NCBI GenBank assembly: GCA_902593905.1 | Contig: CACJKF010000001.1 | Span: forward strand, 62,001-126,000 | Length of the DNA stretch: 64,000 nt | From: an uncultured Pelagibacteraceae bacterium | GTDB lineage: Bacteria > Pseudomonadota > Alphaproteobacteria > Pelagibacterales > Pelagibacteraceae | Direction: 5' to 3' | In this document: positions 1 to 64,000 of the stretch, in pieces | How the letters are laid out: each line of letters begins with the position of its first letter | Numbering within the stretch: position 1 is the first letter of the stretch | Translations under genes and position numbers: made by a program | The notes under the pieces: model-generated | Databases searched by the model: none | Seen by the model: the letters and a program-made list of their open reading frames with translations, nothing else | Told to the model about the DNA's origin: nothing

Positions 1-1252
1 ATTGATCTGGATTCATCCCTAAACACATAGAACAACCAGGTTGTCTCCACTCAAAACCTGCATCTTTAAAAATTTTATCTAATCCCTCTTTTTCGGCCTG
101 CTCTTTAACTAATCCAGAACCCGGTACGACCATAGCGCTGACATTATCGGCAATTTTTTTACCTTTCAAAAGATCAGCAGCTAATCTTAGATCCTCTATT
201 CTTCCATTAGTACAACTACCAATAAAAATCTTGTCAATTTTTATATCTGAAATTTTAGTGTTAGCTTTTAACCCCATATAATCAAGAGATCTTTTCATAG
301 CCATTTTTCTGTCTTCGTTCTTTTCATTTTCAGGATCAGGTACAAAACCAGTTACTGGTGATACGTCTTGAGGCGATGTCCCCCAAGTTACTAATGGTTC
401 TATATTTTTCCCATTTATATTTATCTCTTTATCAAATTTGCAGTCTTTGTCTGAATACAAAGTCCTCCAAAATTCTACAGCTTTAGTCCAATTTTCACCT
501 TCAGGCGACATCGTTTTACCTTTTAAATAATTAAATGTCTTTTCATCTGGTGCGATTAAACCCGCTCTAGCGCCAGCTTCAATAGTCATATTACAAATAG
601 TCATTCTCTCTTCCATGCTTAAGTTTTTGATTACATCTCCAGCGAATTCAATTACATATCCAGTTCCACCCGCAGTACCAATCGTACCAATAATTTTTAA
701 AATTACATCTTTTGCAGTTACACCCTTTGGTAAATTTCCATTAACGTTTATTCTTAAATTTTTTGATTTCTTCTGCATTAAAGTTTGCGTAGCAAGAACA
801 TGTTCGACTTCAGATGTTCCTATTCCAAAAGCTAACGCTCCGAATGCCCCGTGTGTTGCAGTATGGCTATCGCCACATACTATTACTGTTCCTGGCTGAG
901 TGAAACCTTGTTCGGGACCTATAATATGGACTATACCTTGACGCTTATCATTAACATCAAAAAGTTCTACTCCAAAGTCTTTGCAATTTTTTCTTAATGT
1001 TTCGACTTGTATTCTAGAATCCTCATCATTTATGCCTTTGGACCTATCCGTTGTAGGAACATTATGGTCGGGCACTGCAAGTGTTAATTCTGGTCGTCTA
1101 ACTTTCCTTTTTTGTAATCTGAGACCTTCAAAGGCTTGTGGACTTGTAACTTCATGGACTAAATGTCTATCAACGTAAATTAATGATGTTCCATCGCTTT
1201 GTTCATGAACAAGATGGTTTTCCCATATCTTATCGTATAGAGTTTTAGACAT
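1..1252 (-). CDS. leuC: 3-isopropylmalate dehydratase large subunit (C-terminus cut by window edge)
   Basis: Aconitase-family enzyme that isomerises 2-isopropylmalate to 3-isopropylmalate in leucine synthesis, working with LeuD. The minus-strand frame opens with ATG at 1252 ([15 protein letters not shown]) and runs off the left edge after 417 residues; the family is about 470, so some 50 C-terminal residues are missing. The three [4Fe-4S] cysteines are visible at residues 347 (GSCTNGR), 407 and 410 (GCSMCLGMN), the same positions as in E. coli LeuC, and the [14 protein letters not shown] motif is present. It starts 6 bp after the rplS stop, so it is probably read from the upstream ribosomal operon. 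Identification is secure. Confidence 0.97.
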
Positions 1253-1258
1253 TAAATT

Positions 1259-1768
1259 TTATTTTTTTTCGCTAGTTGGCTTTTCAACTTTAGCTTCGAC
1301 TTTTGGAGCCTCTTTTTTAACTTCTTCAACTTTAGTCTCTTGCGTAACAGGCTCGATCGGTTTCACTTTTTGCTCCTCAGGCTTTACTGAAACATCAACA
1401 CCAATTTTCTTTTTAATTTTTTCAGCAATTCTTGCAGATTTTCCTTTTCTATCTCTTAAATAATAAAGTTTTGCTCTCCTTACTTTTCCTGATCTGATTA
1501 CTTTGATTGAGTCTACGTTAGGGCTATAAAGAGCAAAAGTTCTTTCTACTCCCTCACCGAATGAGATTTTTCTTACTGTAAATGAGGAGTTTATATCTCT
1601 GTTTTTTTTTGCAATACAGACGCCTTCGAAGTATTGAATTCTCTCTCTTTTACCCTCAACAATTTTAACACCCACTTTTATTGTGTCTCCAGGAGAAAAG
1701 TCTGTAATTTTTTTATTAGCAACTATTTTTTTAATTGCTGCTTTATTTATGTCTTCAATGTTTTTCAT
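1259..1768 (-). CDS. rplS: 50S ribosomal protein L19 with charged C-terminal tail
   Basis: Ribosomal protein L19, located at the interface between the subunits. Residues 1 to about 118 match the whole family, including [22 protein letters not shown] and the [17 protein letters not shown] end. The protein continues to 169 residues, whereas E. coli L19 is 115. The extra ~50 residues are a Lys/Glu/Pro/Val-rich low-complexity tail with no recognisable domain. The start overlaps the 3' end of trmD by 14 bp, so the two are probably translationally coupled. Order rpsP-trmD-rplS is the classic one. Confidence 0.97.
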
Positions 1769-2456
1769 TTTTTTTCTCTAAATATTTTTTCCAAAGATCG
1801 GGTCTCTGGCGACGTGTTATAGCCTCAGATTGAGATAAACGCCACCCTTTTATTTTGGCGTGATCGCCTGAAAATAAGACTTCTGGTGGGCTTTTGCCTT
1901 CCCATTCTCTGGGTTTAGTATATTGAGGATATTCTAAAAGATGATTTTCAAAACTTTCCTCTTTAGTAGAATCTTTATTTCCAAGTACTCCAGGTAATAA
2001 TCTTATTAAAGCGTCAACTAGCACAAAAGAAGCTGGCTCCCCCCCTGATAGGATAAAGTCACCTACACTGTATTCTTCAATATTTCTTGTCTCTAATAGT
2101 CTTTGATCTACACCCTCAAAATGACCACAGATAAGATTTAAGTTTTTCTCTTTAACTAATGATCTAGCAACATTTTGATCAAATTTTTTTCCTCTTGGAG
2201 ATAAGTAAATAATTTTTTCTCCTTTTTTTATATTCTTATCAAGAGCTGATGCTAATATATCAGGACGTAAAAGCATTCCACTTCCACCTCCAAAAGGAGT
2301 GTCGTCTACTGTTCCGTGATTATCTTTCGAATAGTCTCTAATATTTATTACTTTTAAATTCCAAATTTTGTTTTCCTTTGCCTTTTTAAATATTCCAATT
2401 TCTAAAGGACCAGGAAATAAATCTGGGTATAAAGTAAAAATTTTTACTTCTAGCAT
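1755..2456 (-). CDS. trmD: tRNA (guanine-N1)-methyltransferase
   Basis: SPOUT-class methyltransferase that makes m1G37 in tRNAs with G36, preventing +1 frameshifting. The 233 residues match the family length. Diagnostic segments are the N-terminal [17 protein letters not shown], the [16 protein letters not shown] loop, the trefoil-knot SAM site GHFEGVDQR followed by [15 protein letters not shown], and the C-terminal [11 protein letters not shown]. It lies directly downstream of rpsP, with no rimM gene between them, unlike the usual rpsP-rimM-trmD-rplS order. Confidence 0.98.
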
Positions 2457-2473
2457 CTCTAATTACCTTTTTG

Positions 2474-3025
2474 TTAAGCCTTTTTTTCTTCCTTCTTCGG
2501 TTCTTCCTTTTTAGCTTCTGCCTTTGGTTGTTCCTGTTTAGGACTCTCTTTTTTAGCTTCTGCTTTAGGTTGCTCCTTCTTCGGCTCTTCCTTTTTAGCT
2601 TCTGCTTTTGGTTGTTCCTTTTTAGGGTCCTCTTTTTTAGCTTCCGCTTTTTGATCTGGCTTTTTACCGTCAGCTGCTGGAGCGTCTTTTTTAGTTTCTT
2701 CTTTCTTATCTCCTTCAGCTTTTTTTCTATCTTTTTTTGGTATTGCCTTTTGAGGATTGTTCCCAGGTTTTGGCATCGGCATTAGCTGTACCTCTCCTAG
2801 TAATCTAGAAACTCTCATCGTTGGCTGAGCTCCTTTGCTCATCCAATATTTTACTCTTTCTGCTTCTACTTTTATTCTTTCCTTTTTATCTTTAGGAAGC
2901 AATGGATTGTAAGAGCCAATTTTTTCAATAAATTTCCCATCTCTCGGGTACCTACTGTCAGCAATTACAATTTTATAAATGGGTCTTTTTCTTACTCCAC
3001 CCATTGATAGTCTTATTCTTAACAT
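2474..3025 (-). CDS. rpsP: 30S ribosomal protein S16 with repeat-bearing C-terminal tail
   Basis: Ribosomal protein S16, a small-subunit assembly protein. Residues 1 to about 85 are the normal fold (LRIRLSMGGVRKRPIYKIV, SRYPRDGKFIEKIGSYNPL, GAQPTMRVSRLL). The protein runs to 183 residues, while E. coli S16 has 82. The extra ~100 residues are Lys/Glu/Pro/Ala-rich; residues 126-181 are four near-identical 14-residue repeats of the form KAEAKKEEPKKEQP. ATG at 3025 follows an AGGAA-type ribosome site. The gene lies 10 bp downstream of ffh in the same operon. Confidence 0.97.
   Translation of the reverse strand: MLRIRLSMGGVRKRPIYKIVIADSRYPRDGKFIEKIGSYNPLLPKDKKERIKVEAERVKYWMSKGAQPTMRVSRLLGEVQLMPMPKPGNNPQKAIPKKDRKKAEGDKKEETKKDAPAADGKKPDQKAEAKKEDPKKEQPKAEAKKEEPKKEQPKAEAKKESPKQEQPKAEAKKEEPKKEEKKA
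2483..2650 (-). repeat. 42-bp tandem repeat inside rpsP
   Basis: Four tandem 42-bp units encode residues 126-139, 140-153, 154-167 and 168-181 of S16. Each unit keeps the KAEAKKE core and a P-K-x-E pattern. Variation is mostly single substitutions (E to D or S, K to Q), which suggests fairly recent unit duplication within the coding frame. Confidence 0.85.
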
Positions 3026-3035
3026 TTTATTCCTT

Positions 3036-4388
3036 TCATTTTAGTTGATTGAGCATTTCATCCGGAATCATCCCAGATGGAATTTTTTTTCCTTGAGACA
3101 TTTTTTTCATCATGTCTGACATCATTTTAAATTGTTTTAATAGTTTATTAATTTTTGAAACATCTACACCTGCTCCTTTAGAAATTCTTTTACGTCTTGA
3201 TCCGCTAATAATTTTTGGATTTTCTCTTTCATTTTTAGTCATTGATAAAATTATTGCTTCATTCTCCACTAACATTTTTTCATCTATATTTGCTTGATCC
3301 ATTTTTGCTTTCATTTTATTCACTCCTGGTAACATAGACATAACACCTTCCATTCCGCCCATTTTTTTCATTTGCCTTAATTGCGAAAGATATGAGTCCA
3401 TTGTAAATATTCCTTTTTTTAATTCATCTTCTGTCTCTTTAATTTTTTCTTCACTTAAATCTTGTTGAGCTTTTTCTACTAAAGTTACTACATCACCCAT
3501 TCCCAAGATTCTGTTAGCTAATCGGTCAGGATGGAAAAGTTCAAGATCAGTAATTTTTTCTCCAACTCCGATATATTTAATTGGTTTTCCCGTCACGTGT
3601 TTCATGCTTAATGCTGCACCACCTCTTGCATCACCATCAATTCGTGTAAGGATAATTCCAGAAAGATTAACAGCAGTATCAAATTCTTTTGCAATATTTA
3701 CAGCAATTTGTCCTGTTAATGAATCGGCTACTAAAATTGTTTCAGCTGGTTTTGTAATATCTTTTATTTGCTTAATCTCAGACATCATAGGTAAATCTAT
3801 CTGAGTTCTTCCTGCGGTATCAAATATAATAACATCTGAGCCATTAAGGTTAGCTGCATTTAGTGCTCTTTTAGTAATGTCAATAGGTTGTTGCTTTTCA
3901 ACTATAGGCAGACATTGAATTTCATTTGCTTCAGCAAGTAATTTAAGTTGTTCTTGAGCAGCTGGCCTATAAACATCTAAACTTACTACCATCACTTTTT
4001 TTTTATAATTCTTCTCTATATTTTTTGCTAACTTTACTGCAGACGTAGTTTTACCTGAACCCTGTAATCCAACTAATAAAAGTGAAACTGGCGGAACAGC
4101 TTTGAAGTTAAGTTCCTCATTTTTGGAGCCTAAAATATTTACTAGTTCATCGTAAACAATTTTAACTATCATCTGGCCAGCAGATGTTGATTTTATAATT
4201 TCTTTACCAATAGCTTTTGGTTTTATATTGGCTATAAATTCTTTAGTGACAGGAAGAGCTACATCAGCCTCTAATAAGGCTAATCTTATCTCTTTTAAGC
4301 CGGAGTCAACCTGTTCCTCAGTCAATGAGGGAGCACTTTTTAGCTTAGAAAAAATACTTTCTAATTTATTTGTTAAATTTTCAAACAT
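3036..4388 (-). CDS. ffh: signal recognition particle protein Ffh (SRP54)
   Basis: GTPase subunit of the signal recognition particle, which delivers ribosomes making membrane proteins to FtsY. I choose ATG at 4388 (MFENLTNKLESIFSKL), the normal family N-terminus, giving 450 residues; an upstream in-frame GTG at 4406 would add six residues. The NG domain has P-loop GLQGSGKTT at about 107-115, DVYRPAA, DTAGRT and TRIDGDARGGAALS. The Met-rich M domain ends in the RRKRISKGAG helix that binds SRP RNA. First gene of the operon with rpsP, trmD, rplS and leuC; the receptor gene ftsY lies just across the divergent gap. Confidence 0.98.
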   Translation of the reverse strand: MFENLTNKLESIFSKLKSAPSLTEEQVDSGLKEIRLALLEADVALPVTKEFIANIKPKAIGKEIIKSTSAGQMIVKIVYDELVNILGSKNEELNFKAVPPVSLLLVGLQGSGKTTSAVKLAKNIEKNYKKKVMVVSLDVYRPAAQEQLKLLAEANEIQCLPIVEKQQPIDITKRALNAANLNGSDVIIFDTAGRTQIDLPMMSEIKQIKDITKPAETILVADSLTGQIAVNIAKEFDTAVNLSGIILTRIDGDARGGAALSMKHVTGKPIKYIGVGEKITDLELFHPDRLANRILGMGDVVTLVEKAQQDLSEEKIKETEDELKKGIFTMDSYLSQLRQMKKMGGMEGVMSMLPGVNKMKAKMDQANIDEKMLVENEAIILSMTKNERENPKIISGSRRKRISKGAGVDVSKINKLLKQFKMMSDMMKKMSQGKKIPSGMIPDEMLNQLK

Positions 4389-4404
4389 TTTCAAAACATC
4401 CAAC

Positions 4405-4506
4405 ACCTATCGCACTAGTGGGCGAACCTTCGCTGACTAGTGTCGACACTCTTGTTTTCAAGAGCACCGCAAAAACATGTGTATTTGCGGAAAGTTTGAG
4501 GAAACT
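4405..4506. ncRNA. putative structured RNA element between ffh and dapF (four hairpins)
   Basis: The divergent gap between ffh and dapF carries four inverted repeats in a row. Hairpin 1 has arms CACTAGT 4413-4419 and ACTAGTG 4436-4442, with an inner GCGA/TCGC stem. Hairpin 2 is CTCTTG-TTTT-CAAGAG at 4449-4464. Hairpin 3 is CCGCAAA 4467-4473 with TTTGCGG 4484-4490. Hairpin 4 is AGTTT-GAGG-AAACT at 4493-4506. Such density is unusual in this DNA and implies a folded RNA on either strand: an ffh leader on the minus strand, a dapF leader, or a small RNA. The SRP-RNA signature (GGAA loop followed by AGCAG) is absent. I recall from memory, unverified, that ffh-associated structured motifs have been proposed for Pelagibacter. 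Confidence 0.55.
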
Positions 4507-4552
4507 ACAATTTGGGGTTTTAAAAGTCAATGAATAATTATACTAATCAATT

Positions 4553-5371
4553 ATGGCAACGATTAACGCATATAAAATGGATGGATTGGGTAATGATTTC
4601 ATTATTATCGATAGAAGATCAAGTCCTATTAATTTGACAAAAGATAAAATTATTGAGTTGGGAAAAAGAACTAATATTGGTTTTGATCAAATAATTTTTA
4701 TTGAAAAAGAAAAAGAGAATTCTTTTCCGATAACAATTTTTAATTCTGACGGTGGTGAAGTAAGTGCCTGCGGCAATGGTTCGAGATGTGTTGCCTATCT
4801 TTTGAGTAAAAATTTAAATGCTGATCGAATCAAATTAAAAACAAGTAATCGGGTTCTTAATGCCAAAATAGTTGATAATTTAATGGTAGAACTTGAAATG
4901 GGGAAACCTTTATTTAATTTTGAGGACATTCCGATTTCAAAAATAGAAAATCCTGCTGATGTCACATTAGATATTAGAGGCAAAAAATTTACTGGTGGTT
5001 TTTGTCTAAATGTAGGAAACCCCCATATAGTTTTTTTTGTAAATGATTGTTTTAAATATGATTTGAAAGTAATAGGACCTTTGATTGAAAATCATAAATT
5101 ATTTCCTGAAAAAACTAATGTAACATTTGCTCAAATTTTAGATAAAAGAAATATTTTAGTAAATGTTTGGGAAAGAGGTGCTGGGCTTACCAAAGCATGT
5201 GGAACAGCAGCTTGCGCGACTGCTGTTGCAGGAAACAAAAATAAATTAGTTGAAAATAAAGTGGCTATTAAATTTAAAGAGGGTGTCCTAAATATAGTTT
5301 TAGATGAAACAAATAATATATTTATGACTGGGCCAGTGTCAGAAATAAAGAACATAAAAGTAGAAATATAA
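4553..5371 (+). CDS. dapF: diaminopimelate epimerase
   Basis: Cofactor-independent epimerase converting LL- to meso-diaminopimelate for lysine and peptidoglycan synthesis. The 272 residues are the usual length. The two catalytic cysteines are in place: Cys73 in SACGNGSRCVA and Cys216 in TKACGTAACATAV. ATG at 4553 gives the standard MDGLGNDFIIID N-terminus a few residues in. ftsY follows after 1 bp. Many alphaproteobacteria have an mtaB-type tRNA methylthiotransferase gene between dapF and ftsY; none is present here. Confidence 0.98.
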   Translation: MATINAYKMDGLGNDFIIIDRRSSPINLTKDKIIELGKRTNIGFDQIIFIEKEKENSFPITIFNSDGGEVSACGNGSRCVAYLLSKNLNADRIKLKTSNRVLNAKIVDNLMVELEMGKPLFNFEDIPISKIENPADVTLDIRGKKFTGGFCLNVGNPHIVFFVNDCFKYDLKVIGPLIENHKLFPEKTNVTFAQILDKRNILVNVWERGAGLTKACGTAACATAVAGNKNKLVENKVAIKFKEGVLNIVLDETNNIFMTGPVSEIKNIKVEI

Positions 5372-5372
5372 A

Positions 5373-6293
5373 ATGGGAATTTTTGATAAGTTTAAATCAG
5401 GACTTGGAAAAAGTTCATCAAGTCTTACAGACGGCTTTAAAGATATTTTTTCTAAAAAAAAGATTGATTCAACAATACTTCAAGAATTTGAAGAATTAAT
5501 TATTTCATCTGATGCTGGCGTTGATGTAGCCAAAGAACTTAGAAAAGATTTTGAGAGCTTAAAAGTAGACAAAAAATTAGATAATCACAAAGAAATTTTG
5601 AAGCTCCTAGCTGATAAGTTAGCAATAAATCTTCAAAAGTACGAAAAAGATTTAAGCTTAATGGGAAATGCTAAATCTGCTGTAATTGTTATTTCTGGTG
5701 TGAACGGTGTTGGAAAAACAACTAGTATTGGAAAACTTGGAAAGTACTTTAAAGACAATAATAGATCCGTTGTATTTGGAGCTGCAGACACTTTTAGAGC
5801 AGCAGCCATAGATCAACTACAAGTATGGGCCGCAAAAGTAAAAGTAGATATAATTAAGTCAGAAATTAATAGCGACCCGGCTTCAGTTGCTTATAAAACT
5901 GCTGAATTTGCAAAAAAAAATGAAATTGATGTTGCTTTGATTGATACAGCAGGAAGACTACAAAATAAAAAAAATTTAATGGAAGAATACAAAAAGATTA
6001 TCAATGTCTTGAAAAAAATTGATGAGTCTTTTCCTAACGAAGTAATTCTAGTTCTTGATGCAACTACTGGCCAAAATGCATTAAATCAAGTCGAAGAATT
6101 TAGTAAAATACATGATCTAACCGGGCTTATAATTACTAAACTTGATAGCACTGCAAAAGGCGGGGTAGTGCTTGCTATTTGTAAGAAATATAATTTACCT
6201 ATTGTTGCAATCGGAATGGGAGAAAAAGAAGATGACTTACAACCGTTCAATGCTGAATATTTTTCAAAAGCTCTTTTGGGTATTGAAACCTAA
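5373..6293 (+). CDS. ftsY: signal recognition particle receptor FtsY
   Basis: SRP receptor GTPase that docks Ffh-ribosome complexes at the inner membrane. The 306-residue protein is essentially only the NG domain; the long acidic N-terminal A domain of E. coli FtsY is missing, as in many alphaproteobacteria. The N domain spans about 1-95. The P-loop GVNGVGKTTS is at 109-118, followed by AADTFRAAAIDQL, DTAGRLQNKKNLMEE and TKLDSTAKGG. The 3' end overlaps the convergent hydrolase gene by 30 bp. Confidence 0.98.
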   Translation: MGIFDKFKSGLGKSSSSLTDGFKDIFSKKKIDSTILQEFEELIISSDAGVDVAKELRKDFESLKVDKKLDNHKEILKLLADKLAINLQKYEKDLSLMGNAKSAVIVISGVNGVGKTTSIGKLGKYFKDNNRSVVFGAADTFRAAAIDQLQVWAAKVKVDIIKSEINSDPASVAYKTAEFAKKNEIDVALIDTAGRLQNKKNLMEEYKKIINVLKKIDESFPNEVILVLDATTGQNALNQVEEFSKIHDLTGLIITKLDSTAKGGVVLAICKKYNLPIVAIGMGEKEDDLQPFNAEYFSKALLGIET

Positions 6294-7079
6294 AAAATTT
6301 CTCAAAGCATTCATCAGTTGATCATTAAATTCCATCATGTGATCGTCGTTATCAGAAAAGTAACTGAATTTTGGGTTATTCGCCTTTTCAAATAACTCTA
6401 TACCCATTTTAAAAGGAACAACATCATCTCTCTTACCGTGCATAATCAAAATAGGAATATTTATATTCTTAATCTTTTTTAAAGAGTCGTATCTGTCTTT
6501 AATCAATAATTCGATAGGTAAATATGGATAATAAATTTTAGCTGCATCAGCGATTGATGTAAAAGGTGATTCTAAAACAATGCCAGCAAATGAATTGTCT
6601 TGGCCCAATTCTGTAGCTACACCTGTGCCTAATGACTCACCATATAAGATTATATTTTTATTTTCAATTCCATTACTATTAAGCCATTCAACTGATTTTC
6701 TAGCGTCATTATACAAATTTTTCTCTGTTGGTTTGCCTGAATTACCACTGAACCCTCTCCATGAAATAATAAGAATATTTATATCTAGTTTATTTAATTC
6801 ATTAAGCTTATGAACTCTATTTGTTAGATCACCTGCATTTCCATGAAAAAATAAAATTGTTTTATTTTTTTTTTTATCTTTTTCTAAAAACCATGATTTA
6901 AGTTTTATATTCTTGTCAACATCAATAAAAACTTCTTTGTATTCAAATTGAATTTCGTCTCCTGTGTAGTTATTTTCACTAGGGTGATAAAGTAATTTTC
7001 TTTGGTACAGGTAAGTGAAAAGTGCAATTATAATGTAAGCTAAAATAATTGATGATAATGCTATGTAAAGATACTTCAT
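6264..7079 (-). CDS. alpha/beta hydrolase, membrane-anchored (BEM46/ABHD-like)
   Basis: Predicted serine hydrolase of 271 residues. A single N-terminal hydrophobic helix (residues about 4-24) should anchor it in the inner membrane. The fold is shown by the oxyanion segment FFHGNAGD (78-84), nucleophile elbow GESLG with Ser149, Asp at 218 or 219 in HGKRDDVVP and His247 in DNDDHMMEF. These fit the YfhR/BEM46 subgroup, whose substrates are generally unknown. It shares 4 bp with the upstream EamA gene and overlaps ftsY tail to tail by 30 bp. No substrate can be assigned. Confidence 0.88.
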   Translation of the reverse strand: MKYLYIALSSIILAYIIIALFTYLYQRKLLYHPSENNYTGDEIQFEYKEVFIDVDKNIKLKSWFLEKDKKKNKTILFFHGNAGDLTNRVHKLNELNKLDINILIISWRGFSGNSGKPTEKNLYNDARKSVEWLNSNGIENKNIILYGESLGTGVATELGQDNSFAGIVLESPFTSIADAAKIYYPYLPIELLIKDRYDSLKKIKNINIPILIMHGKRDDVVPFKMGIELFEKANNPKFSYFSDNDDHMMEFNDQLMNALRNFLGFNTQKSF

Positions 7080-7978
7080 ACTTTTTTTCTAGCGAAATAA
7101 ACTCCGGTAAAAACCAGTAAGCCTCCTAAATAATGAAAACTAAGAAGAGGTTCTTCAAAAATTATAATTCCAAAGATAGATCCATAAACTGCAAATAAGT
7201 ATAAAGTAAACCCGGCAAAGGATGCGCCTACATATTTTTGTAACCGAGTATATAAAGAGAAAGCTATAATACTTGGAGAAATAGCAGCAAATACAATCCA
7301 GAACAAAAATGTTTGATTGTAGTTTGTCTTAGCAAAGTAAATATTTTCTAAAATAAAAAATGGAAAAAGTGATATAAATCCAAACATTGCGATTAAAGTA
7401 AATCGAGCCATTAAACTAAATTTTGATTTCCAATTTAATAAATAAATTGAGTAAAGAGCCCAACCTAAAGCTGCTCCCAAAACCCATAGATCACCTGTTG
7501 TAAAATTTAGATTTATTAAAAAATCCAAATTACCTTTAGATATAATCGTGAAAACACCTGCAATACAAATTAGAAGTCCCATTATCCTAAAAAAATTAAT
7601 TTTTTCTTTAAAGAATAAAATTGATAAAAAGATTATAATTACTGGTGAAGATGTATAGATTATACCAATATTTGCCATTGTTGTTGTCATGCCTGCAAGA
7701 TTTGGGAAAGCTCCACAAATACCACAACCCATTGAACCTAAAAAAAAAAGCTTAAAAAATTCTTTATTTAAATCTTTTTTATTTTTTAAGATTTCGCTGA
7801 AAAAAAATGGAAATAATATTATGAAAACAGTAAGCCATCGCCAAAATGCTAGAGAAATAGGAGGCACTGACTCAACACCGCCTCTTGCAACAATAGTATT
7901 TGTAGCCATAAAAATCGGCTGAATTAACAAAAGTAGATAAGGAGCGTAAGGATTATTTTTTGTCAATGAAGGCTTCAT
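7076..7978 (-). CDS. EamA/DMT-family transporter
   Basis: Integral membrane protein of 300 residues with about ten hydrophobic segments arranged as two EamA repeats, typical of drug/metabolite transporters that export or import amino acids and other metabolites. Supporting segments are the N-terminal PIFMATNTIVARGGVESVPP, the glycine-rich SSPVIIIFLSILFFKEKI end of repeat one and the FEEPLLSFHYLGGLLVFTGVY end of repeat two. It overlaps the small upstream gene by 26 bp and the downstream hydrolase by 4 bp, so it belongs to the TRAP-amidase transcription unit. Substrate unknown. Confidence 0.9.
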   Translation of the reverse strand: MKPSLTKNNPYAPYLLLLIQPIFMATNTIVARGGVESVPPISLAFWRWLTVFIILFPFFFSEILKNKKDLNKEFFKLFFLGSMGCGICGAFPNLAGMTTTMANIGIIYTSSPVIIIFLSILFFKEKINFFRIMGLLICIAGVFTIISKGNLDFLINLNFTTGDLWVLGAALGWALYSIYLLNWKSKFSLMARFTLIAMFGFISLFPFFILENIYFAKTNYNQTFLFWIVFAAISPSIIAFSLYTRLQKYVGASFAGFTLYLFAVYGSIFGIIIFEEPLLSFHYLGGLLVFTGVYFARKKV

Positions 7979-8132
7979 AGAACATCATTACAATTACCAT
8001 ACCCATTAAAATATAAACTGGAAGCACATCAAAAAATCCTATCATCATAGATCTCGTCAATGTTGTGGCCAAACCAATTAAAAAAATGGTGCAGAGTGCA
8101 ACGCCAATTATTATTGTAATTTTATCCTTCAT
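7953..8132 (-). CDS. small two-helix membrane protein, unknown function
   Basis: A 59-residue protein from ATG at 8132 (MKDKITIIIGVALC); a TTG at 8150 would make it 65. Two hydrophobic stretches are separated by a short loop (TRSMMIGFFD), so it is probably a bitopic inner-membrane protein. It lies between the amidase and the EamA gene with overlaps at both ends, which argues that it is a real translated gene. I do not recognise a family. Confidence 0.6.
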   Translation of the reverse strand: MKDKITIIIGVALCTIFLIGLATTLTRSMMIGFFDVLPVYILMGMVIVMMFYEAFIDKK

Positions 8133-9456
8133 CCCTACAATTTTTCTCAAGCCAATTAGCTGTGCCTAAAAATTTTAAGTCATCAAGTTTATCACCAACT
8201 AACTGAACACCTAATGGTAAGTCATTTTCTCCTGTAAGTAAAGGTAATGAAATCGTGGGCAAACCGAGATAAGTCCAGATTTTTTGGAAGTCCGCACTTC
8301 CAGTAGATTTTAATCCTTTATCAGCAACGCCGCTTGATGATGGAGTAATAATTCCGTGGTAATCTTCAAAAACTTCTTTGTAGGACTCATAACTTTGTTT
8401 CATAAAATCTGAAGCATCACCATATTCTTTTGCTGAATACTTTAATCCTCTAGAGATAGCTTCTCTCATTTCTTTTGAAAGTTTCGTTTTATCTTTTTTA
8501 TAATAAACTTGAAAATTATTTGCCATATCAACTTCATGAATGATTTGATGGTACTTTGGTATATCGTCAAAGTATGATGGTGTATCAAAAACCTCTATGT
8601 TTTTTTTGAAGTTTTTAATTAGAAATTCAAAAGCTTGTTGTGATTTTTTATTTATTTTTTTCCAATTTTTTGTTTTGTAAAAAATAAACTTAGGATCAAA
8701 AACTGGGCCTTTCTTACATTCCTCTATCATACTATCTGCAGCAAAATAAATTGTTGAGGGATCATGTAAATCTTTTCTAATTAATGATTTAGCTAATAGA
8801 GCAACATCTTTTACAGTTTTACCAAATACACCCATTGTATCTAGTTTATCTGAAACTTTTAGAACACCGTTTCTAGAGATTAACCCGTACGAGGGTTTAT
8901 ATCCAACAACACCACAATATGATGCTGGTCTAATTACTGATCCACCTGTTTGAGAGCCAATTGACAAAGGTGCCATATGTGACGCAACTACAGCTGCTGA
9001 GCCACTTGATGATCCTCCTGGTGTTCTTGAATAATCATAAGGGTTTTTTGTTTTAGATGGATGTATATATGCAAGTTCGCAAGTAACAGTTTTACCCATA
9101 ATAATTGCCCCTGAATTTTTTAATAAGTTTACAATTTCAGAGTCTTGCGAATTAGACATTTTTTTTCTAAAGACTGTCCCACATTCAGTTGGCATATCAT
9201 ACGTGCCTATAATATCCTTAATTGCAACTGGCATGCCGTGCAATGACCCTAGGGGTTTTCCAGATTTTCTATAAGTGTCAGCTTCTTCAGCTTTTTCTAA
9301 TAAAAGTTTTTTGTCTAAAAATTGCCAAGCCTGAACATCTTTTTCAAATTTTTTTATTCTTTCTAAATAAGCTTTGCAGAGATCTATAGAGGAAATTTCA
9401 CCTGAATGAAGTTTTTGTGATAAATCGTAAGCATTTAAAGATGTAACATCTATCAT
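8122..9456 (-). CDS. amidase (amidase-signature family)
   Basis: Amide-hydrolysing enzyme of 444 residues with the Ser-cisSer-Lys triad: Lys80 in PVAIKD, the serine cluster at 149-151 in PGGSSSGSAA, and Ser173 in SQTGGSVIRPAS. The family also includes GatA, but there are no gatB or gatC partners here, so a catabolic amidase is more likely than tRNA amidation. It starts 9 bp after the dctM stop, suggesting that the imported TRAP substrate or a related compound may be an amide. That link is inference only. Confidence 0.9.
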   Translation of the reverse strand: MIDVTSLNAYDLSQKLHSGEISSIDLCKAYLERIKKFEKDVQAWQFLDKKLLLEKAEEADTYRKSGKPLGSLHGMPVAIKDIIGTYDMPTECGTVFRKKMSNSQDSEIVNLLKNSGAIIMGKTVTCELAYIHPSKTKNPYDYSRTPGGSSSGSAAVVASHMAPLSIGSQTGGSVIRPASYCGVVGYKPSYGLISRNGVLKVSDKLDTMGVFGKTVKDVALLAKSLIRKDLHDPSTIYFAADSMIEECKKGPVFDPKFIFYKTKNWKKINKKSQQAFEFLIKNFKKNIEVFDTPSYFDDIPKYHQIIHEVDMANNFQVYYKKDKTKLSKEMREAISRGLKYSAKEYGDASDFMKQSYESYKEVFEDYHGIITPSSSGVADKGLKSTGSADFQKIWTYLGLPTISLPLLTGENDLPLGVQLVGDKLDDLKFLGTANWLEKNCRDEG

Positions 9457-9465
9457 TTAGATTTT

Positions 9466-10827
9466 TTAATTAGCAAATAATGCGTCCGGCAACCAAAGTG
9501 CTATTCCTGGAAATAGATACATTAAAAACATGGCAAAGATAACAATACCTAAGAAAGGCATTATACCTCTAAATATTTCCATTAACTCTACATTTTTGGT
9601 TTGTACCCCTTTTAAGTAATACGCGGACATTGCCATCGGCGGTGTTAAAAATGAAGTTTGTAAATTTAGCGCAATTAACATTGCAAAAAAGTAAGGATTA
9701 ACTCCAAAAAATTCTACAAGTGGTAAAAATATAGGAACGAAAATAATTAAAATTTCTGTCCACTCTAATGGCCATCCTAATAAGAAAATAATTATTTGCG
9801 TAATTACTAGGAATTGCCAAGGTTGTAAATTCATTGATTTAAAGAAATGCTCAAAAACCTCATGGCCACCTAAGTAAGAAAAAACAGATGCGAAAGTCCA
9901 AGAGCCAATGAATAACCACATTATCATTGCAGTTGTCTTTGCTGTTAGAAATACAGATTCTTTAAAATTTTTCCATTTTAAAGTTTTGTAAAAATAAGAA
10001 AGCACTAAAGCACCAAAGGCTCCAACTGCTGCAGCCTCGGCAGGTGTAGCAAGTCCTCCTAAAATAGTTCCTAATACTAATATTATTAGTGAGAAAAGTG
10101 GTAAGAACGAAACCATAACCTCTTTTAAAATTTCAGATCTTGGCGGTATATCCTCTTTTGGAGGTTTAGGCGCTATTGATGGATTAAAATAAGCAAGTGT
10201 GACTGCATACATTATGTAAAGGCCAGCTAATAATAATCCCGGGAAAATTGCTGCTGCAAACAATCTTAAAGGTGAAAGCTGAGCAATAACTGAGTAAACA
10301 ATTAACATGATACTTGGAGGAATCAAAATTCCTAAACATCCACCAGAACAAATTACTCCTGAAGCAAATTTTTTATCGTATCCTGCTCTTATCATTGCAG
10401 GCCATGCAAGTAATCCCATTAGTGTAACAACAGCACCGATAATTCCTGTCGCTGTTGAAAATAAAGCGCAAGTTACAAGCGCGGCGACAGCCATAGAAGC
10501 AGGGAGTCTGTGAGAAGCTAATCTTATTGCAAAAAACAATCTAGAAACTATACCGGCTCTCTCAACTAAGTATCCCATAAATAAAAAGAGTGGGACGGCG
10601 GTTAAAACAGTGTTATCCATCACTGTATAAGTGTTCTGAACAAATAATTGAAAAATTCTATTATCAAAAAGATGTTCCATTCTAGTAGGATCAAAATAAG
10701 CGTAGTAACCAAAACCAACTCCCATTGCCATTAATGTAAATGCAATCGGAAAACCAAGTAGAACTGCAAATAGGAATATGCTCATCATTAGAATTGCAAT
10801 TTCAGGATTGGTTAAACTAAATAACAT
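9466..10827 (-). CDS. dctM: TRAP transporter large permease (DctM)
   Basis: Large membrane subunit of a tripartite ATP-independent periplasmic transporter, which uses the Na+ gradient to import the ligand presented by DctP. The 453 residues form about 12-13 hydrophobic segments. Family landmarks are the N-terminal AVLLGFPIAFTLMAMGVG, VPLFLFMGYLVERAG, the GCLGILIPPSIMLIVYSVIA loop and LATPAEAAAVGAFGAL. It overlaps dctQ by 11 bp, indicating coupled translation. Confidence 0.95.
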   Translation of the reverse strand: MLFSLTNPEIAILMMSIFLFAVLLGFPIAFTLMAMGVGFGYYAYFDPTRMEHLFDNRIFQLFVQNTYTVMDNTVLTAVPLFLFMGYLVERAGIVSRLFFAIRLASHRLPASMAVAALVTCALFSTATGIIGAVVTLMGLLAWPAMIRAGYDKKFASGVICSGGCLGILIPPSIMLIVYSVIAQLSPLRLFAAAIFPGLLLAGLYIMYAVTLAYFNPSIAPKPPKEDIPPRSEILKEVMVSFLPLFSLIILVLGTILGGLATPAEAAAVGAFGALVLSYFYKTLKWKNFKESVFLTAKTTAMIMWLFIGSWTFASVFSYLGGHEVFEHFFKSMNLQPWQFLVITQIIIFLLGWPLEWTEILIIFVPIFLPLVEFFGVNPYFFAMLIALNLQTSFLTPPMAMSAYYLKGVQTKNVELMEIFRGIMPFLGIVIFAMFLMYLFPGIALWLPDALFAN

Positions 10828-11401
10828 CTTTTTGATCCTCGTCTTGTGAAGTTCTCATTAACATTTTTTCTGTTTCCTCTGCCACAACCATTCTTGCAGG
10901 CCAGTGACCGGTTTGAATACAAATAATTGATCTGCAAACTTCGCTAATACCTTGGATAACTAATAAAATTCCGGCAGCTGGTATCAAAGATTTAGCCATA
11001 TAAATTTGGATTTGTGCTGGGCTGTTCCAGCTTGTTTCTTTTATCTTCCATGCAAGCGAAGCATATTCGTAACCGTAAAACGCAAGCGCAAGCACACCAG
11101 GGAAGAAAAATATAAAATATAAAACTAAATCGATATAACCTTGTGTTCTTGGTTTAAAAAGTCTGTAAATTACGTCACCTCTAACGTGAGCTTCTGTAGA
11201 TAAAGTGTATGCACCTGCCATCATAAAAATAGCACCGTACATTTGTAAACTGAAGTCGAAATTCCACAAAGTAGGGGCATTGAAAGCGTATGCCATGACT
11301 ACTTCATAACAAGTACCGCCCATCAGAATTACGATACACCATGAAAATGCTTTTCCAACTGAAGTGCTTAACGTATCTGCAAAATGAATAAATCCCCTCA
11401 T
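10817..11401 (-). CDS. dctQ: TRAP transporter small permease (DctQ)
   Basis: Small membrane subunit pairing with DctM. 194 residues with four predicted transmembrane helices; the motif FDFSLQMYGAIFMMAGAYTL followed by HVRGDVIYRLF is typical of DctQ proteins of the 2-oxoacid/mannitol-type TRAP branch. The gene lies downstream of dctP, separated from it by a strong hairpin terminator, so it probably receives only part of the dctP transcription. Confidence 0.92.
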   Translation of the reverse strand: MRGFIHFADTLSTSVGKAFSWCIVILMGGTCYEVVMAYAFNAPTLWNFDFSLQMYGAIFMMAGAYTLSTEAHVRGDVIYRLFKPRTQGYIDLVLYFIFFFPGVLALAFYGYEYASLAWKIKETSWNSPAQIQIYMAKSLIPAAGILLVIQGISEVCRSIICIQTGHWPARMVVAEETEKMLMRTSQDEDQKDVI

Positions 11402-11440
11402 GAATTTTTAAACTATTCTAATTTTTTTATTATTTCCATA

Positions 11441-11470
11441 AAAAAAGGGGGCGTAAAAACGCCCCCTTTT
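11441..11470 (-). terminator. Rho-independent terminator/attenuator between dctP and dctQ
   Basis: Perfect hairpin on the minus strand: arms GGGGGCGT and ACGCCCCC around a TTTT loop, followed by a run of seven Ts (the As at 11440-11446 on the plus strand). It sits 16 bp past the dctP stop and about 40 bp before dctQ. It probably keeps binding-protein mRNA more abundant than the permease part. Confidence 0.9.
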
Positions 11471-11485
11471 ATGTTTAAAATATAA

Positions 11486-12634
11486 TTAAATTTTAACTTT
11501 TGCTATTGAGCCGAACTCATTCTCATAAGCCAACTTGTAATTAGGTTGATTCATGAGCAAGTATTTCATAACTCTCTTAGCGTATTTCTTCTGTGAATCT
11601 ACAATCTTTTTAAAGAATGGATCTTTCTTATTAAAATCACCAATTACTTTATCCCAACCTTTTAGTTGTTGAGCTAAGATCGCATCAGATGTTTGATACA
11701 CATTTACTTTGTGCTGGTTCATCAATTTAGATAAGTCAGCAGAGTATCTTACTAATGCTTTAAAGTAGTTATCACTGTTCGCAGCATAAGCAGCATTTTT
11801 TAGGATAGCCTGATGCTTAGGCGATAATCCGTTAAATGTCTTCTTATTTACTGGGATTTCAAACATCTCTTGTGATTGGTGGAAGCTTCCTAAGTGATAA
11901 TGCTTAGAAACGTCTTGCATACCAAACTGTGAATCTGATGTTGGGTTGTTGAACTCAGCAGCTTCAATTAAACCTGTCTTCATTGCAGGCTGAATTTCAC
12001 CACCTGGTAATTGTCTTACAACCATTCCCATTGCTGTTAATACGTTAGTAGCTAGTCCTACTGTTCTGTACTTCATACCTTTTACATCAGATACTTTTGT
12101 TACGTTCTTTTTGAACCATCCAAAAGGCTGTGCAGGCATTGGCATATGGAAGAAACCAATATAATCGAAACCAACTTTCGCAAGTGTTTCATCATAAAGT
12201 TTTCTACCTCCACCATACTCAATCCATCCCATAATTTCTTGAGATGACATTCCGTATGACGGACCAGTACCGAATAGAGAAGCTGCAGGATTTTTTCCAT
12301 ACCAGTAAGCTGTTACCCAGTGTCCCATATCAAGTACACCTGAACTTACTGCTTGTCCAATCTCCGAAGTCTTAACTACAGCTCCAACTGGCTGAAGATC
12401 AATTTTTAATTCACCTCCAGACATGTCGCCTACCATTTTTGCGTAGTCGCCAGCCATTTCAAAGAAAATGTTAGCGCCTGACGGCCAAGCCGCTTGCATC
12501 TTTAAAGTTTGAGGAGCACCAAATGCAACGTTAGGCATTGCAACTGTTGCTGCCGCTGCAGCACCCGTAGCTGCTGCTGCTTTAAAGAACTTACGTCTTG
12601 ATGGAGTTTTTACTCCTTTTATTTTTTTTGACAT
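11486..12634 (-). CDS. dctP: TRAP transporter substrate-binding protein (DctP/TakP-like)
   Basis: Periplasmic solute receptor of 382 residues. The N-terminus has a twin-arginine signal (Arg13-Arg14 in PSRRKFFKAAA), an alanine-rich core and a probable cleavage after AFGA at residue 40, so it is likely exported folded by Tat. The mature part has WPSGANIFFEMA, YWYGKNP, WIEYGGGRKLYDE, KGMKYRTVGLA and GGEIQPAMKTGLIEAAEF, which resemble the TakP/FcbT1 branch (2-oxoacids, other organic acids). Placement beside glycolate and lactate oxidation genes supports a small hydroxy- or oxo-acid ligand; the exact ligand is not shown. Confidence 0.93.
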   Translation of the reverse strand: MSKKIKGVKTPSRRKFFKAAAATGAAAAATVAMPNVAFGAPQTLKMQAAWPSGANIFFEMAGDYAKMVGDMSGGELKIDLQPVGAVVKTSEIGQAVSSGVLDMGHWVTAYWYGKNPAASLFGTGPSYGMSSQEIMGWIEYGGGRKLYDETLAKVGFDYIGFFHMPMPAQPFGWFKKNVTKVSDVKGMKYRTVGLATNVLTAMGMVVRQLPGGEIQPAMKTGLIEAAEFNNPTSDSQFGMQDVSKHYHLGSFHQSQEMFEIPVNKKTFNGLSPKHQAILKNAAYAANSDNYFKALVRYSADLSKLMNQHKVNVYQTSDAILAQQLKGWDKVIGDFNKKDPFFKKIVDSQKKYAKRVMKYLLMNQPNYKLAYENEFGSIAKVKI

Positions 12635-12739
12635 ATGTCCTCCGTTAGTTAATTAACTGAAATATTTAAGCATAAAGTCAAATCAGAGTCTCTAACTTTT
12701 TAGAATTATTTTAAATTGCAGATTCAATCTATAAGTGTA

Positions 12740-13696
12740 CTAATTCACCTGATCTTGAGGTTTTTTCCCTGAAAAAAAATCTTCCAGATTTTTTGTTGCT
12801 CTATATGCCATATCCCACCTTGTCCTTTTGGTAGCGCTTCCTAAATGGGGTAACAAAAAAATATTTTTTAACTTTAAATACTCAGGATGTATTTTCGGTT
12901 CACCATTATAAACATCTAAACCATAAGCAAAAACTTTCCCATTTTTCAAAGCCTCAATCATAGCATCGTCATCAACTACATCACCTCTTGCTGCGTTACC
13001 TATTACTGTATTTTCCTCTAAATAATTCAAGGTTTCTTTGTTTATTAAATTTTTTGTTTCTGGAGTAGCGGGACAATTAATCGACAAAAATTCACTTTTT
13101 TCAAATAAGCTTTTTAAATCTTTATGATAAATCGCTCCATCCTCTAAATCTGAGGAAAGTTTAGACCTATTGTGGTAATGTATCTCCATATTAAAAGCTT
13201 TTGCTCTTTTGGCCACTGCTCTTCCTATTCTTCCCATTCCAAGAATTCCTAGTCTTTTATTAGACATTTGTTTTCCTAATAAAAAATCCCAAGACCACTT
13301 CCAGTTTTGCGTTTCGGCTGCTATTCTTCCCTCGTAAGCTTTTCTAGATGCTCCTAACAAGAGTAATATTTGAATATCAGCCGTTGCGTCTGTTAATACA
13401 TCAGGTGTATTTGTTACAGTTATTCCTTTTTCTTTTGCAGCTTGAATATCAATGTTTCCAAAACCGACTGCGCCGTTAGCAATTATTTTAATCGAGTCAG
13501 ATAATTTAGAAATAGTATCAGCATTTATTGGGTCTGTGACTGAACTTAAGATTCCATCAAAATTTTTAGACCCATCAATGATTTCTTGTGGTGTATAAAT
13601 TTTATCATCTTTGTTTAAAGTAACTTCAAATAAATTTTTAAGTTTTTCCTCGTTTTCTTTAAGGAGCCGTCTAGTAATAAAGATTTTTTTTTTCAT
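12740..13696 (-). CDS. D-isomer-specific 2-hydroxyacid dehydrogenase (glyoxylate/hydroxypyruvate reductase-like)
   Basis: NAD(P)-dependent reductase of 2-oxoacids, 318 residues. The Rossmann motif GMGRIG is at 153-158. The catalytic Arg237 (NAARGDVVDD), Glu266 (DVYNGEP) and His284 (LLPHLGSAT) are all present. It is the last gene of the lldD-aminotransferase-glcDEF cluster, 1 bp after glcF. Glyoxylate is the product of GlcDEF, so a glyoxylate or hydroxypyruvate reductase role fits, but sequence alone does not fix the substrate. Confidence 0.9.
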   Translation of the reverse strand: MKKKIFITRRLLKENEEKLKNLFEVTLNKDDKIYTPQEIIDGSKNFDGILSSVTDPINADTISKLSDSIKIIANGAVGFGNIDIQAAKEKGITVTNTPDVLTDATADIQILLLLGASRKAYEGRIAAETQNWKWSWDFLLGKQMSNKRLGILGMGRIGRAVAKRAKAFNMEIHYHNRSKLSSDLEDGAIYHKDLKSLFEKSEFLSINCPATPETKNLINKETLNYLEENTVIGNAARGDVVDDDAMIEALKNGKVFAYGLDVYNGEPKIHPEYLKLKNIFLLPHLGSATKRTRWDMAYRATKNLEDFFSGKKPQDQVN

Positions 13697-13697
13697 T

Positions 13698-14996
13698 TTA
13701 GAAATTATTTAATTTATCTGGTTTTGGACCACCGGTGAACCAATCAAGTAATTCAACTGTATGAATGATAGGGATTCTAGTTCCAGAGGAAATTTGTGTC
13801 ATACAGCCTATATTACCAGTTGAAATAAAATCAGGTGAAATTTTTTCAATATTTTGTACTTTATTTTTCAATAGAGATTTTGCCATTTTTTGATGTAGGA
13901 TATTATAAGTGCCAGCAGACCCACAACATAAATGTCCCTCTGGTATTTCTAAAACCTCGTTACCAGTTTTTGAAATCAAATCCTTAGGTTGTTGGTGAAT
14001 TTTTTGCCCGTGTTGCATTGAACAAGCTGAGTGATAAGCAATTTTATACTTTTTATCAGGATTTATATTAACATTTAACTTGAGATTTTCATCTAGATAC
14101 TCGGTAATATCTTTTGTCAATTCAGAAATTTTTTTTGCTTTTTTTTTCAAATCTTTATCATTTTTAAAGATATGTCCATAATCTTTTAAAGTTGTACCAC
14201 ATCCTGAAGTATTGCTAATTATGGCATCTAAACCGTTGTTGAGATATTCATCATACCAACTATTAATATTATTTTTGAAAGATTCATGCGCTAGTTTTTG
14301 TTTGCCTAAATGATGATTCAAAGATCCGCAACAGTTTATATCTGGCATTACGACAACTTCAACATTATGTCTATTAAGAAGTCTTATGGTCGACTCATTA
14401 ATCTCTGGGGAAATTACTCTTTGAACACATCCAGTCAATAATGCAACTCTTGAAACTTTTTTTCCATTTGTAACTTTATAAACTTTTTCTTCTTTTAATT
14501 TTTTACCAGGTATTTTATCCGGCATTAAATTTAATGCGTTTCTCAAAAATTTTGGAAATAAGAAACTGAATGGTTTTATAACTTTAGAAGACCAAGCCAT
14601 TAATAAAAACACTTTAGGCCTTGGTAATACAAATGAAAGAATATTTCTAAATAATCTGTCTAGGAAAGGTCTTTTATAAGTTTCTTCAACATAATTTCTT
14701 CCATGATCAATTAAATGCATGTAATTTACTCCTGATGGACATGTAGTCATGCACGAATAACAGGATAAACAACTGTCAATATGTTTTGCAATTTCTTTGG
14801 TTGCTGGTTTTTTATTTTCTAACATATCTTTGATAAGATATATTCTTCCTCGTGGTCCCTCTAACTCCTCACCATTAATTCCATAAGTAGGACAAGTAGC
14901 ATTACACATTCCACAGTGAACGCATTTTCTTATTATTGTTTCACTTGTTTTATTGTCTTTGTCTTGAAGTTGTTTGTCAGTAAATGATGTCTGCAT
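13698..14996 (-). CDS. glcF: glycolate oxidase iron-sulfur subunit
   Basis: Electron-transfer subunit of glycolate oxidase, passing electrons from the flavin subunits to the respiratory chain. 432 residues. Two [4Fe-4S] motifs lie at Cys25-28-31-35 (CVHCGMCNATCP) and Cys76-79-82-86 (CLSCYSCMTTCP), followed by two CCG-type cysteine-rich domains (NCCGSLNHHLG, HLCCGSAGTYN). It begins on the base after the glcE stop. Confidence 0.96.
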   Translation of the reverse strand: MQTSFTDKQLQDKDNKTSETIIRKCVHCGMCNATCPTYGINGEELEGPRGRIYLIKDMLENKKPATKEIAKHIDSCLSCYSCMTTCPSGVNYMHLIDHGRNYVEETYKRPFLDRLFRNILSFVLPRPKVFLLMAWSSKVIKPFSFLFPKFLRNALNLMPDKIPGKKLKEEKVYKVTNGKKVSRVALLTGCVQRVISPEINESTIRLLNRHNVEVVVMPDINCCGSLNHHLGKQKLAHESFKNNINSWYDEYLNNGLDAIISNTSGCGTTLKDYGHIFKNDKDLKKKAKKISELTKDITEYLDENLKLNVNINPDKKYKIAYHSACSMQHGQKIHQQPKDLISKTGNEVLEIPEGHLCCGSAGTYNILHQKMAKSLLKNKVQNIEKISPDFISTGNIGCMTQISSGTRIPIIHTVELLDWFTGGPKPDKLNNF

Positions 14997-16256
14997 TTAA
15001 ATTCCTGTATACATTTTTCCTGGATTAAAAATTCTTTTGGGGTCGAAACTCCTTTTAATTTTTTCACTTATTTTATACTTAATTGGATCTATTGTAAAAA
15101 TATCTGCAGAAGCTTTGAGATCCTCCTCGACTTTGATTAAAGTTATATAACCCTGATGTTTTTTTACTATATCTCTGATTTCATTTAAAATTTTAGTATT
15201 TAATTGATTAAATGAAGACCAGATAAGACTTCCTCCCCAGTCAATGAAATATTTTATCTTATAATTTTTGAATTTTTGTATAACATGTAAAGTCTCGCTA
15301 ATTGGAACAACAATTCTTAGCAAATTACTTTTTAAACTTTTAAAAACCTCTAAATTCTTTGTTCTGCTCCAAAAAATATTACTTTGTTCATTATCTAAAA
15401 TTGAGAGCTCTTGATCTAAGAGACCAAGTTCTTTAGACAATCTATCTATCCTTTGATCTACAGAATTTATTGGGCCCTCAATTCTGATAGCTGTTAAGCC
15501 TCCATCATGCGTAAGATCATTTAAAACAAAATCGTTTCCAAAATAATCTGGATAGAATACTCCGCCTGATGGATCAGTTGAAGAAGATAACCCTTTTCCA
15601 AGATAGTCCAATGCTTTTTTAAGATGAGGATTTTTTATTACTAGAGTTTTACTTGTTTCTGGTTTTGGTAATACTTTTATTGAAAGCTCAGTTAATATCG
15701 TGAGTGTGCCAAAAGATCCTGCTATTAATTTACTTAAATCATAACCAGTAACATTTTTAACTACTGTTCCACCTGATTTAATAGTTTCACCTTTTCCATT
15801 AATTCCTTGAAAACCTAGTATATGATCTCGAACACTACCAACTTTAAATCTTCTCGACCCGGCAAAATTACATGAGACGACCCCACCAATAGAACCACTG
15901 TTACTCTCTCCAGAAAATAGATAGCCGAAATCATTTGGTTCAAAAGCTAGTTGTTGATTATTCTTATCAAGCTCTTCTACTACTTCTTTTAGAGGTGTAC
16001 CTGCTTTAACTTTAATATAAAGCTCCTCAGGTTTGTAATCGATTATACCTTTATAGTTAGATAGATCCAAAGTTTTTTCAGATTGGAAATTTCTTCCGAT
16101 TTTATTTTTTGATTTTAAGCCGTTTATTTCTAAAGGAATATTTTTTCTATAGCAATTTTTAACTATCTCAATTATTTCACCTCTAGATGATGGTTTAAAA
16201 ATGTTTTGATTAAAATCTAGGGATGTCTGGGAATTTTGTTTTTCCTCCATGGACAT
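14997..16256 (-). CDS. glcE: glycolate oxidase FAD-binding subunit GlcE
   Basis: Second flavin-type subunit of glycolate oxidase. I place the start at ATG 16256, which has the purine-rich GGAAGGAAGAG just upstream; an in-frame GTG at 16277 would add seven residues. The FAD_binding_4 domain is seen as KSKNKIGRN, GTPLKEVVEEL, SGESNSGSIGGVVSCN and GTVVKNVTGYDLSKL. The C-terminus (KRSFDPKRIFNPGKMYTGI) matches the GlcD/GlcE family end. The start lies inside the 3' end of glcD, consistent with coupled translation. Confidence 0.93.
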   Translation of the reverse strand: MSMEEKQNSQTSLDFNQNIFKPSSRGEIIEIVKNCYRKNIPLEINGLKSKNKIGRNFQSEKTLDLSNYKGIIDYKPEELYIKVKAGTPLKEVVEELDKNNQQLAFEPNDFGYLFSGESNSGSIGGVVSCNFAGSRRFKVGSVRDHILGFQGINGKGETIKSGGTVVKNVTGYDLSKLIAGSFGTLTILTELSIKVLPKPETSKTLVIKNPHLKKALDYLGKGLSSSTDPSGGVFYPDYFGNDFVLNDLTHDGGLTAIRIEGPINSVDQRIDRLSKELGLLDQELSILDNEQSNIFWSRTKNLEVFKSLKSNLLRIVVPISETLHVIQKFKNYKIKYFIDWGGSLIWSSFNQLNTKILNEIRDIVKKHQGYITLIKVEEDLKASADIFTIDPIKYKISEKIKRSFDPKRIFNPGKMYTGI

Positions 16257-17706
16257 GAACTCTTCCTTCCTCAGCACATTTTCTAAGTATTGGATAAACT
16301 TTGCCTGGATTTAATAGTGAATTAGGATCTAAAGCCACTTTTATTGTCAATTGTTGCTGTATATCTTTATCGTTAAAAGCCTCGCACATTAATTCTCTCT
16401 TTTCTATGCCCACTCCGTGTTCACCTGTTAGCGCGCCACCAACTTTAACACAATACTTTAATATATCGGCTCCAAATTCCTCACATTTTTTTAAAGACTC
16501 TTTATCATTTGCATCAAACATTATTAATGGATGTAAGTTTCCATCTCCAGCATGAAATGCATTAGCCACCGGCAAGTTATATTTCTTAGACAATCTTGAG
16601 ATTTCATTTAGAACTTCAGCAAGCTTTCCTCTAGGAATTGAACCGTCCATACACATGTAATCAGGAGCCAGAACTCCGCAAGCTGGAAAAGCTGCTTTTC
16701 TGCCAGCCCAAAATTTTAGTCTCTCATCATTTGATTTACTAATTTTTAAACTTGAAGAGTTATTTTTCTCTGCGATTTCTTTTGCCTTCTGTATGTAAGC
16801 TTCAACTTCATGTTCTGTTCCATCAAATTCTATAATCATCATAGCTTCAGCATCTGTTGGATAACCTGCTTTGGAATAATCATTAGTTGCTTTTGTTAAA
16901 GCTTTGTCCATTATTTCCATACCTGCTGGGATACATCCCTCTGCGATTATTTGCGCAACACAGTTTCCTGCATCTTCGATTGAAGGAAAACCCACTAAAG
17001 CCGCCTTAACAACTTCAGGTGATTTTAAAATTTTCACAGTTACCTCAGTTATAACACCTAGTAAGCCCTCTGAGCCTGTCATCAAGCCTAAGAAATCATA
17101 TCCTTCTGCATCCATTGCTTTCCCGCCAAACCTAGTTATGGTTCCATCCATTAGGACCACCTCAATACCCAAAAGGTTATTTGTAGTAGCACCGTATTTG
17201 AGAGAATGAACTCCACCCGAGTTTTCAGCAACATTTCCACCGATAGAACATGCAATTTGACTTGATGGGTCTGGAGCGTAATAAAAACCTTTATCTTGTA
17301 CAGCGTGAGTAATTGCTAGATTTGTAACGCAAGGTTGTGTTACTACACATCTGTTTTCATAATCAATTTCAATAATTTTATTAAATTTACCCATTGCAAT
17401 TAAAATACAATCTTCTAAAGGCATTGAACCACCAGATAAACCTGTTCCGGCTCCTCTTGGAACTACTTTAATTTTATGTTCATTACAGTATTTTAAAATT
17501 TGACTGACTTCTTCTACAGTCTCAGGCATAACTACTAAAAGAGGCATTTGTCTATACGCTGTCAAACCATCGGTTTCAAAAGGTCTTAATTCATCAAGAT
17601 TCGAAAGTACATTTTTTGAATTTATGATTCCACGAAGATCTGAAGCAATTTTGTCTTTTTTAGACATAATTGCATTATCAACTTTTGGCATTTGTAAACT
17701 GCTCAT
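16210..17706 (-). CDS. glcD: glycolate oxidase FAD-linked catalytic subunit GlcD
   Basis: Catalytic subunit oxidising glycolate to glyoxylate (some homologues also accept D-lactate). Start at ATG 17706, with AGGA six bases upstream; a TTG lies at 17712. FAD-binding motifs are VVPRGAGTGLSGGSMP, DPSSQIACSIGGNVAENSGG and LKYGATTNNLLG. The C-terminal domain has NAFHAGDGNLHPLI and GGALTGEHGVGIEKRELM, holding the conserved His and Glu. About 498 residues, normal length. Forms an operon with glcE and glcF. Confidence 0.96.
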   Translation of the reverse strand: MSSLQMPKVDNAIMSKKDKIASDLRGIINSKNVLSNLDELRPFETDGLTAYRQMPLLVVMPETVEEVSQILKYCNEHKIKVVPRGAGTGLSGGSMPLEDCILIAMGKFNKIIEIDYENRCVVTQPCVTNLAITHAVQDKGFYYAPDPSSQIACSIGGNVAENSGGVHSLKYGATTNNLLGIEVVLMDGTITRFGGKAMDAEGYDFLGLMTGSEGLLGVITEVTVKILKSPEVVKAALVGFPSIEDAGNCVAQIIAEGCIPAGMEIMDKALTKATNDYSKAGYPTDAEAMMIIEFDGTEHEVEAYIQKAKEIAEKNNSSSLKISKSNDERLKFWAGRKAAFPACGVLAPDYMCMDGSIPRGKLAEVLNEISRLSKKYNLPVANAFHAGDGNLHPLIMFDANDKESLKKCEEFGADILKYCVKVGGALTGEHGVGIEKRELMCEAFNDKDIQQQLTIKVALDPNSLLNPGKVYPILRKCAEEGRVHVHGGKTKFPDIPRF

Positions 17707-17714
17707 AATCAATC

Positions 17715-18878
17715 CTACTTAAGCATTTTTGCTATTTTATCTAGTGCTTTTTGAATATTATCCCTTGATGCTGCAAAGCTAAAACGCACGAAATCTGTAG
17801 ATGTTTTACCAAAAGCCGTACCAGGAACAATTGCCACACCAGCCTCATGCATACATTTCTTTGAAAACTCACTTCCACTCATGCCTGTCCCTTTTACGTT
17901 TGGAAAAGCGTAAAATGCGCCACCAGGCATGCTACATTCTACACCAGGTAAATCATTTAATCCTTTGTGAATTAATTTTCTTCTTTGATCAAATTTTTCC
18001 ATCATGTGATGAATAGAGTCATCAGGACCATCTAGTGCAGCTATCCCAGCAAATTGAGATGGCGCGTTTACACAAGAAAAGCTATTTATTGCTAGTTTTG
18101 TTACATGTGAGATTAAGCTCTCAGGCCATACACTCCAGCCCATTCTCCAACCAGTCATAGAGTAAGCTTTACTCCATCCATCTAAGACTATTAATCTATC
18201 TTGTAGATCAGGATAATTAAAAAAAGTTGGCATTTCTTTTCCGTCAAAAATTTGTCTACTATAAATTTCATCACTTAATATGTAGACATTTGGGTGTTTC
18301 TTTAAACCCTCAGCAAGAAAATCTATTGCAGGTTTCTCGACAAAACTTCCAGTTGGATTGTTAGGGTTAATTAGAATTACTAACCTTGTTTTGTCAGTGA
18401 TTGAAGATAAAATTTTTTCTGGATCAAACTTTAAATCTTTTTCCTTTGTTAAATCATAGGGGACAGCTTTTGCTCCAGTATAATTAATCATGGACTCATA
18501 GATTGGAAACCCAGGAGTTGGATGAACTATCTCTGCTCCAGGTTCCCCGATCATTTGAATTGCATAATACATTGTGGGTTTACCACCTGGCATAATCATA
18601 ATTCTCTCAGGATCTACATCTTTTTTGTATAAACTTTTTATTTTTCTAGAGACAGCTTGCCTACATTCTGTGATACCGTTCGCTAAAACATATCCATGAT
18701 GTCCATCATCAATAGCTTTTTTAGCTGCATCCATTATGTGTTGGGGGGTTTTAAAATCGGGTTGTCCTAAGCCTAAGTGAATCATTTCTTTTCCCTGTGC
18801 CTCAAGTTTTTTAGCTTCTGCTAAAACACTAAAAGCAGTTTCAGTACCCAGTCTTTCTAAATTTTTTGCAAGTTTCAT
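17715..18878 (-). CDS. class I/II pyridoxal-phosphate aminotransferase
   Basis: Fold-type I aminotransferase of 387 residues. The PLP lysine is Lys237 in DGWSKAYSMTGWRMGW; other landmarks are NPNNPTG at 171-177, DEIY at 203-206 and the C-terminal VRFSFAAS carrying the carboxylate-binding Arg. It resembles aspartate/alanine-type AspC-like enzymes. Located between the lactate-type oxidase and glcD, it could transaminate glyoxylate to glycine or pyruvate to alanine, both made by its neighbours. That role is inferred from context. Confidence 0.88.
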   Translation of the reverse strand: MKLAKNLERLGTETAFSVLAEAKKLEAQGKEMIHLGLGQPDFKTPQHIMDAAKKAIDDGHHGYVLANGITECRQAVSRKIKSLYKKDVDPERIMIMPGGKPTMYYAIQMIGEPGAEIVHPTPGFPIYESMINYTGAKAVPYDLTKEKDLKFDPEKILSSITDKTRLVILINPNNPTGSFVEKPAIDFLAEGLKKHPNVYILSDEIYSRQIFDGKEMPTFFNYPDLQDRLIVLDGWSKAYSMTGWRMGWSVWPESLISHVTKLAINSFSCVNAPSQFAGIAALDGPDDSIHHMMEKFDQRRKLIHKGLNDLPGVECSMPGGAFYAFPNVKGTGMSGSEFSKKCMHEAGVAIVPGTAFGKTSTDFVRFSFAASRDNIQKALDKIAKMLK

Positions 18879-18927
18879 ATATTTAGCCTAAAATAAATTG
18901 TCCCTTTTGCATATTAGTTTTTTTGCA

Positions 18928-20076
18928 TCACCTATATGCAATTTTAGAGCTATTTAGCTCTTTTATGCTCTTACAACCTAATAATATCATATCTCTTCTT
19001 ATTTCTTCCCTCATTCTTTTTAAAATTTGCTCCACACCAGCTTGTCCGCCAGCACCTAGTGCAAATAAAAAACCTTTTCCAAAGCTACATGCTGTTGCAC
19101 CTAGTGATAATGCTTTTAAAACATGTGTGCCTCTTCTTATTCCTCCATCTAAAATAATTTCTAACTTATCTCCAACTGCTTCCTTGATTAATGGTAGTTG
19201 ATCAAAAGGTGACCTTGAACCATCCAGTTGTCTTCCACCATGATTAGATAATAAGATTGCAGAGGCGCCAATATCGATTGCTCTTTTTGCATCTTCAACT
19301 GACATCACGCCTTTTAATGCAAAAGGACCTCCCCATTTTTTTACAACATACTCAGCATCTTTCCAACTCATTGCTGGATCATATTGTTCGTTAATATAAT
19401 CCATTACACCTTTCGCGATACTAGATCCTTTTTTCGTCCAATGAGAAACATTTGCTAACTCAAATTTTTTATTAGTCAAATAATTAAATGCCCATTTAGG
19501 ATGCATTGCAAAACTCATAATACTTTTTAAAGTTAATTTTGGTGGCGTAGTAAAACCCCATTTATGATCTCTTTCTCTATTTCCTGCTACAACTGTATCA
19601 ACAGTTAAACACAAAGATTTAAATCCTGCTGTTTTACATCTATCTATTAAATTATCTGTTAAACCTTGATCTTTATGAATATAAAGTTGAAACATCTTAG
19701 GTCCACTTGCAACATTGGCTATTTCCTCAATTGAAGATGTTGCCATAGTCGACATACTATAAAACGTTCCAAATTTTTCTGCAGCTCTCGCGGATGCCTT
19801 ATCTCCTTCGTGATGATATAATCTTTGCATTGCGGTTGGTGCTAAAAATAAAGGCATATCAATTTTCTGGCCAAAAACAGTTGTTGAGAGATCGGGTTCT
19901 CCAACGTTAGCCAGAATATTAGGTACCAAATCACATTTTAAAAATGACTCTGTGTTTCTTCTTAAAGTAGTCTCATCATCAGAGCCTCCATCTATGTAAT
20001 GAAAAATTGGAGCTGGTAAGTTTTTTTTTGCTAATCTTCTAAAATCTTCAAAATTGTAACAATCTTCAAGACTCAT
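18928..20076 (-). CDS. lldD: FMN-dependent alpha-hydroxyacid oxidase/dehydrogenase (LldD-like)
   Basis: TIM-barrel flavoprotein oxidising L-2-hydroxyacids, most often L-lactate to pyruvate. 382 residues. The active-site segment LSNHGGRQLDG contains His279 and Arg282; Lys255 in PFALKGVMS, YIDGGSDDE near the N-terminus and ILDGGIRRGTHVLKALSLGA (FMN phosphate site) are also present. It heads the cluster with the aminotransferase and glcDEF. Lactate is the likeliest substrate, but glycolate oxidase members of this family look alike, so the gene symbol is provisional. Confidence 0.88.
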   Translation of the reverse strand: MSLEDCYNFEDFRRLAKKNLPAPIFHYIDGGSDDETTLRRNTESFLKCDLVPNILANVGEPDLSTTVFGQKIDMPLFLAPTAMQRLYHHEGDKASARAAEKFGTFYSMSTMATSSIEEIANVASGPKMFQLYIHKDQGLTDNLIDRCKTAGFKSLCLTVDTVVAGNRERDHKWGFTTPPKLTLKSIMSFAMHPKWAFNYLTNKKFELANVSHWTKKGSSIAKGVMDYINEQYDPAMSWKDAEYVVKKWGGPFALKGVMSVEDAKRAIDIGASAILLSNHGGRQLDGSRSPFDQLPLIKEAVGDKLEIILDGGIRRGTHVLKALSLGATACSFGKGFLFALGAGGQAGVEQILKRMREEIRRDMILLGCKSIKELNSSKIAYR

Positions 20077-20081
20077 TATTA

Positions 20082-20585
20082 TTAAAAGTTAGTTGAAAAA
20101 GTTATATGTTGATTATCTGTTCCTGGATTAGTATCACCCCAGTCATTATTTGAAATATGACTGTAACTGTAACTTAATTTTGAATTTTCGAAAATTTCTA
20201 AACCTATTTTAACCTCACTTTTAAATTCCAGTACACTTCCTAAATCTTTTCCGTCACCTTTCTCGTAATAACCAGGGGTGAAACTCGGCAAAATTTTTAA
20301 AGGACCAATTCCATATTGCCCTTCAATACCTGTATAAAGATAAACTGAACTATTTCCTGTCATAAAAGCTCCAGTAACAGGTTTTAACTTTCCAAGAATA
20401 GTATCTCTAAATAGGTTTGGATTTTTGTGTTCTATTCCAAATAAATTGGTTTGATCATCCCCCTCTTTGTCTATTACGTCAAAAGTACCAGTGTAAAATG
20501 AGATATCTGCATCTCCCTGTTCTGCTTGTGCATGAACAAACGTGGTGACAGTGAACAATAAAATTATTAGAAGTTTGAATTTCAT
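20082..20585 (-). CDS. PagL-like outer membrane protein (lipid A 3-O-deacylase family)
   Basis: 167 residues starting with a signal peptide (cleavage likely after AQA, about residue 21), then alternating short beta-strand segments ending in the aromatic ITFSTNF typical of an outer-membrane barrel. YSHISNND carries the PagL-type His143-x-Ser145 pair. The third catalytic position, Glu 14 residues after the His in Pseudomonas PagL, is Asp157 here (NPGTDNQH). Probable role is lipid A deacylation, although the Asp may change activity. Starts 5 bp upstream of the lldD end region on the same strand but functionally unrelated. Confidence 0.7.
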   Translation of the reverse strand: MKFKLLIILLFTVTTFVHAQAEQGDADISFYTGTFDVIDKEGDDQTNLFGIEHKNPNLFRDTILGKLKPVTGAFMTGNSSVYLYTGIEGQYGIGPLKILPSFTPGYYEKGDGKDLGSVLEFKSEVKIGLEIFENSKLSYSYSHISNNDWGDTNPGTDNQHITFSTNF

Positions 20586-20634
20586 ATTAAAAAATACAAC
20601 TAAATGGTTAATATGTACAGTTTCCTTTAGTGCC

Positions 20635-20994
20635 TTAATGTCTTTTTTTTAGAAAAGAGAAAACGAAAAACCCTCCAAAAATTAGTGCTATATAAGGCAA
20701 AATCCATAACAAGGAATTTTGAGTATTAAACTGAGGTTTAAAAACAATCCAGTCTCCATATTTATCAGACATAAATTCATAAATTTCATCTTCTGTTTTC
20801 CCTTCATCAATTAAATCTTTCACAACTAATTTTATTGTCTGCGCAAAATCAGAATTTGAGTCTGATATAGATTGGCCCTGGCAAACTAGACAACGTAAAT
20901 TTTTATGAATTAAATTTGGGTCAACAGTCTTCTCTACTGCAAAAGAAAATTTTGAAAAAAAAATAAATAATAATAAAAGTAAGTTAAATTTCAT
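20635..20994 (-). CDS. ccmH: cytochrome c maturation protein CcmH/CycL
   Basis: Periplasmic thiol protein that reduces apocytochrome c for haem attachment. 119 residues: signal peptide (1-19), the motif LRCLVCQGQSI with Cys35 and Cys38, the three-helix bundle and one C-terminal transmembrane helix (about 95-115). This is the short CcmL-type form lacking the CcmI-like TPR domain of E. coli CcmH. Last gene of the ccm cluster, 2 bp after ccmG. No ccmI gene follows. Confidence 0.94.
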   Translation of the reverse strand: MKFNLLLLLFIFFSKFSFAVEKTVDPNLIHKNLRCLVCQGQSISDSNSDFAQTIKLVVKDLIDEGKTEDEIYEFMSDKYGDWIVFKPQFNTQNSLLWILPYIALIFGGFFVFSFLKKRH

Positions 20995-20996
20995 AA

Positions 20997-21512
20997 TTAC
21001 TCTATAATTTTGATAATATTATTATAATCATCAACTGATAGCGGTCCTACAAATTTTTGTATAATCATTAATTCTCTGTTTATTAATATACTTTCTGGAA
21101 TTCCATAAATACCAAATTTCACTGAATGTTTGCCATTTTTGTCTTTTGCTAATAAATCATAAGGATTACCTAGCTCACTTAAAAAAGTTTTAGCATGGAG
21201 CTCTTTATCCTTAAAATTGATACCCAGTATCATTAAATTTTTAGTTTGAGATAGTTTCATTAGTATAGGATGTTCAATTTTGCAAGGTGCGCACCACGAT
21301 GCCCAAAAATTTATAAGTGTATAATTATTCTTTTTTATGTCATCTCTTGTAAGATAATTCTTATCATCAAAAGAATTAATTTTAAATTCAGGTGTCTCCT
21401 TATTTATTAAGCTTGAGGTATTATAATTAGTATCTCTTGTAAGACTTATATAAAATATGCCTATTACAAATAAAAAAATGAATAAAATTAATATCTTAAT
21501 TATTTTTTGCAT
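20997..21512 (-). CDS. ccmG: cytochrome c biogenesis thioredoxin CcmG/DsbE
   Basis: Membrane-anchored periplasmic thioredoxin that passes electrons to CcmH and apocytochrome c. 171 residues with an N-terminal anchor helix (about 5-24). The active site is WASWCAPCKIEHP with Cys74 and Cys77; the cis-Pro region is FGIYGIPESILIN. Overlaps the ccmF 3' end by 17 bp. Confidence 0.96.
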   Translation of the reverse strand: MQKIIKILILFIFLFVIGIFYISLTRDTNYNTSSLINKETPEFKINSFDDKNYLTRDDIKKNNYTLINFWASWCAPCKIEHPILMKLSQTKNLMILGINFKDKELHAKTFLSELGNPYDLLAKDKNGKHSVKFGIYGIPESILINRELMIIQKFVGPLSVDDYNNIIKIIE

Positions 21513-23376
21513 TACTAAACAATCTTAAAACCCCCCCGACAACGATCATAATTACCGATATCCAAATCCAAGCCATTAATGGTTTTTTTTGAAACTTAAT
21601 ATTGTAATAATCTGATCTATCAATATTACTCATGGTTAAATAATAATCTTTTATTAAACTGGTTTTAATAGCTGCTTCATAAGTTAAAGTTTTAGGCTTA
21701 TTGTAAATTCTAATTTCTGGATTTAAAATATTGGTTTGATTTGAATTTATATTTTTTATTTCTAATTTTCCAATAACTGCTTGATAATTTTTATACTTTT
21801 TTAAATCTAAATTCTGTAACTGAATAGAATAATTCTCAAATTTTTTTGTTTCCCCTAATTTGATATTATAATCTTTTTCTAATGAGAAATTATCATTCAA
21901 TCCAATAAATAAAACTAAAAAACCAAAAGACGTATGTGAAATAATTCTAGCAAAATCTGATTTATTTTTTTTATGAGCCTTTGCTATATCCATTAAAGAA
22001 GAAATAATCAAAAATAGAGCGCTAATAATAATAAAGTTAGATAAAAGGGAATAGCTTTTAAAGAAAAAGATTATTGCTAAATTTAAACCAATTGCACCGG
22101 CTAATATAAAAAAATAAATTCTAATATTTTCGAATTTGTTTTTTATCCATTTTGCTTTAGGTCCTAAAGCCATAAATAAAAGAAATACAACAACTACCGG
22201 AAATATAATTGCGTTGTAAAAAGGTGGACCTACCGAAATTTTATTATCTGTCAAGGCATCGGTAAAAATTGGATAAATAGTACCTAGCAAAACGGTAATT
22301 AAATAAAACATCATAAACCAGTTATTAACTAAAATGAATGTTTCTTTACTGTTCCGATTTAAATCATAATTTTCTTTTTTATACTTTTGAAAGAGGAGAA
22401 AAATAGATCCAAATATCATTAAACTTAAAAATATTAATATATTAATCCCCCTAGTTGGATCACTCGCAAATGTGTGAACAGAATTCAAAATCCCAGATCT
22501 TACTAAAAATGTCCCTGTAACGCTTAAAGTAAATGTTATTAAACAGAGGATAATAACCCAAAAATAAAACAAGTTTCTTTTTTCAAAAACAATTAATGAA
22601 TGAAATAAAGCGGTCATAGCAAACCAAGGTAACAAAGAGGCATTTTCAACTGGATCCCAAAACCAAAAGCCTCCCCAACCCAATTCATAGTAAGCCCATA
22701 TAGAACCAACAAGAATTCCAAGTGTTTGAAAACACCATGATATTAAAACCCAATTTTTTATAGAGAGAGAAAATGATTTATCTGAATAATTAGAAATTAG
22801 TGATGCTATTGCTGCTGAAAAATAAATAGATGCACCAACAAAACCTACATAAAGTAATGGAGGATGAATAGCTAAAGCAGGATCTTGTAATATTGGATTT
22901 AAACCTAAGCCTTCTGATGGGATTGGAGAAATTTTACTAAAAGGATTTGAATTGAAAAGAATAAAAAAAAGGAAACTAAGGATTAAAATATTTTGAATTA
23001 TTAAAGTCAAAAGTCTAAATTTTTTTGGGTGATTGTTGTTATAGACTAAAAATAAAAAAGAAAATATTGAGAGGATGATGACCCAAAGCAATAAGCTTCC
23101 TTCATGATTTCCCCATGTTCCAGCGATCTTATAAAATAAAGGCTTCAAAGAATGCGAGTTTTGATAAACGGTAATTAGAGAAAAATCTGAGACGATAAAG
23201 GCAGCTATTAAAACAAAAAAGCAAACAATTATTGAGGTACTCTGGATTAAGCTTAAATAAAAAATATTTTTGTATACTCCTCCGGATATTTTTAAATTTT
23301 TGTTGGCAGTATAAATAATACTTAAACTTAAGATTACATTTAAAAATAATAATATATTTCCAAGATTACTCAGCAT
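21496..23376 (-). CDS. ccmF: cytochrome c haem lyase subunit CcmF
   Basis: Polytopic membrane protein catalysing haem attachment to apocytochrome c. 626 residues with about 14-15 hydrophobic segments. The family signature WGGFWFWDPVENASLLPW is present, together with WGNHEGSLLLW near the N-terminus and HPPLLYVGFVG, which contain conserved haem-ligand histidines and tryptophans. It overlaps ccmE by 11 bp and ccmG by 17 bp. Confidence 0.97.
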   Translation of the reverse strand: MLSNLGNILLFLNVILSLSIIYTANKNLKISGGVYKNIFYLSLIQSTSIIVCFFVLIAAFIVSDFSLITVYQNSHSLKPLFYKIAGTWGNHEGSLLLWVIILSIFSFLFLVYNNNHPKKFRLLTLIIQNILILSFLFFILFNSNPFSKISPIPSEGLGLNPILQDPALAIHPPLLYVGFVGASIYFSAAIASLISNYSDKSFSLSIKNWVLISWCFQTLGILVGSIWAYYELGWGGFWFWDPVENASLLPWFAMTALFHSLIVFEKRNLFYFWVIILCLITFTLSVTGTFLVRSGILNSVHTFASDPTRGINILIFLSLMIFGSIFLLFQKYKKENYDLNRNSKETFILVNNWFMMFYLITVLLGTIYPIFTDALTDNKISVGPPFYNAIIFPVVVVFLLFMALGPKAKWIKNKFENIRIYFFILAGAIGLNLAIIFFFKSYSLLSNFIIISALFLIISSLMDIAKAHKKNKSDFARIISHTSFGFLVLFIGLNDNFSLEKDYNIKLGETKKFENYSIQLQNLDLKKYKNYQAVIGKLEIKNINSNQTNILNPEIRIYNKPKTLTYEAAIKTSLIKDYYLTMSNIDRSDYYNIKFQKKPLMAWIWISVIMIVVGGVLRLFSNAKNN

Positions 23377-23794
23377 TTTTTTTCATCATATCTTTTAATT
23401 CTGGAGGCATATAATTCTCATCATGTTTTGCTAAAATTCTATCAGCTATAAAAAAAGTTTTATCTTGTAACTTTCCTTCTGCAACGACACCTTTTTCCTC
23501 CGAAAATAAATTAGGAATTGTACCGCTAAAACTAATATTAAGCTCATTATTAAAATCAGTGATTATAAACTTTATTTCTTCTTCTTTAATTATTAATGAA
23601 TCTTTTTTGACCATCCCACCTACTCTAATTTTTTTATCAAAATTAATATTTTGATTATTTTTTATATCTGTAGGAGATTTAAAATATAAAATATTTTGGT
23701 TTAATGATTGAAGTATAAAAAAAATCCCTGTTACTGATACTAGTAACATTATGGCTAAGAGTGATGCTCTTTTTTTTACTTTTTTTGGGAGCAT
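23366..23794 (-). CDS. ccmE: haem chaperone CcmE
   Basis: Periplasmic haem carrier that binds haem covalently through a histidine. 142 residues: N-terminal anchor helix (about 11-30), an OB-fold beta domain containing VGGMVKKDS and GTIPNLFSEEKGVVAEGKL, then LAKHDENYMP with the haem-binding His124 and Tyr128. Spacing to ccmD is 8 bp. Confidence 0.96.
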   Translation of the reverse strand: MLPKKVKKRASLLAIMLLVSVTGIFFILQSLNQNILYFKSPTDIKNNQNINFDKKIRVGGMVKKDSLIIKEEEIKFIITDFNNELNISFSGTIPNLFSEEKGVVAEGKLQDKTFFIADRILAKHDENYMPPELKDMMKKNAE

Positions 23795-23802
23795 TAAATG
23801 CT

Positions 23803-24036
23803 TTAAATAGTTTTGCTAGATGAGGATAAAACTTGTGAAGCTATTTTTGAATTCTCTATAACTATTTTCTTTCTCTCAGATGAAAGCTCGTTAATCTCTT
23901 TCGCAAAATCTCTTTCGTGCTTTTTAAGTGTTTTGAATGTTTTGTAGTAAAGTAATCCACACGCAATAAAAGTAATTGCAAAAGACCCCCATACAAATAA
24001 ACCATAACCATTCATTGATAAAAAAGTTTGTATCAT
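23803..24036 (-). CDS. ccmD: haem exporter small protein CcmD
   Basis: Small one-helix membrane protein that helps release haem-loaded CcmE from CcmABC. 77 residues with MNGYGLFVWGSFAITFI at the N-terminus, the classic YGxFVWxS pattern, and a charged coiled C-terminus. It overlaps ccmC by 4 bp and precedes ccmE, the normal order. Confidence 0.88.
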   Translation of the reverse strand: MIQTFLSMNGYGLFVWGSFAITFIACGLLYYKTFKTLKKHERDFAKEINELSSERKKIVIENSKIASQVLSSSSKTI

Positions 24037-24740
24037 AATCTTTTTAAGTTTTTTTTCTTTATTCTAATGATTTCCGTCTTGTATTTCATTAGAAAAATTA
24101 GCGCACAATACAATATTAAGACAAAAAACATTAACAATAATGGCATTAACATAGAAGAATGTATTGAGCTTTCTCCAGTTAATTTAATACTAGCTGGTTG
24201 GTGTAATGTGTTCCACCATTCTACAGAATATTTTATTATTGGAATATTAATAGCGCCTATTACTGCGATTAGACTTGAAATTTTGTTAGCTTTATCTTCC
24301 TTAGATATAAGCTTGTGAGCAATTATGAAGATAACATAAAACAAAGCTAATATAACCATCGATGTTATTCTTGCATCCCAAACCCAAAAGGTTCCCCAAG
24401 TAGGTTGACCCCATAAAGAACCAGTCACTATTGCAATACATGTAAACATCAAACCTATAGGTGCTATACTTTTAGTAATTAATATTAAATTTTTTATTTT
24501 AAAAATAAAATTAAAAATTGATAACAAAGCTATGCAAGTGAATGAAGCAAGACCAATCCATGCTGCGGGAACATGAACATACATAATTCTCACACTATCT
24601 CCTTGCAAGTAATCTGGTGGCGAAAAGATTAACGCAAAAGAAAGACCGACTAAAAGGAAAGGAAAAAATATTGAGTTAATAAAATTTATTAAACGTCCTA
24701 ACCAATTGTAAATGTTGCTATTATAAAAAAAATTTAACAT
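24033..24740 (-). CDS. ccmC: haem exporter protein CcmC
   Basis: Membrane protein that presents haem to CcmE. 235 residues with six transmembrane segments. The tryptophan-rich motif WGQPTWGTFWVWDARITS and conserved histidines in MYVHVPAAWIG and EWWNTLHQPAS are present. It starts the ccmCDEFGH unit; ccmA and ccmB are not in this window. Confidence 0.96.
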   Translation of the reverse strand: MLNFFYNSNIYNWLGRLINFINSIFFPFLLVGLSFALIFSPPDYLQGDSVRIMYVHVPAAWIGLASFTCIALLSIFNFIFKIKNLILITKSIAPIGLMFTCIAIVTGSLWGQPTWGTFWVWDARITSMVILALFYVIFIIAHKLISKEDKANKISSLIAVIGAINIPIIKYSVEWWNTLHQPASIKLTGESSIHSSMLMPLLLMFFVLILYCALIFLMKYKTEIIRIKKKNLKRL

Positions 24741-24787
24741 CTAACTTAACTACTATAATAATTTTTTTTTGTGAAGATCTATTATAA

Positions 24788-24840
24788 GCCCAATTGAGAA
24801 CTGGAGGGAGTAATATAAGAAAATTTATTCTCAATTAGGC
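24788..24840 (-). promoter_or_regulatory. 13-bp stem-loop in the ccm leader region
   Basis: Arms 24788-24800 (GCCCAATTGAGAA) and 24828-24840 (TTCTCAATTAGGC) pair at 12 of 13 positions. In minus-strand RNA the remaining pair is a U-G wobble, so the stem is continuous only in the ccm direction, which argues for a leader RNA of ccmC. The 27-nt loop contains CUCCCUCC, an anti-Shine-Dalgarno-like run. A TATAAT-like hexamer lies about 5 bp further downstream toward ccmC. Confidence 0.4.
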
Positions 24841-24915
24841 TGTAATATAAACTTTTTACATTTAATCTGTGTTCCAGATTTGAGTAAATAATGTTTTATT
24901 TTAGGCGATTGCTAA

Positions 24916-25239
24916 TTAGTTTGAAATTTTTAAGTAACTAGACCCTTTTTTCCCTGAAAAAATTTCTTCTATCAGTGGATGCTTTACAGGTTCTTTGGAC
25001 TTGTCTAGTAACAAGTTTTGCTCAGAAACATAAGCTTCATATGTAACATCATTGCTTTCAGCTAATAGATGATAAAAAGGTTGGTCTTTTCTTGGTCTGA
25101 CTTCTTTTGGTATAGATTGATACCATTCTTCAGAATTATTAAATTCAAAATCAACATCATATATAACTCCACGAAAATCAAAATGTCGGTGTTTAACTAC
25201 CTCTCCGATTGAGAATTTTGCGTTATTACTGTTTGCCAT
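24916..25239 (-). CDS. hspQ: heat shock protein HspQ (YccV/hemimethylated-DNA-binding-like)
   Basis: 107 residues of the HspQ family. In E. coli and Salmonella this protein influences DnaA stability and acts as an adaptor for Lon. Diagnostic segments are FSIGEVVKHRHFDFRGVIYDVD, KDQPFYHLLAE and AYVSEQNLL. ATG at 25239; divergent from yciB across 77 bp. Confidence 0.93.
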   Translation of the reverse strand: MANSNNAKFSIGEVVKHRHFDFRGVIYDVDFEFNNSEEWYQSIPKEVRPRKDQPFYHLLAESNDVTYEAYVSEQNLLLDKSKEPVKHPLIEEIFSGKKGSSYLKISN

Positions 25240-25316
25240 ACCTTATAGTTAGTAATTTTTTAGATAAAATCAATATCTAATTTGTTAAATTTTTATAATA
25301 TGTTAATCTCTAAATT

Positions 25317-25862
25317 GTGAATAAGTCATTTTTAAAATTTATAACTGACTTTGGCCCTTTATTAATTTTTTTCACTATATATTATAAAAGCGGAAACAAC
25401 TTAACAGCTGCTATTCCACCTTTAATAGTTGCAACCATTCTAGCAGTTGCAATTATGTATTTTGTAGAAAAGAAAATTCCTTACGTTCCATTAATAGGTG
25501 GTGTTATCATAACTCTTTTTGGCGGATTAACTCTTTATTTTAATAACCCAATATTCATTTATATGAAACCAACAATAGTGAATTTAATTTTTGCTGCAAT
25601 GTTAATTATAAGCAAAATTTTTTTTCAGAAAAACTTTCTTAAATTCTTTTTACAAACTGCTTTTAATTTAAACGAGACAGGCTGGGATAAATTAAACTTT
25701 AGATGGGCTTACTTTTTTATTTTTTTGGCAATTTTAAATGAATTAGTTTGGAGAACGCAGCCTGAAGCTACTTGGGTGAATTTTAAAGTTTGGGGCATTT
25801 TTCCAATCACTATTATATTTACTGCATTTCAGGTACCATTAATTAACAAACATAAAGTATGA
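25317..25862 (+). CDS. yciB: inner membrane-spanning protein YciB (septation protein A family)
   Basis: 181-residue protein with five hydrophobic segments. The N-terminus NKSFLKFITDFGPLLIFF and the later FFLAILNELVWR / WVNFKVWGIFPITIIFTAFQ are family landmarks. The family is linked to cell envelope integrity and septation. Start is GTG at 25317; no in-frame ATG gives a sensible N-terminus. The stop overlaps the next gene's ATG by 4 bp. Confidence 0.95.
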   Translation: MNKSFLKFITDFGPLLIFFTIYYKSGNNLTAAIPPLIVATILAVAIMYFVEKKIPYVPLIGGVIITLFGGLTLYFNNPIFIYMKPTIVNLIFAAMLIISKIFFQKNFLKFFLQTAFNLNETGWDKLNFRWAYFFIFLAILNELVWRTQPEATWVNFKVWGIFPITIIFTAFQVPLINKHKV

Positions 25863-26206
25863 GAAAAATAAAACTAGTTATTAATAACGATCACAAGAAA
25901 AGAGATAGAGAGCGATTTTTTGTCAAAAAAGAACTTCAATGTATTTTAAATCTTTACGCAAAAATGGTATCAAACGGATCATGGAGGGATTACTCCTTTT
26001 CCTCTGGGAACAAAGAGGTTTCATTTAATGTATACCAAAGAACTTCTGAAAAACCTGTGCTTAGAATAGCAAAAAATCTTAGGCCTAGCTATTATGATGA
26101 AAGGTACTTTATAAAAGATAAAGACGGAAATATAATTAAAAAATCAGAAAATCTAAACTACCTAATTAATAAGACTAGTTGGAATAAACTCAGAGTGATT
26201 AAGTAA
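25859..26206 (+). CDS. DUF2794 family protein, unknown function
   Basis: 115-residue soluble protein. The core FFVKKELQCILNLYAKMVSNG-type segment followed by WRDYSFS, VSFNVYQRTSEKPVLRI matches DUF2794, a family known almost only from alphaproteobacteria. No catalytic motif is visible. It is translationally coupled to yciB by an ATGA overlap and converges on the BI-1 gene, with stops adjacent. Confidence 0.85.
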   Translation: MRKIKLVINNDHKKRDRERFFVKKELQCILNLYAKMVSNGSWRDYSFSSGNKEVSFNVYQRTSEKPVLRIAKNLRPSYYDERYFIKDKDGNIIKKSENLNYLINKTSWNKLRVIK

Positions 26207-26959
26207 TTATCTTCTTTGACCAAAAAGTCTTAGAAGCATGATGAATAGATTTATGAAATCTAAATAAAGAGTCAAAGCCCCCATTACAGCCTTTTTACCT
26301 ATTAACTCTCCGCTGTCGCTTGCTAAATACATATTTTTAATTTTTTGAGTATCATAAGCTGTCAATCCAACGAATACTAAAACTCCGATGATCGAAATCA
26401 CAAAATACATCATTGAAGATTTCATAAAAATATTTACTAAAGAAGCAATTATAATTCCAAAGAGACCCATCATCAAAAAAGAACCTAATTTCGTTAAGTC
26501 TCGTTTAGTAGTGTAACCATATATACTCATTGCTCCAAATGTACCTGCGGTAATAAAGAAAACTCTAGTTATGCTCGCTCCGGTATAAATTAAAAAAATA
26601 GATGAAAGAGACGCACCCATTAATGCTGCAAATACCCAAAAAGTTGTTTGAGCTTTAGCTGCAGACATTTTTGCAATTCCAAAACTCATATAAAAGACTA
26701 CTGCTAAAGGAGCTAACATGATCACCCATTTAAGTCCCGAAGCGTAAATTGTATTTCCAAAGTTTGTTAAACCAATGATCTGTCCTTCGCTTGAACTTAC
26801 AACAGCCATTTTAAAAAATGCTAGAGCTATAAAACCTGTCAATAAAACACCAGAGGCCATATAGTTGTAGACTTTAAGCATGTAAGAACGTAAGCCCTGA
26901 TCTATAATTGCTTCAGAAGCTGATGATCTTACGGTTGATGTTTGTTTGTTAAAATCCAT
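26207..26959 (-). CDS. Bax inhibitor-1/YccA family membrane protein
   Basis: 250 residues with seven predicted transmembrane segments after a short cytoplasmic N-terminus (DQGLRSYMLKVYNYMASG). The BI-1 signature GLTAYDTQKIKNMY lies near the C-terminus and the protein ends in a DFINLFIMLLRLFGQRR segment. Members include YbhL and YccA, which modulates FtsH. Separated by 78 bp from the divergent aldo/keto reductase. Confidence 0.93.
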   Translation of the reverse strand: MDFNKQTSTVRSSASEAIIDQGLRSYMLKVYNYMASGVLLTGFIALAFFKMAVVSSSEGQIIGLTNFGNTIYASGLKWVIMLAPLAVVFYMSFGIAKMSAAKAQTTFWVFAALMGASLSSIFLIYTGASITRVFFITAGTFGAMSIYGYTTKRDLTKLGSFLMMGLFGIIIASLVNIFMKSSMMYFVISIIGVLVFVGLTAYDTQKIKNMYLASDSGELIGKKAVMGALTLYLDFINLFIMLLRLFGQRR

Positions 26960-27037
26960 ACATTATATATATGTTTTTTTAAAAACTTTTCAATAGGCAA
27001 AAATTGACCTAAAAATGAGCCATAAATATTAATTTTT

Positions 27038-28075
27038 ATGAAATTTAGAAAACTTGGAACCACAGATATTGATGTAAGTTTAATTTGCCTCGGCACAATG
27101 ACATGGGGAACTCAGAATACTGAAAAAGATGCTTTTGAACAGATGGACTACGCAGTATCACAAGGAATAAATTTTTTTGATACTGCAGAAATATACTCTG
27201 TACCACCAACTTCTGACTCTTACGGTAAAACAGAGGTAATGATTGGCAATTGGTTTGAAAAAAGAAAAAATAGAGATAAAATTATTTTAGCTTCCAAAGT
27301 TGCTGGGCCAGGATGTGATTGGATAAGAGGTGGTGGGAATAATTTTGATGAAAAGAAAATCGGTGAAGCTATTGATGGTAGCTTAAAAAGATTAAAAACA
27401 GATTATATTGACTTATATCAACTACATTGGCCTGAACGTTCTACAAACTTCTTTGGAAGAAGAGACTATCTATTTAATAATAAAGAGGGAAATTGGAATA
27501 GTTTTGAAAGTATACTTGAAGCTTTAGAAAAATATATAAAGAGTGGAAAAATTAGGCATATCGGTATGTCTAATGAAACACCATATGGATTATCTAGGTA
27601 TCTTGAAATCTCAAAAAATAAAGGTGCTCCAAGAATGATGTCAGTGCAAAATCCATATAATTTAGTGAACAGAACTTACGAAATAGGTATGTCAGAAATT
27701 TCTATTAGGGAGAAATGTGGTTTACTCGTCTACTATCCTCTTGCAGCAGGAGGATTATCTGGAAAATATAGAAACGGTAAAATGCCAAAAGATTCTAGAA
27801 TGGCACTATTCAAAGGCTGGGAGAGACATTTAAATCCTTTGGCAATGGAGGCATATGATGAATATTTTAAACTTGCGAATGATTTTAACCTAACAATGGT
27901 TCAGCTAGCACAATCTTTTGTAAATTCTAGACCATTCGTAACAAGTAATATTATTGGAGCAACAACTATGGATCAATTAAAGGAGAATGTTGAAAGTATT
28001 AATATAGAATTTACGGATGAGATGATGGATAAAGTAAACGAAATCCATAACAAGAACCCTAATCCATCACCTTAA
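27038..28075 (+). CDS. aldo/keto reductase (Tas-like)
   Basis: NADPH-dependent carbonyl reductase of 345 residues with a TIM-barrel fold. The catalytic tetrad is visible: Asp and Tyr in NFFDTAEIYSVP, Lys in IILASKVAG and His in LYQLHWPE. The C-terminal NIIGATTMDQLKENV is the NADP-binding region. It resembles Tas of E. coli. The substrate is unknown. Confidence 0.92.
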   Translation: MKFRKLGTTDIDVSLICLGTMTWGTQNTEKDAFEQMDYAVSQGINFFDTAEIYSVPPTSDSYGKTEVMIGNWFEKRKNRDKIILASKVAGPGCDWIRGGGNNFDEKKIGEAIDGSLKRLKTDYIDLYQLHWPERSTNFFGRRDYLFNNKEGNWNSFESILEALEKYIKSGKIRHIGMSNETPYGLSRYLEISKNKGAPRMMSVQNPYNLVNRTYEIGMSEISIREKCGLLVYYPLAAGGLSGKYRNGKMPKDSRMALFKGWERHLNPLAMEAYDEYFKLANDFNLTMVQLAQSFVNSRPFVTSNIIGATTMDQLKENVESINIEFTDEMMDKVNEIHNKNPNPSP

Positions 28076-28116
28076 TCGAGCGTTGAAATCAGATTAATTT
28101 AGTATAAAAGCAAACT

Positions 28117-28617
28117 ATGATGGTTAAAAAATTTTTTATTATATTTATCCTTGTAATCTTTTCTTTTAAAGCTTTTGCAAATACGCCAAGATCAACTGGT
28201 AAATATAAAAATTGGGAAAGTTTTGTTGCTGAGACGGAAAAAGGTAAAATTTGTTTTGCTCAAACCGTTCCCACAAAGAGGGCACCTGGAGCAATTCAAA
28301 GGGAACAATCTAAGTTGTTTGTAACTTTTAGACCTGGTGAGAACATTAAAGACGAAGTTAGCATTACAAGTGGCCACGATTATAAAAGCTCTACTGTTAC
28401 TGCTAGTTCAGGGAAAAAAAGATATTCCTTTTTCTCGCAAAAAAATTTCGCTTGGCTATTAGATGATCAAGAAGAAAGAAATTTTATTAAACTAATGAAA
28501 AGAGCAACAAATCTTATTGTTAAAGCTAGAACGACAAAAGGTGCGGAAACTACTGATCATTATTCAATGATGGGATTTACAAAAGCATATAACACCGCAA
28601 AAAAAACCTGCGGCTAA
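28117..28617 (+). CDS. periplasmic IalB-like protein (invasion-associated locus B family)
   Basis: 166 residues with a clear signal peptide (residues 1-22, VIFSFKAFA then NTPR). The remainder resembles the IalB domain: a WESFVAETEKGKICFAQ opening and Cys residues near both ends (GKICFA and KKTCG) that could form a disulphide. IalB-like proteins are common in non-pathogenic alphaproteobacteria and have no settled function. It stops directly before the argG ATG. Confidence 0.7.
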   Translation: MMVKKFFIIFILVIFSFKAFANTPRSTGKYKNWESFVAETEKGKICFAQTVPTKRAPGAIQREQSKLFVTFRPGENIKDEVSITSGHDYKSSTVTASSGKKRYSFFSQKNFAWLLDDQEERNFIKLMKRATNLIVKARTTKGAETTDHYSMMGFTKAYNTAKKTCG

Positions 28618-29802
28618 ATGAAAAAAATTGTATTAGCCTACTCTGGCGGACTAGATACTTCAATTATTTTAAGATGGTTACAGGAAAATTATAAAGCAGA
28701 AGTAATTGCTTATACTTCAGATATTGGCCAAGAAATTAATAGAAAAAAAATTATAACTAACGCAAAACGTCTTGGAGTAAAAAATATTATAATCGAAGAT
28801 CTTAAAAATATCTTTGTAAAAGATTATGTTTTTCCAATGATAAGAGCGCATGCTGTTTACGAAGGTGTTTATTTACTTGGTACTTCAATTGCTAGACCTT
28901 TAATTGCTAAAAGACAAATAGCCATAGCAAAAAAATTTAAAGCTTATGCTGTATCACATGGAGCCACGGGAAAAGGTAATGATCAAGTTAGATTTGAACT
29001 TGGCTACGCTTTTTTCGGCGGAAAGAAAATTAAAACTATCGCACCTTGGAGAGAATGGAAATTACAATCTAGAGCAGACTTAATTAAATACGCAAAAAAA
29101 AATAATATTCCAATTCCTAAAGATAAAAAGGGAGCGCCCCCTTTCTCCGTTGATGATAATATTTTTCATACCTCTACTGAAGGAAAAGTGTTAGAAAATC
29201 CAAAAAATTCTGCACCAGAATTTATTTTTCAAAGAACTGTTTCGCCAGAAAAAGCTCCGAACAAAAAAACAAAAGTTAAAATTACTTTTAAAAATAGTGA
29301 TCCTATTGCAGTAAATGGAAAAAGATTAAGACCAGATAAACTTTTAGATAAATTGAATATTCTTGCAGGTAAAAATGGTATTGGAAGAGTGGATCTTGTT
29401 GAAAATAGATTTATTGGTATTAAATCAAGAGGTGTTTACGAAACACCTGGTGGAACTTTGTTATATACAGCACATAGAGCAATTGAGTCAGTGACTTTGG
29501 ATAAAAAAACAGCACACGATAAAGAAAGAATCATGTCTGAGTATGCTGAATTAGTTTACAATGGATATTGGTTTTCAAAAAAAAGAATTAAACTTCAAAA
29601 AATAATTGATAAAAAAAGAAATCAAGTTTCTGGCGAAATAGTTTTGAGTTTGTATAAGGGAAATATTACAATTCTTTCAAGGAATACAAAAAACAAAGCC
29701 TATTCAATGAAGAAAGTTTCTTTTGAAGAAAATAAAACCTTTAATAAGAAAAAAGTTGAAAATTTTATTAAATTTCACTCTAAACAGTTAAACAAAGGTT
29801 AA
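28618..29802 (+). CDS. argG: argininosuccinate synthase
   Basis: ATP-dependent ligase joining citrulline and aspartate in arginine synthesis. 394 residues, the usual length. The ATP pyrophosphatase P-loop AYSGGLDTSIILRWL is at 8-22; SHGATGKGNDQVRFE and IAPWREW follow, as do FSVDDNIFHTSTEG and the substrate loop region IKSRGVYETPGG. Immediately follows the IalB-like gene with no spacer. Confidence 0.98.
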   Translation: MKKIVLAYSGGLDTSIILRWLQENYKAEVIAYTSDIGQEINRKKIITNAKRLGVKNIIIEDLKNIFVKDYVFPMIRAHAVYEGVYLLGTSIARPLIAKRQIAIAKKFKAYAVSHGATGKGNDQVRFELGYAFFGGKKIKTIAPWREWKLQSRADLIKYAKKNNIPIPKDKKGAPPFSVDDNIFHTSTEGKVLENPKNSAPEFIFQRTVSPEKAPNKKTKVKITFKNSDPIAVNGKRLRPDKLLDKLNILAGKNGIGRVDLVENRFIGIKSRGVYETPGGTLLYTAHRAIESVTLDKKTAHDKERIMSEYAELVYNGYWFSKKRIKLQKIIDKKRNQVSGEIVLSLYKGNITILSRNTKNKAYSMKKVSFEENKTFNKKKVENFIKFHSKQLNKG

Positions 29803-29824
29803 ATTTTTGATACAATATTATTAG

Positions 29825-30211
29825 ATGAACAATTCGATTCGAAATATTCAACTTGTTGCCGTTGTGGTTGTGTTAATCTCAACGATCATTGCTTTCTTTT
29901 TAGAGATGAAAGAAATGTACGAGAATAGAGATATCACATTAGCAGACCTGCTTTTAATGTTCATCTACATAGAAGTTATCGGATTAGTAAGATCTTATTG
30001 GGAAACTAGAGCAGTTAGAATTACTTATCCTTTGGTAATTGCAATAACAGCCTTAGCCCGATTTATAATATTACAGGACAAAGAAAGTGACCCAACAAAC
30101 TTAATTTACATATCGGTCGCAATATTAATTGTAGCTTTAGCAACTGTAATAATTAGATTTAGAAATAGTAAATACCTAAAAATTGATAAATCGAAGTCTA
30201 ACGAGCTTTAA
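29825..30211 (+). CDS. PsiE-like phosphate-starvation-inducible membrane protein
   Basis: 128 residues with four hydrophobic helices. The segment DLLLMFIYIEVIGLVRSYWE followed by ITYPLVIAITALARFII matches the PsiE family, named after a PhoB-regulated E. coli gene whose molecular role is unclear. I see no convincing Pho box upstream. The end overlaps the convergent folD gene by 14 bp. Confidence 0.8.
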   Translation: MNNSIRNIQLVAVVVVLISTIIAFFLEMKEMYENRDITLADLLLMFIYIEVIGLVRSYWETRAVRITYPLVIAITALARFIILQDKESDPTNLIYISVAILIVALATVIIRFRNSKYLKIDKSKSNEL

Positions 30212-31037
30212 AACAATCTAAGGTATTTTTTAGCAAACAAGCAATAGTCATTGGTCCTACCCCGCCAGGTACCGGAGTTATAGCTTTAGATTTCTCTTTA
30301 ACATTATCAAAGTCAACGTCCCCTACAATTTTATCTCCCACTTTATTTATTCCTACGTCAATAACTATTGAGTTTTTTTTTACCCAATCTTCTTTTACTA
30401 GTTTAGCTACTCCAACTGCTGCAACTAGAATATCAGCCTTTAAACATTCTTGTTTTAAATCTTTGGTTTTTGAATGAACAATTGTAACTGAGCAATTTTC
30501 TTTTAAAAGTAGTTGAGCCATAGGTTTACCATTTAAATTTGATCTACCAATAATAACCGCATGTTTTCCTGATAAATTTTTCTCAATTTTTTTTAACAAG
30601 TACAAGCATCCTAGAGGTGTACAAGGAACTAAAGCATGATGACCTGATGAAAGGTTGCCAACATTTATAGGATGAAATCCATCTACATCTTTTTTAGGAC
30701 TTACGGCATTAATAATTTTTTCCTTATTAATTTGAGGGGGCAAAGGTAATTGAACTAGTATACCAGAAACGTCTGCATCATTATTAAGATCTTCAATCTT
30801 TTTTAAAACTTCTTCTTCCGTTACCTCTTTTGAGTATCTGATAACATTCGAATTAATTCCCACATCTTTGGCACTTTTTTCTTTATTCTTAACGTAAATT
30901 TGGCTTGGAGCAAAATCTCCAATTAATATGACGGTTAGTCCAGGAACTTTATTAATTTTAGATTTTAATATTTCAATTTCTTTTTTGATCTCTTGTTTTA
31001 AATTTTCAGCTTCTTTTTTTCCATCAATAATCATCAT
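30198..31037 (-). CDS. folD: methylenetetrahydrofolate dehydrogenase/cyclohydrolase
   Basis: Bifunctional enzyme interconverting 5,10-methylene-THF and 10-formyl-THF. 279 residues. Motifs are the catalytic YVKNKEKSAKDVGI with its Lys, GILVQLPLPPQIN, GRSNLNGKPMAQLLL (NADP site) and the C-terminal TPVPGGVGPMTIACLL. Supplies one-carbon units for purine synthesis (purH lies elsewhere in this window). It starts where yggT ends. Confidence 0.97.
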   Translation of the reverse strand: MMIIDGKKEAENLKQEIKKEIEILKSKINKVPGLTVILIGDFAPSQIYVKNKEKSAKDVGINSNVIRYSKEVTEEEVLKKIEDLNNDADVSGILVQLPLPPQINKEKIINAVSPKKDVDGFHPINVGNLSSGHHALVPCTPLGCLYLLKKIEKNLSGKHAVIIGRSNLNGKPMAQLLLKENCSVTIVHSKTKDLKQECLKADILVAAVGVAKLVKEDWVKKNSIVIDVGINKVGDKIVGDVDFDNVKEKSKAITPVPGGVGPMTIACLLKNTLDCFKAR

Positions 31038-31327
31038 TAAAATAAACTCGGAGCAAACATTTCAAAAACAAAATTCCTAAAAAACATTAGAGCTAAAATC
31101 AATATTACCGGAGAGATATCTATTGAACCTAAATTAGGTAAAAATCGTCTTATATAGTTTAAAGCTGGGGCAGTTAATCTATAAGAAAAATCAAGAACTG
31201 CATAAACAAACCTATTTCCAGTGTTTAAGATATTAAAAGCAACTAACCAAGTTATAACTGCGTTAATGATTAATATCCAAATATAAAGAGTAATTACATT
31301 ATCAAACAATATTAAAACTGACTTCAT
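31037..31327 (-). CDS. YggT family membrane protein
   Basis: 96 residues with two hydrophobic regions. The conserved YRLTAPALNYIRRFLPNLGSIDISPVI block is the YggT signature (T-x-P ... IRR-x-P ... G-x-IDxSP). The family is linked to membrane or osmotic stress and its members often sit beside conserved housekeeping genes. ATG overlaps the mscS stop by 4 bp. Confidence 0.88.
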   Translation of the reverse strand: MKSVLILFDNVITLYIWILIINAVITWLVAFNILNTGNRFVYAVLDFSYRLTAPALNYIRRFLPNLGSIDISPVILILALMFFRNFVFEMFAPSLF

Positions 31328-32418
31328 GAATTTTTCTCCACATAAACAGATGTGCTTGGGAATGCAAATGAAGCTTTATTTTTTTCTACTATGTTTTTTA
31401 TCTCTAGAGCTAAGGTATCTTTCACATTAAGCCATTCTTGGAAGTGCTTTGTTTTTGTAAAACAAATGAGTCTTATATCTATAGAGCTTGCAGCGAATTG
31501 ATCTATTTTTACTGATAACAAAGTGTCTTTAGATTTAACAAAATCTTCATTTTTTTTAATATATTCTTCAATCTCTTTCTTGATATTTTTTAATTGTTCG
31601 CTGGTAGTTCGATATTCTAAACCAATCATCCAATTAATTCTTCTATTTGTCGTTTGAGTATTATTTATCACAGCATTTTCAGCAAATTGAAAATTTGGAA
31701 TCGTTGCTAGAGATTTATCAAATCTTCTTACTACAGTTGATCTAAAACCGATACTTTCTACTGTCCCTTCAATTACTCCCTCTACGTAAATCCAATCACC
31801 AACTTGAAATCTTCTCTCGACTAAAACTAATATACCTGAGATTAAGTTTTTAAATAAATCTTGAGCCCCAAGTGCAACCGCTACACCAAATAAACCTAAA
31901 CCAGCAATAATTGGGCCAATTTTTATTCCCCAAAGTTCGAGAACAGCTGCGGCTCCTAAAATAAAAATCAAAACCTTTATGGCTTTTATAATCCAATTGA
32001 TTAAATCTTTTGAAAGCAGGCCGCCTACTGATTTGATAACCACAGATAAGGGTCCAATAATTTGATGAAATGTCCAAAATATTAAAATTGTTATTAAAGA
32101 TCGATTAATAGTTTCTAAAAATTCAGCAGCCTGAGTTTCAACAGTTAAATAACTTGTGGAAACAAAAAATCCTAGAACCACAGGAAAAAACTTGGCTGGT
32201 CCTTCCATTGAAAAAACAAGAGAGTTATCAAAGTTATTTGTGGATTTTGATACGTAATTTTCTAATCTTTTGACTACAAACTTAGAAAAAACACCCCTTA
32301 AAAATAAAAAAAATAAAAAAATTAGTAGCGCAATAACTATTTCAGAAATGTTTACACCAGAAATTCCTTTATTCCAAACATCAAAAAATAAATCTTTAAA
32401 ATTTTGTAAAACGTCCAT
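31324..32418 (-). CDS. mscS: small-conductance mechanosensitive channel (MscS family)
   Basis: 364 residues. Four to five N-terminal transmembrane segments precede the pore helix, visible as AGLGLFGVAVALGAQDLFKNLISG (glycine/alanine-rich packing), then the beta domain FQVGDWIYVEGVIEGTVESIGFRSTVVR and a cytoplasmic alpha/beta domain. It releases solutes on hypo-osmotic shock. Genes hemC, hemD, mscS, yggT and folD form one tightly spaced minus-strand run. Confidence 0.93.
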   Translation of the reverse strand: MDVLQNFKDLFFDVWNKGISGVNISEIVIALLIFLFFLFLRGVFSKFVVKRLENYVSKSTNNFDNSLVFSMEGPAKFFPVVLGFFVSTSYLTVETQAAEFLETINRSLITILIFWTFHQIIGPLSVVIKSVGGLLSKDLINWIIKAIKVLIFILGAAAVLELWGIKIGPIIAGLGLFGVAVALGAQDLFKNLISGILVLVERRFQVGDWIYVEGVIEGTVESIGFRSTVVRRFDKSLATIPNFQFAENAVINNTQTTNRRINWMIGLEYRTTSEQLKNIKKEIEEYIKKNEDFVKSKDTLLSVKIDQFAASSIDIRLICFTKTKHFQEWLNVKDTLALEIKNIVEKNKASFAFPSTSVYVEKNS

Positions 32419-33120
32419 TTAATTAATATTCAATTTTTTTAATTCTTCTCCAGAGCTGAAAAGTTCCAATTTTTTCCATCCAGCTTGTTTAAATACATTC
32501 AAAACTTTTTCACTTATACACATAACTCTAGAGCCTGTCATCACCCCATTAAGTGAGTATTTTTTTGCTAAATCAATAAAGCTTTCAGCACTTCTTTTTG
32601 AGTAAACAAATATTATGTCAGGAGGATGGTCAGTTATAAGTTTGTTGGTGTCTTTGTTAAGATCTGTTATTTTTTCTGATGTGTAATTGATAATTTTTTC
32701 TATCTGATAACCCTCATTTTGTAATTCTAGATCAAGATCAGAGGTGATATTATCTCCACATAAGTAAGCTAAAACCTTTTTTTTATCTATTTGATCTGAG
32801 TTTAAAATAAGATTCTTTAGCGCATTCACTGTCCCTCCAGCTGAAATTGTATTGCTGTAGCCTTGTTGTCTTACAATTTTTTCTGTTATAGAGCCAACGC
32901 AAAAACAAAGTTTATTATTATCTATTTTTGATAATCTCAGACTTCTAATTGCATTTGCGCTCGTAAAAATAAATGCAGAGTAATTTTCTGGATTAATAGG
33001 TTCTAATTTAGCAGGTGTGATTTTTAATGTTGGGAAATGAATAATTTTATGGCCTAATGAAAAAATTTTTCCCATTAAATCTTCAGAGTCTATTAAAGGT
33101 CTAGTAATTAAAATATTCAT
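32419..33120 (-). CDS. hemD: uroporphyrinogen-III synthase
   Basis: Cyclises hydroxymethylbilane with ring D inversion in haem synthesis. 233 residues with a weakly conserved two-domain fold; recognisable segments are NILITRPLIDSEDL, AFIFTSANAIRSL, CFCVGSIT and IIFVYSKRSAESF. Identification rests on these plus the 4-bp overlap with hemC, the enzyme immediately before it in the pathway. Confidence 0.9.
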   Translation of the reverse strand: MNILITRPLIDSEDLMGKIFSLGHKIIHFPTLKITPAKLEPINPENYSAFIFTSANAIRSLRLSKIDNNKLCFCVGSITEKIVRQQGYSNTISAGGTVNALKNLILNSDQIDKKKVLAYLCGDNITSDLDLELQNEGYQIEKIINYTSEKITDLNKDTNKLITDHPPDIIFVYSKRSAESFIDLAKKYSLNGVMTGSRVMCISEKVLNVFKQAGWKKLELFSSGEELKKLNIN

Positions 33121-34034
33121 TTTTTTTTAAATTTATTACCAGCAAGATTTAATAATTTTTCTCCTACATTTTTACCGATGTTAGCTGCATCGAAAGATTT
33201 ACCGGAAGACTCACATTCAAAGCTTTCTTCTCCATTATCCGAAAAAAGTTGTCCTCTAAGCGTTAATTTATTATATTTAATCTCAGCTAATCCTCCCACA
33301 GCGGTGTGGCAATCGCCGCCGATTGTTTGAAGCATTTTTCTCTCTGCGATAGCACAAAAATTTGTTTCATTGTCATTAATTTTTTCGATTAAATTTTTTA
33401 GAAAATCATCTTTTCTACATTGAACTGCGATGATCCCTTGGCCTACAGCTGGTAATATACTCTCGCTTTCAAAAGTAAGACCAATTGTATGGTTTAAATT
33501 TAATGATTTAACACCTGCAGCTGCAAGAATAATTCCATCAAGTTTTTTTTCAGTAATTTTGCTTATTCTTGTATCAATATTACCTCGAATATTAATCACA
33601 TTAATTTTACTATTAATTTTTTTTAATTGGAACTCTCTTCTCCTAGAACTTGAGCCAATTTTAACTCCATCTTTCAAGTCTAAAATATTTTTAATTTTTT
33701 TACTAATTATCACATCTCTAAAATCATTCCTTTTTATATATGCGCCAATTAAAAGATTGCTGTTTTCAAATGACTCCATGTCTTTAAGTGAATGGACTGC
33801 TATATCTATTTCTTTTGCTAAAAGGCTTTCCTCAATTTCCTTACAAAATATATTTTTTCCACCGATTTCTGAAATATTTTTATTAAGATTTAAGTCACCG
33901 GTAGTTTTAATTACCTTAAAATCAATATTTTCCTCTTTAAGATCTTTGTTATGAAGTAAGAGCAACTCTTTTACTTTAGCCGCGTAGACTCTTGAAAGTT
34001 TGCTTCCTCTGGCTCCAATTGTAATTTTTGTCAT
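33117..34034 (-). CDS. hemC: porphobilinogen deaminase (hydroxymethylbilane synthase)
   Basis: Polymerises four porphobilinogens into hydroxymethylbilane. 305 residues. Motifs are IGARGSKLSRVYA, DIAVHSLKDME, DVIISKK, IGSSSRRREFQL, NIRGNIDTRI and the cofactor-Cys loop GGDCHTAVGG. Divergent from tsaD over 55 bp, an arrangement found across alphaproteobacteria. Confidence 0.97.
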   Translation of the reverse strand: MTKITIGARGSKLSRVYAAKVKELLLLHNKDLKEENIDFKVIKTTGDLNLNKNISEIGGKNIFCKEIEESLLAKEIDIAVHSLKDMESFENSNLLIGAYIKRNDFRDVIISKKIKNILDLKDGVKIGSSSRRREFQLKKINSKINVINIRGNIDTRISKITEKKLDGIILAAAGVKSLNLNHTIGLTFESESILPAVGQGIIAVQCRKDDFLKNLIEKINDNETNFCAIAERKMLQTIGGDCHTAVGGLAEIKYNKLTLRGQLFSDNGEESFECESSGKSFDAANIGKNVGEKLLNLAGNKFKKK

Positions 34035-34089
34035 TAATTGATTATATATTTGATAGAACTATTTTATACTATTTAAATTAAATAAAGAG

Positions 34090-35166
34090 ATGACAAAAAA
34101 TATTACATTTTTAGGAATAGAAACTAGCTGTGATGAAACAGCAGCAGCTGTAATAAGAGAAAATGATAAAGGCACTGCGGATATTTTGTCAAATATTGTT
34201 TCTAGTCAATTTTCAGAGCATGAAAGATTTGGAGGAGTAGTACCTGAGTTAGCTGCTAGAGCCCACCTAGAAAATATAGAATATATTATTAATAGAGCAT
34301 TAGAGAAAAGTAGAACTTCTTTAAGTCAGATAGATGGAATTGCAGCAACAGCTGGACCTGGTCTAGTCGTGTGTCTAACTATAGGTCTTAATTTTGGAAA
34401 ATCTATTGCTAAATTTTCTAACAAGCCATTTATGGGCGTTAATCATTTAGAAGGGCACGCTTTAAGTGTGGGACTGCAAACAAAAATAAAATTTCCCTAT
34501 CTGCTTTTATTAATTTCAGGAGGTCATACCCAATTTTTAATTGTAGAGGAAGTAAATAAATATAAGCAACTAGGAACAACTATTGATGATGCGTTAGGCG
34601 AAGCTTTTGATAAAACTGCCAAAATGCTTGATCTTGGTTATCCAGGTGGTCCAAACGTAGAAAAGTTTTCTAATTTTGGGGATAAACATTTTTTCAAACT
34701 TCCAGAACCAATAATAAATAAAGCTGGATGCAATTTATCTTTCGCAGGATTAAAAACAGCTGTTTTGAGAGAGTCAAAAAAAATAAACGGAGACCAAAAA
34801 ATGAAATATAATCTTGCAGCATCTTTTCAAAATACAGTTAATAAAATTCTGTATAAAAAAACAAAGATTGCTATCGAAATGTTTAAAGAAAAAACGAAAT
34901 CTAAAAATCCAAAGTTAGTGGTAGCTGGAGGAGTAGCGGCAAATAAATCAATTAGGAAAAATTTATTTAATTTGTCAAAAGAGATTAAGTTTGAAACTGT
35001 TTATCCAGATGCCAAATTTTGTGGGGATAATGCAGCTATGATTGCATGGGCAGGTATCAAAAGATTTAATAGAAAATTATCAAACAATGCTAATATATCT
35101 GCTAGATCTAGATGGCCACTGGATGAAAAAGCACCTTATTTAAAAGGACCAGGTTTAAAATTATAA
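34090..35166 (+). CDS. tsaD: tRNA N6-adenosine threonylcarbamoyltransferase TsaD
   Basis: Catalytic ASKHA-fold subunit that forms t6A37 in ANN-decoding tRNAs, with TsaB and TsaE. 358 residues. The N-terminal GIETSCDETAAAV and metal-binding His119 and His123 in VNHLEGHALS are present; ISGGHTQFLI, LGEAFDKTAKMLDLGYPGG and VVAGGVAANKSIR follow. Many alphaproteobacteria place gpsA between tsaD and the EVE gene; here they are adjacent. Confidence 0.98.
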   Translation: MTKNITFLGIETSCDETAAAVIRENDKGTADILSNIVSSQFSEHERFGGVVPELAARAHLENIEYIINRALEKSRTSLSQIDGIAATAGPGLVVCLTIGLNFGKSIAKFSNKPFMGVNHLEGHALSVGLQTKIKFPYLLLLISGGHTQFLIVEEVNKYKQLGTTIDDALGEAFDKTAKMLDLGYPGGPNVEKFSNFGDKHFFKLPEPIINKAGCNLSFAGLKTAVLRESKKINGDQKMKYNLAASFQNTVNKILYKKTKIAIEMFKEKTKSKNPKLVVAGGVAANKSIRKNLFNLSKEIKFETVYPDAKFCGDNAAMIAWAGIKRFNRKLSNNANISARSRWPLDEKAPYLKGPGLKL

Positions 35167-35579
35167 TGCAGTATTGGTTAATGAAATCTGAGCCAGACGT
35201 ATGGTCGATAGATCAACAAAAAAAAGCTGGGAAAAAAGGTGTGCAGTGGGACGGGGTTAGAAACTATCAAGCAGCTAACAACTTAAAAAAGATGAAAAAA
35301 GGTGACTTATGTTTTTTTTATCATTCAAATATCGGTAAAGAAGTGGTGGGTATAGTTAAAGTTATCAAAACTGCATTTATCGATAAAACAGACGCTAGTG
35401 GCAGGTTTGTAGCCGTTCAAGTTAGGTTTGAAAAGAAATTAAACAAACCAATATCTTTAGAAAAAATTAAAAAAAACAAGAAAATTTCTCATTTACCGCT
35501 TATAAAACAAAGCAGATTATCAGTTATGCCAATAGATTATAAAAGCTGGAAAATTATTTATAACATGGGTAAAGTATAA
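35166..35579 (+). CDS. EVE domain protein (thymocyte nuclear protein 1-like)
   Basis: 137 residues, essentially a single EVE domain, a PUA-like fold thought to bind modified bases in DNA or RNA. Landmarks are YWLMKSEPDVWSIDQ, WDGVRNYQAANNLKKMKKGD and FYHSNIGKEVVGI. Its ATG overlaps the tsaD stop by one base. The exact function is not established. Confidence 0.92.
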   Translation: MQYWLMKSEPDVWSIDQQKKAGKKGVQWDGVRNYQAANNLKKMKKGDLCFFYHSNIGKEVVGIVKVIKTAFIDKTDASGRFVAVQVRFEKKLNKPISLEKIKKNKKISHLPLIKQSRLSVMPIDYKSWKIIYNMGKV

Positions 35580-35594
35580 AAAATTGAGGTAATT

Positions 35595-37754
35595 GTGGCT
35601 AGAAAAAAAAAGAGAAAAAAAAATAAAATTAAAAAAAACAAAAAGTCTAGAAAAACAAAAAAGTCTAGAAGGTTTAGAAAAGCTAAAAAAACTAGAAAAA
35701 TTAAGAAAACAAGAAAAGCTAGAAAAACTAGAAAGATTAATAAAAGATCTTCAAAAAAAAGATCTAAAGTAAGAAAAATTAACCTTAAACCACCTACGTA
35801 TTCAAAAGACAGTGACGGCAACTCTGTGATTAAGGTTTCCGATAGTTGGGCAAATCACGCTTACGTAAACGAGTCAAAATATAAAAAGAAGTATAAACTT
35901 TCAATCAAAGAAAATGATAAATTTTGGGCAAAGGAAGGAAAAAGAATTACTTGGATCAAAAAATATACAAAAATTAAAGATATCAAATACAGCAAAGAAG
36001 AAGTGAAAATAAAGTGGTTTTATGACGGTACACTTAACGCATCAGCAAACTGTATTGATAGACATCTTAAGAAAAATCCAAGTAAAACTGCAATCATTTG
36101 GGTTGGAGATGATCCAGCTGATACAAAAAAAATATCTTATAAAGAATTACATCAAAACGTTTGCAAAGCTGCTAATGGTTTGAAAAACTTAGGTATTCAA
36201 AAAGGTGATAGAGTTACAATTTACCTTACTATGATTCCAGAGTTGGCTTACATCATGTTAGCTTGCGCAAGAATAGGTGCAGTTCATTCAATAATATTTG
36301 GTGGTTTTTCTCCAGACTCTATTGCGACTAGAATAACTGATTGTGAATCTGAATACTTAATTACTGCCGATGAAGGAGTAAGAGGTGGAAAAATAATTCC
36401 ATTAAAAAAAATTGCTGATGAAGCTTTAGACCAATGTCCAGGAGTAAAAAAATGTGTTGTTGTTGAACGTACTGGTAATCAAGTTGATTGGAATAATGAA
36501 AGAGACGTATCTTATAAAGAATTAATTTCCTCAGTACCTTCTAAATGTGATCCCGAAGAGATGAATGCTGAGGATCCACTATTTATCCTTTATACTTCAG
36601 GATCTACAGGAAAGCCAAAAGGTGTTTTACATACAACTGGTGGATATATGGTTTATGCATCCATGACGCATCAATATATTTTTGATTATAAAGCCAATGA
36701 TGTTTATTGGTGCACAGCTGATATAGGATGGGTCACAGGACACAGTTATATTATATATGGACCATTATCTAACGGCGCCACAACTATAATGTTCGAAGGA
36801 GTTCCCAACTATCCTGATAGTTCTAGATGGTGGCAAATAGTTGATAAATATAAAGTTAATATCTTTTACACTGCACCTACCGCTATCAGAGCTTTAATGA
36901 GAGAGGGCGACAAACCAGTAAAGAAAACTTCTAGAAAAACTCTAAAATTACTAGGCACTGTAGGAGAACCGATCAATCCAGAAGCTTGGATGTGGTATTA
37001 CAAAATTGTAGGTGATTCTAGATGCCCAATTGTAGATACTTGGTGGCAAACTGAAACTGGAGGTATTTTAATTTCTCCACAGCCTGGAGCTATAGATTTA
37101 AAACCAGGATCAGCTACAAAACCTTTCTATGGAATAAAACCTGTATTAGTGGACAAAGATGGTAAAGTTGTTAAAGGAGAAGGAAAAGGTAGATTGTGTA
37201 TGGCCTCATCCTGGCCAGGACAAATGAGAACTGTTTACGGTGATCATCAAAGATTTATTGATACTTATTTTTCTCAATTTGATGGCAAGTATTTTACTGG
37301 AGATGGATGTAGGAGAGATAAAGATGGTTACTATTGGATTACCGGCAGAGTTGATGATGTAATTATTGTTTCAGGTCATAATCTCGGAACAGCGGAGATT
37401 GAAAGTGCTTTTGTTGCACACCCAAAAGTTGCTGAAGCAGCAGTAGTTGGCTTTCCACATAGTATAAAAGGAAATGGTTTGTATTGTTATGTTACATTAA
37501 ATGCAGGTGAAAATCCTACTGGGGATTTAGAAAGAGATCTTAAACTTTGGGTGAGAAAACAAATCGGTCCAATAGCTACACCTGACGTCATTCAATTTGC
37601 ACCTGGGTTACCAAAAACAAGATCCGGAAAAATTATGAGAAGAATTTTAAGAAAAATTGCTGCCAATGAACCTGATAATTTAGGAGATACAACAACTTTA
37701 GCAGATCCTAGTGTTGTGACATCGCTTGTAGAAAACAGACAAAATAAAGGTTAA
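35595..37754 (+). CDS. acs: acetyl-CoA synthetase with Lys/Arg-rich N-terminal extension
   Basis: AMP-forming acetate-CoA ligase, 719 residues versus about 650 in the family. The enzyme proper starts near residue 85 ([17 protein letters not shown]) and has the adenylation motif [39 protein letters not shown] and the C-terminal acetylation-site lysine in [12 protein letters not shown]. Residues 2 to about 62 are almost only Lys, Arg, Thr and Ser with repeated KKTRK units. GTG at 35595 has a good GAGG site 5 bp upstream; the next plausible in-frame start (GTG 35826, Val78) has none, so the long form is favoured. The acetate symporter genes follow. Confidence 0.95.
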
Positions 37755-38392
37755 TTAAATTTTAAATCTTTTGTTAATTTTTTAAATTCATCCTTCATCA
37801 AACCCCATTTTAAGTGAATAGAGTTTAAAACAATTTTTTTATCAAGTGATTTCAATTCATCTGCGATAGGTGACCAGTAATATAATGCTTGACCACTTTC
37901 CTTAAAGGGATCATCTAAATGATAGTTTGAAAAATTTATCTTATTTATCCTATCTAAAAAATTTTTTTTACCTCTATCAAAAATTTCATCACTTAAACCG
38001 TTTTTTTTTTCATTTTCTAAAATATTTAAAAAGATTTCTTTACAATTATTCTCCTTTAAGTTTTTTTCTGAAATAAGATAGGAGTAAACATAAAAAGCAC
38101 AATCAGCTAATGCAACCACATAGATATTCCATTTTGCAATATTAATAGATTTTAGAAAAACCTCATCCTCCATCATCGCAATGTACTTAACTCCTATTCT
38201 TGTTTTCAAGTAGCCGTATAAAGTTGTTTGTGCAACATGTGCGGATCTTTCTTGAATGAAATTTTCTAAATCTTGTTTGGATTTTATTCTTTTAAAAAGA
38301 CCAGATATTTTCCAAATTGGAATTACATATTCCCAAATGTCAATTAGAGTGGTTCTAAGAGTGTTTCGCAATTTATCTAGATTCAATTTCAC
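37751..38392 (-). CDS. conserved-looking hypothetical protein, unknown function
   Basis: 213 residues, mostly alpha-helical by composition, without a signal peptide or clear transmembrane helix. Visible features are a Trp-rich N-terminal stretch ([21 protein letters not shown]), [19 protein letters not shown] and a C-terminal half rich in Lys/Asp. I do not recognise the family. It converges on acs with a 4-bp stop overlap and is divergent from the acetate symporter genes, so it sits inside the acetate module and may be connected with it. Confidence 0.75.
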
Positions 38393-38507
38393 GTTGTATA
38401 TAAAAAACCCTTTATTTACTTGTCTTATAGCATTTCATATTGGTTTTGGGGTCCTTTTTTCTCTTTAAATTCAACTCATAATCAGTATGCTTCCCAGCAA
38501 TAAGAGT

Positions 38508-38525
38508 ACTTTTTACGTAAAAAGT
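38508..38525. promoter_or_regulatory. 18-bp perfect palindrome upstream of the acetate symporter
   Basis: The 18 bases ACTTTTTACGTAAAAAGT read the same on both strands. The site lies 22 bp before the ATG of the symporter small subunit, in a 155-bp divergent gap. Position and symmetry suggest an operator for a dimeric regulator; a hairpin in the leader RNA is the alternative. Confidence 0.45.
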
Positions 38526-38547
38526 TAAAAAATAAATAGGGGGAAAT

Positions 38548-38805
38548 ATGTCAAATAAAGACGCATATTGGAATAAGACCAAAAACCATATGATCGTAAC
38601 ATTGGTTCTTTGGGCTTTCTTCTCATTAGTGATCTTCATGTTTGGTTCAGAACTGAACACGATGTCTTTTCTTGGCTATCCACTAGCATATTACATGACT
38701 GCGCAAGGTTCACTTCTTGCCTTTGTGATAATTTTGTTTTGGACTGCAAATAAACAAGAAAAAATCGACGAAGAACATGGTTTCTCAGAAAGAGAGGATG
38801 ACTAA
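38548..38805 (+). CDS. DUF4212 small subunit of sodium:solute (acetate-type) symporter
   Basis: 85 residues with two transmembrane helices, matching DUF4212 proteins that accompany VC_2705-type sodium:solute symporters. Key segments are YWNKTKNHMIVTLVLWAFFS and LGYPLAYYMTAQGSLLAFV. A strong AGGGGGA site precedes the ATG. The stop and the next start share one base (TAATG), so the two subunits are probably made in equal amounts. Confidence 0.93.
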   Translation: MSNKDAYWNKTKNHMIVTLVLWAFFSLVIFMFGSELNTMSFLGYPLAYYMTAQGSLLAFVIILFWTANKQEKIDEEHGFSEREDD

Positions 38806-40661
38806 TGTTTAAAGGAGATTTTATACAAAACCTTCCTAAAATATATGGTACCTACACTGGTGGCTTTATAGTGTTCATCATTTTGATGGCATTAGCAGAG
38901 CAAGCAGGTGTGTCAGCTAAAAACATCGGAGTGATGTTTGTGGCTTTCACGGTATTGATTTATGCCTTAATTGGTTATTTATCAAGAACCATTCAAGTAG
39001 ATGCCTACTATGTTGCAGGAAGACAAGTGCCAACCGTGTTTAACGGGATGGCAACAGCAGCTGACTGGATGTCAGGTGCATCATTCGTAGCTTTAGCGGG
39101 TGGAGTTTACTTTGGTGGCTATACTTACATGGCCTTCTTAGTAGGTTGGACAGGTGGATACGTACTTGTTGCAACTCTAATGGCTCCGTACCTAAGAAAG
39201 TTTGGATGTTACACAGTTCCTGATTTTATCGGAACACGATACGGTGGTAATGCAGTAAGAGCTGCATCAGTATTCGTGCTTTTCATAGCATCATTTACTT
39301 ACGTAACAGCACAAATTAATGCTACGGGAACAATTGCTTCTAGAGCTCTTGGAATTCCGTTCGAAGCGGGTGTATGGGTAGGGTTAATAAGTATCCTTAT
39401 CTGTTCAATGCTTGGTGGAATGAGAGCCGTAACTTGGACACAGGTTGCTCAGTACATTGTATTAATCATCGCATACTTAATACCAGTATTCTGGATTAGT
39501 TCTAACGTAGGTGGAGGAATTTTCCCTCACTTAATGTTAGGTGATGAAGTTGCAAGACTTGGCGAACTTGAACAACAATTTGGACTAGTTAAAAACAGCG
39601 CCGCAGATATGAAAGCAGCTGGGGTACCAGGAGGATTGAAATACATCTCTGGAACTCACTCTGGAGTACCTGAAGGTGGAATGGCTGTCTGGAAATACTT
39701 ATCGTTAGCGATTTGTATGATGGTGGGAACTGCATCGTTACCTCATATCTTAATGAGATACTTTACAACTCCTACAGTAAGAGCAGCAAGAAAATCAGTA
39801 GCTTGGTCGCTATTCTTTATTTTCTTACTTTACTCTTCAGCGCCTATGTTAGCGACATTGTCTAAATTAGCATTGATGGATCCAAATCTACCAACTGGAA
39901 TTATTGGAAAATCTATTTCTGAAGTTCAGTCGATAGAGTGGGTACAAAGATGGTCTGAAGTTAAACAAGTATTTATCGCAGACTTTAATGGTGACGGAAT
40001 ACTTCAGTTGAACGAATGGTTCATGAGAGGTGACGTTGTAGTATTAGCTACTCCAGAAGTAGCGGGTCTACCGTTCGTAATCTCAGGACTAGTGTTTGCT
40101 GGTGGTATGGCTGCTGCCATGTCAACTGCCGATGGATTAGTTCTTGCGATCTCAAATGCGTTATCACACGACATTTATTACAAGATCATAAATCCAAAAG
40201 CGGAAACTGCTAAAAGACTATTAGTTGCTCGTACACTTCTAGTAATAATCGGAGCTGCTGGTGCTTACATAGCCTCTTTCAGGCTAACAAGTATCTTAGG
40301 TTCGGTTGCTTGGGCATTCGACTTTGCAATGTCAGGTTTATTCTTCCCACTTGTACTTGGAGTATGGTGGAAGAGAGCTACTAGAGAAGGTGCAATCGCT
40401 GGTATATTGGCGGGAATTATTTCAGGAACATTATACTTAACGTGGGTGTTCCCTAAATTCTCAGTTCCAATATGGGGCGGTGTAAATACTCCTTTCTTAG
40501 GTATTGACCACTTAAGATTTGGTTTAATTGGAGCACCAATTTGTTTAGTTGTAATGGTAGTAGTCAGTTTAATGACTAAAGAACCAAGTCCAGCTACACA
40601 AAAATTAGTAGACGATACAAGAATACCGACAGGTAAGGCTATTCTTGGTAAGCAACACTAA
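38805..40661 (+). CDS. actP: cation/acetate symporter, sodium:solute symporter family (ActP-like)
   Basis: 618-residue membrane protein with about 13 transmembrane segments of the SSS fold. Typical stretches are YYVAGRQVPTVFNGMATAADW, GASFVALAGGVYFGGY, LRKFGCYTVPDFIGTRYGG and GGMAAAMSTADGLVLAISNALSHD. A FNGDGILQLNEW segment resembles an EF-hand-like calcium loop in the large insert near residue 390. With acs upstream, acetate or a related monocarboxylate is the likely substrate. The symbol is provisional. Confidence 0.9.
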   Translation: MFKGDFIQNLPKIYGTYTGGFIVFIILMALAEQAGVSAKNIGVMFVAFTVLIYALIGYLSRTIQVDAYYVAGRQVPTVFNGMATAADWMSGASFVALAGGVYFGGYTYMAFLVGWTGGYVLVATLMAPYLRKFGCYTVPDFIGTRYGGNAVRAASVFVLFIASFTYVTAQINATGTIASRALGIPFEAGVWVGLISILICSMLGGMRAVTWTQVAQYIVLIIAYLIPVFWISSNVGGGIFPHLMLGDEVARLGELEQQFGLVKNSAADMKAAGVPGGLKYISGTHSGVPEGGMAVWKYLSLAICMMVGTASLPHILMRYFTTPTVRAARKSVAWSLFFIFLLYSSAPMLATLSKLALMDPNLPTGIIGKSISEVQSIEWVQRWSEVKQVFIADFNGDGILQLNEWFMRGDVVVLATPEVAGLPFVISGLVFAGGMAAAMSTADGLVLAISNALSHDIYYKIINPKAETAKRLLVARTLLVIIGAAGAYIASFRLTSILGSVAWAFDFAMSGLFFPLVLGVWWKRATREGAIAGILAGIISGTLYLTWVFPKFSVPIWGGVNTPFLGIDHLRFGLIGAPICLVVMVVVSLMTKEPSPATQKLVDDTRIPTGKAILGKQH

Positions 40662-40681
40662 TTAACAATTATTTAAAATTT

Positions 40682-40712
40682 AAAGGGGCGATTTATTCGC
40701 CCCTTTTTTTTT
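40682..40712 (+). terminator. Rho-independent terminator after the symporter
   Basis: Stem AGGGGCGA with TCGCCCCT around a short TTTAT-type loop, followed by nine Ts. It lies about 20 bp past the actP stop, clearly ending the acetate transport operon. Confidence 0.93.
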
Positions 40713-40737
40713 ACCTGAATCATGATATTTTAAGAAT

Positions 40738-41073
40738 ATGATACCTACTTGGGCAATCGTTTTAGATTATATATTAGGAACAATAATGTGGACTTTAATT
40801 GGTCGAGCATTTATGAATATTTTTCAAAGAGAAGACTCTCAGTTTTTCTTTATGAGAGTTTTTGTAAAATATACTAATCCTATAATTAATTTGTTCAAAT
40901 TTATCACGCCTAGTTTCTTATTTGGTCCTTTTATAGCTCTATATGTGGCATGGTTCTTTTATTTATTCAGATTTTATGCAATGCCTTACATTCTTGGTTA
41001 TGATGTATGGGGAATGCTTGCATTTCCATTAGAAAGCGATTTTTCAAGACAATTATATCAACTGTTTAATTAA
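40738..41073 (+). CDS. small membrane protein, distant YggT-like
   Basis: 111 residues with two or three hydrophobic segments (about 5-24 and 61-80, possibly a third at the C-terminus). The stretch FVKYTNPIINLFKFITPSFL resembles the T-x-P ... P pattern of YggT proteins but lacks the basic RR pair, so the link is tentative. It follows the terminator of the symporter operon and precedes rpe by 44 bp. Confidence 0.65.
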   Translation: MIPTWAIVLDYILGTIMWTLIGRAFMNIFQREDSQFFFMRVFVKYTNPIINLFKFITPSFLFGPFIALYVAWFFYLFRFYAMPYILGYDVWGMLAFPLESDFSRQLYQLFN

Positions 41074-41117
41074 CCTTATTTTTTGACAAAGTTTTTGTAT
41101 AAAATATAAATAAATAA

Positions 41118-41780
41118 ATGAGTAATTTAATCAAAATTTCACCCTCTATACTCTCAGCTGACTTTAGTAAGTTGGGTAGTGAAGTTATATCTTTAGAAAA
41201 AGCAGGAGCAGATTATATTCATATTGATGTAATGGATGGACACTTTGTTCCAAACTTAACAATTGGTCCTGAGGTAATTAAGAAACTTCGTCCTCTAACA
41301 AAAAAGGTTTTTGATGTACATTTAATGATTTCTCCAGTCGATAATTTTATAAAAGACTATGCGTCTGCGGGAGCTGACATAATTACATTTCATCCTGAAG
41401 CAACACAAAATACTATGAAAACAATTCAACTTATTAAAGAAGAAAATAAAATGGTTGGTGTTTCGCTTAAACCAAAATCAAAAATAAATTTGGTAGAAGA
41501 CTATTTAGAAATGATAGATCTTGTTCTTATCATGAGCGTAGAACCAGGTTTTGGTGGACAGAAATTTATGCCCGAAGTTCTTGAAAAAACAAAAACTTTA
41601 AAAAAGATTATTAAAGAAAAAAATTTAAATGTTGATATTGAAATTGATGGGGGAATAAATTTTGATAATTGCACTTTAGTAAAGAAAGCTGGGGCCAACA
41701 TAATTGTATCAGGATCCACAATTTTTAAAGAAAATAATGGTGATCTTAAAAAGAATATCGAGGCCTTAAGAAGAAATTGA
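41118..41780 (+). CDS. rpe: ribulose-phosphate 3-epimerase
   Basis: Interconverts ribulose-5-phosphate and xylulose-5-phosphate. 220 residues, TIM barrel. Metal-binding and catalytic segments are ISPSILSADFSKLG, DYIHIDVMDGHFVPNLT, DVHLMI, LIMSVEPGFGGQKFMP and EIDGGIN. First gene of the rpe-heparinase-purH run that is conserved in alphaproteobacteria. Confidence 0.98.
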   Translation: MSNLIKISPSILSADFSKLGSEVISLEKAGADYIHIDVMDGHFVPNLTIGPEVIKKLRPLTKKVFDVHLMISPVDNFIKDYASAGADIITFHPEATQNTMKTIQLIKEENKMVGVSLKPKSKINLVEDYLEMIDLVLIMSVEPGFGGQKFMPEVLEKTKTLKKIIKEKNLNVDIEIDGGINFDNCTLVKKAGANIIVSGSTIFKENNGDLKKNIEALRRN

Positions 41781-41783
41781 TTG

Positions 41784-43418
41784 ATGTTTGGCTTAAAAGT
41801 TGCCTATTTTTATTTAATTGCCCTACAGGTAACTTTAATAAAATTTTTTAAAAAAATTTATTTTTCTTCTCGCCACTATAACAAGTCTTTACAGACCAAA
41901 GCACCGACACAGGTTAGTTTTAACCCAAACCCTTTTTTACTTTCTATAATTTCTCCGTATAACAAAAAATCTTTTAAAATGAGTGAGATTAGTCCTAATG
42001 AATTTTGGATTGAAAAAAAGAACAAGAATTTTAAAGAGCATCACAGTTTTTTATGGCTTAACCTTATCGATAGAAAAAGTGATAGCAAAAGCATACAAAA
42101 AATTATTTACCTATGGATACTTAAATATTTAAATTTTAGAGAAAGGGTATGGGAGAGTTCGACACTAAGCTCAAGAGTCATAAGCTGGATATTAAACATA
42201 GATATCATAATAAATAACGGAACTTTTGATTATAAAAAAAATGTTTTCCTCAGTATCATCTCACAATGTAATCACTTAAAGATTAATGTTAAATATGAAA
42301 AAGATCAGTTAAAAAAAATAGAAATCTTAACTGCATTAGTATTATCAGGGCTAGTTTTTAAAGAATATGAAAATAATTTTAATGTTGGAATTAGAGAATT
42401 AGAAAAACTAATAAAGTACTACTTTGACAAAGACGGTTTCCCCTTATCTAGAAATCCTAGTGATTTAGTTTTTGTTACAAAATATTTTCTGTTATGTATG
42501 GAAACAATTAAGGACGCACAACAATATGTACCAGAATTTTTAGAGGATATAATTGAGAAAAATCTCTCTTGTATAAAAAATATTAAAACTCCAGATGATA
42601 AAACACCATTGTTTAACGGTGGATATGAGTACGACCTCAAAAGATTTGAAAAATATTTAGAAGGCCGGTCCATAAAAAAACAAGATACTATTGGGGGAAT
42701 ATTTCAAGGTAAGCTTCGCAGCCAGATTTTTTACTTAGATATTGGTAGCCCGCCCAATAAAAATTTTTCAAAAAACTATCAATCTGGTCCTCTATCTTTT
42801 GAATATTATGCTGATGGAGTTAAGATAATAACTAATTGTGGATTTGGGGGGAATATTTCACCTAAAGCAGAGCTTGTTAGTAGACTCACTGCTAGTCAAT
42901 CTACATTAACTATTAATGAGACATCTATAACCAAATTTGAGAGAAACAGACTTGTAAATAGAATTTTTGGAAATTCAATTAAAAATACATTTAAAATCAG
43001 CGAATTAAATATAAAAAATGATAAAGATTTTGTTGGTTGTTCTGTTTTACATAGTGGTTATGAAAAAAACTTTAACTGTTTTCATAAAAGAGAAGTTTAT
43101 TTAGATAAAGTAAACAATAAATTGATTGGTTTAGATCATATTCTTAAAAAAAGTGATGGGAAACCCATTAGGTATGTTTTTAGATTTCATTTGAACCCAA
43201 AACTTACAGCAATTAAAACTATAAGCGGCAATAGTGCTTTAATACAAATATCAAAAAATAAGTCCCTTATTTTTTCGGTAAAAAATGAAGATTTGGAAAT
43301 AGAAAAAAGTATATTTTTGGGAGGAAATAAAATATTAGATAACTATTGTATAACTATTTCTGGTGATTTAGTTAATAAAGACAAATCATTTAATTGGGAA
43401 ATAAAGAAAAAAATTTAA
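41784..43418 (+). CDS. heparinase II/III family protein
   Basis: 544 residues from ATG 41784 (a TTG lies one codon upstream). N-terminal alpha-helical toroid portion (about 60-290, with FWLNLIDRKSD-like and RVWESSTLSSRVISWILN) followed by the beta-sandwich part YQSGPLSFEYYADGVKIITNCGFGG-type region and SRLTASQSTLTINE, which matches heparinase II/III-like proteins found between rpe and purH. The native polysaccharide substrate in these bacteria is unknown. It has no obvious signal peptide, odd for a polysaccharide lyase. Confidence 0.85.
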   Translation: MFGLKVAYFYLIALQVTLIKFFKKIYFSSRHYNKSLQTKAPTQVSFNPNPFLLSIISPYNKKSFKMSEISPNEFWIEKKNKNFKEHHSFLWLNLIDRKSDSKSIQKIIYLWILKYLNFRERVWESSTLSSRVISWILNIDIIINNGTFDYKKNVFLSIISQCNHLKINVKYEKDQLKKIEILTALVLSGLVFKEYENNFNVGIRELEKLIKYYFDKDGFPLSRNPSDLVFVTKYFLLCMETIKDAQQYVPEFLEDIIEKNLSCIKNIKTPDDKTPLFNGGYEYDLKRFEKYLEGRSIKKQDTIGGIFQGKLRSQIFYLDIGSPPNKNFSKNYQSGPLSFEYYADGVKIITNCGFGGNISPKAELVSRLTASQSTLTINETSITKFERNRLVNRIFGNSIKNTFKISELNIKNDKDFVGCSVLHSGYEKNFNCFHKREVYLDKVNNKLIGLDHILKKSDGKPIRYVFRFHLNPKLTAIKTISGNSALIQISKNKSLIFSVKNEDLEIEKSIFLGGNKILDNYCITISGDLVNKDKSFNWEIKKKI

Positions 43419-43420
43419 TT

Positions 43421-44968
43421 ATGAATTTAAAGATAAAAAACGCGCTAGTTTCAGTTTCAGATAAAGAAAACATTACATCATTATTAAAAATCTTTAAAAA
43501 ATATAAAATAAAAATAATTAGTTCAGGTGGAACTTATAAAACTATAAAAAAACTTGGCTATCCTTGCATCGAGTTGGCAAAATATACCGGCTTCAAAGAA
43601 ATGCTCGATGGTAGAGTAAAGACACTTCATCCAAAAATACATGCTGGAATTTTGCACGATAGACAAAATAGGTCTCATAAAAATGAGATGAATAAAAACA
43701 AATTTCCGTCTATAGATCTTATTGTTGTTAACTTTTATCCATTTCAAAAAGTTATCAAAAACAATCCGGAAGAAAAAAAAATAATTGAAAATATAGACAT
43801 TGGTGGGCCTACTTTAGTGCGTGCTGCTGCAAAAAATTTTAAAAATGTTGCAATCATTACAAACAAAAATGATTATGCAGGTCTGATAAACGAATTAATA
43901 AGAAATAAAGGAAAAACTAGCTTAAAATTTAGAGAGTTTATGTCCTCAAAAGCTTTTGGATTGACAGCATATTATGATGCGATGATAGCTAATTGGTTCA
44001 ATAAGAAATTGAATATAGAATTCCCAGACAGGAAAACTATTTTTGGAAGAAAATTAAAGAAACTTAGGTATGGAGAAAACCCACATCAAGAAAGCTCAAT
44101 TTATATAAATGACTATGAAGATAAGAAATTAAAATTCAATCAACTTCATGGAAAAGAATTAAGTTATAACAATTTTAATGATATATTTTCCTCTTTGGAA
44201 ATTCTTTTCTCGTTAACTAAATCAGGAACAGTAATTACAAAACATGCAAACCCCTGTGGTGTGTCACAAAACAAGATACCACTTATATCATTTAAAAATG
44301 CTTATGGATGTGATCCCTTAAGTGCTTTCGGAGGAGTTATAGCATGTAATTATAAATTAAATAAAAAAATTGCAATGGAAATATCAAAAAATTTTCTTGA
44401 AGTAATACTGGCAAAAGGATTTGATAAAGCCTCGTTAAATATACTTAAGAAAAAGAAAAATTTGCGAGTAATTGATATTAGCGGATTTAAGATTAAGGAT
44501 CTGTGTTCTATTAAATCTTTTGACGGATCTTTTTTAGTACAAAAAAAAGATAATATTGTCCTAGATAAAAAAAAGCTTAAATATGTTACTAAACTTAAGC
44601 CCAGTAAAAAAGAGTTATCCGAAATAGAATTTGCATTTAATGTAAGTAAATATGTTAAATCCAATGCGATAGTCTTGACGAATAGTTTTTCAACAATTGG
44701 AATGGGAGCAGGTCAACCTAGTAGATTAGATAGTTGCAAAATAGCTATAGATAAAGCAAAAAAAAATCAGCCAGGAAAACTAAGAAATTCTGTTGCAGCT
44801 TCAGACGCTTTTTTTCCTTTTGCCGACGGAATAAAAACATTAATTAAAGCAGGTGTAAAAATAATTGTTCAACCTGGAGGTTCAATTAGAGATCAAGAAG
44901 TGATTAATGAGGCAAATAGGGCCAATGTTAAAATGGTTTTCACTGGTGTTAGACACTTTAACCATTAG
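43421..44968 (+). CDS. purH: bifunctional AICAR transformylase/IMP cyclohydrolase
   Basis: Last two steps of IMP synthesis. I take ATG 43421 (MNLKIKNALVSVSDKENI) rather than the TTG at 43394, giving 515 residues, the family norm. The N-terminal MGS-like cyclohydrolase domain shows SSGGTYKTIKKLGY, GRVKTLHPKIHAGIL and DLIVVNFYPF. The transformylase domain has RYGENPHQESS, TKHANPCGV, SDAFFPFADGI and the C-terminal FTGVRHFNH. It overlaps the heparinase tail only if the earlier start is used. Confidence 0.97.
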   Translation: MNLKIKNALVSVSDKENITSLLKIFKKYKIKIISSGGTYKTIKKLGYPCIELAKYTGFKEMLDGRVKTLHPKIHAGILHDRQNRSHKNEMNKNKFPSIDLIVVNFYPFQKVIKNNPEEKKIIENIDIGGPTLVRAAAKNFKNVAIITNKNDYAGLINELIRNKGKTSLKFREFMSSKAFGLTAYYDAMIANWFNKKLNIEFPDRKTIFGRKLKKLRYGENPHQESSIYINDYEDKKLKFNQLHGKELSYNNFNDIFSSLEILFSLTKSGTVITKHANPCGVSQNKIPLISFKNAYGCDPLSAFGGVIACNYKLNKKIAMEISKNFLEVILAKGFDKASLNILKKKKNLRVIDISGFKIKDLCSIKSFDGSFLVQKKDNIVLDKKKLKYVTKLKPSKKELSEIEFAFNVSKYVKSNAIVLTNSFSTIGMGAGQPSRLDSCKIAIDKAKKNQPGKLRNSVAASDAFFPFADGIKTLIKAGVKIIVQPGGSIRDQEVINEANRANVKMVFTGVRHFNH

Positions 44969-44969
44969 A

Positions 44970-46394
44970 TCAATTCATTAATTTACTAAAGGTCTTTTGT
45001 AAGATTTTTTTCTCTTCCACTTTTTCAAATTTTGAATAAAAATCTTTGTGAATTAAAATTGTTTTAAAAGTACTATCTTTATCAGGCTTAAGTCTAGTTC
45101 CATGGTCAGAAAGAATCATAAACTCTAAATTATTTAGTAATTTTTTTTCAGTAAGCCTCTCAAAAAAAGAATCTAAAAACTTTAATATACAAATCCTGTC
45201 ATAGTTTTGCCCTTTAATTGCTTCCAATTGATCATTCGATGAATAGTTAATGTATCTTTTCCCACTATACTCACATTTATCATTAAATCCATAAGGATTA
45301 TGTGTAGATAAAGAATGTACAAATATTAAATCGTGATTCTGAGTGATTAATTTTTTTTCTATTTTTTTTAAAAGTGAAACAAATGATCCTTTCTCACCAC
45401 CTGATTGTTCGTAAGAGTCCGATAGATTCAGTGTTAAAAAAGCTCTCCATGAAATATTTCCAGAAATAGACCCATGATGTTTCCAAGCACCTAATATTTT
45501 ACTAAGAAAAGTATCTTTAAAACCTTTTACATAGTCGTATTTTTTAAATTGACTATATTGATCACAAATTTTTACATTTTCATTTTTGCAGAAATTCATA
45601 TGATAACTTTGTAGAACAGCAATTGAATTAAATTTATCAAAAAACCTATTTTTTAATATCAAATACTCATTAAAAAAATTATTCGATTTTTCAATATAAT
45701 TTAAATTTTCAAGCTCGTCACAATTTTTGGCATAATCAAAATTTATTAGTTTAGGTATTGATTGAAATGTCATTGGACATTGCGTATAAATATTTTCGTA
45801 AATTTTTGCTCCATATTTTTTTGCAAATATTAAAGCATTTTCGTCAAACTTTTTACCCAGTTCTGATTTGCTTGCATCACTATTAATCCCGGCCATTTGA
45901 TCCATCACAAATACCAAGGTCATTTTTTCATATTTATAATTAACCATAGTTTTTTTAAAATCAGGAAAATTTTCAAAGTTTTTATCGCTAAATTTTAGAG
46001 AGTAAATTAAAGATGCTATTATAAATGATAGTACTATTAAAACCCCTTTATAATTTGTCTTTTTTAAAAGAAATAAATTGATCGCAAAAAAAATTAATAA
46101 AAAAACAAAACCAATCAAATAGACATTTACAGGCGCGAAATTACTCGCATTTGGAATTAAAAAATCACTAAAGATTGACATACAGTTGTCAATACCAAAG
46201 GCTAAAACCAAAGCTAAATATGCATTAAATAAAATTTTACTCTCTACATACTTATTAATAATATTATGAAAAAAGACACCTACTACTATTATTACTAAAG
46301 TAATAAGAATTACATTTATATCAAGGGGAAATGCGAATAACCAGATCGGGAAAAAACAGATTAGATAAATTAAATTATAAAGAATTAAATTCAT
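44970..46394 (-). CDS. sulfatase-like membrane protein (alkaline phosphatase superfamily)
   Basis: 474 residues. About five transmembrane helices (roughly 5-22, 27-43, 57-75, 91-110, 116-133) precede a periplasmic catalytic domain. Metal-site features of the sulfatase/phosphoethanolamine-transferase fold are Asp165 in LVFVMDQMAG, probable nucleophile Thr209 in CPMTFQSIP, HSLSTHNPYG and LSDHGTRL. This layout recalls enzymes that move phospho-groups onto surface glycans or lipids. It forms a unit with the methyltransferase and small YLDPG gene upstream, overlapping the former by 20 bp. Confidence 0.82.
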   Translation of the reverse strand: MNLILYNLIYLICFFPIWLFAFPLDINVILITLVIIVVGVFFHNIINKYVESKILFNAYLALVLAFGIDNCMSIFSDFLIPNASNFAPVNVYLIGFVFLLIFFAINLFLLKKTNYKGVLIVLSFIIASLIYSLKFSDKNFENFPDFKKTMVNYKYEKMTLVFVMDQMAGINSDASKSELGKKFDENALIFAKKYGAKIYENIYTQCPMTFQSIPKLINFDYAKNCDELENLNYIEKSNNFFNEYLILKNRFFDKFNSIAVLQSYHMNFCKNENVKICDQYSQFKKYDYVKGFKDTFLSKILGAWKHHGSISGNISWRAFLTLNLSDSYEQSGGEKGSFVSLLKKIEKKLITQNHDLIFVHSLSTHNPYGFNDKCEYSGKRYINYSSNDQLEAIKGQNYDRICILKFLDSFFERLTEKKLLNNLEFMILSDHGTRLKPDKDSTFKTILIHKDFYSKFEKVEEKKILQKTFSKLMN

Positions 46395-47769
46395 ATAATG
46401 TTCTTCCAGATGAACTCACTACCTTTTTTGATAGAATTTTAGAATATTTTGTTAAAATATTTTTAAAAGTTTCCTCATTATAATTTATAAAAATATCCTC
46501 TCTTACTTGTAACATTTTTTTAATCGTTTCATCGTTTTTTGGTACAAACTCTATTATCCCTCTTGGAGCAAAGTTAACTAGCCACCTTATAGAGTCTTCA
46601 AGAGGTATGTTTTTGGCTATAGTTAAATGATGATTAAAAGCCAAAGCTATCATACCATCAAATTTTAATCTTTCGATAAGCCCTTTTCTCTCCTGTTGAC
46701 TCCAACCTTGATTTGGACTGGGATTTACTGCATCCATGTAGATAGTTTGAAAGTTAAATTTTTTTTCTTTAGATTTTAAATAGGCCTCATTTAAAGCATT
46801 TAAATCAAAATCAAAACCTACAACGTTTTTACAACCATTTTCCAGACAAGTAAAAGAGTATAGACCATTATTGCAGCCTAAATCTGCTAAATATTCAAAA
46901 TTATATTTTGAAGAAAAATCAGAAATTAATTTTATCTTTAACTTTTCTTCATCTAACTTATAAGTATTTTCTTTTGAGTAATTTTGCCATTGACTATTAA
47001 AATTTTTTTTTTTTAATTTAGAAATTAAGCTTTTAAGTTGATTAAGAATAGATTTATAAGTATTTTTTGAAATTGTTTTTTTTTTCTCAACTTTCTTAAA
47101 AATATCATCAGGATTTTTCACCATTTTTTTTTGAATTCTATCCATTAAAAAGACATGCATAAAAATACTTGGATTTAGTTTATCTATAAAATTTAAGATA
47201 GAATTTGTATCAGAGGTTCCAATGCCCTCCAAATTACCTCTAAACCAATTGTTAAAATTTATTCCTTTTTTTGAGCTGAGCAACAACGGATTTAAAAAAT
47301 TTTCACAAAATTGTCTATGCGCCAACCAATACGCCCCATTTTCATACTCTGCTAAAGAAAGAACATCTATAAAAATTGGTTTTGAATGTTTGAATTGTAT
47401 ATTGAATGCACTCGCATCAATTAGTACACAATTTCTATCTAATAAATAAAGTTGAAAATTTAAATGATGTAAAGCTGCATCCTTAAGTTGGTCAAAGCAC
47501 CATTCGTAAGGATAAGAGATGAAATCTATTTTTTCATGTTCTAAAACTTTTTTAAAATTATTGTTTTTGATATTTATATCTGGATTTGAAATAACTTTAG
47601 TATCAATTAAGTATTTATTCTTTATGCTATCTTGTAAAATTTTATTTTTTTCTATGTACTCAAACCTTTTGCACCCTTCGGAATTAAGACCACGATAAAC
47701 CTTTCCATTATGATAAAATACCTGACCGGCTGGATCTCTGTAAGATCCTTTATCAAATAAAATACTCAA
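46375..47769 (-). CDS. SAM-dependent methyltransferase with kinase-like N-terminal half (NoeA-like)
   Basis: 464 residues, start TTG at 47769. The C-terminal half is a class I methyltransferase: LADLGCNNG at 294-302 (SAM site), acidic Asp320 in VVGFDFD and MDAVNPSPNQGW. The N-terminal half (about 10-200) includes HHLNFQLYLLDRNCVLIDAS, FNIQF and IFIDV, spaced like a kinase catalytic loop and metal site, although the usual HxD is not clear. Overall it resembles NoeA-type proteins. No SAM acceptor can be named; surface glycan is plausible from context. Confidence 0.8.
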   Translation of the reverse strand: MSILFDKGSYRDPAGQVFYHNGKVYRGLNSEGCKRFEYIEKNKILQDSIKNKYLIDTKVISNPDINIKNNNFKKVLEHEKIDFISYPYEWCFDQLKDAALHHLNFQLYLLDRNCVLIDASAFNIQFKHSKPIFIDVLSLAEYENGAYWLAHRQFCENFLNPLLLSSKKGINFNNWFRGNLEGIGTSDTNSILNFIDKLNPSIFMHVFLMDRIQKKMVKNPDDIFKKVEKKKTISKNTYKSILNQLKSLISKLKKKNFNSQWQNYSKENTYKLDEEKLKIKLISDFSSKYNFEYLADLGCNNGLYSFTCLENGCKNVVGFDFDLNALNEAYLKSKEKKFNFQTIYMDAVNPSPNQGWSQQERKGLIERLKFDGMIALAFNHHLTIAKNIPLEDSIRWLVNFAPRGIIEFVPKNDETIKKMLQVREDIFINYNEETFKNILTKYSKILSKKVVSSSGRTLYEFNSL

Positions 47770-47978
47770 TTAATTTTATTTTTTTTTTTGAAAAGCTTAC
47801 TGAAAAAATCTTTAAACTTCTTCCAATAAATTCCAATTGTTGTACCTACTGCAGCAATCATTCCAATTATTGCTTGGAGTATTATACTTGAACTTCCTGG
47901 GTCCAAATAACTAAAAGATGGTGTAATCATTAAATTATAAAATATTACAACAAAAAATATATTTTTAATTTTAATCAT
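47766..47978 (-). CDS. small YLDPG-motif membrane protein
   Basis: 70 residues. A signal-like or transmembrane helix (5-22) is followed by YLDPGSSSIILQ at 24-35, a second hydrophobic helix (36-51) and a Lys-rich tail. Small proteins with a LDPG-x-x-S-x-x-LQ motif recur beside sulfatase-like and methyltransferase genes in other bacteria, as far as I recall. Function unknown. It overlaps the methyltransferase start by 4 bp. Confidence 0.75.
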   Translation of the reverse strand: MIKIKNIFFVVIFYNLMITPSFSYLDPGSSSIILQAIIGMIAAVGTTIGIYWKKFKDFFSKLFKKKNKIN

Positions 47979-48014
47979 TTTATTATCTCAAATTTTATAG
48001 CAGAAATTGACTAT

Positions 48015-48353
48015 CTAATCTATATTGTCGATTTTTGCTGCTAAAATAAAATCACTTTCTGCAAGACCTTTTATAGCATGGGTAAAAATTTTAATTTTAC
48101 AATAACCCCAACCAAAATTTATATCTGGGTGATGGCCCTCTTGCTCGGCAATATTTCCAACTTTATTTACAAAATTCTGACTTTCTTCAAAATTCTTGAA
48201 TTTAAAGTCTTTGATTAAATAAAAACTTTTTTGTTCATCGTTTTTTACATCCCATCCATCTACTTTTTTTAAATATTTGTGTATTTCAGATTTATCGAAA
48301 GGTGGAATATTTCCTTCACAGGGAACACATTTTTTTTTTGCTAAATCAGACAT
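48015..48353 (-). CDS. phhB: pterin-4a-carbinolamine dehydratase
   Basis: Dehydrates 4a-hydroxytetrahydrobiopterin after aromatic hydroxylation and may have other roles. 112 residues. The active-site block AEQEGHHPDINFGWG with its paired histidines is diagnostic. The N-terminal CVPCEGNIPPF is also usual. No phenylalanine hydroxylase gene is present in the window. Confidence 0.93.
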   Translation of the reverse strand: MSDLAKKKCVPCEGNIPPFDKSEIHKYLKKVDGWDVKNDEQKSFYLIKDFKFKNFEESQNFVNKVGNIAEQEGHHPDINFGWGYCKIKIFTHAIKGLAESDFILAAKIDNID

Positions 48354-48375
48354 TTTTAAAAATTAAAACGTATTT

Positions 48376-48450
48376 TGGAGCGGGCAAAGGGGCTCGAACC
48401 CTCGACCTTCTCGTTGGCAACGAGACGCTCTACCACTGAGCTATGCCCGC
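48376..48450 (-). tRNA. tRNA-Gly (GCC anticodon)
   Basis: 75-nt cloverleaf on the minus strand. The acceptor stem GCGGGCA pairs with TGCCCGC, discriminator T, and CCA is encoded. The D arm is GCTC-AGTGGTA-GAGC, the anticodon stem TCTCG/CGAGA holds loop TTGCCAA (anticodon GCC), and the T arm is GAGGG-TTCGAGC-CCCTT. All arms pair. Confidence 0.97.
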
Positions 48451-48555
48451 AATCTAAACGTATTATAATAACCCTATTTATCAATTGCAACTAGAACGTA
48501 AATTTATATTATTTGTAGTGACTTTTATCTAATCTGGATTATCAATTGATTAATT

Positions 48556-49140
48556 ATGAAAACAAGATCAATTCTAAAAAAAGATTTTAACCAAATTTCC
48601 AATTTATGGATGGAAAATTTAAATAACGATATTTTTGCAATACTTGGTAAAAAGGTAATTTTAACATATTTGCATTCGTTTAAAAAAGATAAGTCAAATT
48701 TTGGTTTTGTGATAGAAAATAAAAATAAAATATTTGCCTTTCTGCTATATGGAAAAGATCAAAAAATAATAAGAAAGATTATTTCTCATAATTTTTTAAA
48801 TATTTTGTTTAAACCAGTTTCACTGCTTATAAAGGTTCAATTTAGAAAAATTAAAATTTTTTTTAATGTAATGATATTTTATATATTAAGCAAATTCAGT
48901 AAAGATTTGGATGAAATCGACACTGAATTACTCTATATTTGTGTTAAGAAAAACAAAACAGGATTAGGCCTTGGGAAAAAAATTGTTCAAGACTCTTTTA
49001 AACTTAAAAAAAAATTTTTTCAGAAAAATATGGTAAAAGTCAAAACTTTAAAAGAAACACCAAAAAATATAGTTTTCTATCAGAAGCTTAATTTCAAAAT
49101 TAAAAGAGTTTTTTTGGGAAGAGTTTATTTGATAATTTAA
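48556..49140 (+). CDS. GNAT-family N-acetyltransferase
   Basis: 194 residues. The acetyl-CoA-binding motif A is seen as LLYICVKKNKTGLGLGKKIV (x-x-G-x-G-x-G/A), followed by VKVKTLKETPKNIVFYQKLNFK, the usual FYxKLGF-type end. N-terminal RSILKKDFNQISNLW fits the family. The substrate is unknown; location in a glycan region suggests an amino sugar or lipid amine. Confidence 0.82.
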   Translation: MKTRSILKKDFNQISNLWMENLNNDIFAILGKKVILTYLHSFKKDKSNFGFVIENKNKIFAFLLYGKDQKIIRKIISHNFLNILFKPVSLLIKVQFRKIKIFFNVMIFYILSKFSKDLDEIDTELLYICVKKNKTGLGLGKKIVQDSFKLKKKFFQKNMVKVKTLKETPKNIVFYQKLNFKIKRVFLGRVYLII

Positions 49141-49154
49141 TTTAGAATTCTTTT

Positions 49155-50606
49155 ATGAAAAATTTTCTATTAAACCATTTAAAATTTTCATTATTTGTTT
49201 TATTTATAGTTTTCAGCTTTATGTTTATGACGACAAGTTTACAAATCTTGTCTTCTGATTATGGCGCTTACTATGCAAACGCGATGTTCTTTAATGAAAA
49301 ATATTCACTTTATAATGAAGCTTTCGATCACAAAGGCCCAATATTTTATTTGTTTATCAAAATAATTGGTTCGTTATTTGGTTGGGGAGGTTATTTTACG
49401 TTTATACCTTTATTTTTTTCGTCATTTTTATTTTTATTAAGTTTTCTTTATTTCCTAGAAACTTTAAAATTAAATAAGAACAAAATTTATTTTTTATCAG
49501 TTGCATCTATTGCTTGCCTTTTTAACCAATCTGGAAATGGGTCAATCTCGTTTTTCATTATTTCACTGATCTTATTTCATTTAAGCTTCTTAATAAGATT
49601 TATAAATTATAAAAAATTTTATTATTATGCTTTTTCAGCATTATTTTTAGTATCGGCCATACTAACAAGAATTGATGCAGCGATTTTTTTAATTCTAATA
49701 ATTTTTCAATTAATCTTTTTTGCAAAGAATTTAAGAGAAAGAATTATGTGTTTAATTTTTGTATTATCTTTGTTTATTTTAACTTTTATTTCAGTCAGTA
49801 TATATTTTAATTTCACTGCCGATTTATTTTTAAAATCAAATTTAATTTTCAATATTTTTTATCCCTCGATGATAGATGCTAATTTACTATCTCACTTCCA
49901 TAAACCAGAGAGTATTAAAATTTTTTTTGCTTCTGGAGTGGGTGTTTTATTATTTATTGTTATAAATTTATGTCTTCCAAAAATTAAAATATTCACTACA
50001 AAAATTTTAGGTAAAAAAAAAGAGGGCAAATATTTTCTTTCATTTGTTGCTGCTTTGATCTTTATTTTTATTTTTTTAATACCTAAAACTGAACAAAGTC
50101 ATTACGTTTTAAATCTAAGTATTGGATCTTTAATTTTAAGCTCGATTTTCATAAGTTTTATTGACTTTAAGAAAATATTAGTAATTCCTTTATTTTTGCT
50201 TTTTTTATACAGTATTTTATCTCATACATTATTACCTACAGTTAAATTTTTCAAAACATTTGGATGTATTGAAAGTCTGAGCTGCTCAAGTATTTTGCCT
50301 TTTAGTGATACTATAAAAGATGTATCAAATTATAAAACTGCTATTATCATTTATGGAAATGGATGGATAAACATTTTTTCTAAAACTGCTCCTTCTTTTT
50401 CAATATCTAACTGGCCAATATTTGAAAAAAATAAAATAGGTGATTTTTTTAGAATAATGACTAAATCTGATAAACTGCTTACTAAAAATAATCAAATTCT
50501 ATGGATGGATAAATCAATATATAAAAAATTTGAAAATTATAAAAATAAATCTGACTACGAAATAATCGAAACTCAAAAGTCTTATTTAAAAATACGCGTA
50601 AACTAA
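49155..50606 (+). CDS. polytopic membrane glycosyltransferase, GT39/ArnT-like
   Basis: 483 residues with about ten to eleven transmembrane segments and a short C-terminal periplasmic part. The N-terminal loop SSDYGAYYANA followed by EAFDHKGPIFYLFIKIIG corresponds to the acidic catalytic loop and H-x-P-x-x-Y of polyprenyl-phosphate-sugar-dependent transferases. It starts 14 bp after the GNAT gene. It likely moves a sugar from a lipid carrier onto an envelope acceptor. Confidence 0.75.
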   Translation: MKNFLLNHLKFSLFVLFIVFSFMFMTTSLQILSSDYGAYYANAMFFNEKYSLYNEAFDHKGPIFYLFIKIIGSLFGWGGYFTFIPLFFSSFLFLLSFLYFLETLKLNKNKIYFLSVASIACLFNQSGNGSISFFIISLILFHLSFLIRFINYKKFYYYAFSALFLVSAILTRIDAAIFLILIIFQLIFFAKNLRERIMCLIFVLSLFILTFISVSIYFNFTADLFLKSNLIFNIFYPSMIDANLLSHFHKPESIKIFFASGVGVLLFIVINLCLPKIKIFTTKILGKKKEGKYFLSFVAALIFIFIFLIPKTEQSHYVLNLSIGSLILSSIFISFIDFKKILVIPLFLLFLYSILSHTLLPTVKFFKTFGCIESLSCSSILPFSDTIKDVSNYKTAIIIYGNGWINIFSKTAPSFSISNWPIFEKNKIGDFFRIMTKSDKLLTKNNQILWMDKSIYKKFENYKNKSDYEIIETQKSYLKIRVN

Positions 50607-50609
50607 TAC

Positions 50610-52085
50610 TTAAATTTTCATTCTTTTAATAATTTCATGTGAGAATGCCATAATTGTTCCTTGAGGACTTTCTCCTATATTTGATGGTAAAATGCTAGCG
50701 TCAACAGCGTACAAGTTTGAAAAGTCATTTGATCTTCCATCAGAATTAAAAAAGTTTTTATTTTTTTTTCCCATTGGTATAGATGACATTCCATGTACAC
50801 TTAACATCTGTAAATCTTTTTTCTTTAATTTTTCTAATGCCTTATCTAATTCGTCAGAATCATTTATTATTAAATTGTTCTTAATTGGCAAAATTATTTG
50901 CTTAGCTCCCGCAGACAATAAAAAATTTGCAAAAAATTTTATTCTTTTTTTTGCATGGAGAAAATCTTCTTGTTTAAGGTTAAATCTTAGAAATTGTTTT
51001 TGAAACGTATTAAATATTTTTACTTTACTTTTAGGTTTTGTTTGGAGAACATAACTTGCAACATTATCAATATTTTCTGTTATATCTAATAATTTATCAT
51101 TATTAAGGTTGCTTATGCTTGATAAAAAATTAGATTTATTGAAATTTGTCGACATAAAAATATCTCCCTCGTCAATAAATTCTTGTATTTGTGTAGTAAA
51201 CATAGTCCCTTTTTCTGAAAAAACTTTATCTTTAAAAATTGCTGATATTCTAAAATTCAAATGAATTTCCATATCATAACTAAAAATTTTATTTCCTAAA
51301 CTATGATTTAGTAATATTGGTGATTGAGTTACACCGCACGCCAGAATAACATTTTTAAACTTTATATTAAAAACTTCTCTGGTTTTACTATTCAGAAGTT
51401 CAGCTGAAAAAAAAAGGTTATTATTAAGATTTAGTTTTTTTACTTTTGAATTTAAAATTAAACGAAGTCCTTTATGACTTGATTCAAAAATATAAGATTG
51501 TAAAACGCTTTGTTTTGCACCAGATGAACAACCCGTATAGCACACATTATCCCTCTTACAATTTTTAACTGCTCTAGGAACAAACACAGATTTTATATTA
51601 TTCTTTATGGCCTGCTCATGAATTAATTTACTATCTAAATTTAATCCATCATTATTGCTTTCACTAATAACATTTAATTTTTTTTCAATTTTAAAAAAAT
51701 GTTCATTTAAGCTCTTGTTGTCAAATTTTTCTAAATAATGCTCGTTCCAAAAATTTAGGACTTTTTCTGGTGTTCGCCAGATTAAACCTCCGTTAATATA
51801 AGTGCTACCTCCTAAGCATCTTCCTTCAGCAAATGCAAAATTTGGGTTTCCAAAAATCGGTGTGAATCCAGCATTTCTCCACGTTTCTGTTATTGATTTA
51901 GAGAATGAGCCCTTAAAGTGATCTATCTCGAAAAAATCACCCTCTTCCACTAAAATACAATCTTTTCCTTTTTCTGCCAATTCAGATGAAGCTACACTTC
52001 CGCCTGCTCCTGAACCGATTATCAAATAATCACATGATAAATTTGAATAATTTTTAATTATAGAATCTTGATTAATTTTTGTCAT
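50610..52085 (-). CDS. GMC-family FAD oxidoreductase
   Basis: 491 residues. The FAD Rossmann motif GSGAGGSVAS is at 24-33, the second FAD block GRCLGGSTYINGGLIWR near 88, and the C-terminal SVHGMSSIPMG and DASILPSNIGESPQGTIM blocks carry the catalytic His and Asn. A cysteine cluster (NCKRDNVCYTGCSSGAKQS) resembles long-chain-alcohol-oxidase and gluconate-dehydrogenase-type GMC proteins. It probably oxidises an alcohol to an aldehyde. It overlaps the small gene upstream by 14 bp. Confidence 0.9.
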   Translation of the reverse strand: MTKINQDSIIKNYSNLSCDYLIIGSGAGGSVASSELAEKGKDCILVEEGDFFEIDHFKGSFSKSITETWRNAGFTPIFGNPNFAFAEGRCLGGSTYINGGLIWRTPEKVLNFWNEHYLEKFDNKSLNEHFFKIEKKLNVISESNNDGLNLDSKLIHEQAIKNNIKSVFVPRAVKNCKRDNVCYTGCSSGAKQSVLQSYIFESSHKGLRLILNSKVKKLNLNNNLFFSAELLNSKTREVFNIKFKNVILACGVTQSPILLNHSLGNKIFSYDMEIHLNFRISAIFKDKVFSEKGTMFTTQIQEFIDEGDIFMSTNFNKSNFLSSISNLNNDKLLDITENIDNVASYVLQTKPKSKVKIFNTFQKQFLRFNLKQEDFLHAKKRIKFFANFLLSAGAKQIILPIKNNLIINDSDELDKALEKLKKKDLQMLSVHGMSSIPMGKKNKNFFNSDGRSNDFSNLYAVDASILPSNIGESPQGTIMAFSHEIIKRMKI

Positions 52086-52392
52086 AAAGAAATATTAAAG
52101 CATATTTTTTTAACATATCATTTATCTCTCTAATAAAAATAATTTTTGAAATTAAATTTACTATTTTTTTTGATTTTTCTAGGCTTAAATTATTAAAAAA
52201 TTTAAAAAAGAGAATTATTGAGAAAAAGTCGAGAAAAATTAAAAAAAAACTTATAGAAATATTTGTAACCCAATGAGAATTAATTTTAATTTTTATAAAA
52301 AAATCATAAAAATTATTATTTGAATTTGTCCCTTGATTTTCTAATCCAAGAATGAGTGTGGCGTATAATTTATTAATTTTTTCTATTTTCAC
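52072..52392 (-). CDS. small hydrophobic partner of the GMC oxidoreductase, unknown
   Basis: 106 residues from GTG 52392, overlapping the aminotransferase stop by 4 bp (GTGA). A central transmembrane helix (about 46-66) is followed by an amphipathic LSLEKSKKIVNLISKIIFIRE segment and a second hydrophobic patch. The order hydrophobic-helix, LSxEKxxK, basic helix recalls the N-terminal region fused ahead of the FAD domain in plant long-chain alcohol oxidases and the small subunits of some GMC dehydrogenases. That resemblance is by eye only. Confidence 0.6.
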   Translation of the reverse strand: MKIEKINKLYATLILGLENQGTNSNNNFYDFFIKIKINSHWVTNISISFFLIFLDFFSIILFFKFFNNLSLEKSKKIVNLISKIIFIREINDMLKKYALIFLYDKN

Positions 52393-53810
52393 TTAAATAT
52401 ATTTTTCTTTAAAAATTTAGTTACATTATTAACAACTCCTCTAGCTAGTACCTTGTCTAGCGAGTCTACAAAATAAGTAAGGTCCTCTTCTTTAGTAATC
52501 ACTGGTACAGAAATTTTTAAAGGTAAATCAACATTTGATCCATAGAAAGTTAAAATATTATGATCATCATATAAGGAAGATATTATAGAGGTGACTAAAA
52601 TTTTTTTGATTGCATACCTATCCTTAGCAAATTTTGATGGTATTAAGGAAATTAGAGGTTGAAAATATTTATCAGCAAAATCTGTATTAATTACAACTCC
52701 ATTTAAAGTTCCAGACCCTCTTACATCTTTAATTATTTTTGGATATTTGTTCATTAATTCTTTTAATTTTGGATTAATAATATTGAAAATATTTTTAGAT
52801 TTTTTTATGTAGTCTTCCTCTATTAAAATATTAACTGCTTCAATTGCTGTTATTGTTTCTTCTCCTAAGGCATTGAATGTTGAACTATGCAATGTAGCAT
52901 CTCTTAAGTTTCCATAAGCCCTTTTAAAAAACTTTTCTCTACAAGTATAAGCCGATATAGAAGCTTTTCCACCTCCAAGAGATTTTCCTGATGTTACAAT
53001 ATCTGGTATTAAATCAGGGAAGTTCATAAAATAGAACAATTCACCTGTCTTAGTCCAGCCAGTATATACCTCATCAAAAATGAGAACTATGTCCTCTTCA
53101 TCGCAAATTTTTCTTAATTGAAATAAAAATTCTTTTGAACAACTTAGCAAAGAGCTTGCACTAAAGGGCTCAACTATAATTGCATAAATATTGGATTGCC
53201 CATTTTTTCTCGTTTCTTGCACTAATTTTTCAATTGAAGAAATATTATTATACTCAAAAGCCAAACTTTTAACGTTTTGTTGAAATTTAAAATAACTAGT
53301 TTCCTCAGAGGATGTTATATTCGAAGCAATAACTTTTTTACCATGAAAAGAAATGCTCGAATTTAAAACGTATTCTCTTTTTCCGTTATGATATTTATAA
53401 GCTAACTTTAAAGCACCCTCATTAGCATCTGATCCTGAATTTGATAAATAAGAAATATTTAAATCTCCTGGCAAAACAGTTGCAATATTGTGACTTAGTG
53501 CAGCAACGTAAGGGGAAAAATAATTTTTGTGTACCTCCATTTTTTTCAAATTTGCAAAGCTTTCCCTTGCTTTAAGAATTCTTTCGTTATTGTGACCGTG
53601 GTTAAGAACTCCGATGCCACCTGTGAAATCAAAAATTTTTTTTCCAGATTTAGTATAAATAAAATTTTTTTCAGATCTCTCAACTAATTCATTTCCAAAA
53701 CCAAACTTTGAAATTAATTCTACTTGACCTGAATTTACAAATTTTTTGTATAGATCATGGACCTCTTTTATTTCTAAATTTTCAGAGTCTTTAATTGAAA
53801 ATAGCTTCAT
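52389..53810 (-). CDS. class III pyridoxal-phosphate aminotransferase
   Basis: 473 residues of the omega-aminotransferase fold. Lys276 in IVTSGKSLGGGKA should bind PLP. Other blocks are DFTGGIGVLNHGHNN, NSGSDANEGALKLAYK, SFHGKKVIASN and FDEVYTGWTKTGELF. These enzymes transaminate aldehydes or omega-amines. The direct link to a GMC alcohol oxidase suggests the pair turns an alcohol into an amine. It diverges from the GT2 gene over 47 bp. Confidence 0.9.
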   Translation of the reverse strand: MKLFSIKDSENLEIKEVHDLYKKFVNSGQVELISKFGFGNELVERSEKNFIYTKSGKKIFDFTGGIGVLNHGHNNERILKARESFANLKKMEVHKNYFSPYVAALSHNIATVLPGDLNISYLSNSGSDANEGALKLAYKYHNGKREYVLNSSISFHGKKVIASNITSSEETSYFKFQQNVKSLAFEYNNISSIEKLVQETRKNGQSNIYAIIVEPFSASSLLSCSKEFLFQLRKICDEEDIVLIFDEVYTGWTKTGELFYFMNFPDLIPDIVTSGKSLGGGKASISAYTCREKFFKRAYGNLRDATLHSSTFNALGEETITAIEAVNILIEEDYIKKSKNIFNIINPKLKELMNKYPKIIKDVRGSGTLNGVVINTDFADKYFQPLISLIPSKFAKDRYAIKKILVTSIISSLYDDHNILTFYGSNVDLPLKISVPVITKEEDLTYFVDSLDKVLARGVVNNVTKFLKKNIFK

Positions 53811-53857
53811 TTTAATTTCCTATAAATTCTTTTATATTGTAGTCTCCATCAAAGGAA

Positions 53858-54559
53858 ATGAAAAATAAATTAGATTTGATTTTAGTAATACCAGTCTTTA
53901 ATGAAGAGAAAATTATTAAAGAAGTCATAAAAAATTGGTTAAAAGCTCTAAAAAAAATTAATTTCAAAATAATTATAGTTAATGACGGCTCACGAGATAA
54001 CTCCAAAAAAGTCATCAAATCGATATTATCAAATAAAATTAAATTATTAAATAAAAAAAATTCTGGTCATGGTCCAACTATAACTTATGGTTATAAAATG
54101 GCTCTTAAATTAAAACCAAATTTTATTTTTCAAGTCGATAGTGATGATCAGTTCTACACCTCAGATTTTAAAACTTTTTGGAGTAAAAGATACAATTATG
54201 ATTTCATTATTGGTCATAGGCTTATCAGAAACGACCCGTTTCATAGATTAGTTGTTACAAGGTTATTAAAATTACTAATACTTACTTTTTTTGGTTTTTT
54301 TGTAAAAGACATAAATGTTCCATATAGATTGATAAATTATATTACTCTAAAAAGGTGTTTAAAAAATATTAAATCTACTAATTTAATACCCAATGTGTTG
54401 CTTAGCTTATTAGCTTTTAAGAAATTCAAATGTAAGACAGAAATTATAAAACATAAAAAAAGAAAGACAGGAAAGGTTGTTTTAGCTAATTTGAATTTAG
54501 TAAAATTTTGCTTTAAAGCTCTTTTGGAACTAATTATTTTTAGAATTTTAAAATTTTAA
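53858..54559 (+). CDS. glycosyltransferase family 2
   Basis: 233 residues, GT-A fold. N-terminal LDLILVIPVFNEEKIIKEVI and IIIVNDGSRDNSKKVI bind the nucleotide; FQVDSDDQF contains the DxD metal site. There are no clear transmembrane helices at the end except a hydrophobic C-terminal patch. A good AAGGAA site precedes the ATG. First gene of a three-gene unit with glf and galE, so the sugar transferred could be galactofuranose or galactose. Confidence 0.88.
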   Translation: MKNKLDLILVIPVFNEEKIIKEVIKNWLKALKKINFKIIIVNDGSRDNSKKVIKSILSNKIKLLNKKNSGHGPTITYGYKMALKLKPNFIFQVDSDDQFYTSDFKTFWSKRYNYDFIIGHRLIRNDPFHRLVVTRLLKLLILTFFGFFVKDINVPYRLINYITLKRCLKNIKSTNLIPNVLLSLLAFKKFKCKTEIIKHKKRKTGKVVLANLNLVKFCFKALLELIIFRILKF

Positions 54560-54561
54560 TC

Positions 54562-55686
54562 ATGACGGACTTTTTAATAATAGGCTCAGGTTTTTATGGT
54601 AGCGTTTTGGCAGAAAGGATAGCTAATGTTTTAAAAAAAAAAGTAATAGTAATAGACCAGAGATCTCACATTGGGGGGAATTGTTTTACTGACATAGATA
54701 AGAAGACTGGAATTGAATATCATGTATACGGAACTCACATATTTCATACGTCAAACGTTAAAGTTTGGGATTATATAAATCAATTTACAGATTTTAATAA
54801 TTACAGACATCAAGTTCTAAGCCGACACAAAAGAAAAATTTATCAGATGCCTATAAATCTTGAAACAATAAACTCGCTTTTTAAGAAAAACTTAAATCCA
54901 AAGGAAGCATCGATTTTTTTAAAAAAAATTACAAAAACATTTCAAAAAAAAGATTACAAAAATTTTGAGGATAAAGCTAAATCACAAATTGGAAATAAAT
55001 TATATTCGGCTTTTATTAAGAATTATACTAAGAAGCAATGGAATAAAGATCCTAAGTATCTTCCAAGTAGTATTTTCAACAGATTGCCGATTAGATTAAA
55101 TTACAATGAAGATTATTATGAGCAAACTCAATGGCAAGGAATACCTAAATATGGATACACAGAAATATTTAAAAAGTTGTTAAATAATAAAAATATTAAA
55201 TTAATTCTTAATAAAAAGTATGATCTTAATTTTAAAATTAAACCTAAATATCTGACAATTTATACGGGACCATTAGACAGACTTCTAAACTATAAGTTTG
55301 GCAAGCTTGACTGGAGATCTCTAAAATTTAAAAAAAAAAGGTTAGATATAAATGATTTTCAGGGGACGTCGGTCATTAATTATCCCGATCTAAGCTATAA
55401 GTTTACTCGGATTCATGAACCCAAACATCTTCATCCTGAGAGAAGTGTTTTTAAAACAAATAAGACATTAATTATTGAGGAGTATCCATCTAATAATGTT
55501 AATGAGCCATACTATCCAATTAATGACAAAAAAAACAGGGAGCTTCATAGAAAATATAAAAATTATTTAAAAAGTTTTACAAAATTTACTTTCGGAGGGC
55601 GTTTAGCTGACTATGCTTATTACGACATGGATATGACAATTTCAGCTGCTTTAAAAAAATTTGAACAAATTAAAAAAAATATATAA
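54562..55686 (+). CDS. glf: UDP-galactopyranose mutase
   Basis: FAD enzyme converting UDP-galactopyranose to UDP-galactofuranose. 374 residues. The N-terminal FLIIGSGFYGSVLAERIAN binds FAD; RSHIGGNCFTD, HVYGTHIFHTSN, NYTKKQWNKDPKYLP and TRIHEPKHL are typical, as is the C-terminal FGGRLADYAYYDMDM. The presence of glf implies galactofuranose in a surface glycan. Starts 2 bp after GT2. Confidence 0.96.
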   Translation: MTDFLIIGSGFYGSVLAERIANVLKKKVIVIDQRSHIGGNCFTDIDKKTGIEYHVYGTHIFHTSNVKVWDYINQFTDFNNYRHQVLSRHKRKIYQMPINLETINSLFKKNLNPKEASIFLKKITKTFQKKDYKNFEDKAKSQIGNKLYSAFIKNYTKKQWNKDPKYLPSSIFNRLPIRLNYNEDYYEQTQWQGIPKYGYTEIFKKLLNNKNIKLILNKKYDLNFKIKPKYLTIYTGPLDRLLNYKFGKLDWRSLKFKKKRLDINDFQGTSVINYPDLSYKFTRIHEPKHLHPERSVFKTNKTLIIEEYPSNNVNEPYYPINDKKNRELHRKYKNYLKSFTKFTFGGRLADYAYYDMDMTISAALKKFEQIKKNI

Positions 55687-56674
55687 AAAAGAAGTATTAA
55701 TAACTGGTGGTGCCGGATACATAGGTAGTGCTGTTGCACATGATCTTATTAGAAAGGGCCATAAAGTAACAGTCTTAGATAATTTATCGACTGGCTTTAA
55801 AAGACTTGTCCCTCCTAAAGCTACATTTTTTAAAACTGACATTAGCAATACTACAAATCTAAAGAAAATACTTAAAAAGAAAAAATTTGATGTTGTTATG
55901 CATTTTGCTGCTTTCATAAAAGTTGATGAGTCAGTGAAAAAACCAGCCAAATATTACAACAATAATTTTAAAAAAACTAAAATATTTTTAGATTATTGTA
56001 TTAACCGAGGTATAGACAAAATTATATTCTCTTCAACAGCTGCGGTCTATGGAAATAAAAAAAAGAAAGTTACAGAAAAAGACAAGCTGTCACCTAGTAG
56101 TCCATATGCTTTATCGAAAAAAAAATGCGAAGAATTTATTTTTAATCAAAATAAGTTAAAAAGATGTAATTACATTATACTAAGATATTTTAATGTTGCC
56201 GGATCTCCTCCAAATCTTGAAACTGGTCTTGTAACTAAAAAGGCTACACATTTGATAAAAAAATTATGCGAATTTGTTTTGGGAAAAAAAAAAATATTTT
56301 ATATATATGGATCTAACTACCCAACAAAAGATGGTACGGCAATTAGAGATTTCATTCACATTAGTGACTTATCAATGCTGCATATTCTATCTATGAATTA
56401 CCTTTTAAAAAAAAATATCTCTCAAGTGTTTAATTGCGGTTACGGTAAAGAATATAGTGTTTTACAAATTGTAAAATCTGCACTCAGGATTAGTAAAAAA
56501 AAACTTACTTTTATTTTCTCTAGTAGAAGAAAAGGAGATGTTGGATATGCTGTCGCAGATAATATAAAGATTAAAAAATATCTTAAATTTAGACCTAGAT
56601 ACGGTAATATAAATTATATAATTAATACTGCTTTAAAATGGGAAAAAAAAATTAAAAACAAAAAATTTTTTTAA
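55661..56674 (+). CDS. galE: UDP-glucose 4-epimerase
   Basis: Short-chain dehydrogenase-fold epimerase of 337 residues making UDP-galactose, the precursor for glf just upstream. NAD site TGGAGYIGSAV, VLDNLSTGF, FAAFIKVDESV, the SSTAAVYG serine, catalytic YALSKKK and DGTAIRDFIHISDL are present. No ATG precedes the NAD motif; TTG at 55661, inside the glf 3' end (26-bp overlap), is the only sensible start. Confidence 0.94.
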   Translation: MNKLKKIYKKEVLITGGAGYIGSAVAHDLIRKGHKVTVLDNLSTGFKRLVPPKATFFKTDISNTTNLKKILKKKKFDVVMHFAAFIKVDESVKKPAKYYNNNFKKTKIFLDYCINRGIDKIIFSSTAAVYGNKKKKVTEKDKLSPSSPYALSKKKCEEFIFNQNKLKRCNYIILRYFNVAGSPPNLETGLVTKKATHLIKKLCEFVLGKKKIFYIYGSNYPTKDGTAIRDFIHISDLSMLHILSMNYLLKKNISQVFNCGYGKEYSVLQIVKSALRISKKKLTFIFSSRRKGDVGYAVADNIKIKKYLKFRPRYGNINYIINTALKWEKKIKNKKFF

Positions 56675-56712
56675 TAGTTTTAATTTTATTCATTTTTACG
56701 TTAGTATAAGGT

Positions 56713-57330
56713 ATGAAATCTTTTCCAAAAATAATTCCAATTTTCCCTCTAAGCGGTGTAATTTATTTTCCTAAAACTAATCTTCCACTAAATATTTTTG
56801 AACAAAGATATTTAGATTTAGTTAATGACGCCTACAATAAAGATAAGCTTATGGGCATGGTTCAACTACACCGGAAAAATAATACAGTTTATAAAGTTGG
56901 ATGCCTAGGAAAAATAAGTGACTTACAGAAAAGCGATGATGGAAGAATTTTGATAAACTTAACTGGACTTACTAGATTTGAAATCCTGGAAGAAATCGAA
57001 AATGATAAGTTGTACAGAGAATTTAAAGTAAATTACAAAAACTATGAAGTGGATTTAAAAGAAATGTCTTCGGTTGATACAAATGATGATTTGATGAAAA
57101 AAATTAAAATTTTTTATGAAAGAAATGGCTTACTTTTAAATTGGAAAGAATTTGAGAAACTTGAGGAAAACCAGAAGATAAACACCTTAGCTATGATATC
57201 ACCCATTTCTAATGAGGAAAAACAAAAGCTAATTGAGTCTATTTCTATGAAAGAAAAAGTTAAAACATTAGATCAAATAGTGAGCTTTTATCTTCATGAC
57301 AATGAAATAAAAAATAAAACTATTCAATAA
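56713..57330 (+). CDS. LON peptidase substrate-binding-domain protein
   Basis: 205 residues comprising only the N-terminal Lon domain, with no ATPase or protease part. Landmarks are IPIFPLSGVIYFPKTNLPLNIFEQRY, MGMVQLHRKNN, GCLGKI and LTGLTRFEI, ending in a helical region. Stand-alone members are common in alphaproteobacteria, and their role is unproven. Converges on rho with a 2-bp gap. Confidence 0.92.
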   Translation: MKSFPKIIPIFPLSGVIYFPKTNLPLNIFEQRYLDLVNDAYNKDKLMGMVQLHRKNNTVYKVGCLGKISDLQKSDDGRILINLTGLTRFEILEEIENDKLYREFKVNYKNYEVDLKEMSSVDTNDDLMKKIKIFYERNGLLLNWKEFEKLEENQKINTLAMISPISNEEKQKLIESISMKEKVKTLDQIVSFYLHDNEIKNKTIQ

Positions 57331-57332
57331 GA

Positions 57333-58607
57333 TTAATTGGCAGACTTATTCATAGAATTGAAAAAATCTGTATTGTTTTTTGTGTTCTTTAATTTTGAAA
57401 TTAAAAATTCTATACCATCCATTGTTCCCATTGGGCTTATAATTCTTCTTAAAACGTTCATTTTCGACAAATCATCTTTTTCAAATAAAAGTTCTTCTCT
57501 TCTAGTTCCAGACCTAGTTATATCAAGAGCAGGATAGATTCTTTTATCAGCAACTTTTCTATCGAGAATTAATTCTGAATTTCCAGTTCCTTTAAACTCC
57601 TCAAAAATTACCTCGTCCATTCGGCTTCCTGTATCGATCAATGCTGTTGAAATAATTGTTAGTGAACCACCCTCTTCAACATTTCTAGCTGCTCCAAAGA
57701 ACCTTTTTGGCCTCTGTAAAGCATTAGCATCCACACCTCCAGTTAAAACTTTACCAGAACTAGGTATTACTGCATTGTAGGCTCTTCCCAATCTAGTTAT
57801 CGAGTCTAATAAAATGACCACATCTTTTTTATGTTCGACAAGTCTTTTGGCTTTTTCAATCACCATTTCTGCTACTGCTACGTGCCTTGAAGCTGGTTCA
57901 TCAAAAGTGGAAGCTACTACTTCTCCTTTTACTGACCTTTGCATATCTGTTACTTCTTCAGGTCTTTCATCGATGAGCAATACCATTAGGTAGCATTCCG
58001 GATGATTTGCTGTGATAGATTGAGCGATATTTTGTAAGATAATTGTTTTTCCAGCTCTTGGTGGAGAAACTATTAATGATCTTTGACCTTTTCCAATTGG
58101 GCTTACAAGATCTATTAAGCGTGCGGTGTTATCTGGTTTTTTTTCAATTTTTGTAGTTTCGACCTCAAGTTTAATTCGCTCGTTTGGATATAGAGGCGTG
58201 AGGTTATCAAAAGCTATTTTGTTCTTGCCTTTGTCTGGATCATCAAAATTAATTTTGTTTACTTTAAGAAGAGCAAAGTATCTTTCTGCATCTTTGGGTC
58301 CCCTTATCTCTCCTTCTACTGAATCTCCCGTTCTTAAACCAAATCTTCTTATTTGACTTGGGCTCACGTAAATATCATCTGGCCCAGGTAGATAATTTGA
58401 CTCTATCGCTCTTAGAAAACCGAAGCCATCTTGTAAAACTTCCAATACACCAGTTGCTGTTATTTGCTCGTTTTTCTCAGCAAGTTTTTTTAAGATCGCA
58501 AATAATATTTCCTGCTTTCTTAATGTACTTGGATTTTCGATACCAAGCTTTTCAGCTTCGCTAATAAGTTCTGCAGGATTTTTTTGCTTTAATTCTTGTA
58601 AATTCAT
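57333..58607 (-). CDS. rho: transcription termination factor Rho
   Basis: Hexameric RNA helicase ending untranslated transcripts. 424 residues. The N-terminal RNA-binding OB fold shows [15 protein letters not shown] and [18 protein letters not shown]; the ATPase part has [15 protein letters not shown] (P-loop), [15 protein letters not shown] (Walker B), [11 protein letters not shown] and [13 protein letters not shown]. The gene stands first on the left flank of the hem genes, as is typical near alphaproteobacterial origins. Confidence 0.98.
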
Positions 58608-58674
58608 GTGATTGTTTTCGATTAAGGAATGTAACTAAAATATATGACTTTTTTTAAAAAATTCAACCCCTTAA

Positions 58675-59106
58675 TTATAAAGGTTTAAATATTACAAAAA
58701 ATATAACCACAATTAGTAAAATCGTAGGAATTTCGTTATAAAATCTGAAAAATTTTGAGGTTTTATGATTGTTATCTGTTGCAAAATCATTGAGATATTT
58801 TCCTAAAGAAAAATGATAAAAAGTTAAAATTACTACTGCAATGGTTTTAATTTGCATCCATAATTCAGAAAAAATTGAGAATCCAAGATTGTGAATAAGC
58901 AATATGCCAAATATCCAAGAAACCAGCATTGCAGGCATCATTATGTAATTGTATAATTTTCTTTCCATAACTTTAAAAACTTCTTTCTGTGAGTCATGAT
59001 CGGCATCTGAGTGATAAACAAATATTCTGGGCAAATATAACAGGCCAGCCATCCATGATATAACTGCAATTAAGTGTATTGATTTAAACAATAAATATAA
59101 ATTCAT
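58675..59106 (-). CDS. hemJ: protoporphyrinogen IX oxidase HemJ
   Basis: Membrane enzyme forming protoporphyrin IX. 143 residues with four transmembrane helices. The N-terminal LFKSIHLIAVISWMAGLLYLPRIFVYH carries the conserved histidine and Arg, and RKLYNYIMMPAM plus WMQIKTIAVVILTFYHF follow, matching HemJ. It lies 1 bp downstream of hemH, the enzyme that uses its product. Confidence 0.93.
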   Translation of the reverse strand: MNLYLLFKSIHLIAVISWMAGLLYLPRIFVYHSDADHDSQKEVFKVMERKLYNYIMMPAMLVSWIFGILLIHNLGFSIFSELWMQIKTIAVVILTFYHFSLGKYLNDFATDNNHKTSKFFRFYNEIPTILLIVVIFFVIFKPL

Positions 59107-59107
59107 A

Positions 59108-60100
59108 TTAAAGAAATTTGCTGATTAACTTTTCAAACAGCTTTATATGCTCTGGACTATCATTTAAGCACGGAATTAAATCAAAGTTTTTTCCCCCTTT
59201 TTCAATGAAACTATCCCTTCCTTGAATGTTTATTTCTTCAAGAGTTTCTACGCAGTCAGAGGAAAAGCCTGGGCAAATTACTAATAAATTTTTGATTCCC
59301 TTTCCTGGCAAAGACTCTAATGTTTTGTCGGTGTAAGGTGTTAACCACTCTTGAGGTCCAAATCTTGATTGGAAAGTTGTCTGAATTTCAACTTTATTAA
59401 ATTTTTCTTTAATTAACCTTGTGGTTTTTTGACAGTAACAATGGTATGGGTCTCCTTTATCAAAGTATGATTTAGGTATACCGTGGTAAGAAGCAATAAT
59501 TAAATCAGGCTTCCAGCTTATCTGTTCAATTTTCTTTTCTATGCTATTTATTAATGCATCGATATAATCAGGATCGCTTTCGTAATGAGGAATTATTTGT
59601 AAACTCGGTTGCCATCTCATTTTCATTAAAGATCTGTAAACTTCATCGCATACAGTAGCTGTTGTTGCGGCAGCATACTGAGGATACAACGGAAGAATAA
59701 TTATATTTTCACATCCTTGATCTTTAAGTTGCGCTAAACGCGAATTTATGCTTGGATTGCCGTATCTCATCGCAAAATCTATAATTACTTTTTCATTTCC
59801 TACTTTTTTATTAAGATGTATCGCTTGTTTCTTTGTAAAGTATAATAGAGGAGACTCGTTCGTATCTTTTCTCCATATTTTTTTATAAGCATGAGCCGTT
59901 TTTGAAGGCCTAAATGTCAATATAAATAAGTTTAATATTATTTGCCAAATAATTGGGTTGACCTCAATTACTCTTCTATCAGATAAGAATTCTTTCAAAT
60001 ATTTTCTTATATCCCACCAACTGGTAGAATCGGGTGTTCCTAAATTAATAATTAGTACACCAGTTTTACCAAATTTTACTTCTGGATGGTCTTTGTTCAT
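59108..60100 (-). CDS. hemH: ferrochelatase
   Basis: Inserts Fe2+ into protoporphyrin IX, the last step of haem synthesis. 330 residues. Motifs are GVLIINLGTPDS, FLSDRRVIEVNP, FAMRYGNPSI, ILPLYPQYAAATTATV, ASYHGIPKSYFDKGDPY (active-site His) and CPGFSSDCVETLEEI (catalytic Glu). ATG overlaps the hemE stop by 4 bp. Confidence 0.97.
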   Translation of the reverse strand: MNKDHPEVKFGKTGVLIINLGTPDSTSWWDIRKYLKEFLSDRRVIEVNPIIWQIILNLFILTFRPSKTAHAYKKIWRKDTNESPLLYFTKKQAIHLNKKVGNEKVIIDFAMRYGNPSINSRLAQLKDQGCENIIILPLYPQYAAATTATVCDEVYRSLMKMRWQPSLQIIPHYESDPDYIDALINSIEKKIEQISWKPDLIIASYHGIPKSYFDKGDPYHCYCQKTTRLIKEKFNKVEIQTTFQSRFGPQEWLTPYTDKTLESLPGKGIKNLLVICPGFSSDCVETLEEINIQGRDSFIEKGGKNFDLIPCLNDSPEHIKLFEKLISKFL

Positions 60101-61104
60101 TTAAAATTCCTATAAAATTTAACAAGATTATTTACTTTATCAGGATCTGTTTCTGGAAGTAAACCATGACCTAAATTAAAAACATAAGGAATTTCTTTAA
60201 AAGCATTTAGGTATTTCGTCGCTTCATTGAAAAGAGATTCTTCTGATTTTAACAAAACCTTTGGGTTCAAACCTCCTTGTAAAACTACATTTATTAACTT
60301 ATCCCTAGCCCATAAGGGATCAATCTCTGGATCTAGGTTCAATCCATCAGGTTTTACCATTTGATGAAAATTTTCAAACTTCTTATTTATTCCTTTAGGA
60401 AAACAAATATTTGCAATCTGTTTTTTTTTACAAAATTCAACAATTTTAGCATTAGGTTTATAGCAAAAATCTTGAATACTCTTATCTGGTATTAATCCAG
60501 CCCAAGAGTCAAATATTTGCACAACATCTGCACCTGCATTGATTTGACCTTGAATATGAATACACAGATATTCTATTAATTTGTTTATAATTAAATTAAA
60601 TTTTAAGTCTTTATTTTCCAATTTTTCTAAATTAATTTCATTTTTATTTTTTTTAAGATTCAACATATAAACTAAAAGAGTCCATGGGGCCCCTATAAAA
60701 CATACTAGAGATTTTTCTTTGTCTAACTTACTCCTTGTAATTTCTATCGCCTTATAAATTGGAGCTAATTTTTTTGAAAATTCCAGTTTATTATTACGAG
60801 AAAAATTATCCATTCTAAATTCGCTTAATTTCGGTCCTTCATCTTTAATAAAAGTTACTTCTTGGCCTAAAGCATATGGCACCATTAAAATATCAGAAAA
60901 AATTATCGCAGAGTCGAGATTAAATCTTTTGATTGGTTGCAAAGTAATCTCAGATGCTAAATCACTATTTAGGCAAAGTTCAATAAAATTTGGATTTTTT
61001 AATCTTAATTCACGGAATTCAGGTAAGTATCTTCCTGCTTGTCTCATAAACCATACCGATTTACAAATCTTCTTTTTTAATAAAATATTTTTAAGATTAC
61101 TCAT
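60097..61104 (-). CDS. hemE: uroporphyrinogen decarboxylase
   Basis: Removes four carboxyl groups from uroporphyrinogen III. 335 residues. The substrate-binding SVWFMRQAGRYLPEFRELR, AIIFSDILMVPYALGQEV with its Asp, FDSWAGLIP and LNLGHGLLPETDPDKV-type C-terminal blocks are all visible. First gene of the minus-strand hemE-hemH-hemJ run and directly adjacent to the presumed origin. Confidence 0.97.
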   Translation of the reverse strand: MSNLKNILLKKKICKSVWFMRQAGRYLPEFRELRLKNPNFIELCLNSDLASEITLQPIKRFNLDSAIIFSDILMVPYALGQEVTFIKDEGPKLSEFRMDNFSRNNKLEFSKKLAPIYKAIEITRSKLDKEKSLVCFIGAPWTLLVYMLNLKKNKNEINLEKLENKDLKFNLIINKLIEYLCIHIQGQINAGADVVQIFDSWAGLIPDKSIQDFCYKPNAKIVEFCKKKQIANICFPKGINKKFENFHQMVKPDGLNLDPEIDPLWARDKLINVVLQGGLNPKVLLKSEESLFNEATKYLNAFKEIPYVFNLGHGLLPETDPDKVNNLVKFYRNFK

Positions 61105-61377
61105 ATTAAATAAAAGTTTTTTAAAAGTGTTGTATTAGTACTAGGACCTGTTAAGTGCTCATATAACTTTTTATACATATTTTATACAGCCATTATTTTA
61201 TAATTTTTTAAAAAAACCCTATATTTAAATACTTTATTAATCTTATAAACATTAGTAAAACATCATTATTAACATCGAACAAAATGTTTAAATCATGTTA
61301 ATTAATGTTAATCTTTTTAGGTCTCAGCTTAAAATAGGTGGAAAAACATTATTTATTATTTATTTATTAACAAACAT
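61105..61377. other. probable chromosomal replication origin (oriC)
   Basis: The longest gene-free stretch in the window, 273 bp, very A+T-rich and lying between divergent hemE and ppsR, exactly where Caulobacter oriC lies (hemE and the DUF299/RP001 gene). DnaA-box-like words TTAT(T/A)AACA occur at 61243-61251, 61266-61274 and 61364-61372, with weaker TTATACATA at 61171-61179 and TTATACAGC at 61182-61190. ATGTTAAT occurs at 61295-61302 and 61305-61312, its inverse at 61268-61275, and ATGTTTAA at 61284-61291, spaced about 10-11 bp. An A/T-only run at 61348-61370 could unwind. No perfect TTATCCACA box was seen. Confidence 0.7.
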
Positions 61378-62196
61378 ATGAACGAAAAATACAATGTATA
61401 TCTTGTTTCTGACTCAACAGGTGAAACCCTAGATAGAATATTTTTGTCTCTCAAATCTCAATTCGCGAATTTCGAATATGATAAAAAAGAGTTCGCTTTC
61501 GTAAGAACGGAACAACAAATAGATAAAATAATCAAGGAATGTAATAAAGTCGAAAACTCTCTAATTTTATATACAATAGTTGAGACAAAGTTAGCGAAAT
61601 ATCTATCAAATCAAAGTGAAATAAATAATGTCCCCTGTTTTGGAATTTTAGGCAATTTAATCTTAAGTTTTTCAAAGCTTTTAAATCAAAAAGCAATACA
61701 CAAACCAAGTGCACAACATGTTCTTGATGATGATTATTACAAAAGAATTGAGGCAATACAATTTACCATGTCACACGACGATGGAAAAAAGGTAGATGAT
61801 ATAAATAATGCCGATGTTATTTTGCTGGGAGTAAGTAGAACTAGCAAAACACCGACGTCTATCTATTTAGCAAACAGGGGATATAAAACAATAAATATTC
61901 CTTTAGTATTGGAGCAAAAACTTCCTGAAGGATTGAAGGTGAATAAAAAAGTTTGTGTAGTAGGATTAATTGCCGACCCCGAACGATTAGCTGATATTAG
62001 AAGAAATAGAGTTGCAATTATGAAAGATCAAAGTTTAAAAGAGTACACAGATTTAGAGTCTATAAAAAAAGAGATTGAGGATTCAAAAATCCTATTTAAA
62101 AAAAATAATTGGCCTATTATCGATGTAACAAGAAAATCAGTAGAGGAAACAGCAGCGTCAATTTTAAAAATCATTGAAATAACCAAGAGCAAATGA
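61378..62196 (+). CDS. ppsR: kinase/pyrophosphorylase regulating PPDK or PEP synthase (DUF299)
   Basis: Bifunctional regulator that phosphorylates and dephosphorylates pyruvate phosphate dikinase or PEP synthetase, controlling pyruvate-PEP flux. 272 residues. The family N-terminus YLVSDSTGETLDRIFLSL and the P-loop-like GVSRTSKTPTSIYLANRGY are diagnostic, with YTDLESIKKEIEDS and the C-terminal PIIDVTRKSVEETAA. Its place beside hemE is conserved at alphaproteobacterial origins. Overlaps maf by 4 bp. Confidence 0.95.
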   Translation: MNEKYNVYLVSDSTGETLDRIFLSLKSQFANFEYDKKEFAFVRTEQQIDKIIKECNKVENSLILYTIVETKLAKYLSNQSEINNVPCFGILGNLILSFSKLLNQKAIHKPSAQHVLDDDYYKRIEAIQFTMSHDDGKKVDDINNADVILLGVSRTSKTPTSIYLANRGYKTINIPLVLEQKLPEGLKVNKKVCVVGLIADPERLADIRRNRVAIMKDQSLKEYTDLESIKKEIEDSKILFKKNNWPIIDVTRKSVEETAASILKIIEITKSK

Positions 62197-62777
62197 AAAT
62201 AATTTTAGCATCAAAAAGCGGAGTTAGAAAGAAAATATTAGATGATCACAATATTGATTGCGACGTGATAGTGTCAAATGTCGACGAAGACGAAGTGAAA
62301 GAATCTTTATTAGCTGAAGGAGCAGACCCATTAATAGTTTCAAAAAACTTAGCAGAAATTAAATCGATTAAAGTAAGCAGTAAAAATCCTAATAGACTTG
62401 TTTTAGGAGCAGATAGTGTGATTTCTCTAAATAATGAATTAATCAATAAACCAAAAACAAGAGAGGAGGGTTTGAAAATTTTAAAAAAACTAAATAATTC
62501 AAAGCATTATCTTATTAGTTCTGTTTGTTTTTCGAAAAACGGAGCGATGATCTGGAATCACACTGACACTTCAGAATTAAAGATGAAAGAATTTTCAGAG
62601 GATCAGCTATCACTATATTTAAGCAAGATTAAAACAGAAACATTATTAGCATATGGAGTTTATCAAGTTGAGGCGGATGGTTTTGAATTATTTGAATATA
62701 TAAAAGGAGATCGAAATTCAATTATGGGTTTGCCAATAAAAGACATAATAAACTATATTAATAATTATAAAAAATGA
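62193..62777 (+). CDS. maf: Maf-like nucleotide pyrophosphatase
   Basis: House-cleaning dNTP/NTP pyrophosphatase of the Maf/HAM1-like fold. 194 residues. The N-terminal ILASKSGVRKKIL, GADSVISLN and KPKTREEGLKILKKLNNSKHYLIS blocks match, and the C-terminal GAY-equivalent is AYGVYQVEADG. ATGA overlaps join it to ppsR and aroE, forming one operon. Confidence 0.94.
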   Translation: MKIILASKSGVRKKILDDHNIDCDVIVSNVDEDEVKESLLAEGADPLIVSKNLAEIKSIKVSSKNPNRLVLGADSVISLNNELINKPKTREEGLKILKKLNNSKHYLISSVCFSKNGAMIWNHTDTSELKMKEFSEDQLSLYLSKIKTETLLAYGVYQVEADGFELFEYIKGDRNSIMGLPIKDIINYINNYKK

Positions 62778-63595
62778 CAAAAAAATTTGGAATAATCGGC
62801 AAGCCTATTCAACATTCTTTATCACCCATTCTTCATAATTATTGGTTTGAAAAATATAAAATTGATGCAAATTATTCAATTTTAGACGTAAACGAGAATC
62901 ATCTAGCCGATATTGTGAAAAGAATTAAAAACAAAGATTTGACTGGCGTCAACGTAACCTTACCTTTTAAGCAAAAAATTGTCTCAAATGTTGATATACT
63001 TGTTAATGATGCAGAAATAACTCGCTCAGTTAATACTCTTTATCTTGATGAACAAGAAAAAGTTATTGGAGAAAATACAGACGTATTTGGATTACAAGCA
63101 GCGTATTTAAAAGAGGTGGAGGCGTCTTTAAATAAAAAAGCATTAATTATTGGAGCAGGCGGTGTTTCCCCATCAGTTATTCTATCATTACAAAAATCCG
63201 GATTAAAAGATATTTCCATTGTTAATAGAACAAAAGAAAAATGTATTTTTTTAAAGAAAAAATTCAAAAATCTTAAAATAATAGATTGGGAAAACCTCAA
63301 ATATGAAATTAAAGATTTTGATATTGTTGTCAACGCAACCAGTCTAGGATTAAAGGGGGGTGAAGATTTTGATTTTAATTTTGAACAAACAAAAACTAAT
63401 TTAATTTATATAGATACTATATATAATCCCCTTGAAACTAAAACTTTCAAATTTTTAAAAGATAAAGATATTAAAGTATACAACGGGCTTGATATGTTCA
63501 TTTATCAAGGACAGAAATCATTTTATTTATGGAACAAAGTTAATCCTGAAATAGATCAAAAATTAATAGAACTTTTAGTATCTAAACTTAAATGA
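62774..63595 (+). CDS. aroE: shikimate dehydrogenase
   Basis: NADP-dependent reduction of 3-dehydroshikimate to shikimate for aromatic amino acids. 273 residues. Substrate-binding QHSLSPILHNYWF, GVNVTLPFKQKI with the catalytic Lys, NTDVFG, and the Rossmann GAGGVSPSVILSL are present, with NRT in SIVNRTKEK. Overlaps maf and coaE by 4 bp each. Confidence 0.96.
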   Translation: MTKKFGIIGKPIQHSLSPILHNYWFEKYKIDANYSILDVNENHLADIVKRIKNKDLTGVNVTLPFKQKIVSNVDILVNDAEITRSVNTLYLDEQEKVIGENTDVFGLQAAYLKEVEASLNKKALIIGAGGVSPSVILSLQKSGLKDISIVNRTKEKCIFLKKKFKNLKIIDWENLKYEIKDFDIVVNATSLGLKGGEDFDFNFEQTKTNLIYIDTIYNPLETKTFKFLKDKDIKVYNGLDMFIYQGQKSFYLWNKVNPEIDQKLIELLVSKLK

Positions 63596-64000
63596 AAAAG
63601 ATAGGAATAACAGGATCTTTAGCCTCTGGCAAAACTTCAGCTAGTAAATTTTTGTCATACAAAAAAGGACCATTGTTCAGTGCTGATGTAATTGTTAAGA
63701 ACTTGTATACCAAAAGCAGTTTTAAGAAATTAATTAAAAAAAAACTAAATATCAAAAAAACCCAAAATTTAAAAAAGACATTGAAAAAGAAAATTTTAAT
63801 TGACAAGAATTATCTAAAAAATCTCGAGATAATTATTCATCCTTTGGTTAGAAAAGAAATGTTAAAATTTGCAAAAAAAAATGTTAAAAAAAAATTCGTA
63901 TTTTTCGAAATACCCTTACTAGTTGAGAACAAACTTATGAAAAAATTTGATGTGATATTTTTCATCAAGTCAAAAAAAAGCTCTAGATTAAAAAGATTTA
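63592..64000 (+). CDS. coaE: dephospho-CoA kinase (3' end cut by window edge)
   Basis: Final step of coenzyme A synthesis, phosphorylating dephospho-CoA. ATG at 63592 overlaps the aroE stop (ATGA). 136 codons are visible of about 195-200. The P-loop is ITGSLASGKTSAS, slightly unlike the usual GGIGSGKS, and IIHPLVRKEM plus FFEIPLLVENKLMKKFD are classic CoaE motifs. The order maf-aroE-coaE is common in alphaproteobacteria. Confidence 0.94.
   Translation, partial: MKKIGITGSLASGKTSASKFLSYKKGPLFSADVIVKNLYTKSSFKKLIKKKLNIKKTQNLKKTLKKKILIDKNYLKNLEIIIHPLVRKEMLKFAKKNVKKKFVFFEIPLLVENKLMKKFDVIFFIKSKKSSRLKRF

Follow-up and report, generated by a model that had tools for sequence, protein, structure and literature searches.

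In Sinorhizobium, the nodL operon includes noeA and noeB, two genes that were reportedly named in 1995 for their effect on host range with Medicago. No biochemical function of either was found in the literature that we consulted. A host-range role of noeA is described in the available portion of one account (PMC4053727), and a 2022 Legionella survey, as far as its accessible text goes, had already reported a kinase-methyltransferase fusion (the Lani_1194 family) together with conserved neighbours, noting an Arg in place of the kinase Lys (PMC9758233). Two further systems are relevant by likeness of their parts. In WbdD, residues R203, H132, H133 and Y16 are each required, and R203, H132 and H133 are named in the excerpted text as conferring the use of phosphate (PMC3482155). 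DltX is small and spans the membrane once; its conserved terminal motif is on the outer side and, according to the part of the source at hand, is predicted to reach the active site of its partner (PMC11035591).

Organization of the Locus

In the window (the whole 64,000-nucleotide stretch of DNA that was analysed), three overlapping ORFs are located on the minus strand at positions 44970–47978, which confirms the layout described earlier. The first-pass annotation had claimed overlaps of 4 and 20 bp, and the ORF coordinates agree with this exactly, the noeA-like and noeB-like genes sharing 20 bases (46375–46394). The features of the locus are as follows.

47766..47978, minus strand: gene of the YLDPG mini-protein, an ORF of 70 aa whose sequence contains SFSYLDPGSSS
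47910..47978, minus strand: mini-protein residues 1–23, a predicted signal peptide ending in SFS; relatives have signal-peptidase-type residues
47895..47909, minus strand: YLDPG motif at the predicted mature start, inferred to be extracytoplasmic; Y24 and Q35 are conserved
47766..47769, minus strand: TTGA, the 4-base overlap in which the TTG start of noeA interlocks with the TGA stop of the mini-protein gene
46375..47769, minus strand: noeA-like gene (464 aa, TTG start), kinase-like half plus methyltransferase
47065..47769, minus strand: kinase-like half of NoeA (residues about 1–235), with R26, E89, D118, N123 and D135 invariant (67/67)
46378..47013, minus strand: methyltransferase domain of NoeA (residues about 253–464), with Y264, H380, H381 and R456 invariant
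44970..46394, minus strand: noeB-like gene (474 aa), five membrane helices plus alkaline-phosphatase-superfamily domain
45990..46394, minus strand: five-helix membrane part of NoeB (residues 1–135; AlphaFold model)
44973..45938, minus strand: putative extracytoplasmic catalytic domain of NoeB (residues 153–474), with D165, T209, H360, H365 and D430

The NoeB-type gene lies directly downstream of NoeA on the same strand. Neighbours of the trio are purH-like and carbinolamine-dehydratase-like ORFs (named by eye from their sequences), and nodL is absent directly upstream of the trio in the window. A search for DNA repeats gave nothing of note.

Distribution of the Module

The second and third genes encode the NoeA and NoeB proteins known from the nodL operon: the window NoeA aligns with Sinorhizobium NoeA at 98% coverage and 40% identity. 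A relative of the mini-protein is found between nodL and noeA on symbiotic plasmids of Ensifer/Sinorhizobium, where it is annotated as "hypothetical protein".

Co-occurrence of the three families was checked at 80 named NoeA loci, 63 of which have both partners; the mini-protein is present at 76 and NoeB at 64, and one partner is missing at 17. The families are therefore far from rarely associated, and the conserved, tightly packed module proposed in the first pass is borne out. The mini-protein gene lies directly upstream of NoeA at 72/80 loci, the 4-base overlap being possible in 25 of these 72 relatives, and NoeB lies at most 300 bases downstream at 43/80. Several NoeB copies often accompany one NoeA. 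NoeA occurs without NoeB in the stretch at 16/80 loci, and a same-genus relative (G036) has NoeA and the mini-protein but no NoeB. Besides SAR11, the module was detected in Acidobacteria, Nitrospirota, Planctomycetota and further groups. That the overlap is accidental or the genes are private was ruled out by the NoeA homologues, the recurring gene order and the taxon spread; because this order recurs in many taxa, the trio is more than a chance arrangement.

It is highly improbable that the module is a nodulation-specific unit for Nod-factor tailoring that was copied by chance into other bacteria. The location in the nodL operon and the host-range role of noeA, as given in the available part of the source (PMC4053727), would fit such a unit, but the carriers in SAR11, Acidobacteria, Nitrospirota and Planctomycetota are not known makers of Nod factors, which largely disfavours it. 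Given its presence in such taxa, the module seems to be a general one that was recruited for nodulation.

NoeA and NoeB

Pfam searches with the 464-aa protein gave only sub-threshold methyltransferase matches (around residues 296–386), and the HMM matches are to methyltransferases of a generic kind, among them CmoB and PrmA. In profile alignments, the H380-H381 pair of NoeA, which like R456 is invariant in all 67 sequences, pairs with H132-H133 of WbdD, and R456 pairs with R203. WbdD has the top score among the 14 aligned methyltransferase-like targets and is alone in pairing HH, E407 and R456, the other 13 not being aligned at R456 at all, which is an absence of match and not a different residue. 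Y16 of WbdD and Y264 of NoeA were not aligned in the profile alignment. Fold alone was dropped as proof of phosphate methylation, because WbdD, MePCE and BCDIN3D (Z 16–18) score no better than dozens of other class I methyltransferases.

The kinase-like half claimed in the first pass agrees with its invariant residues, including R26, and with the kinase-type spacing D118-N123-D135; kinase activity is predicted from these catalytic residues and the model. An Arg occupies the position of the PKA Lys. The fold matches listed for NoeA are all filled by the methyltransferase half, with no kinase fold among them. Matching the kinase halves of NoeA and WbdD was tried and rejected: the catalytic loops line up, at a non-significant hhalign E of 0.78.

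The 474-aa protein matches Sulfatase (PF00884) above the cut-off (E 5.5e-8). In its AlphaFold model, five membrane-type helices at the N-terminus are followed by a globular domain that starts near residue 153, and the nearest solved folds include EptC, EptA, MCR-1, LtaS, GacH and phosphonate monoester hydrolase, with many sulfatases and hydrolases also in the list. EptA, MCR-1 and LtaS use phospholipid donors. A true formylglycine-type sulfatase was rejected, as the Cys/Ser-x-Pro-x-Arg motif is absent and the window has YTQCPMTFQSIP with a conserved Thr. This residue, T209, is shared by at least 90% of 44 NoeB sequences. NoeB resembles a membrane phosphotransferase with a Thr nucleophile, the role of T209 being suggested by alignment, in agreement with the membrane phosphotransferase-type third gene claimed earlier.

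A different reading of both proteins is that NoeA methylates a non-phosphate group (a sugar hydroxyl or a small molecule), with the kinase-like half serving as a substrate-binding pseudokinase, and that NoeB is a hydrolase. The generic HMM matches, the abundance of sulfatases and hydrolases in the fold list and the Arg replacing the kinase Lys, also noted in the accessible text on this family (PMC9758233), favour it. We consider it unlikely, since D118, N123, D135, H380, H381 and R456 are invariant (67/67) and NoeB has a conserved Thr in place of a sulfatase Cys/Ser.

The Mini-Protein and Its Partners

The 70-aa mini-protein has no Pfam match, and a literature search for YLDPG gave no match. 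Y24 and Q35 are invariant in 69/69 mini-proteins. Signal-peptidase-type residues directly precede the Tyr in 76/76 and 48/48 parsed relatives, and a signal-peptidase site is predicted exactly before this invariant residue. The topology inferred places YLDPG outside the membrane, in line with C-terminal fusions of the mini-protein to cytosolic-type domains.

At several NoeA-less loci, Glyphos_transf (PF04464, a CDP-polyol-type transferase) is located beside the mini-protein or fused to it. A methylphosphonate synthase lies about 4 kb or less from the mini-protein at two NoeA-less loci (E 6e-74 and 8e-55 to 6b9s), a link that concerns few loci (2/2 in the class sample; four MPnS genomes in all samples). 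Methylphosphonate is near-isosteric with methyl-phosphate. Within the window's order, one genome (G791) has the mini-protein and NoeB on a different contig from the methylphosphonate synthase, and another with this synthase (G858) lacks both mini-protein and NoeB. No literature match was obtained for methylphosphonate combined with exopolysaccharide and glycerophosphotransferase, or for its synthase combined with sulfatase and gene cluster.

A sister mini-protein has YxGPG, and a sulfotransferase and/or ASST is present at 11/11 such G-type loci; 36/39 D-type (YxDPG) loci have NoeB, NoeA or Glyphos_transf. The residue two after the Tyr thus matches the partner class, and the Tyr is the polar residue common to both types. 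ASST enzymes use aryl sulfate donors. These observations might suggest that the mini-protein is a covalent carrier, whose mature N-terminal Tyr would receive an acid group and present it to an outer transferase (NoeB family or ASST), an idea that we regard as quite improbable. The acid group would be methyl-phosphate, methylphosphonate or polyol-phosphate on the YxDPG type and sulfate on the YxGPG type. Such a carrier raises the topological problem that the loader is cytosolic and the Tyr is outside; bearing on this, a YidC-type domain is fused to some outer enzymes.

A Possible Methyl-Phosphate Decoration Pathway

Our preferred reading, to which we assign a probability of about 0.47, is that the module adds methyl-phosphate to a glycan or some other exported molecule. 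In the cytosol, the kinase-like half of NoeA would phosphorylate a hydroxyl and the WbdD-type methyltransferase half would methylate that phosphate, as the conserved residues suggest. Outside the membrane, NoeB, an LtaS/EptA-type protein judging from its fold and residues, would use its Thr nucleophile to pass the methyl-phosphate group (or a comparable phospho-group) on to the final acceptor. After cleavage by signal peptidase, the YLDPG protein would start with Tyr and may act as a single-helix subunit that links the loader inside with the transferase outside, a role suggested by gene swaps and fusions. To our knowledge, no report describes methyl-phosphate on Nod factors of S. meliloti.

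It is also conceivable, if somewhat unlikely, that NoeA is wholly WbdD-like and both phosphorylates and methylates a lipid-linked glycan on the cytosolic side, and that NoeB acts separately outside, adding phosphoethanolamine or glycerol-phosphate, or trimming. The WbdD-type residues fit this account of NoeA, and a separate role of NoeB is favoured by its fold, which is no closer to one of EptA, MCR-1 and LtaS than to the others, and by the 16 loci lacking NoeB. On the other hand, the tight linkage of the three genes and the replacement of NoeA by Glyphos_transf beside the same mini-protein and NoeB speak against separate action and point to a chained pathway.

The first-pass proposal of a methylated phospho-group on a surface glycan is partly supported, as regards the module, the kinase-like half of NoeA and the phosphotransferase-type NoeB, and methyl-phosphate is a probable product given the WbdD-type residues and the methylphosphonate synthase at two NoeA-less mini-protein loci. 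Its claim to novelty, that no described pathway combines these genes, is not supported: two of them are noeA and noeB, known from the nodL operon, and the family and its neighbours are in the 2022 survey, as its available part indicates (PMC9758233). What appears to be new are the WbdD-type residues of NoeA, NoeB as a candidate Thr-nucleophile phosphotransferase, the predicted cleavage site of the mini-protein, and the NoeA-less swaps and YxGPG sister.

Comparison with Known Systems

A specific chemistry, methyl-phosphate, is thus proposed for the long-named noeA and noeB, and an overlooked first gene, left "hypothetical" by annotation, is added to their module. The findings link the module to clusters for methylphosphonate production in marine bacteria, which are relevant to ocean methane, and point to a small membrane protein family common to phospho-, phosphono- and sulfo-decoration systems; were the carrier idea true, one small-protein superfamily would serve three chemistries of acid-group decoration.

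The nodL-noeA-noeB operon of Sinorhizobium resembles the locus in its NoeA and NoeB homologues and in a mini-protein in the same order, whereas the window has no adjacent nodL and its host is a marine SAR11-type bacterium. The Lani_1194 family is the same protein family with the same fusion and conserved neighbours, but the YLDPG motif, the WbdD residues and the gene swaps are absent from the portion of that account available (PMC9758233). WbdD of E. coli O9a likewise joins kinase and methyltransferase in one chain, with HH and Arg aligned to NoeA; however, its methyltransferase precedes the kinase, the reverse of NoeA, the kinase halves are not detectably alike and the gene neighbours differ. 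LtaS, EptA and GacH share with NoeB the membrane helices, the outer alkaline-phosphatase-type domain and the Thr nucleophile, at about 9–15% identity, whereas the donor of NoeB may not be a phospholipid and a small partner protein is usual for NoeB. Finally, DltX of teichoic-acid D-alanylation, as portrayed in the accessible text (PMC11035591), resembles the mini-protein in being small and single-pass with an outer terminal motif. No sequence relation was seen between the two. The motif of DltX is C-terminal and its partner is an MBOAT protein, whereas the mini-protein ends in FKKKNKIN, with no DltX-type C-terminal aromatic motif, carries its own motif at the N-terminus after signal cleavage, and has phosphotransferase-like partners.

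Identity of the Three-Gene Module

The first-pass annotation had described three overlapping genes as one module, and the ORF coordinates bear out overlaps of 4 and 20 bases.

Genes of the trio, from the ORF reading of the window
44970-46394, minus strand, gene 3 (noeB-like), 474 aa
46375-47769, minus strand, gene 2 (noeA-like), 464 aa, TTG start
47766-47978, minus strand, mini-protein gene, 70 aa with YLDPG

Alignments covering at least 80% of gene 2 were obtained with 65 plasmid records (approximately 40% identity among the matches listed), which comprise NoeA of Sinorhizobium, Ensifer, and Rhizobium and proteins on four other plasmids. Plasmid matches to the mini-protein were found in 61 records, all from Sinorhizobium, Rhizobium, or Ensifer. 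The Ensifer canadensis record has the order nodL, hypothetical protein, noeA, and noeB (annotated as sulfatase-like hydrolase/transferase), in which the hypothetical protein corresponds to the YLDPG protein; the same order is present on pSymA of S. meliloti 1021. Based on these matches and the rhizobial gene order, the trio is therefore the noeA-noeB module with an overlooked first gene. The best phenotype found for noeA is a nodulation defect in Medicago truncatula: a strain reported to carry a truncated noeA formed no nodules on 17 of 27 genotypes (PMC4053727). The accessible portions of the literature found on the trio and related systems do not name the product of the module.

Many of the closest named homologs of gene 2 belong to uncultured Pelagibacteraceae. 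At 848,189 bases in 30 contigs and 77% completeness, the host assembly is small, and on both grounds we regard the host as a SAR11-type bacterium. NoeA was found in one of 36 other genomes of the genus; the trio is thus accessory within the genus. One congeneric genome (G036, L033:4520-7635) has a partial module, in which the mini-protein lies downstream rather than upstream of NoeA, and no NoeB was found in its genome sequence. Within the window, a heparinase II/III-like protein (PF07940, E 2e-29) is encoded at 41781-43418, its host having a very small genome, and the sole tRNA found, tRNA-Gly(gcc), lies at 48376-48450.

Distribution and Co-occurrence

Among 80 named loci with a NoeA alignment, which are the best 80 of 565 confirmed and hence skewed to close relatives, a search for co-occurrence of the three families revealed the mini-protein in 76, NoeB in 64, and both in 63, consistent with the grouping first proposed. 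The mini-protein was directly upstream of NoeA in 72, and NoeB followed within 300 bases in 43. The taxa named include Alpha- and Gammaproteobacteria, Acidobacteria, Nitrospirota, Nitrospinaceae, Planctomycetota, Gemmatimonadales, Peregrinibacteria, and Gastranaerophilales. At the class level, NoeA was detected in 28 of 385 genomes including that of the window, five being weak or partial matches (E > 1e-9). The same family was found in work on Legionella, which gives about two thousand kinase-domain homologs, 94% with the methyltransferase, and two conserved neighbors in 65% and 38% of 816 neighborhoods (PMC9758233). One is a NoeB homolog; the other is presumably the mini-protein.

Alternative Partners of the Mini-Protein

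Other partners came to light when the mini-protein was used as the sole query, which matched in 37 of 385 class genomes and 14 of 299 phylum genomes. The 50 tabulated loci fall into 39 D-type (YxD) and 11 G-type (YxGPG), named for the residue two places after Tyr. NoeB, NoeA, or Glyphos_transf was within 4 kb or fused in 36 of the 39 D-type loci (exceptions L089, L099, and L105), whereas all three were absent within this range from all 11 G-type loci, every one of which had a sulfotransferase and/or ASST gene (Fisher P-value ~1e-8, a descriptive figure rather than a strict test as the loci share ancestry). Pfam bore out ASST or Sulfotransfer_3 in the scanned neighbors of G-type mini-proteins. 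At one D-type locus (L206), a NoeB-like gene and a sulfotransferase gene occur together.

Four D-type mini-proteins (L092, L094, L096, and L102) carry a Glyphos_transf domain as a C-terminal fusion. Beside three of these fusions are proteins of 903-1003 aa, with cytidylyltransferases near two.

YidC/Oxa1-type (PF02096) plus sulfatase-fold proteins beside Glyphos_transf fusions
L092:3583-6594
L096:2719-5460
L102:8436-11147

At five G-type loci, a second small membrane protein (~125-131 aa) recurs, with ASST and Sulfotransfer_3 genes alongside. We know of no description of this sulfo-system.

YxGPG mini-protein plus second small membrane protein
L207:1065-1685
L208:6777-7486
L209:6979-7560
L101:8272-8870
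L091:7464-8146

Possible Link to Methylphosphonate

Two D-type loci lacking NoeA encode matches to methylphosphonate synthase (6b9s). L095 (E 6e-74) also encodes a PsrA-like Fe-ADH, an NTP transferase, NoeB, the mini-protein, and Glyphos_transf; L099 (E 8e-55) also encodes PEP mutase-cytidylyltransferase and phosphonopyruvate decarboxylase. An independent search for the synthase identified two of 385 class genomes, exactly those of L095 and L099. In the order of the window, two of 197 genomes had the synthase: G791, in which the mini-protein and NoeB are adjacent on another contig and no NoeA was found, and G858, in which none of the three was found. The methylphosphonate clusters of this order (L217:7504-11724 and L216:9465-13417) contain MPnS and ORFs named by eye as PEP-mutase-like and cytidylyltransferase-like; that of L217 has an extra protein resembling the Glyphos_transf neighbors by its FYSE start. 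Methyl-phosphate and methylphosphonate are near-isosteres. Our central inference is that one outer transferase and its small subunit are common to both groups.

Proposed Pathway

The inner enzyme (NoeA, Glyphos_transf, or sulfotransferase) would load an acid group, which the outer enzyme (NoeB or ASST) would deliver from a putative carrier to a putative acceptor, and the YxxPG protein may link the two. For the trio of the window, the group would be methyl-phosphate, with a surface glycan as the most likely acceptor. At a distance of 6-8 kb are genes for a GT2 glycosyltransferase and a UDP-galactopyranose mutase (TIGR00031, E 5e-100; window 53858-55686), which hint at galactofuranose in a surface glycan.

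In the NoeB model (pLDDT 86, pTM 0.87), five membrane-type helices accompany an outer domain. The solved folds closest to this domain are those of phosphonate monoester hydrolase, EptC, EptA, MCR-1, LtaS, GacH, and sulfatases, with bunched scores (Z 17.9-19.5). D165 and D430 do not vary among 44 sequences, and T209, H360, H365, and G432 are conserved in at least 90% of them. NoeB has Thr at the place of the sulfatase Cys/Ser, as do LtaS- and EptA-type transferases. Several loci (L034, L036, L038, L117, L150, L173, and L182) have two NoeB copies and one NoeA, an arrangement that would suit a single loader supplying more than one transferase.

All 69 relatives of the mini-protein compared retain Y24 and Q35. 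The -3/-1 residues before Tyr suit signal peptidase I in all 76 parsed of the 77 mini-proteins found in the 80-locus set (unparsed: L182, reading AKAYINPG) and in all 48 parsed of the 49 in the mini-protein-centered set (unparsed: L089). Tyr follows the predicted cleavage site in 76 of 76 and 47 of 48, respectively (His in L104), and the helix is followed by a basic stretch (mean net charge +2.5 and +3.5). The mini-protein is thus predicted from sequence to be cleaved, with an N-terminal Tyr outside and a basic tail inside.

Comparison of NoeA with Known Kinases and Methyltransferases

All 67 NoeA relatives share R26, E89, D118, N123, and D135 in the kinase-like half and Y264, D296, N300, H380, H381, and R456 in the methyltransferase half. 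The D118-N123-D135 spacing (5 and 12) is nearly equal to that of the catalytic loop and metal-binding Asp of kinases (5 and 13 for PKA D166, N171, and D184, as cited in PMC9758233). By fold, the methyltransferase domain is level with many class I enzymes: WbdD is the first Foldseek match (E 8.6e-9), and the top 50 of the VIA fold comparison include MePCE (Z 17.3), BCDIN3D (16.7), and WbdD (16.3), a likeness which alone proves nothing. In the profile alignment with WbdD (hhalign E 7.7e-8), H380-H381 pair with H132-H133 and R456 with R203. Y16 of WbdD was not paired with Y264. When 13 further methyltransferase-like proteins encoded at the loci were compared alongside it, WbdD had the best score and was the sole target pairing HH, E407, and R456. 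Residues 16, 132, 133, 203, 351, 356, and 369 of WbdD from E. coli HS are Y, H, H, R, D, N, and D. According to a study of WbdD, H132A, H133A, R203A, and Y16F abolish methylation and retain phosphorylation, and R203, H132, and H133 confer the use of phosphate (PMC3482155).

Follow-up and report, generated by a model that had tools for sequence, protein, structure and literature searches.

The gap between hemE and ppsR in the window, i.e., the whole 64,000-nucleotide stretch of DNA analysed here (bases 62001-126000 of a 413-kb contig, in an incomplete genome of 848 kb, 30 contigs and 77% completeness), is with high probability the replication origin (oriC) of a Pelagibacteraceae (SAR11) bacterium, with DnaA boxes that would have shifted from TTATNCACA to TTATNAACA alongside substitutions in a turn of DnaA. 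The parts of this reading differ in strength: the gap is very likely the origin, DnaA is likely the protein that binds its words, and a re-targeted DnaA specificity, as suggested by sequence comparison, has somewhat better than even chances. In a scan of named genomes, the nearest relatives were Pelagibacteraceae, among them strain HIMB058 and numerous single-cell genomes. Hereafter, g1 stands for the window's genus, g5, g6 (probably Pelagibacter) and g7 for other genera within its family (f1), and f2 for a different family within the order; named loci were grouped by similarity rank, and a few divergent members may sit in the wrong group.

Locus, conservation and replichore switch

According to curated family models, the gene order around the gap is rho-hemJ-hemH-hemE, gap, ppsR-maf-aroE (the maf of the window scoring slightly under its family-model cut-offs), with hemE starting at 61104 on the minus strand and ppsR at 61378 on the plus strand, as the sequence-only reading had placed them. 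Caulobacter, where the origin has been mapped experimentally, and Rickettsia prowazekii have theirs in the same neighbourhood (PMC1914354), and the gap would be the positional homologue of both: the locus has the Cori-type order hemE-gap-COG1806 and, as in Cori-type hemE/COG1806 origins, an A+T content above average (19% GC in the gap vs. about 30% across the window). It had also been described as the longest gene-free gap of the window, which holds provided that GTG and TTG count as start codons: acs and other ORFs then fill the stretches at 35580, 47161 and 52086 that had seemed longer. The acetate-CoA ligase encoded at 35595-37754 (+) starts with GTG and is extended at its N-terminus by ~65 residues, nearly all lysine or arginine, which may reflect either a wrong start codon or a real tail. 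Elsewhere in the window, 4405-4457 (-) matches the ffh sRNA family of Rfam (RF01793), and a tRNA-Gly(gcc) lies at 48376-48450 (-).

Across 135 Pelagibacterales loci (the window and 134 others), the homologous gap measures 266-289 bp; hemE identity to the window's copy is merely 34-70% in the other loci, yet gap length stays tight. In f2 (loci L090-L106), ppsR was not found and maf adjoins a gap of 273-278 bp, while in g5 (L107, L108, L317, L318) hemE has been relocated beside an apparent hemB and rho adjoins the gap instead. Since the gap outlives the loss of either neighbour, it is not simply a promoter of them. It could still be argued that its words serve the divergent hemE and ppsR as promoter or regulatory sites for a transcription factor and that replication begins elsewhere, given that the genes diverge and that the last word lies 5 bp ahead of the ppsR start codon. 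We regard this as very improbable, the element being kept without ppsR or without hemE, at a nearly constant length, and coinciding with a replichore switch in complete relatives.

To locate this switch, skews at third codon positions were fitted with separate terms for gene strand and replication arm (G076 and G079 being sampled over about one third of their length). In complete relatives, the switch falls at the gap or close to it, being sharp in G076, broad in G073 and visible in gene strand only in G079. In G076 (gap at 1090 kb), the joint score (0.112), GC3 (0.107) and gene strand (0.673) at the gap exceed those at every 20-kb grid position, the TA3 term being weak there. In G073 (gap at 67 kb), the best positions are 60-70 kb for gene strand, 60-100 kb for GC3, 40-60 kb for the TA3 boundary and 30-60 kb for the joint fit; gene strand at the gap reaches 0.641 vs. 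a null maximum of 0.623, and the joint score is 0.029 vs. a null maximum of 0.021 (200 permutations of 20-gene blocks in both cases). For G079, the gap is where gene strand has its peak, and skew gives no clear switch. The cumulative GC skew put forward as a check by the sequence-only reading decides nothing on the window's own 413-kb contig, where the curve is noisy with a raw minimum at 367 kb and not at the gap; by third codon positions, the GC3 sign at the gap is wrong on this contig, and TA3 and gene orientation agree weakly. Together, the replichore switch and the length and words shared with the 134 other loci back the earlier proposal of a probable SAR11 oriC.

DnaA-like words and the drift at position 6

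All words listed by the sequence-only reading are present where it had located them, i.e., TTATAAACA at 61243, TTATTAACA at 61266 and 61364, TTATAC at 61171 and 61182, and the array formed by ATGTTTAA at 61284 and ATGTTAAT at 61295 and 61305, with an inverted copy at 61268-61275; the classic TTATCCACA, reported as absent, was indeed not found anywhere in the 64-kb window. The alignment of homologous gaps that it had suggested shows these words to be conserved: in 44 distinct g1 gaps, the conserved runs mostly correspond to nine ACA-ended words (Table 1), the ACA parts of which are conserved at 0.75-1.0, and conservation is higher in ACA/TGT trinucleotides than in the remainder of the gap (p = 0.002). 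Among them, the two conserved TTTTATACA words, with T at position 6, may be weak sites. In relatives, the site of the 61149 box is of the TCCACA/ATCACA type in f2 and mostly TTATTCACA in g6, the site at the ppsR end also holds a TTATNAACA word in g6 and g5, and the g5 gap has TTATAAACA three times, two of these where the hemE-side and ppsR-side end boxes sit.

Table 1. Coordinates of the candidate origin, its boundary genes and its predicted elements (positions in the window; conservation values from g1 gaps).
Feature	Position	Strand	Support
Gap between divergent hemE and ppsR, very likely oriC	61105..61377	.	273 bp, 19% GC
hemE, left boundary gene	60097..61104	-	TIGR01464 above cut-off
ppsR / DUF299 / COG1806, right boundary gene	61378..62196	+	NF003742 above cut-off
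DnaA-trio-like triplets CTA-GTA-CTA-ATA, proposed unwinding start towards hemE (inferred)	61133..61144	-	Comparable blocks in g6, g7, g5, f2
GC-rich spacer GGTC, between box and triplets	61145..61148	-	TAGGNC conserved in 44 g1 gaps
Putative box CACTTAACA, unwinding-proximal	61149..61157	-	ACA conserved 1.0 in 44 g1 gaps
ACA-ended word TTTTATACA, T at position 6, possible weak box	61169..61177	+	Conserved run TTTATACA
ACA-ended word TTTTATACA, 11 bp past preceding copy	61180..61188	+	Conserved run TTTATACA
DnaA-like box TTATAAACA	61243..61251	+	Entire word is a conserved run
DnaA-like box TTATTAACA	61266..61274	+	AACA conserved 0.95-1.0
Putative box ATTTAAACA, first in tandem array of three, spaced 11 and 10 bp	61285..61293	-	TGTT conserved 0.89-1.0
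Putative box TAATTAACA, second in array	61296..61304	-	TGTTAATTA among most conserved runs
Putative box AGATTAACA, third in array	61306..61314	-	TGTTA conserved run
DnaA-like box TTATTAACA, directly before ppsR ATG	61364..61372	+	ACA conserved 1.0

The 413-kb contig has 39 copies of TTATWAACA (~0.03 expected per 273 bp), and the gap is its sole 300-bp stretch with three. Words were counted per distinct gap and compared with dinucleotide shuffles, the sequences being related, so that the folds reported below do not amount to independent trials. In the 44 g1 gaps, TTATNAACA reaches 2.16 per gap vs. 0.15 in shuffles and TTATNCACA 0.02 vs. 0.03 (with none in the window's gap); the corresponding values are 2.42 vs. 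0.16 and 0.85 vs. 0.04 in g6, and 0.18 vs. 0.07 and 0.29 vs. 0.03 in f2, where the relaxed word NTNTNCACA is found 2.0 times per gap vs. 0.31 (CACA-type enriched). The excess of TTATNAACA is 14-15-fold in g1 and g6 and hardly any in f2, from which it follows that f2 retains canonical-type words, g6 has both types and g1 has the A type only. Mid-gap, over half of the g6 gaps (e.g., L082, L084) also feature GAAGCTT/TGAAGCT (0.54-0.58 per gap vs. ~0 in shuffles), which are not among the top words of g1 or f2 gaps.

At position 6 of the g1 words, A is present 2.16 times per gap vs. 0.16 for T, in line with the drifted box that the sequence-only reading had postulated. C-to-T is the usual path of decay. 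That position 6 has become A and not T in spite of it, with the C of ACA left in place, points to a new word having been selected rather than to erosion of the old one.

At face value, the gap might nevertheless be an oriC served by a DnaA of canonical preference, the TTATNAACA words being weak boxes left by A+T mutation pressure. The gap is ~80% A+T, the DHTT and RPRQ residues of the window genome's DnaA are unaltered, and the same 9-mer TTATTAACA has been proposed as a putative DnaA box in other A+T-rich genomes, those of Mycoplasma hominis, M. mobile and M. arthritidis (PMC2751442), though this lineage is unrelated and has its boxes upstream of dnaA, not between hemE and ppsR. Mutation pressure sits poorly, however, with full-match words that have A and almost never T at position 6 next to an intact ACA, and with their large excess over shuffles matched in composition; we therefore consider this explanation unlikely.

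Proposed unwinding region and other candidate binders

At the hemE end, the minus strand reads the box CTTAACA, then GGTC, then CTA-GTA-CTA-ATA, in a conserved order that matches the succession of box, GC-rich spacer and triplets known from the unwinding elements of origins (PMC8235120, PMC10721633), and comparable blocks sit at the same place in g6, g7, g5 and f2. In-phase NTA triplets are moderately above shuffles (54/68 vs. 25 in g6; 21/44 vs. 15 in g1). The unwinding block is likely to lie on the hemE side of the gap, whereas the sequence-only reading had suggested the A/T run just before ppsR; that proposal is not favoured, since the conserved block is at the other end and a duplex-stability scan located none of the least stable 40-mers before ppsR. 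In the mechanism that we propose, DnaA would bind about nine 9-mer words (consensus TTATNAACA and weaker relatives) and extend from the 61149 box over the short GC-rich spacer onto the minus-strand triplets, so that the duplex would open towards hemE. Bacillus subtilis and Helicobacter pylori origins have the same order in their basal unwinding system (PMC10721633, PMC8235120), but the putative SAR11 triplets are less regular and only one clear box faces them.

IHF-type sites amount to 0.34 per gap vs. 0.30 expected, and GANTC sites show no enrichment in the gaps. As in Caulobacter, the cell-cycle regulator CtrA might instead recognise the TTAA-rich array, and TTAA-N7-TTAA is indeed 3.4-fold above shuffles in g1 gaps. 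Yet TTAA-N6-TTAA is equally enriched, as expected of tandem boxes, and the N7 enrichment is nearly absent in g6 and nil in f2. Moreover, no CtrA scored above the cut-off in 21 Pelagibacterales genomes (best score of 138.6 vs. 350 bits, with a model tuned to Rhodobacterales), and the four OmpR-type proteins of the window's genome include one PhoB and no CtrA, which leaves CtrA binding hardly credible.

Compared with Caulobacter crescentus Cori and the R. prowazekii ori (PMC1914354), the candidate origin has in common the flanking genes, the position, the A+T-rich gap and several DnaA-type words. It differs from them in that the window's genus goes practically without TTATNCACA, without any CtrA found and without clear enrichment in IHF sites, and in its size (273 bp vs. 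>400 bp).

The DnaA initiator and a possible joint shift with its origin

Near the recognition helix, DnaA reads FANRDHTTVIHA in g1 (FANRDHTT), F(S/A)NRDHTT(I/V)IHS in g6, FSGRDHTT in g7 and FTGRDHTT in g5, vs. the canonical FGGRDHTT in f2 and E. coli. Among 385 sampled alphaproteobacterial genomes, F[AS]NRDHT was detected in three, all Pelagibacteraceae (AGY serine codons lying outside the search), while the first glycine is substituted and the second kept in seven, i.e., two g5 and five outside the family. In these five (L321-L325), a DnaA-like sequence has Ala, Ser or Thr where GGRDH has its first glycine. At the level of a review (PMC5742627), helix 434-451, which comes after the substituted turn, reads the TnCACA half of the box.

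The change from FGGRDH to FANRDH in the turn before the recognition helix appears to accompany the shift from TTATNCACA to TTATNAACA. In this scenario, the DnaA target in Pelagibacteraceae would have moved together with the turn (as FANRDH in the window's genus), the residue change altering word preference; the first Gly is, however, also substituted in the five genomes outside the family, and within SAR11 the change may go back to a single evolutionary event, so that the link between protein and words is a correlation. An Asn at the second glycine as the sole cause was rejected, since g5 and g7 keep that Gly yet have A-type words. On balance, we lean slightly towards a re-targeted initiator in Pelagibacteraceae, i.e., a DnaA with a substituted turn that would prefer A over C at position 6, and origins that would have canonical words in f2, both types in g6 and only the A type in g1.

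In the genomes checked with both on one contig, dnaA lies ~61-75 kb from the gap (G000:C1, with the gap at 123.2 kb and dnaA at 197.8 kb, G072-G079, G081, G002, G015 and G036, as well as G037 and G043 in f2). No description of a SAR11 origin or of its DnaA boxes was found in the open literature searched, where the take-over by TTATTAACA across the SAR11 family and the change beside the DnaA recognition helix likewise appear to be undescribed.

SAR11 bacteria rank with the most abundant cells of the ocean, and a precise SAR11 origin provides a reference point for estimating growth from metagenome coverage. At least one method, GRiD, sets the origin at dnaA (PMC7852909), which here lies ~61-75 kb from the gap. 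With canonical, mixed and shifted boxes in sister lineages, the Pelagibacterales offer a series for the joint change of initiator and origin, and, if the re-targeting is true, the path from f2 to g6 to g1 would represent a natural series of initiator-origin co-evolution.
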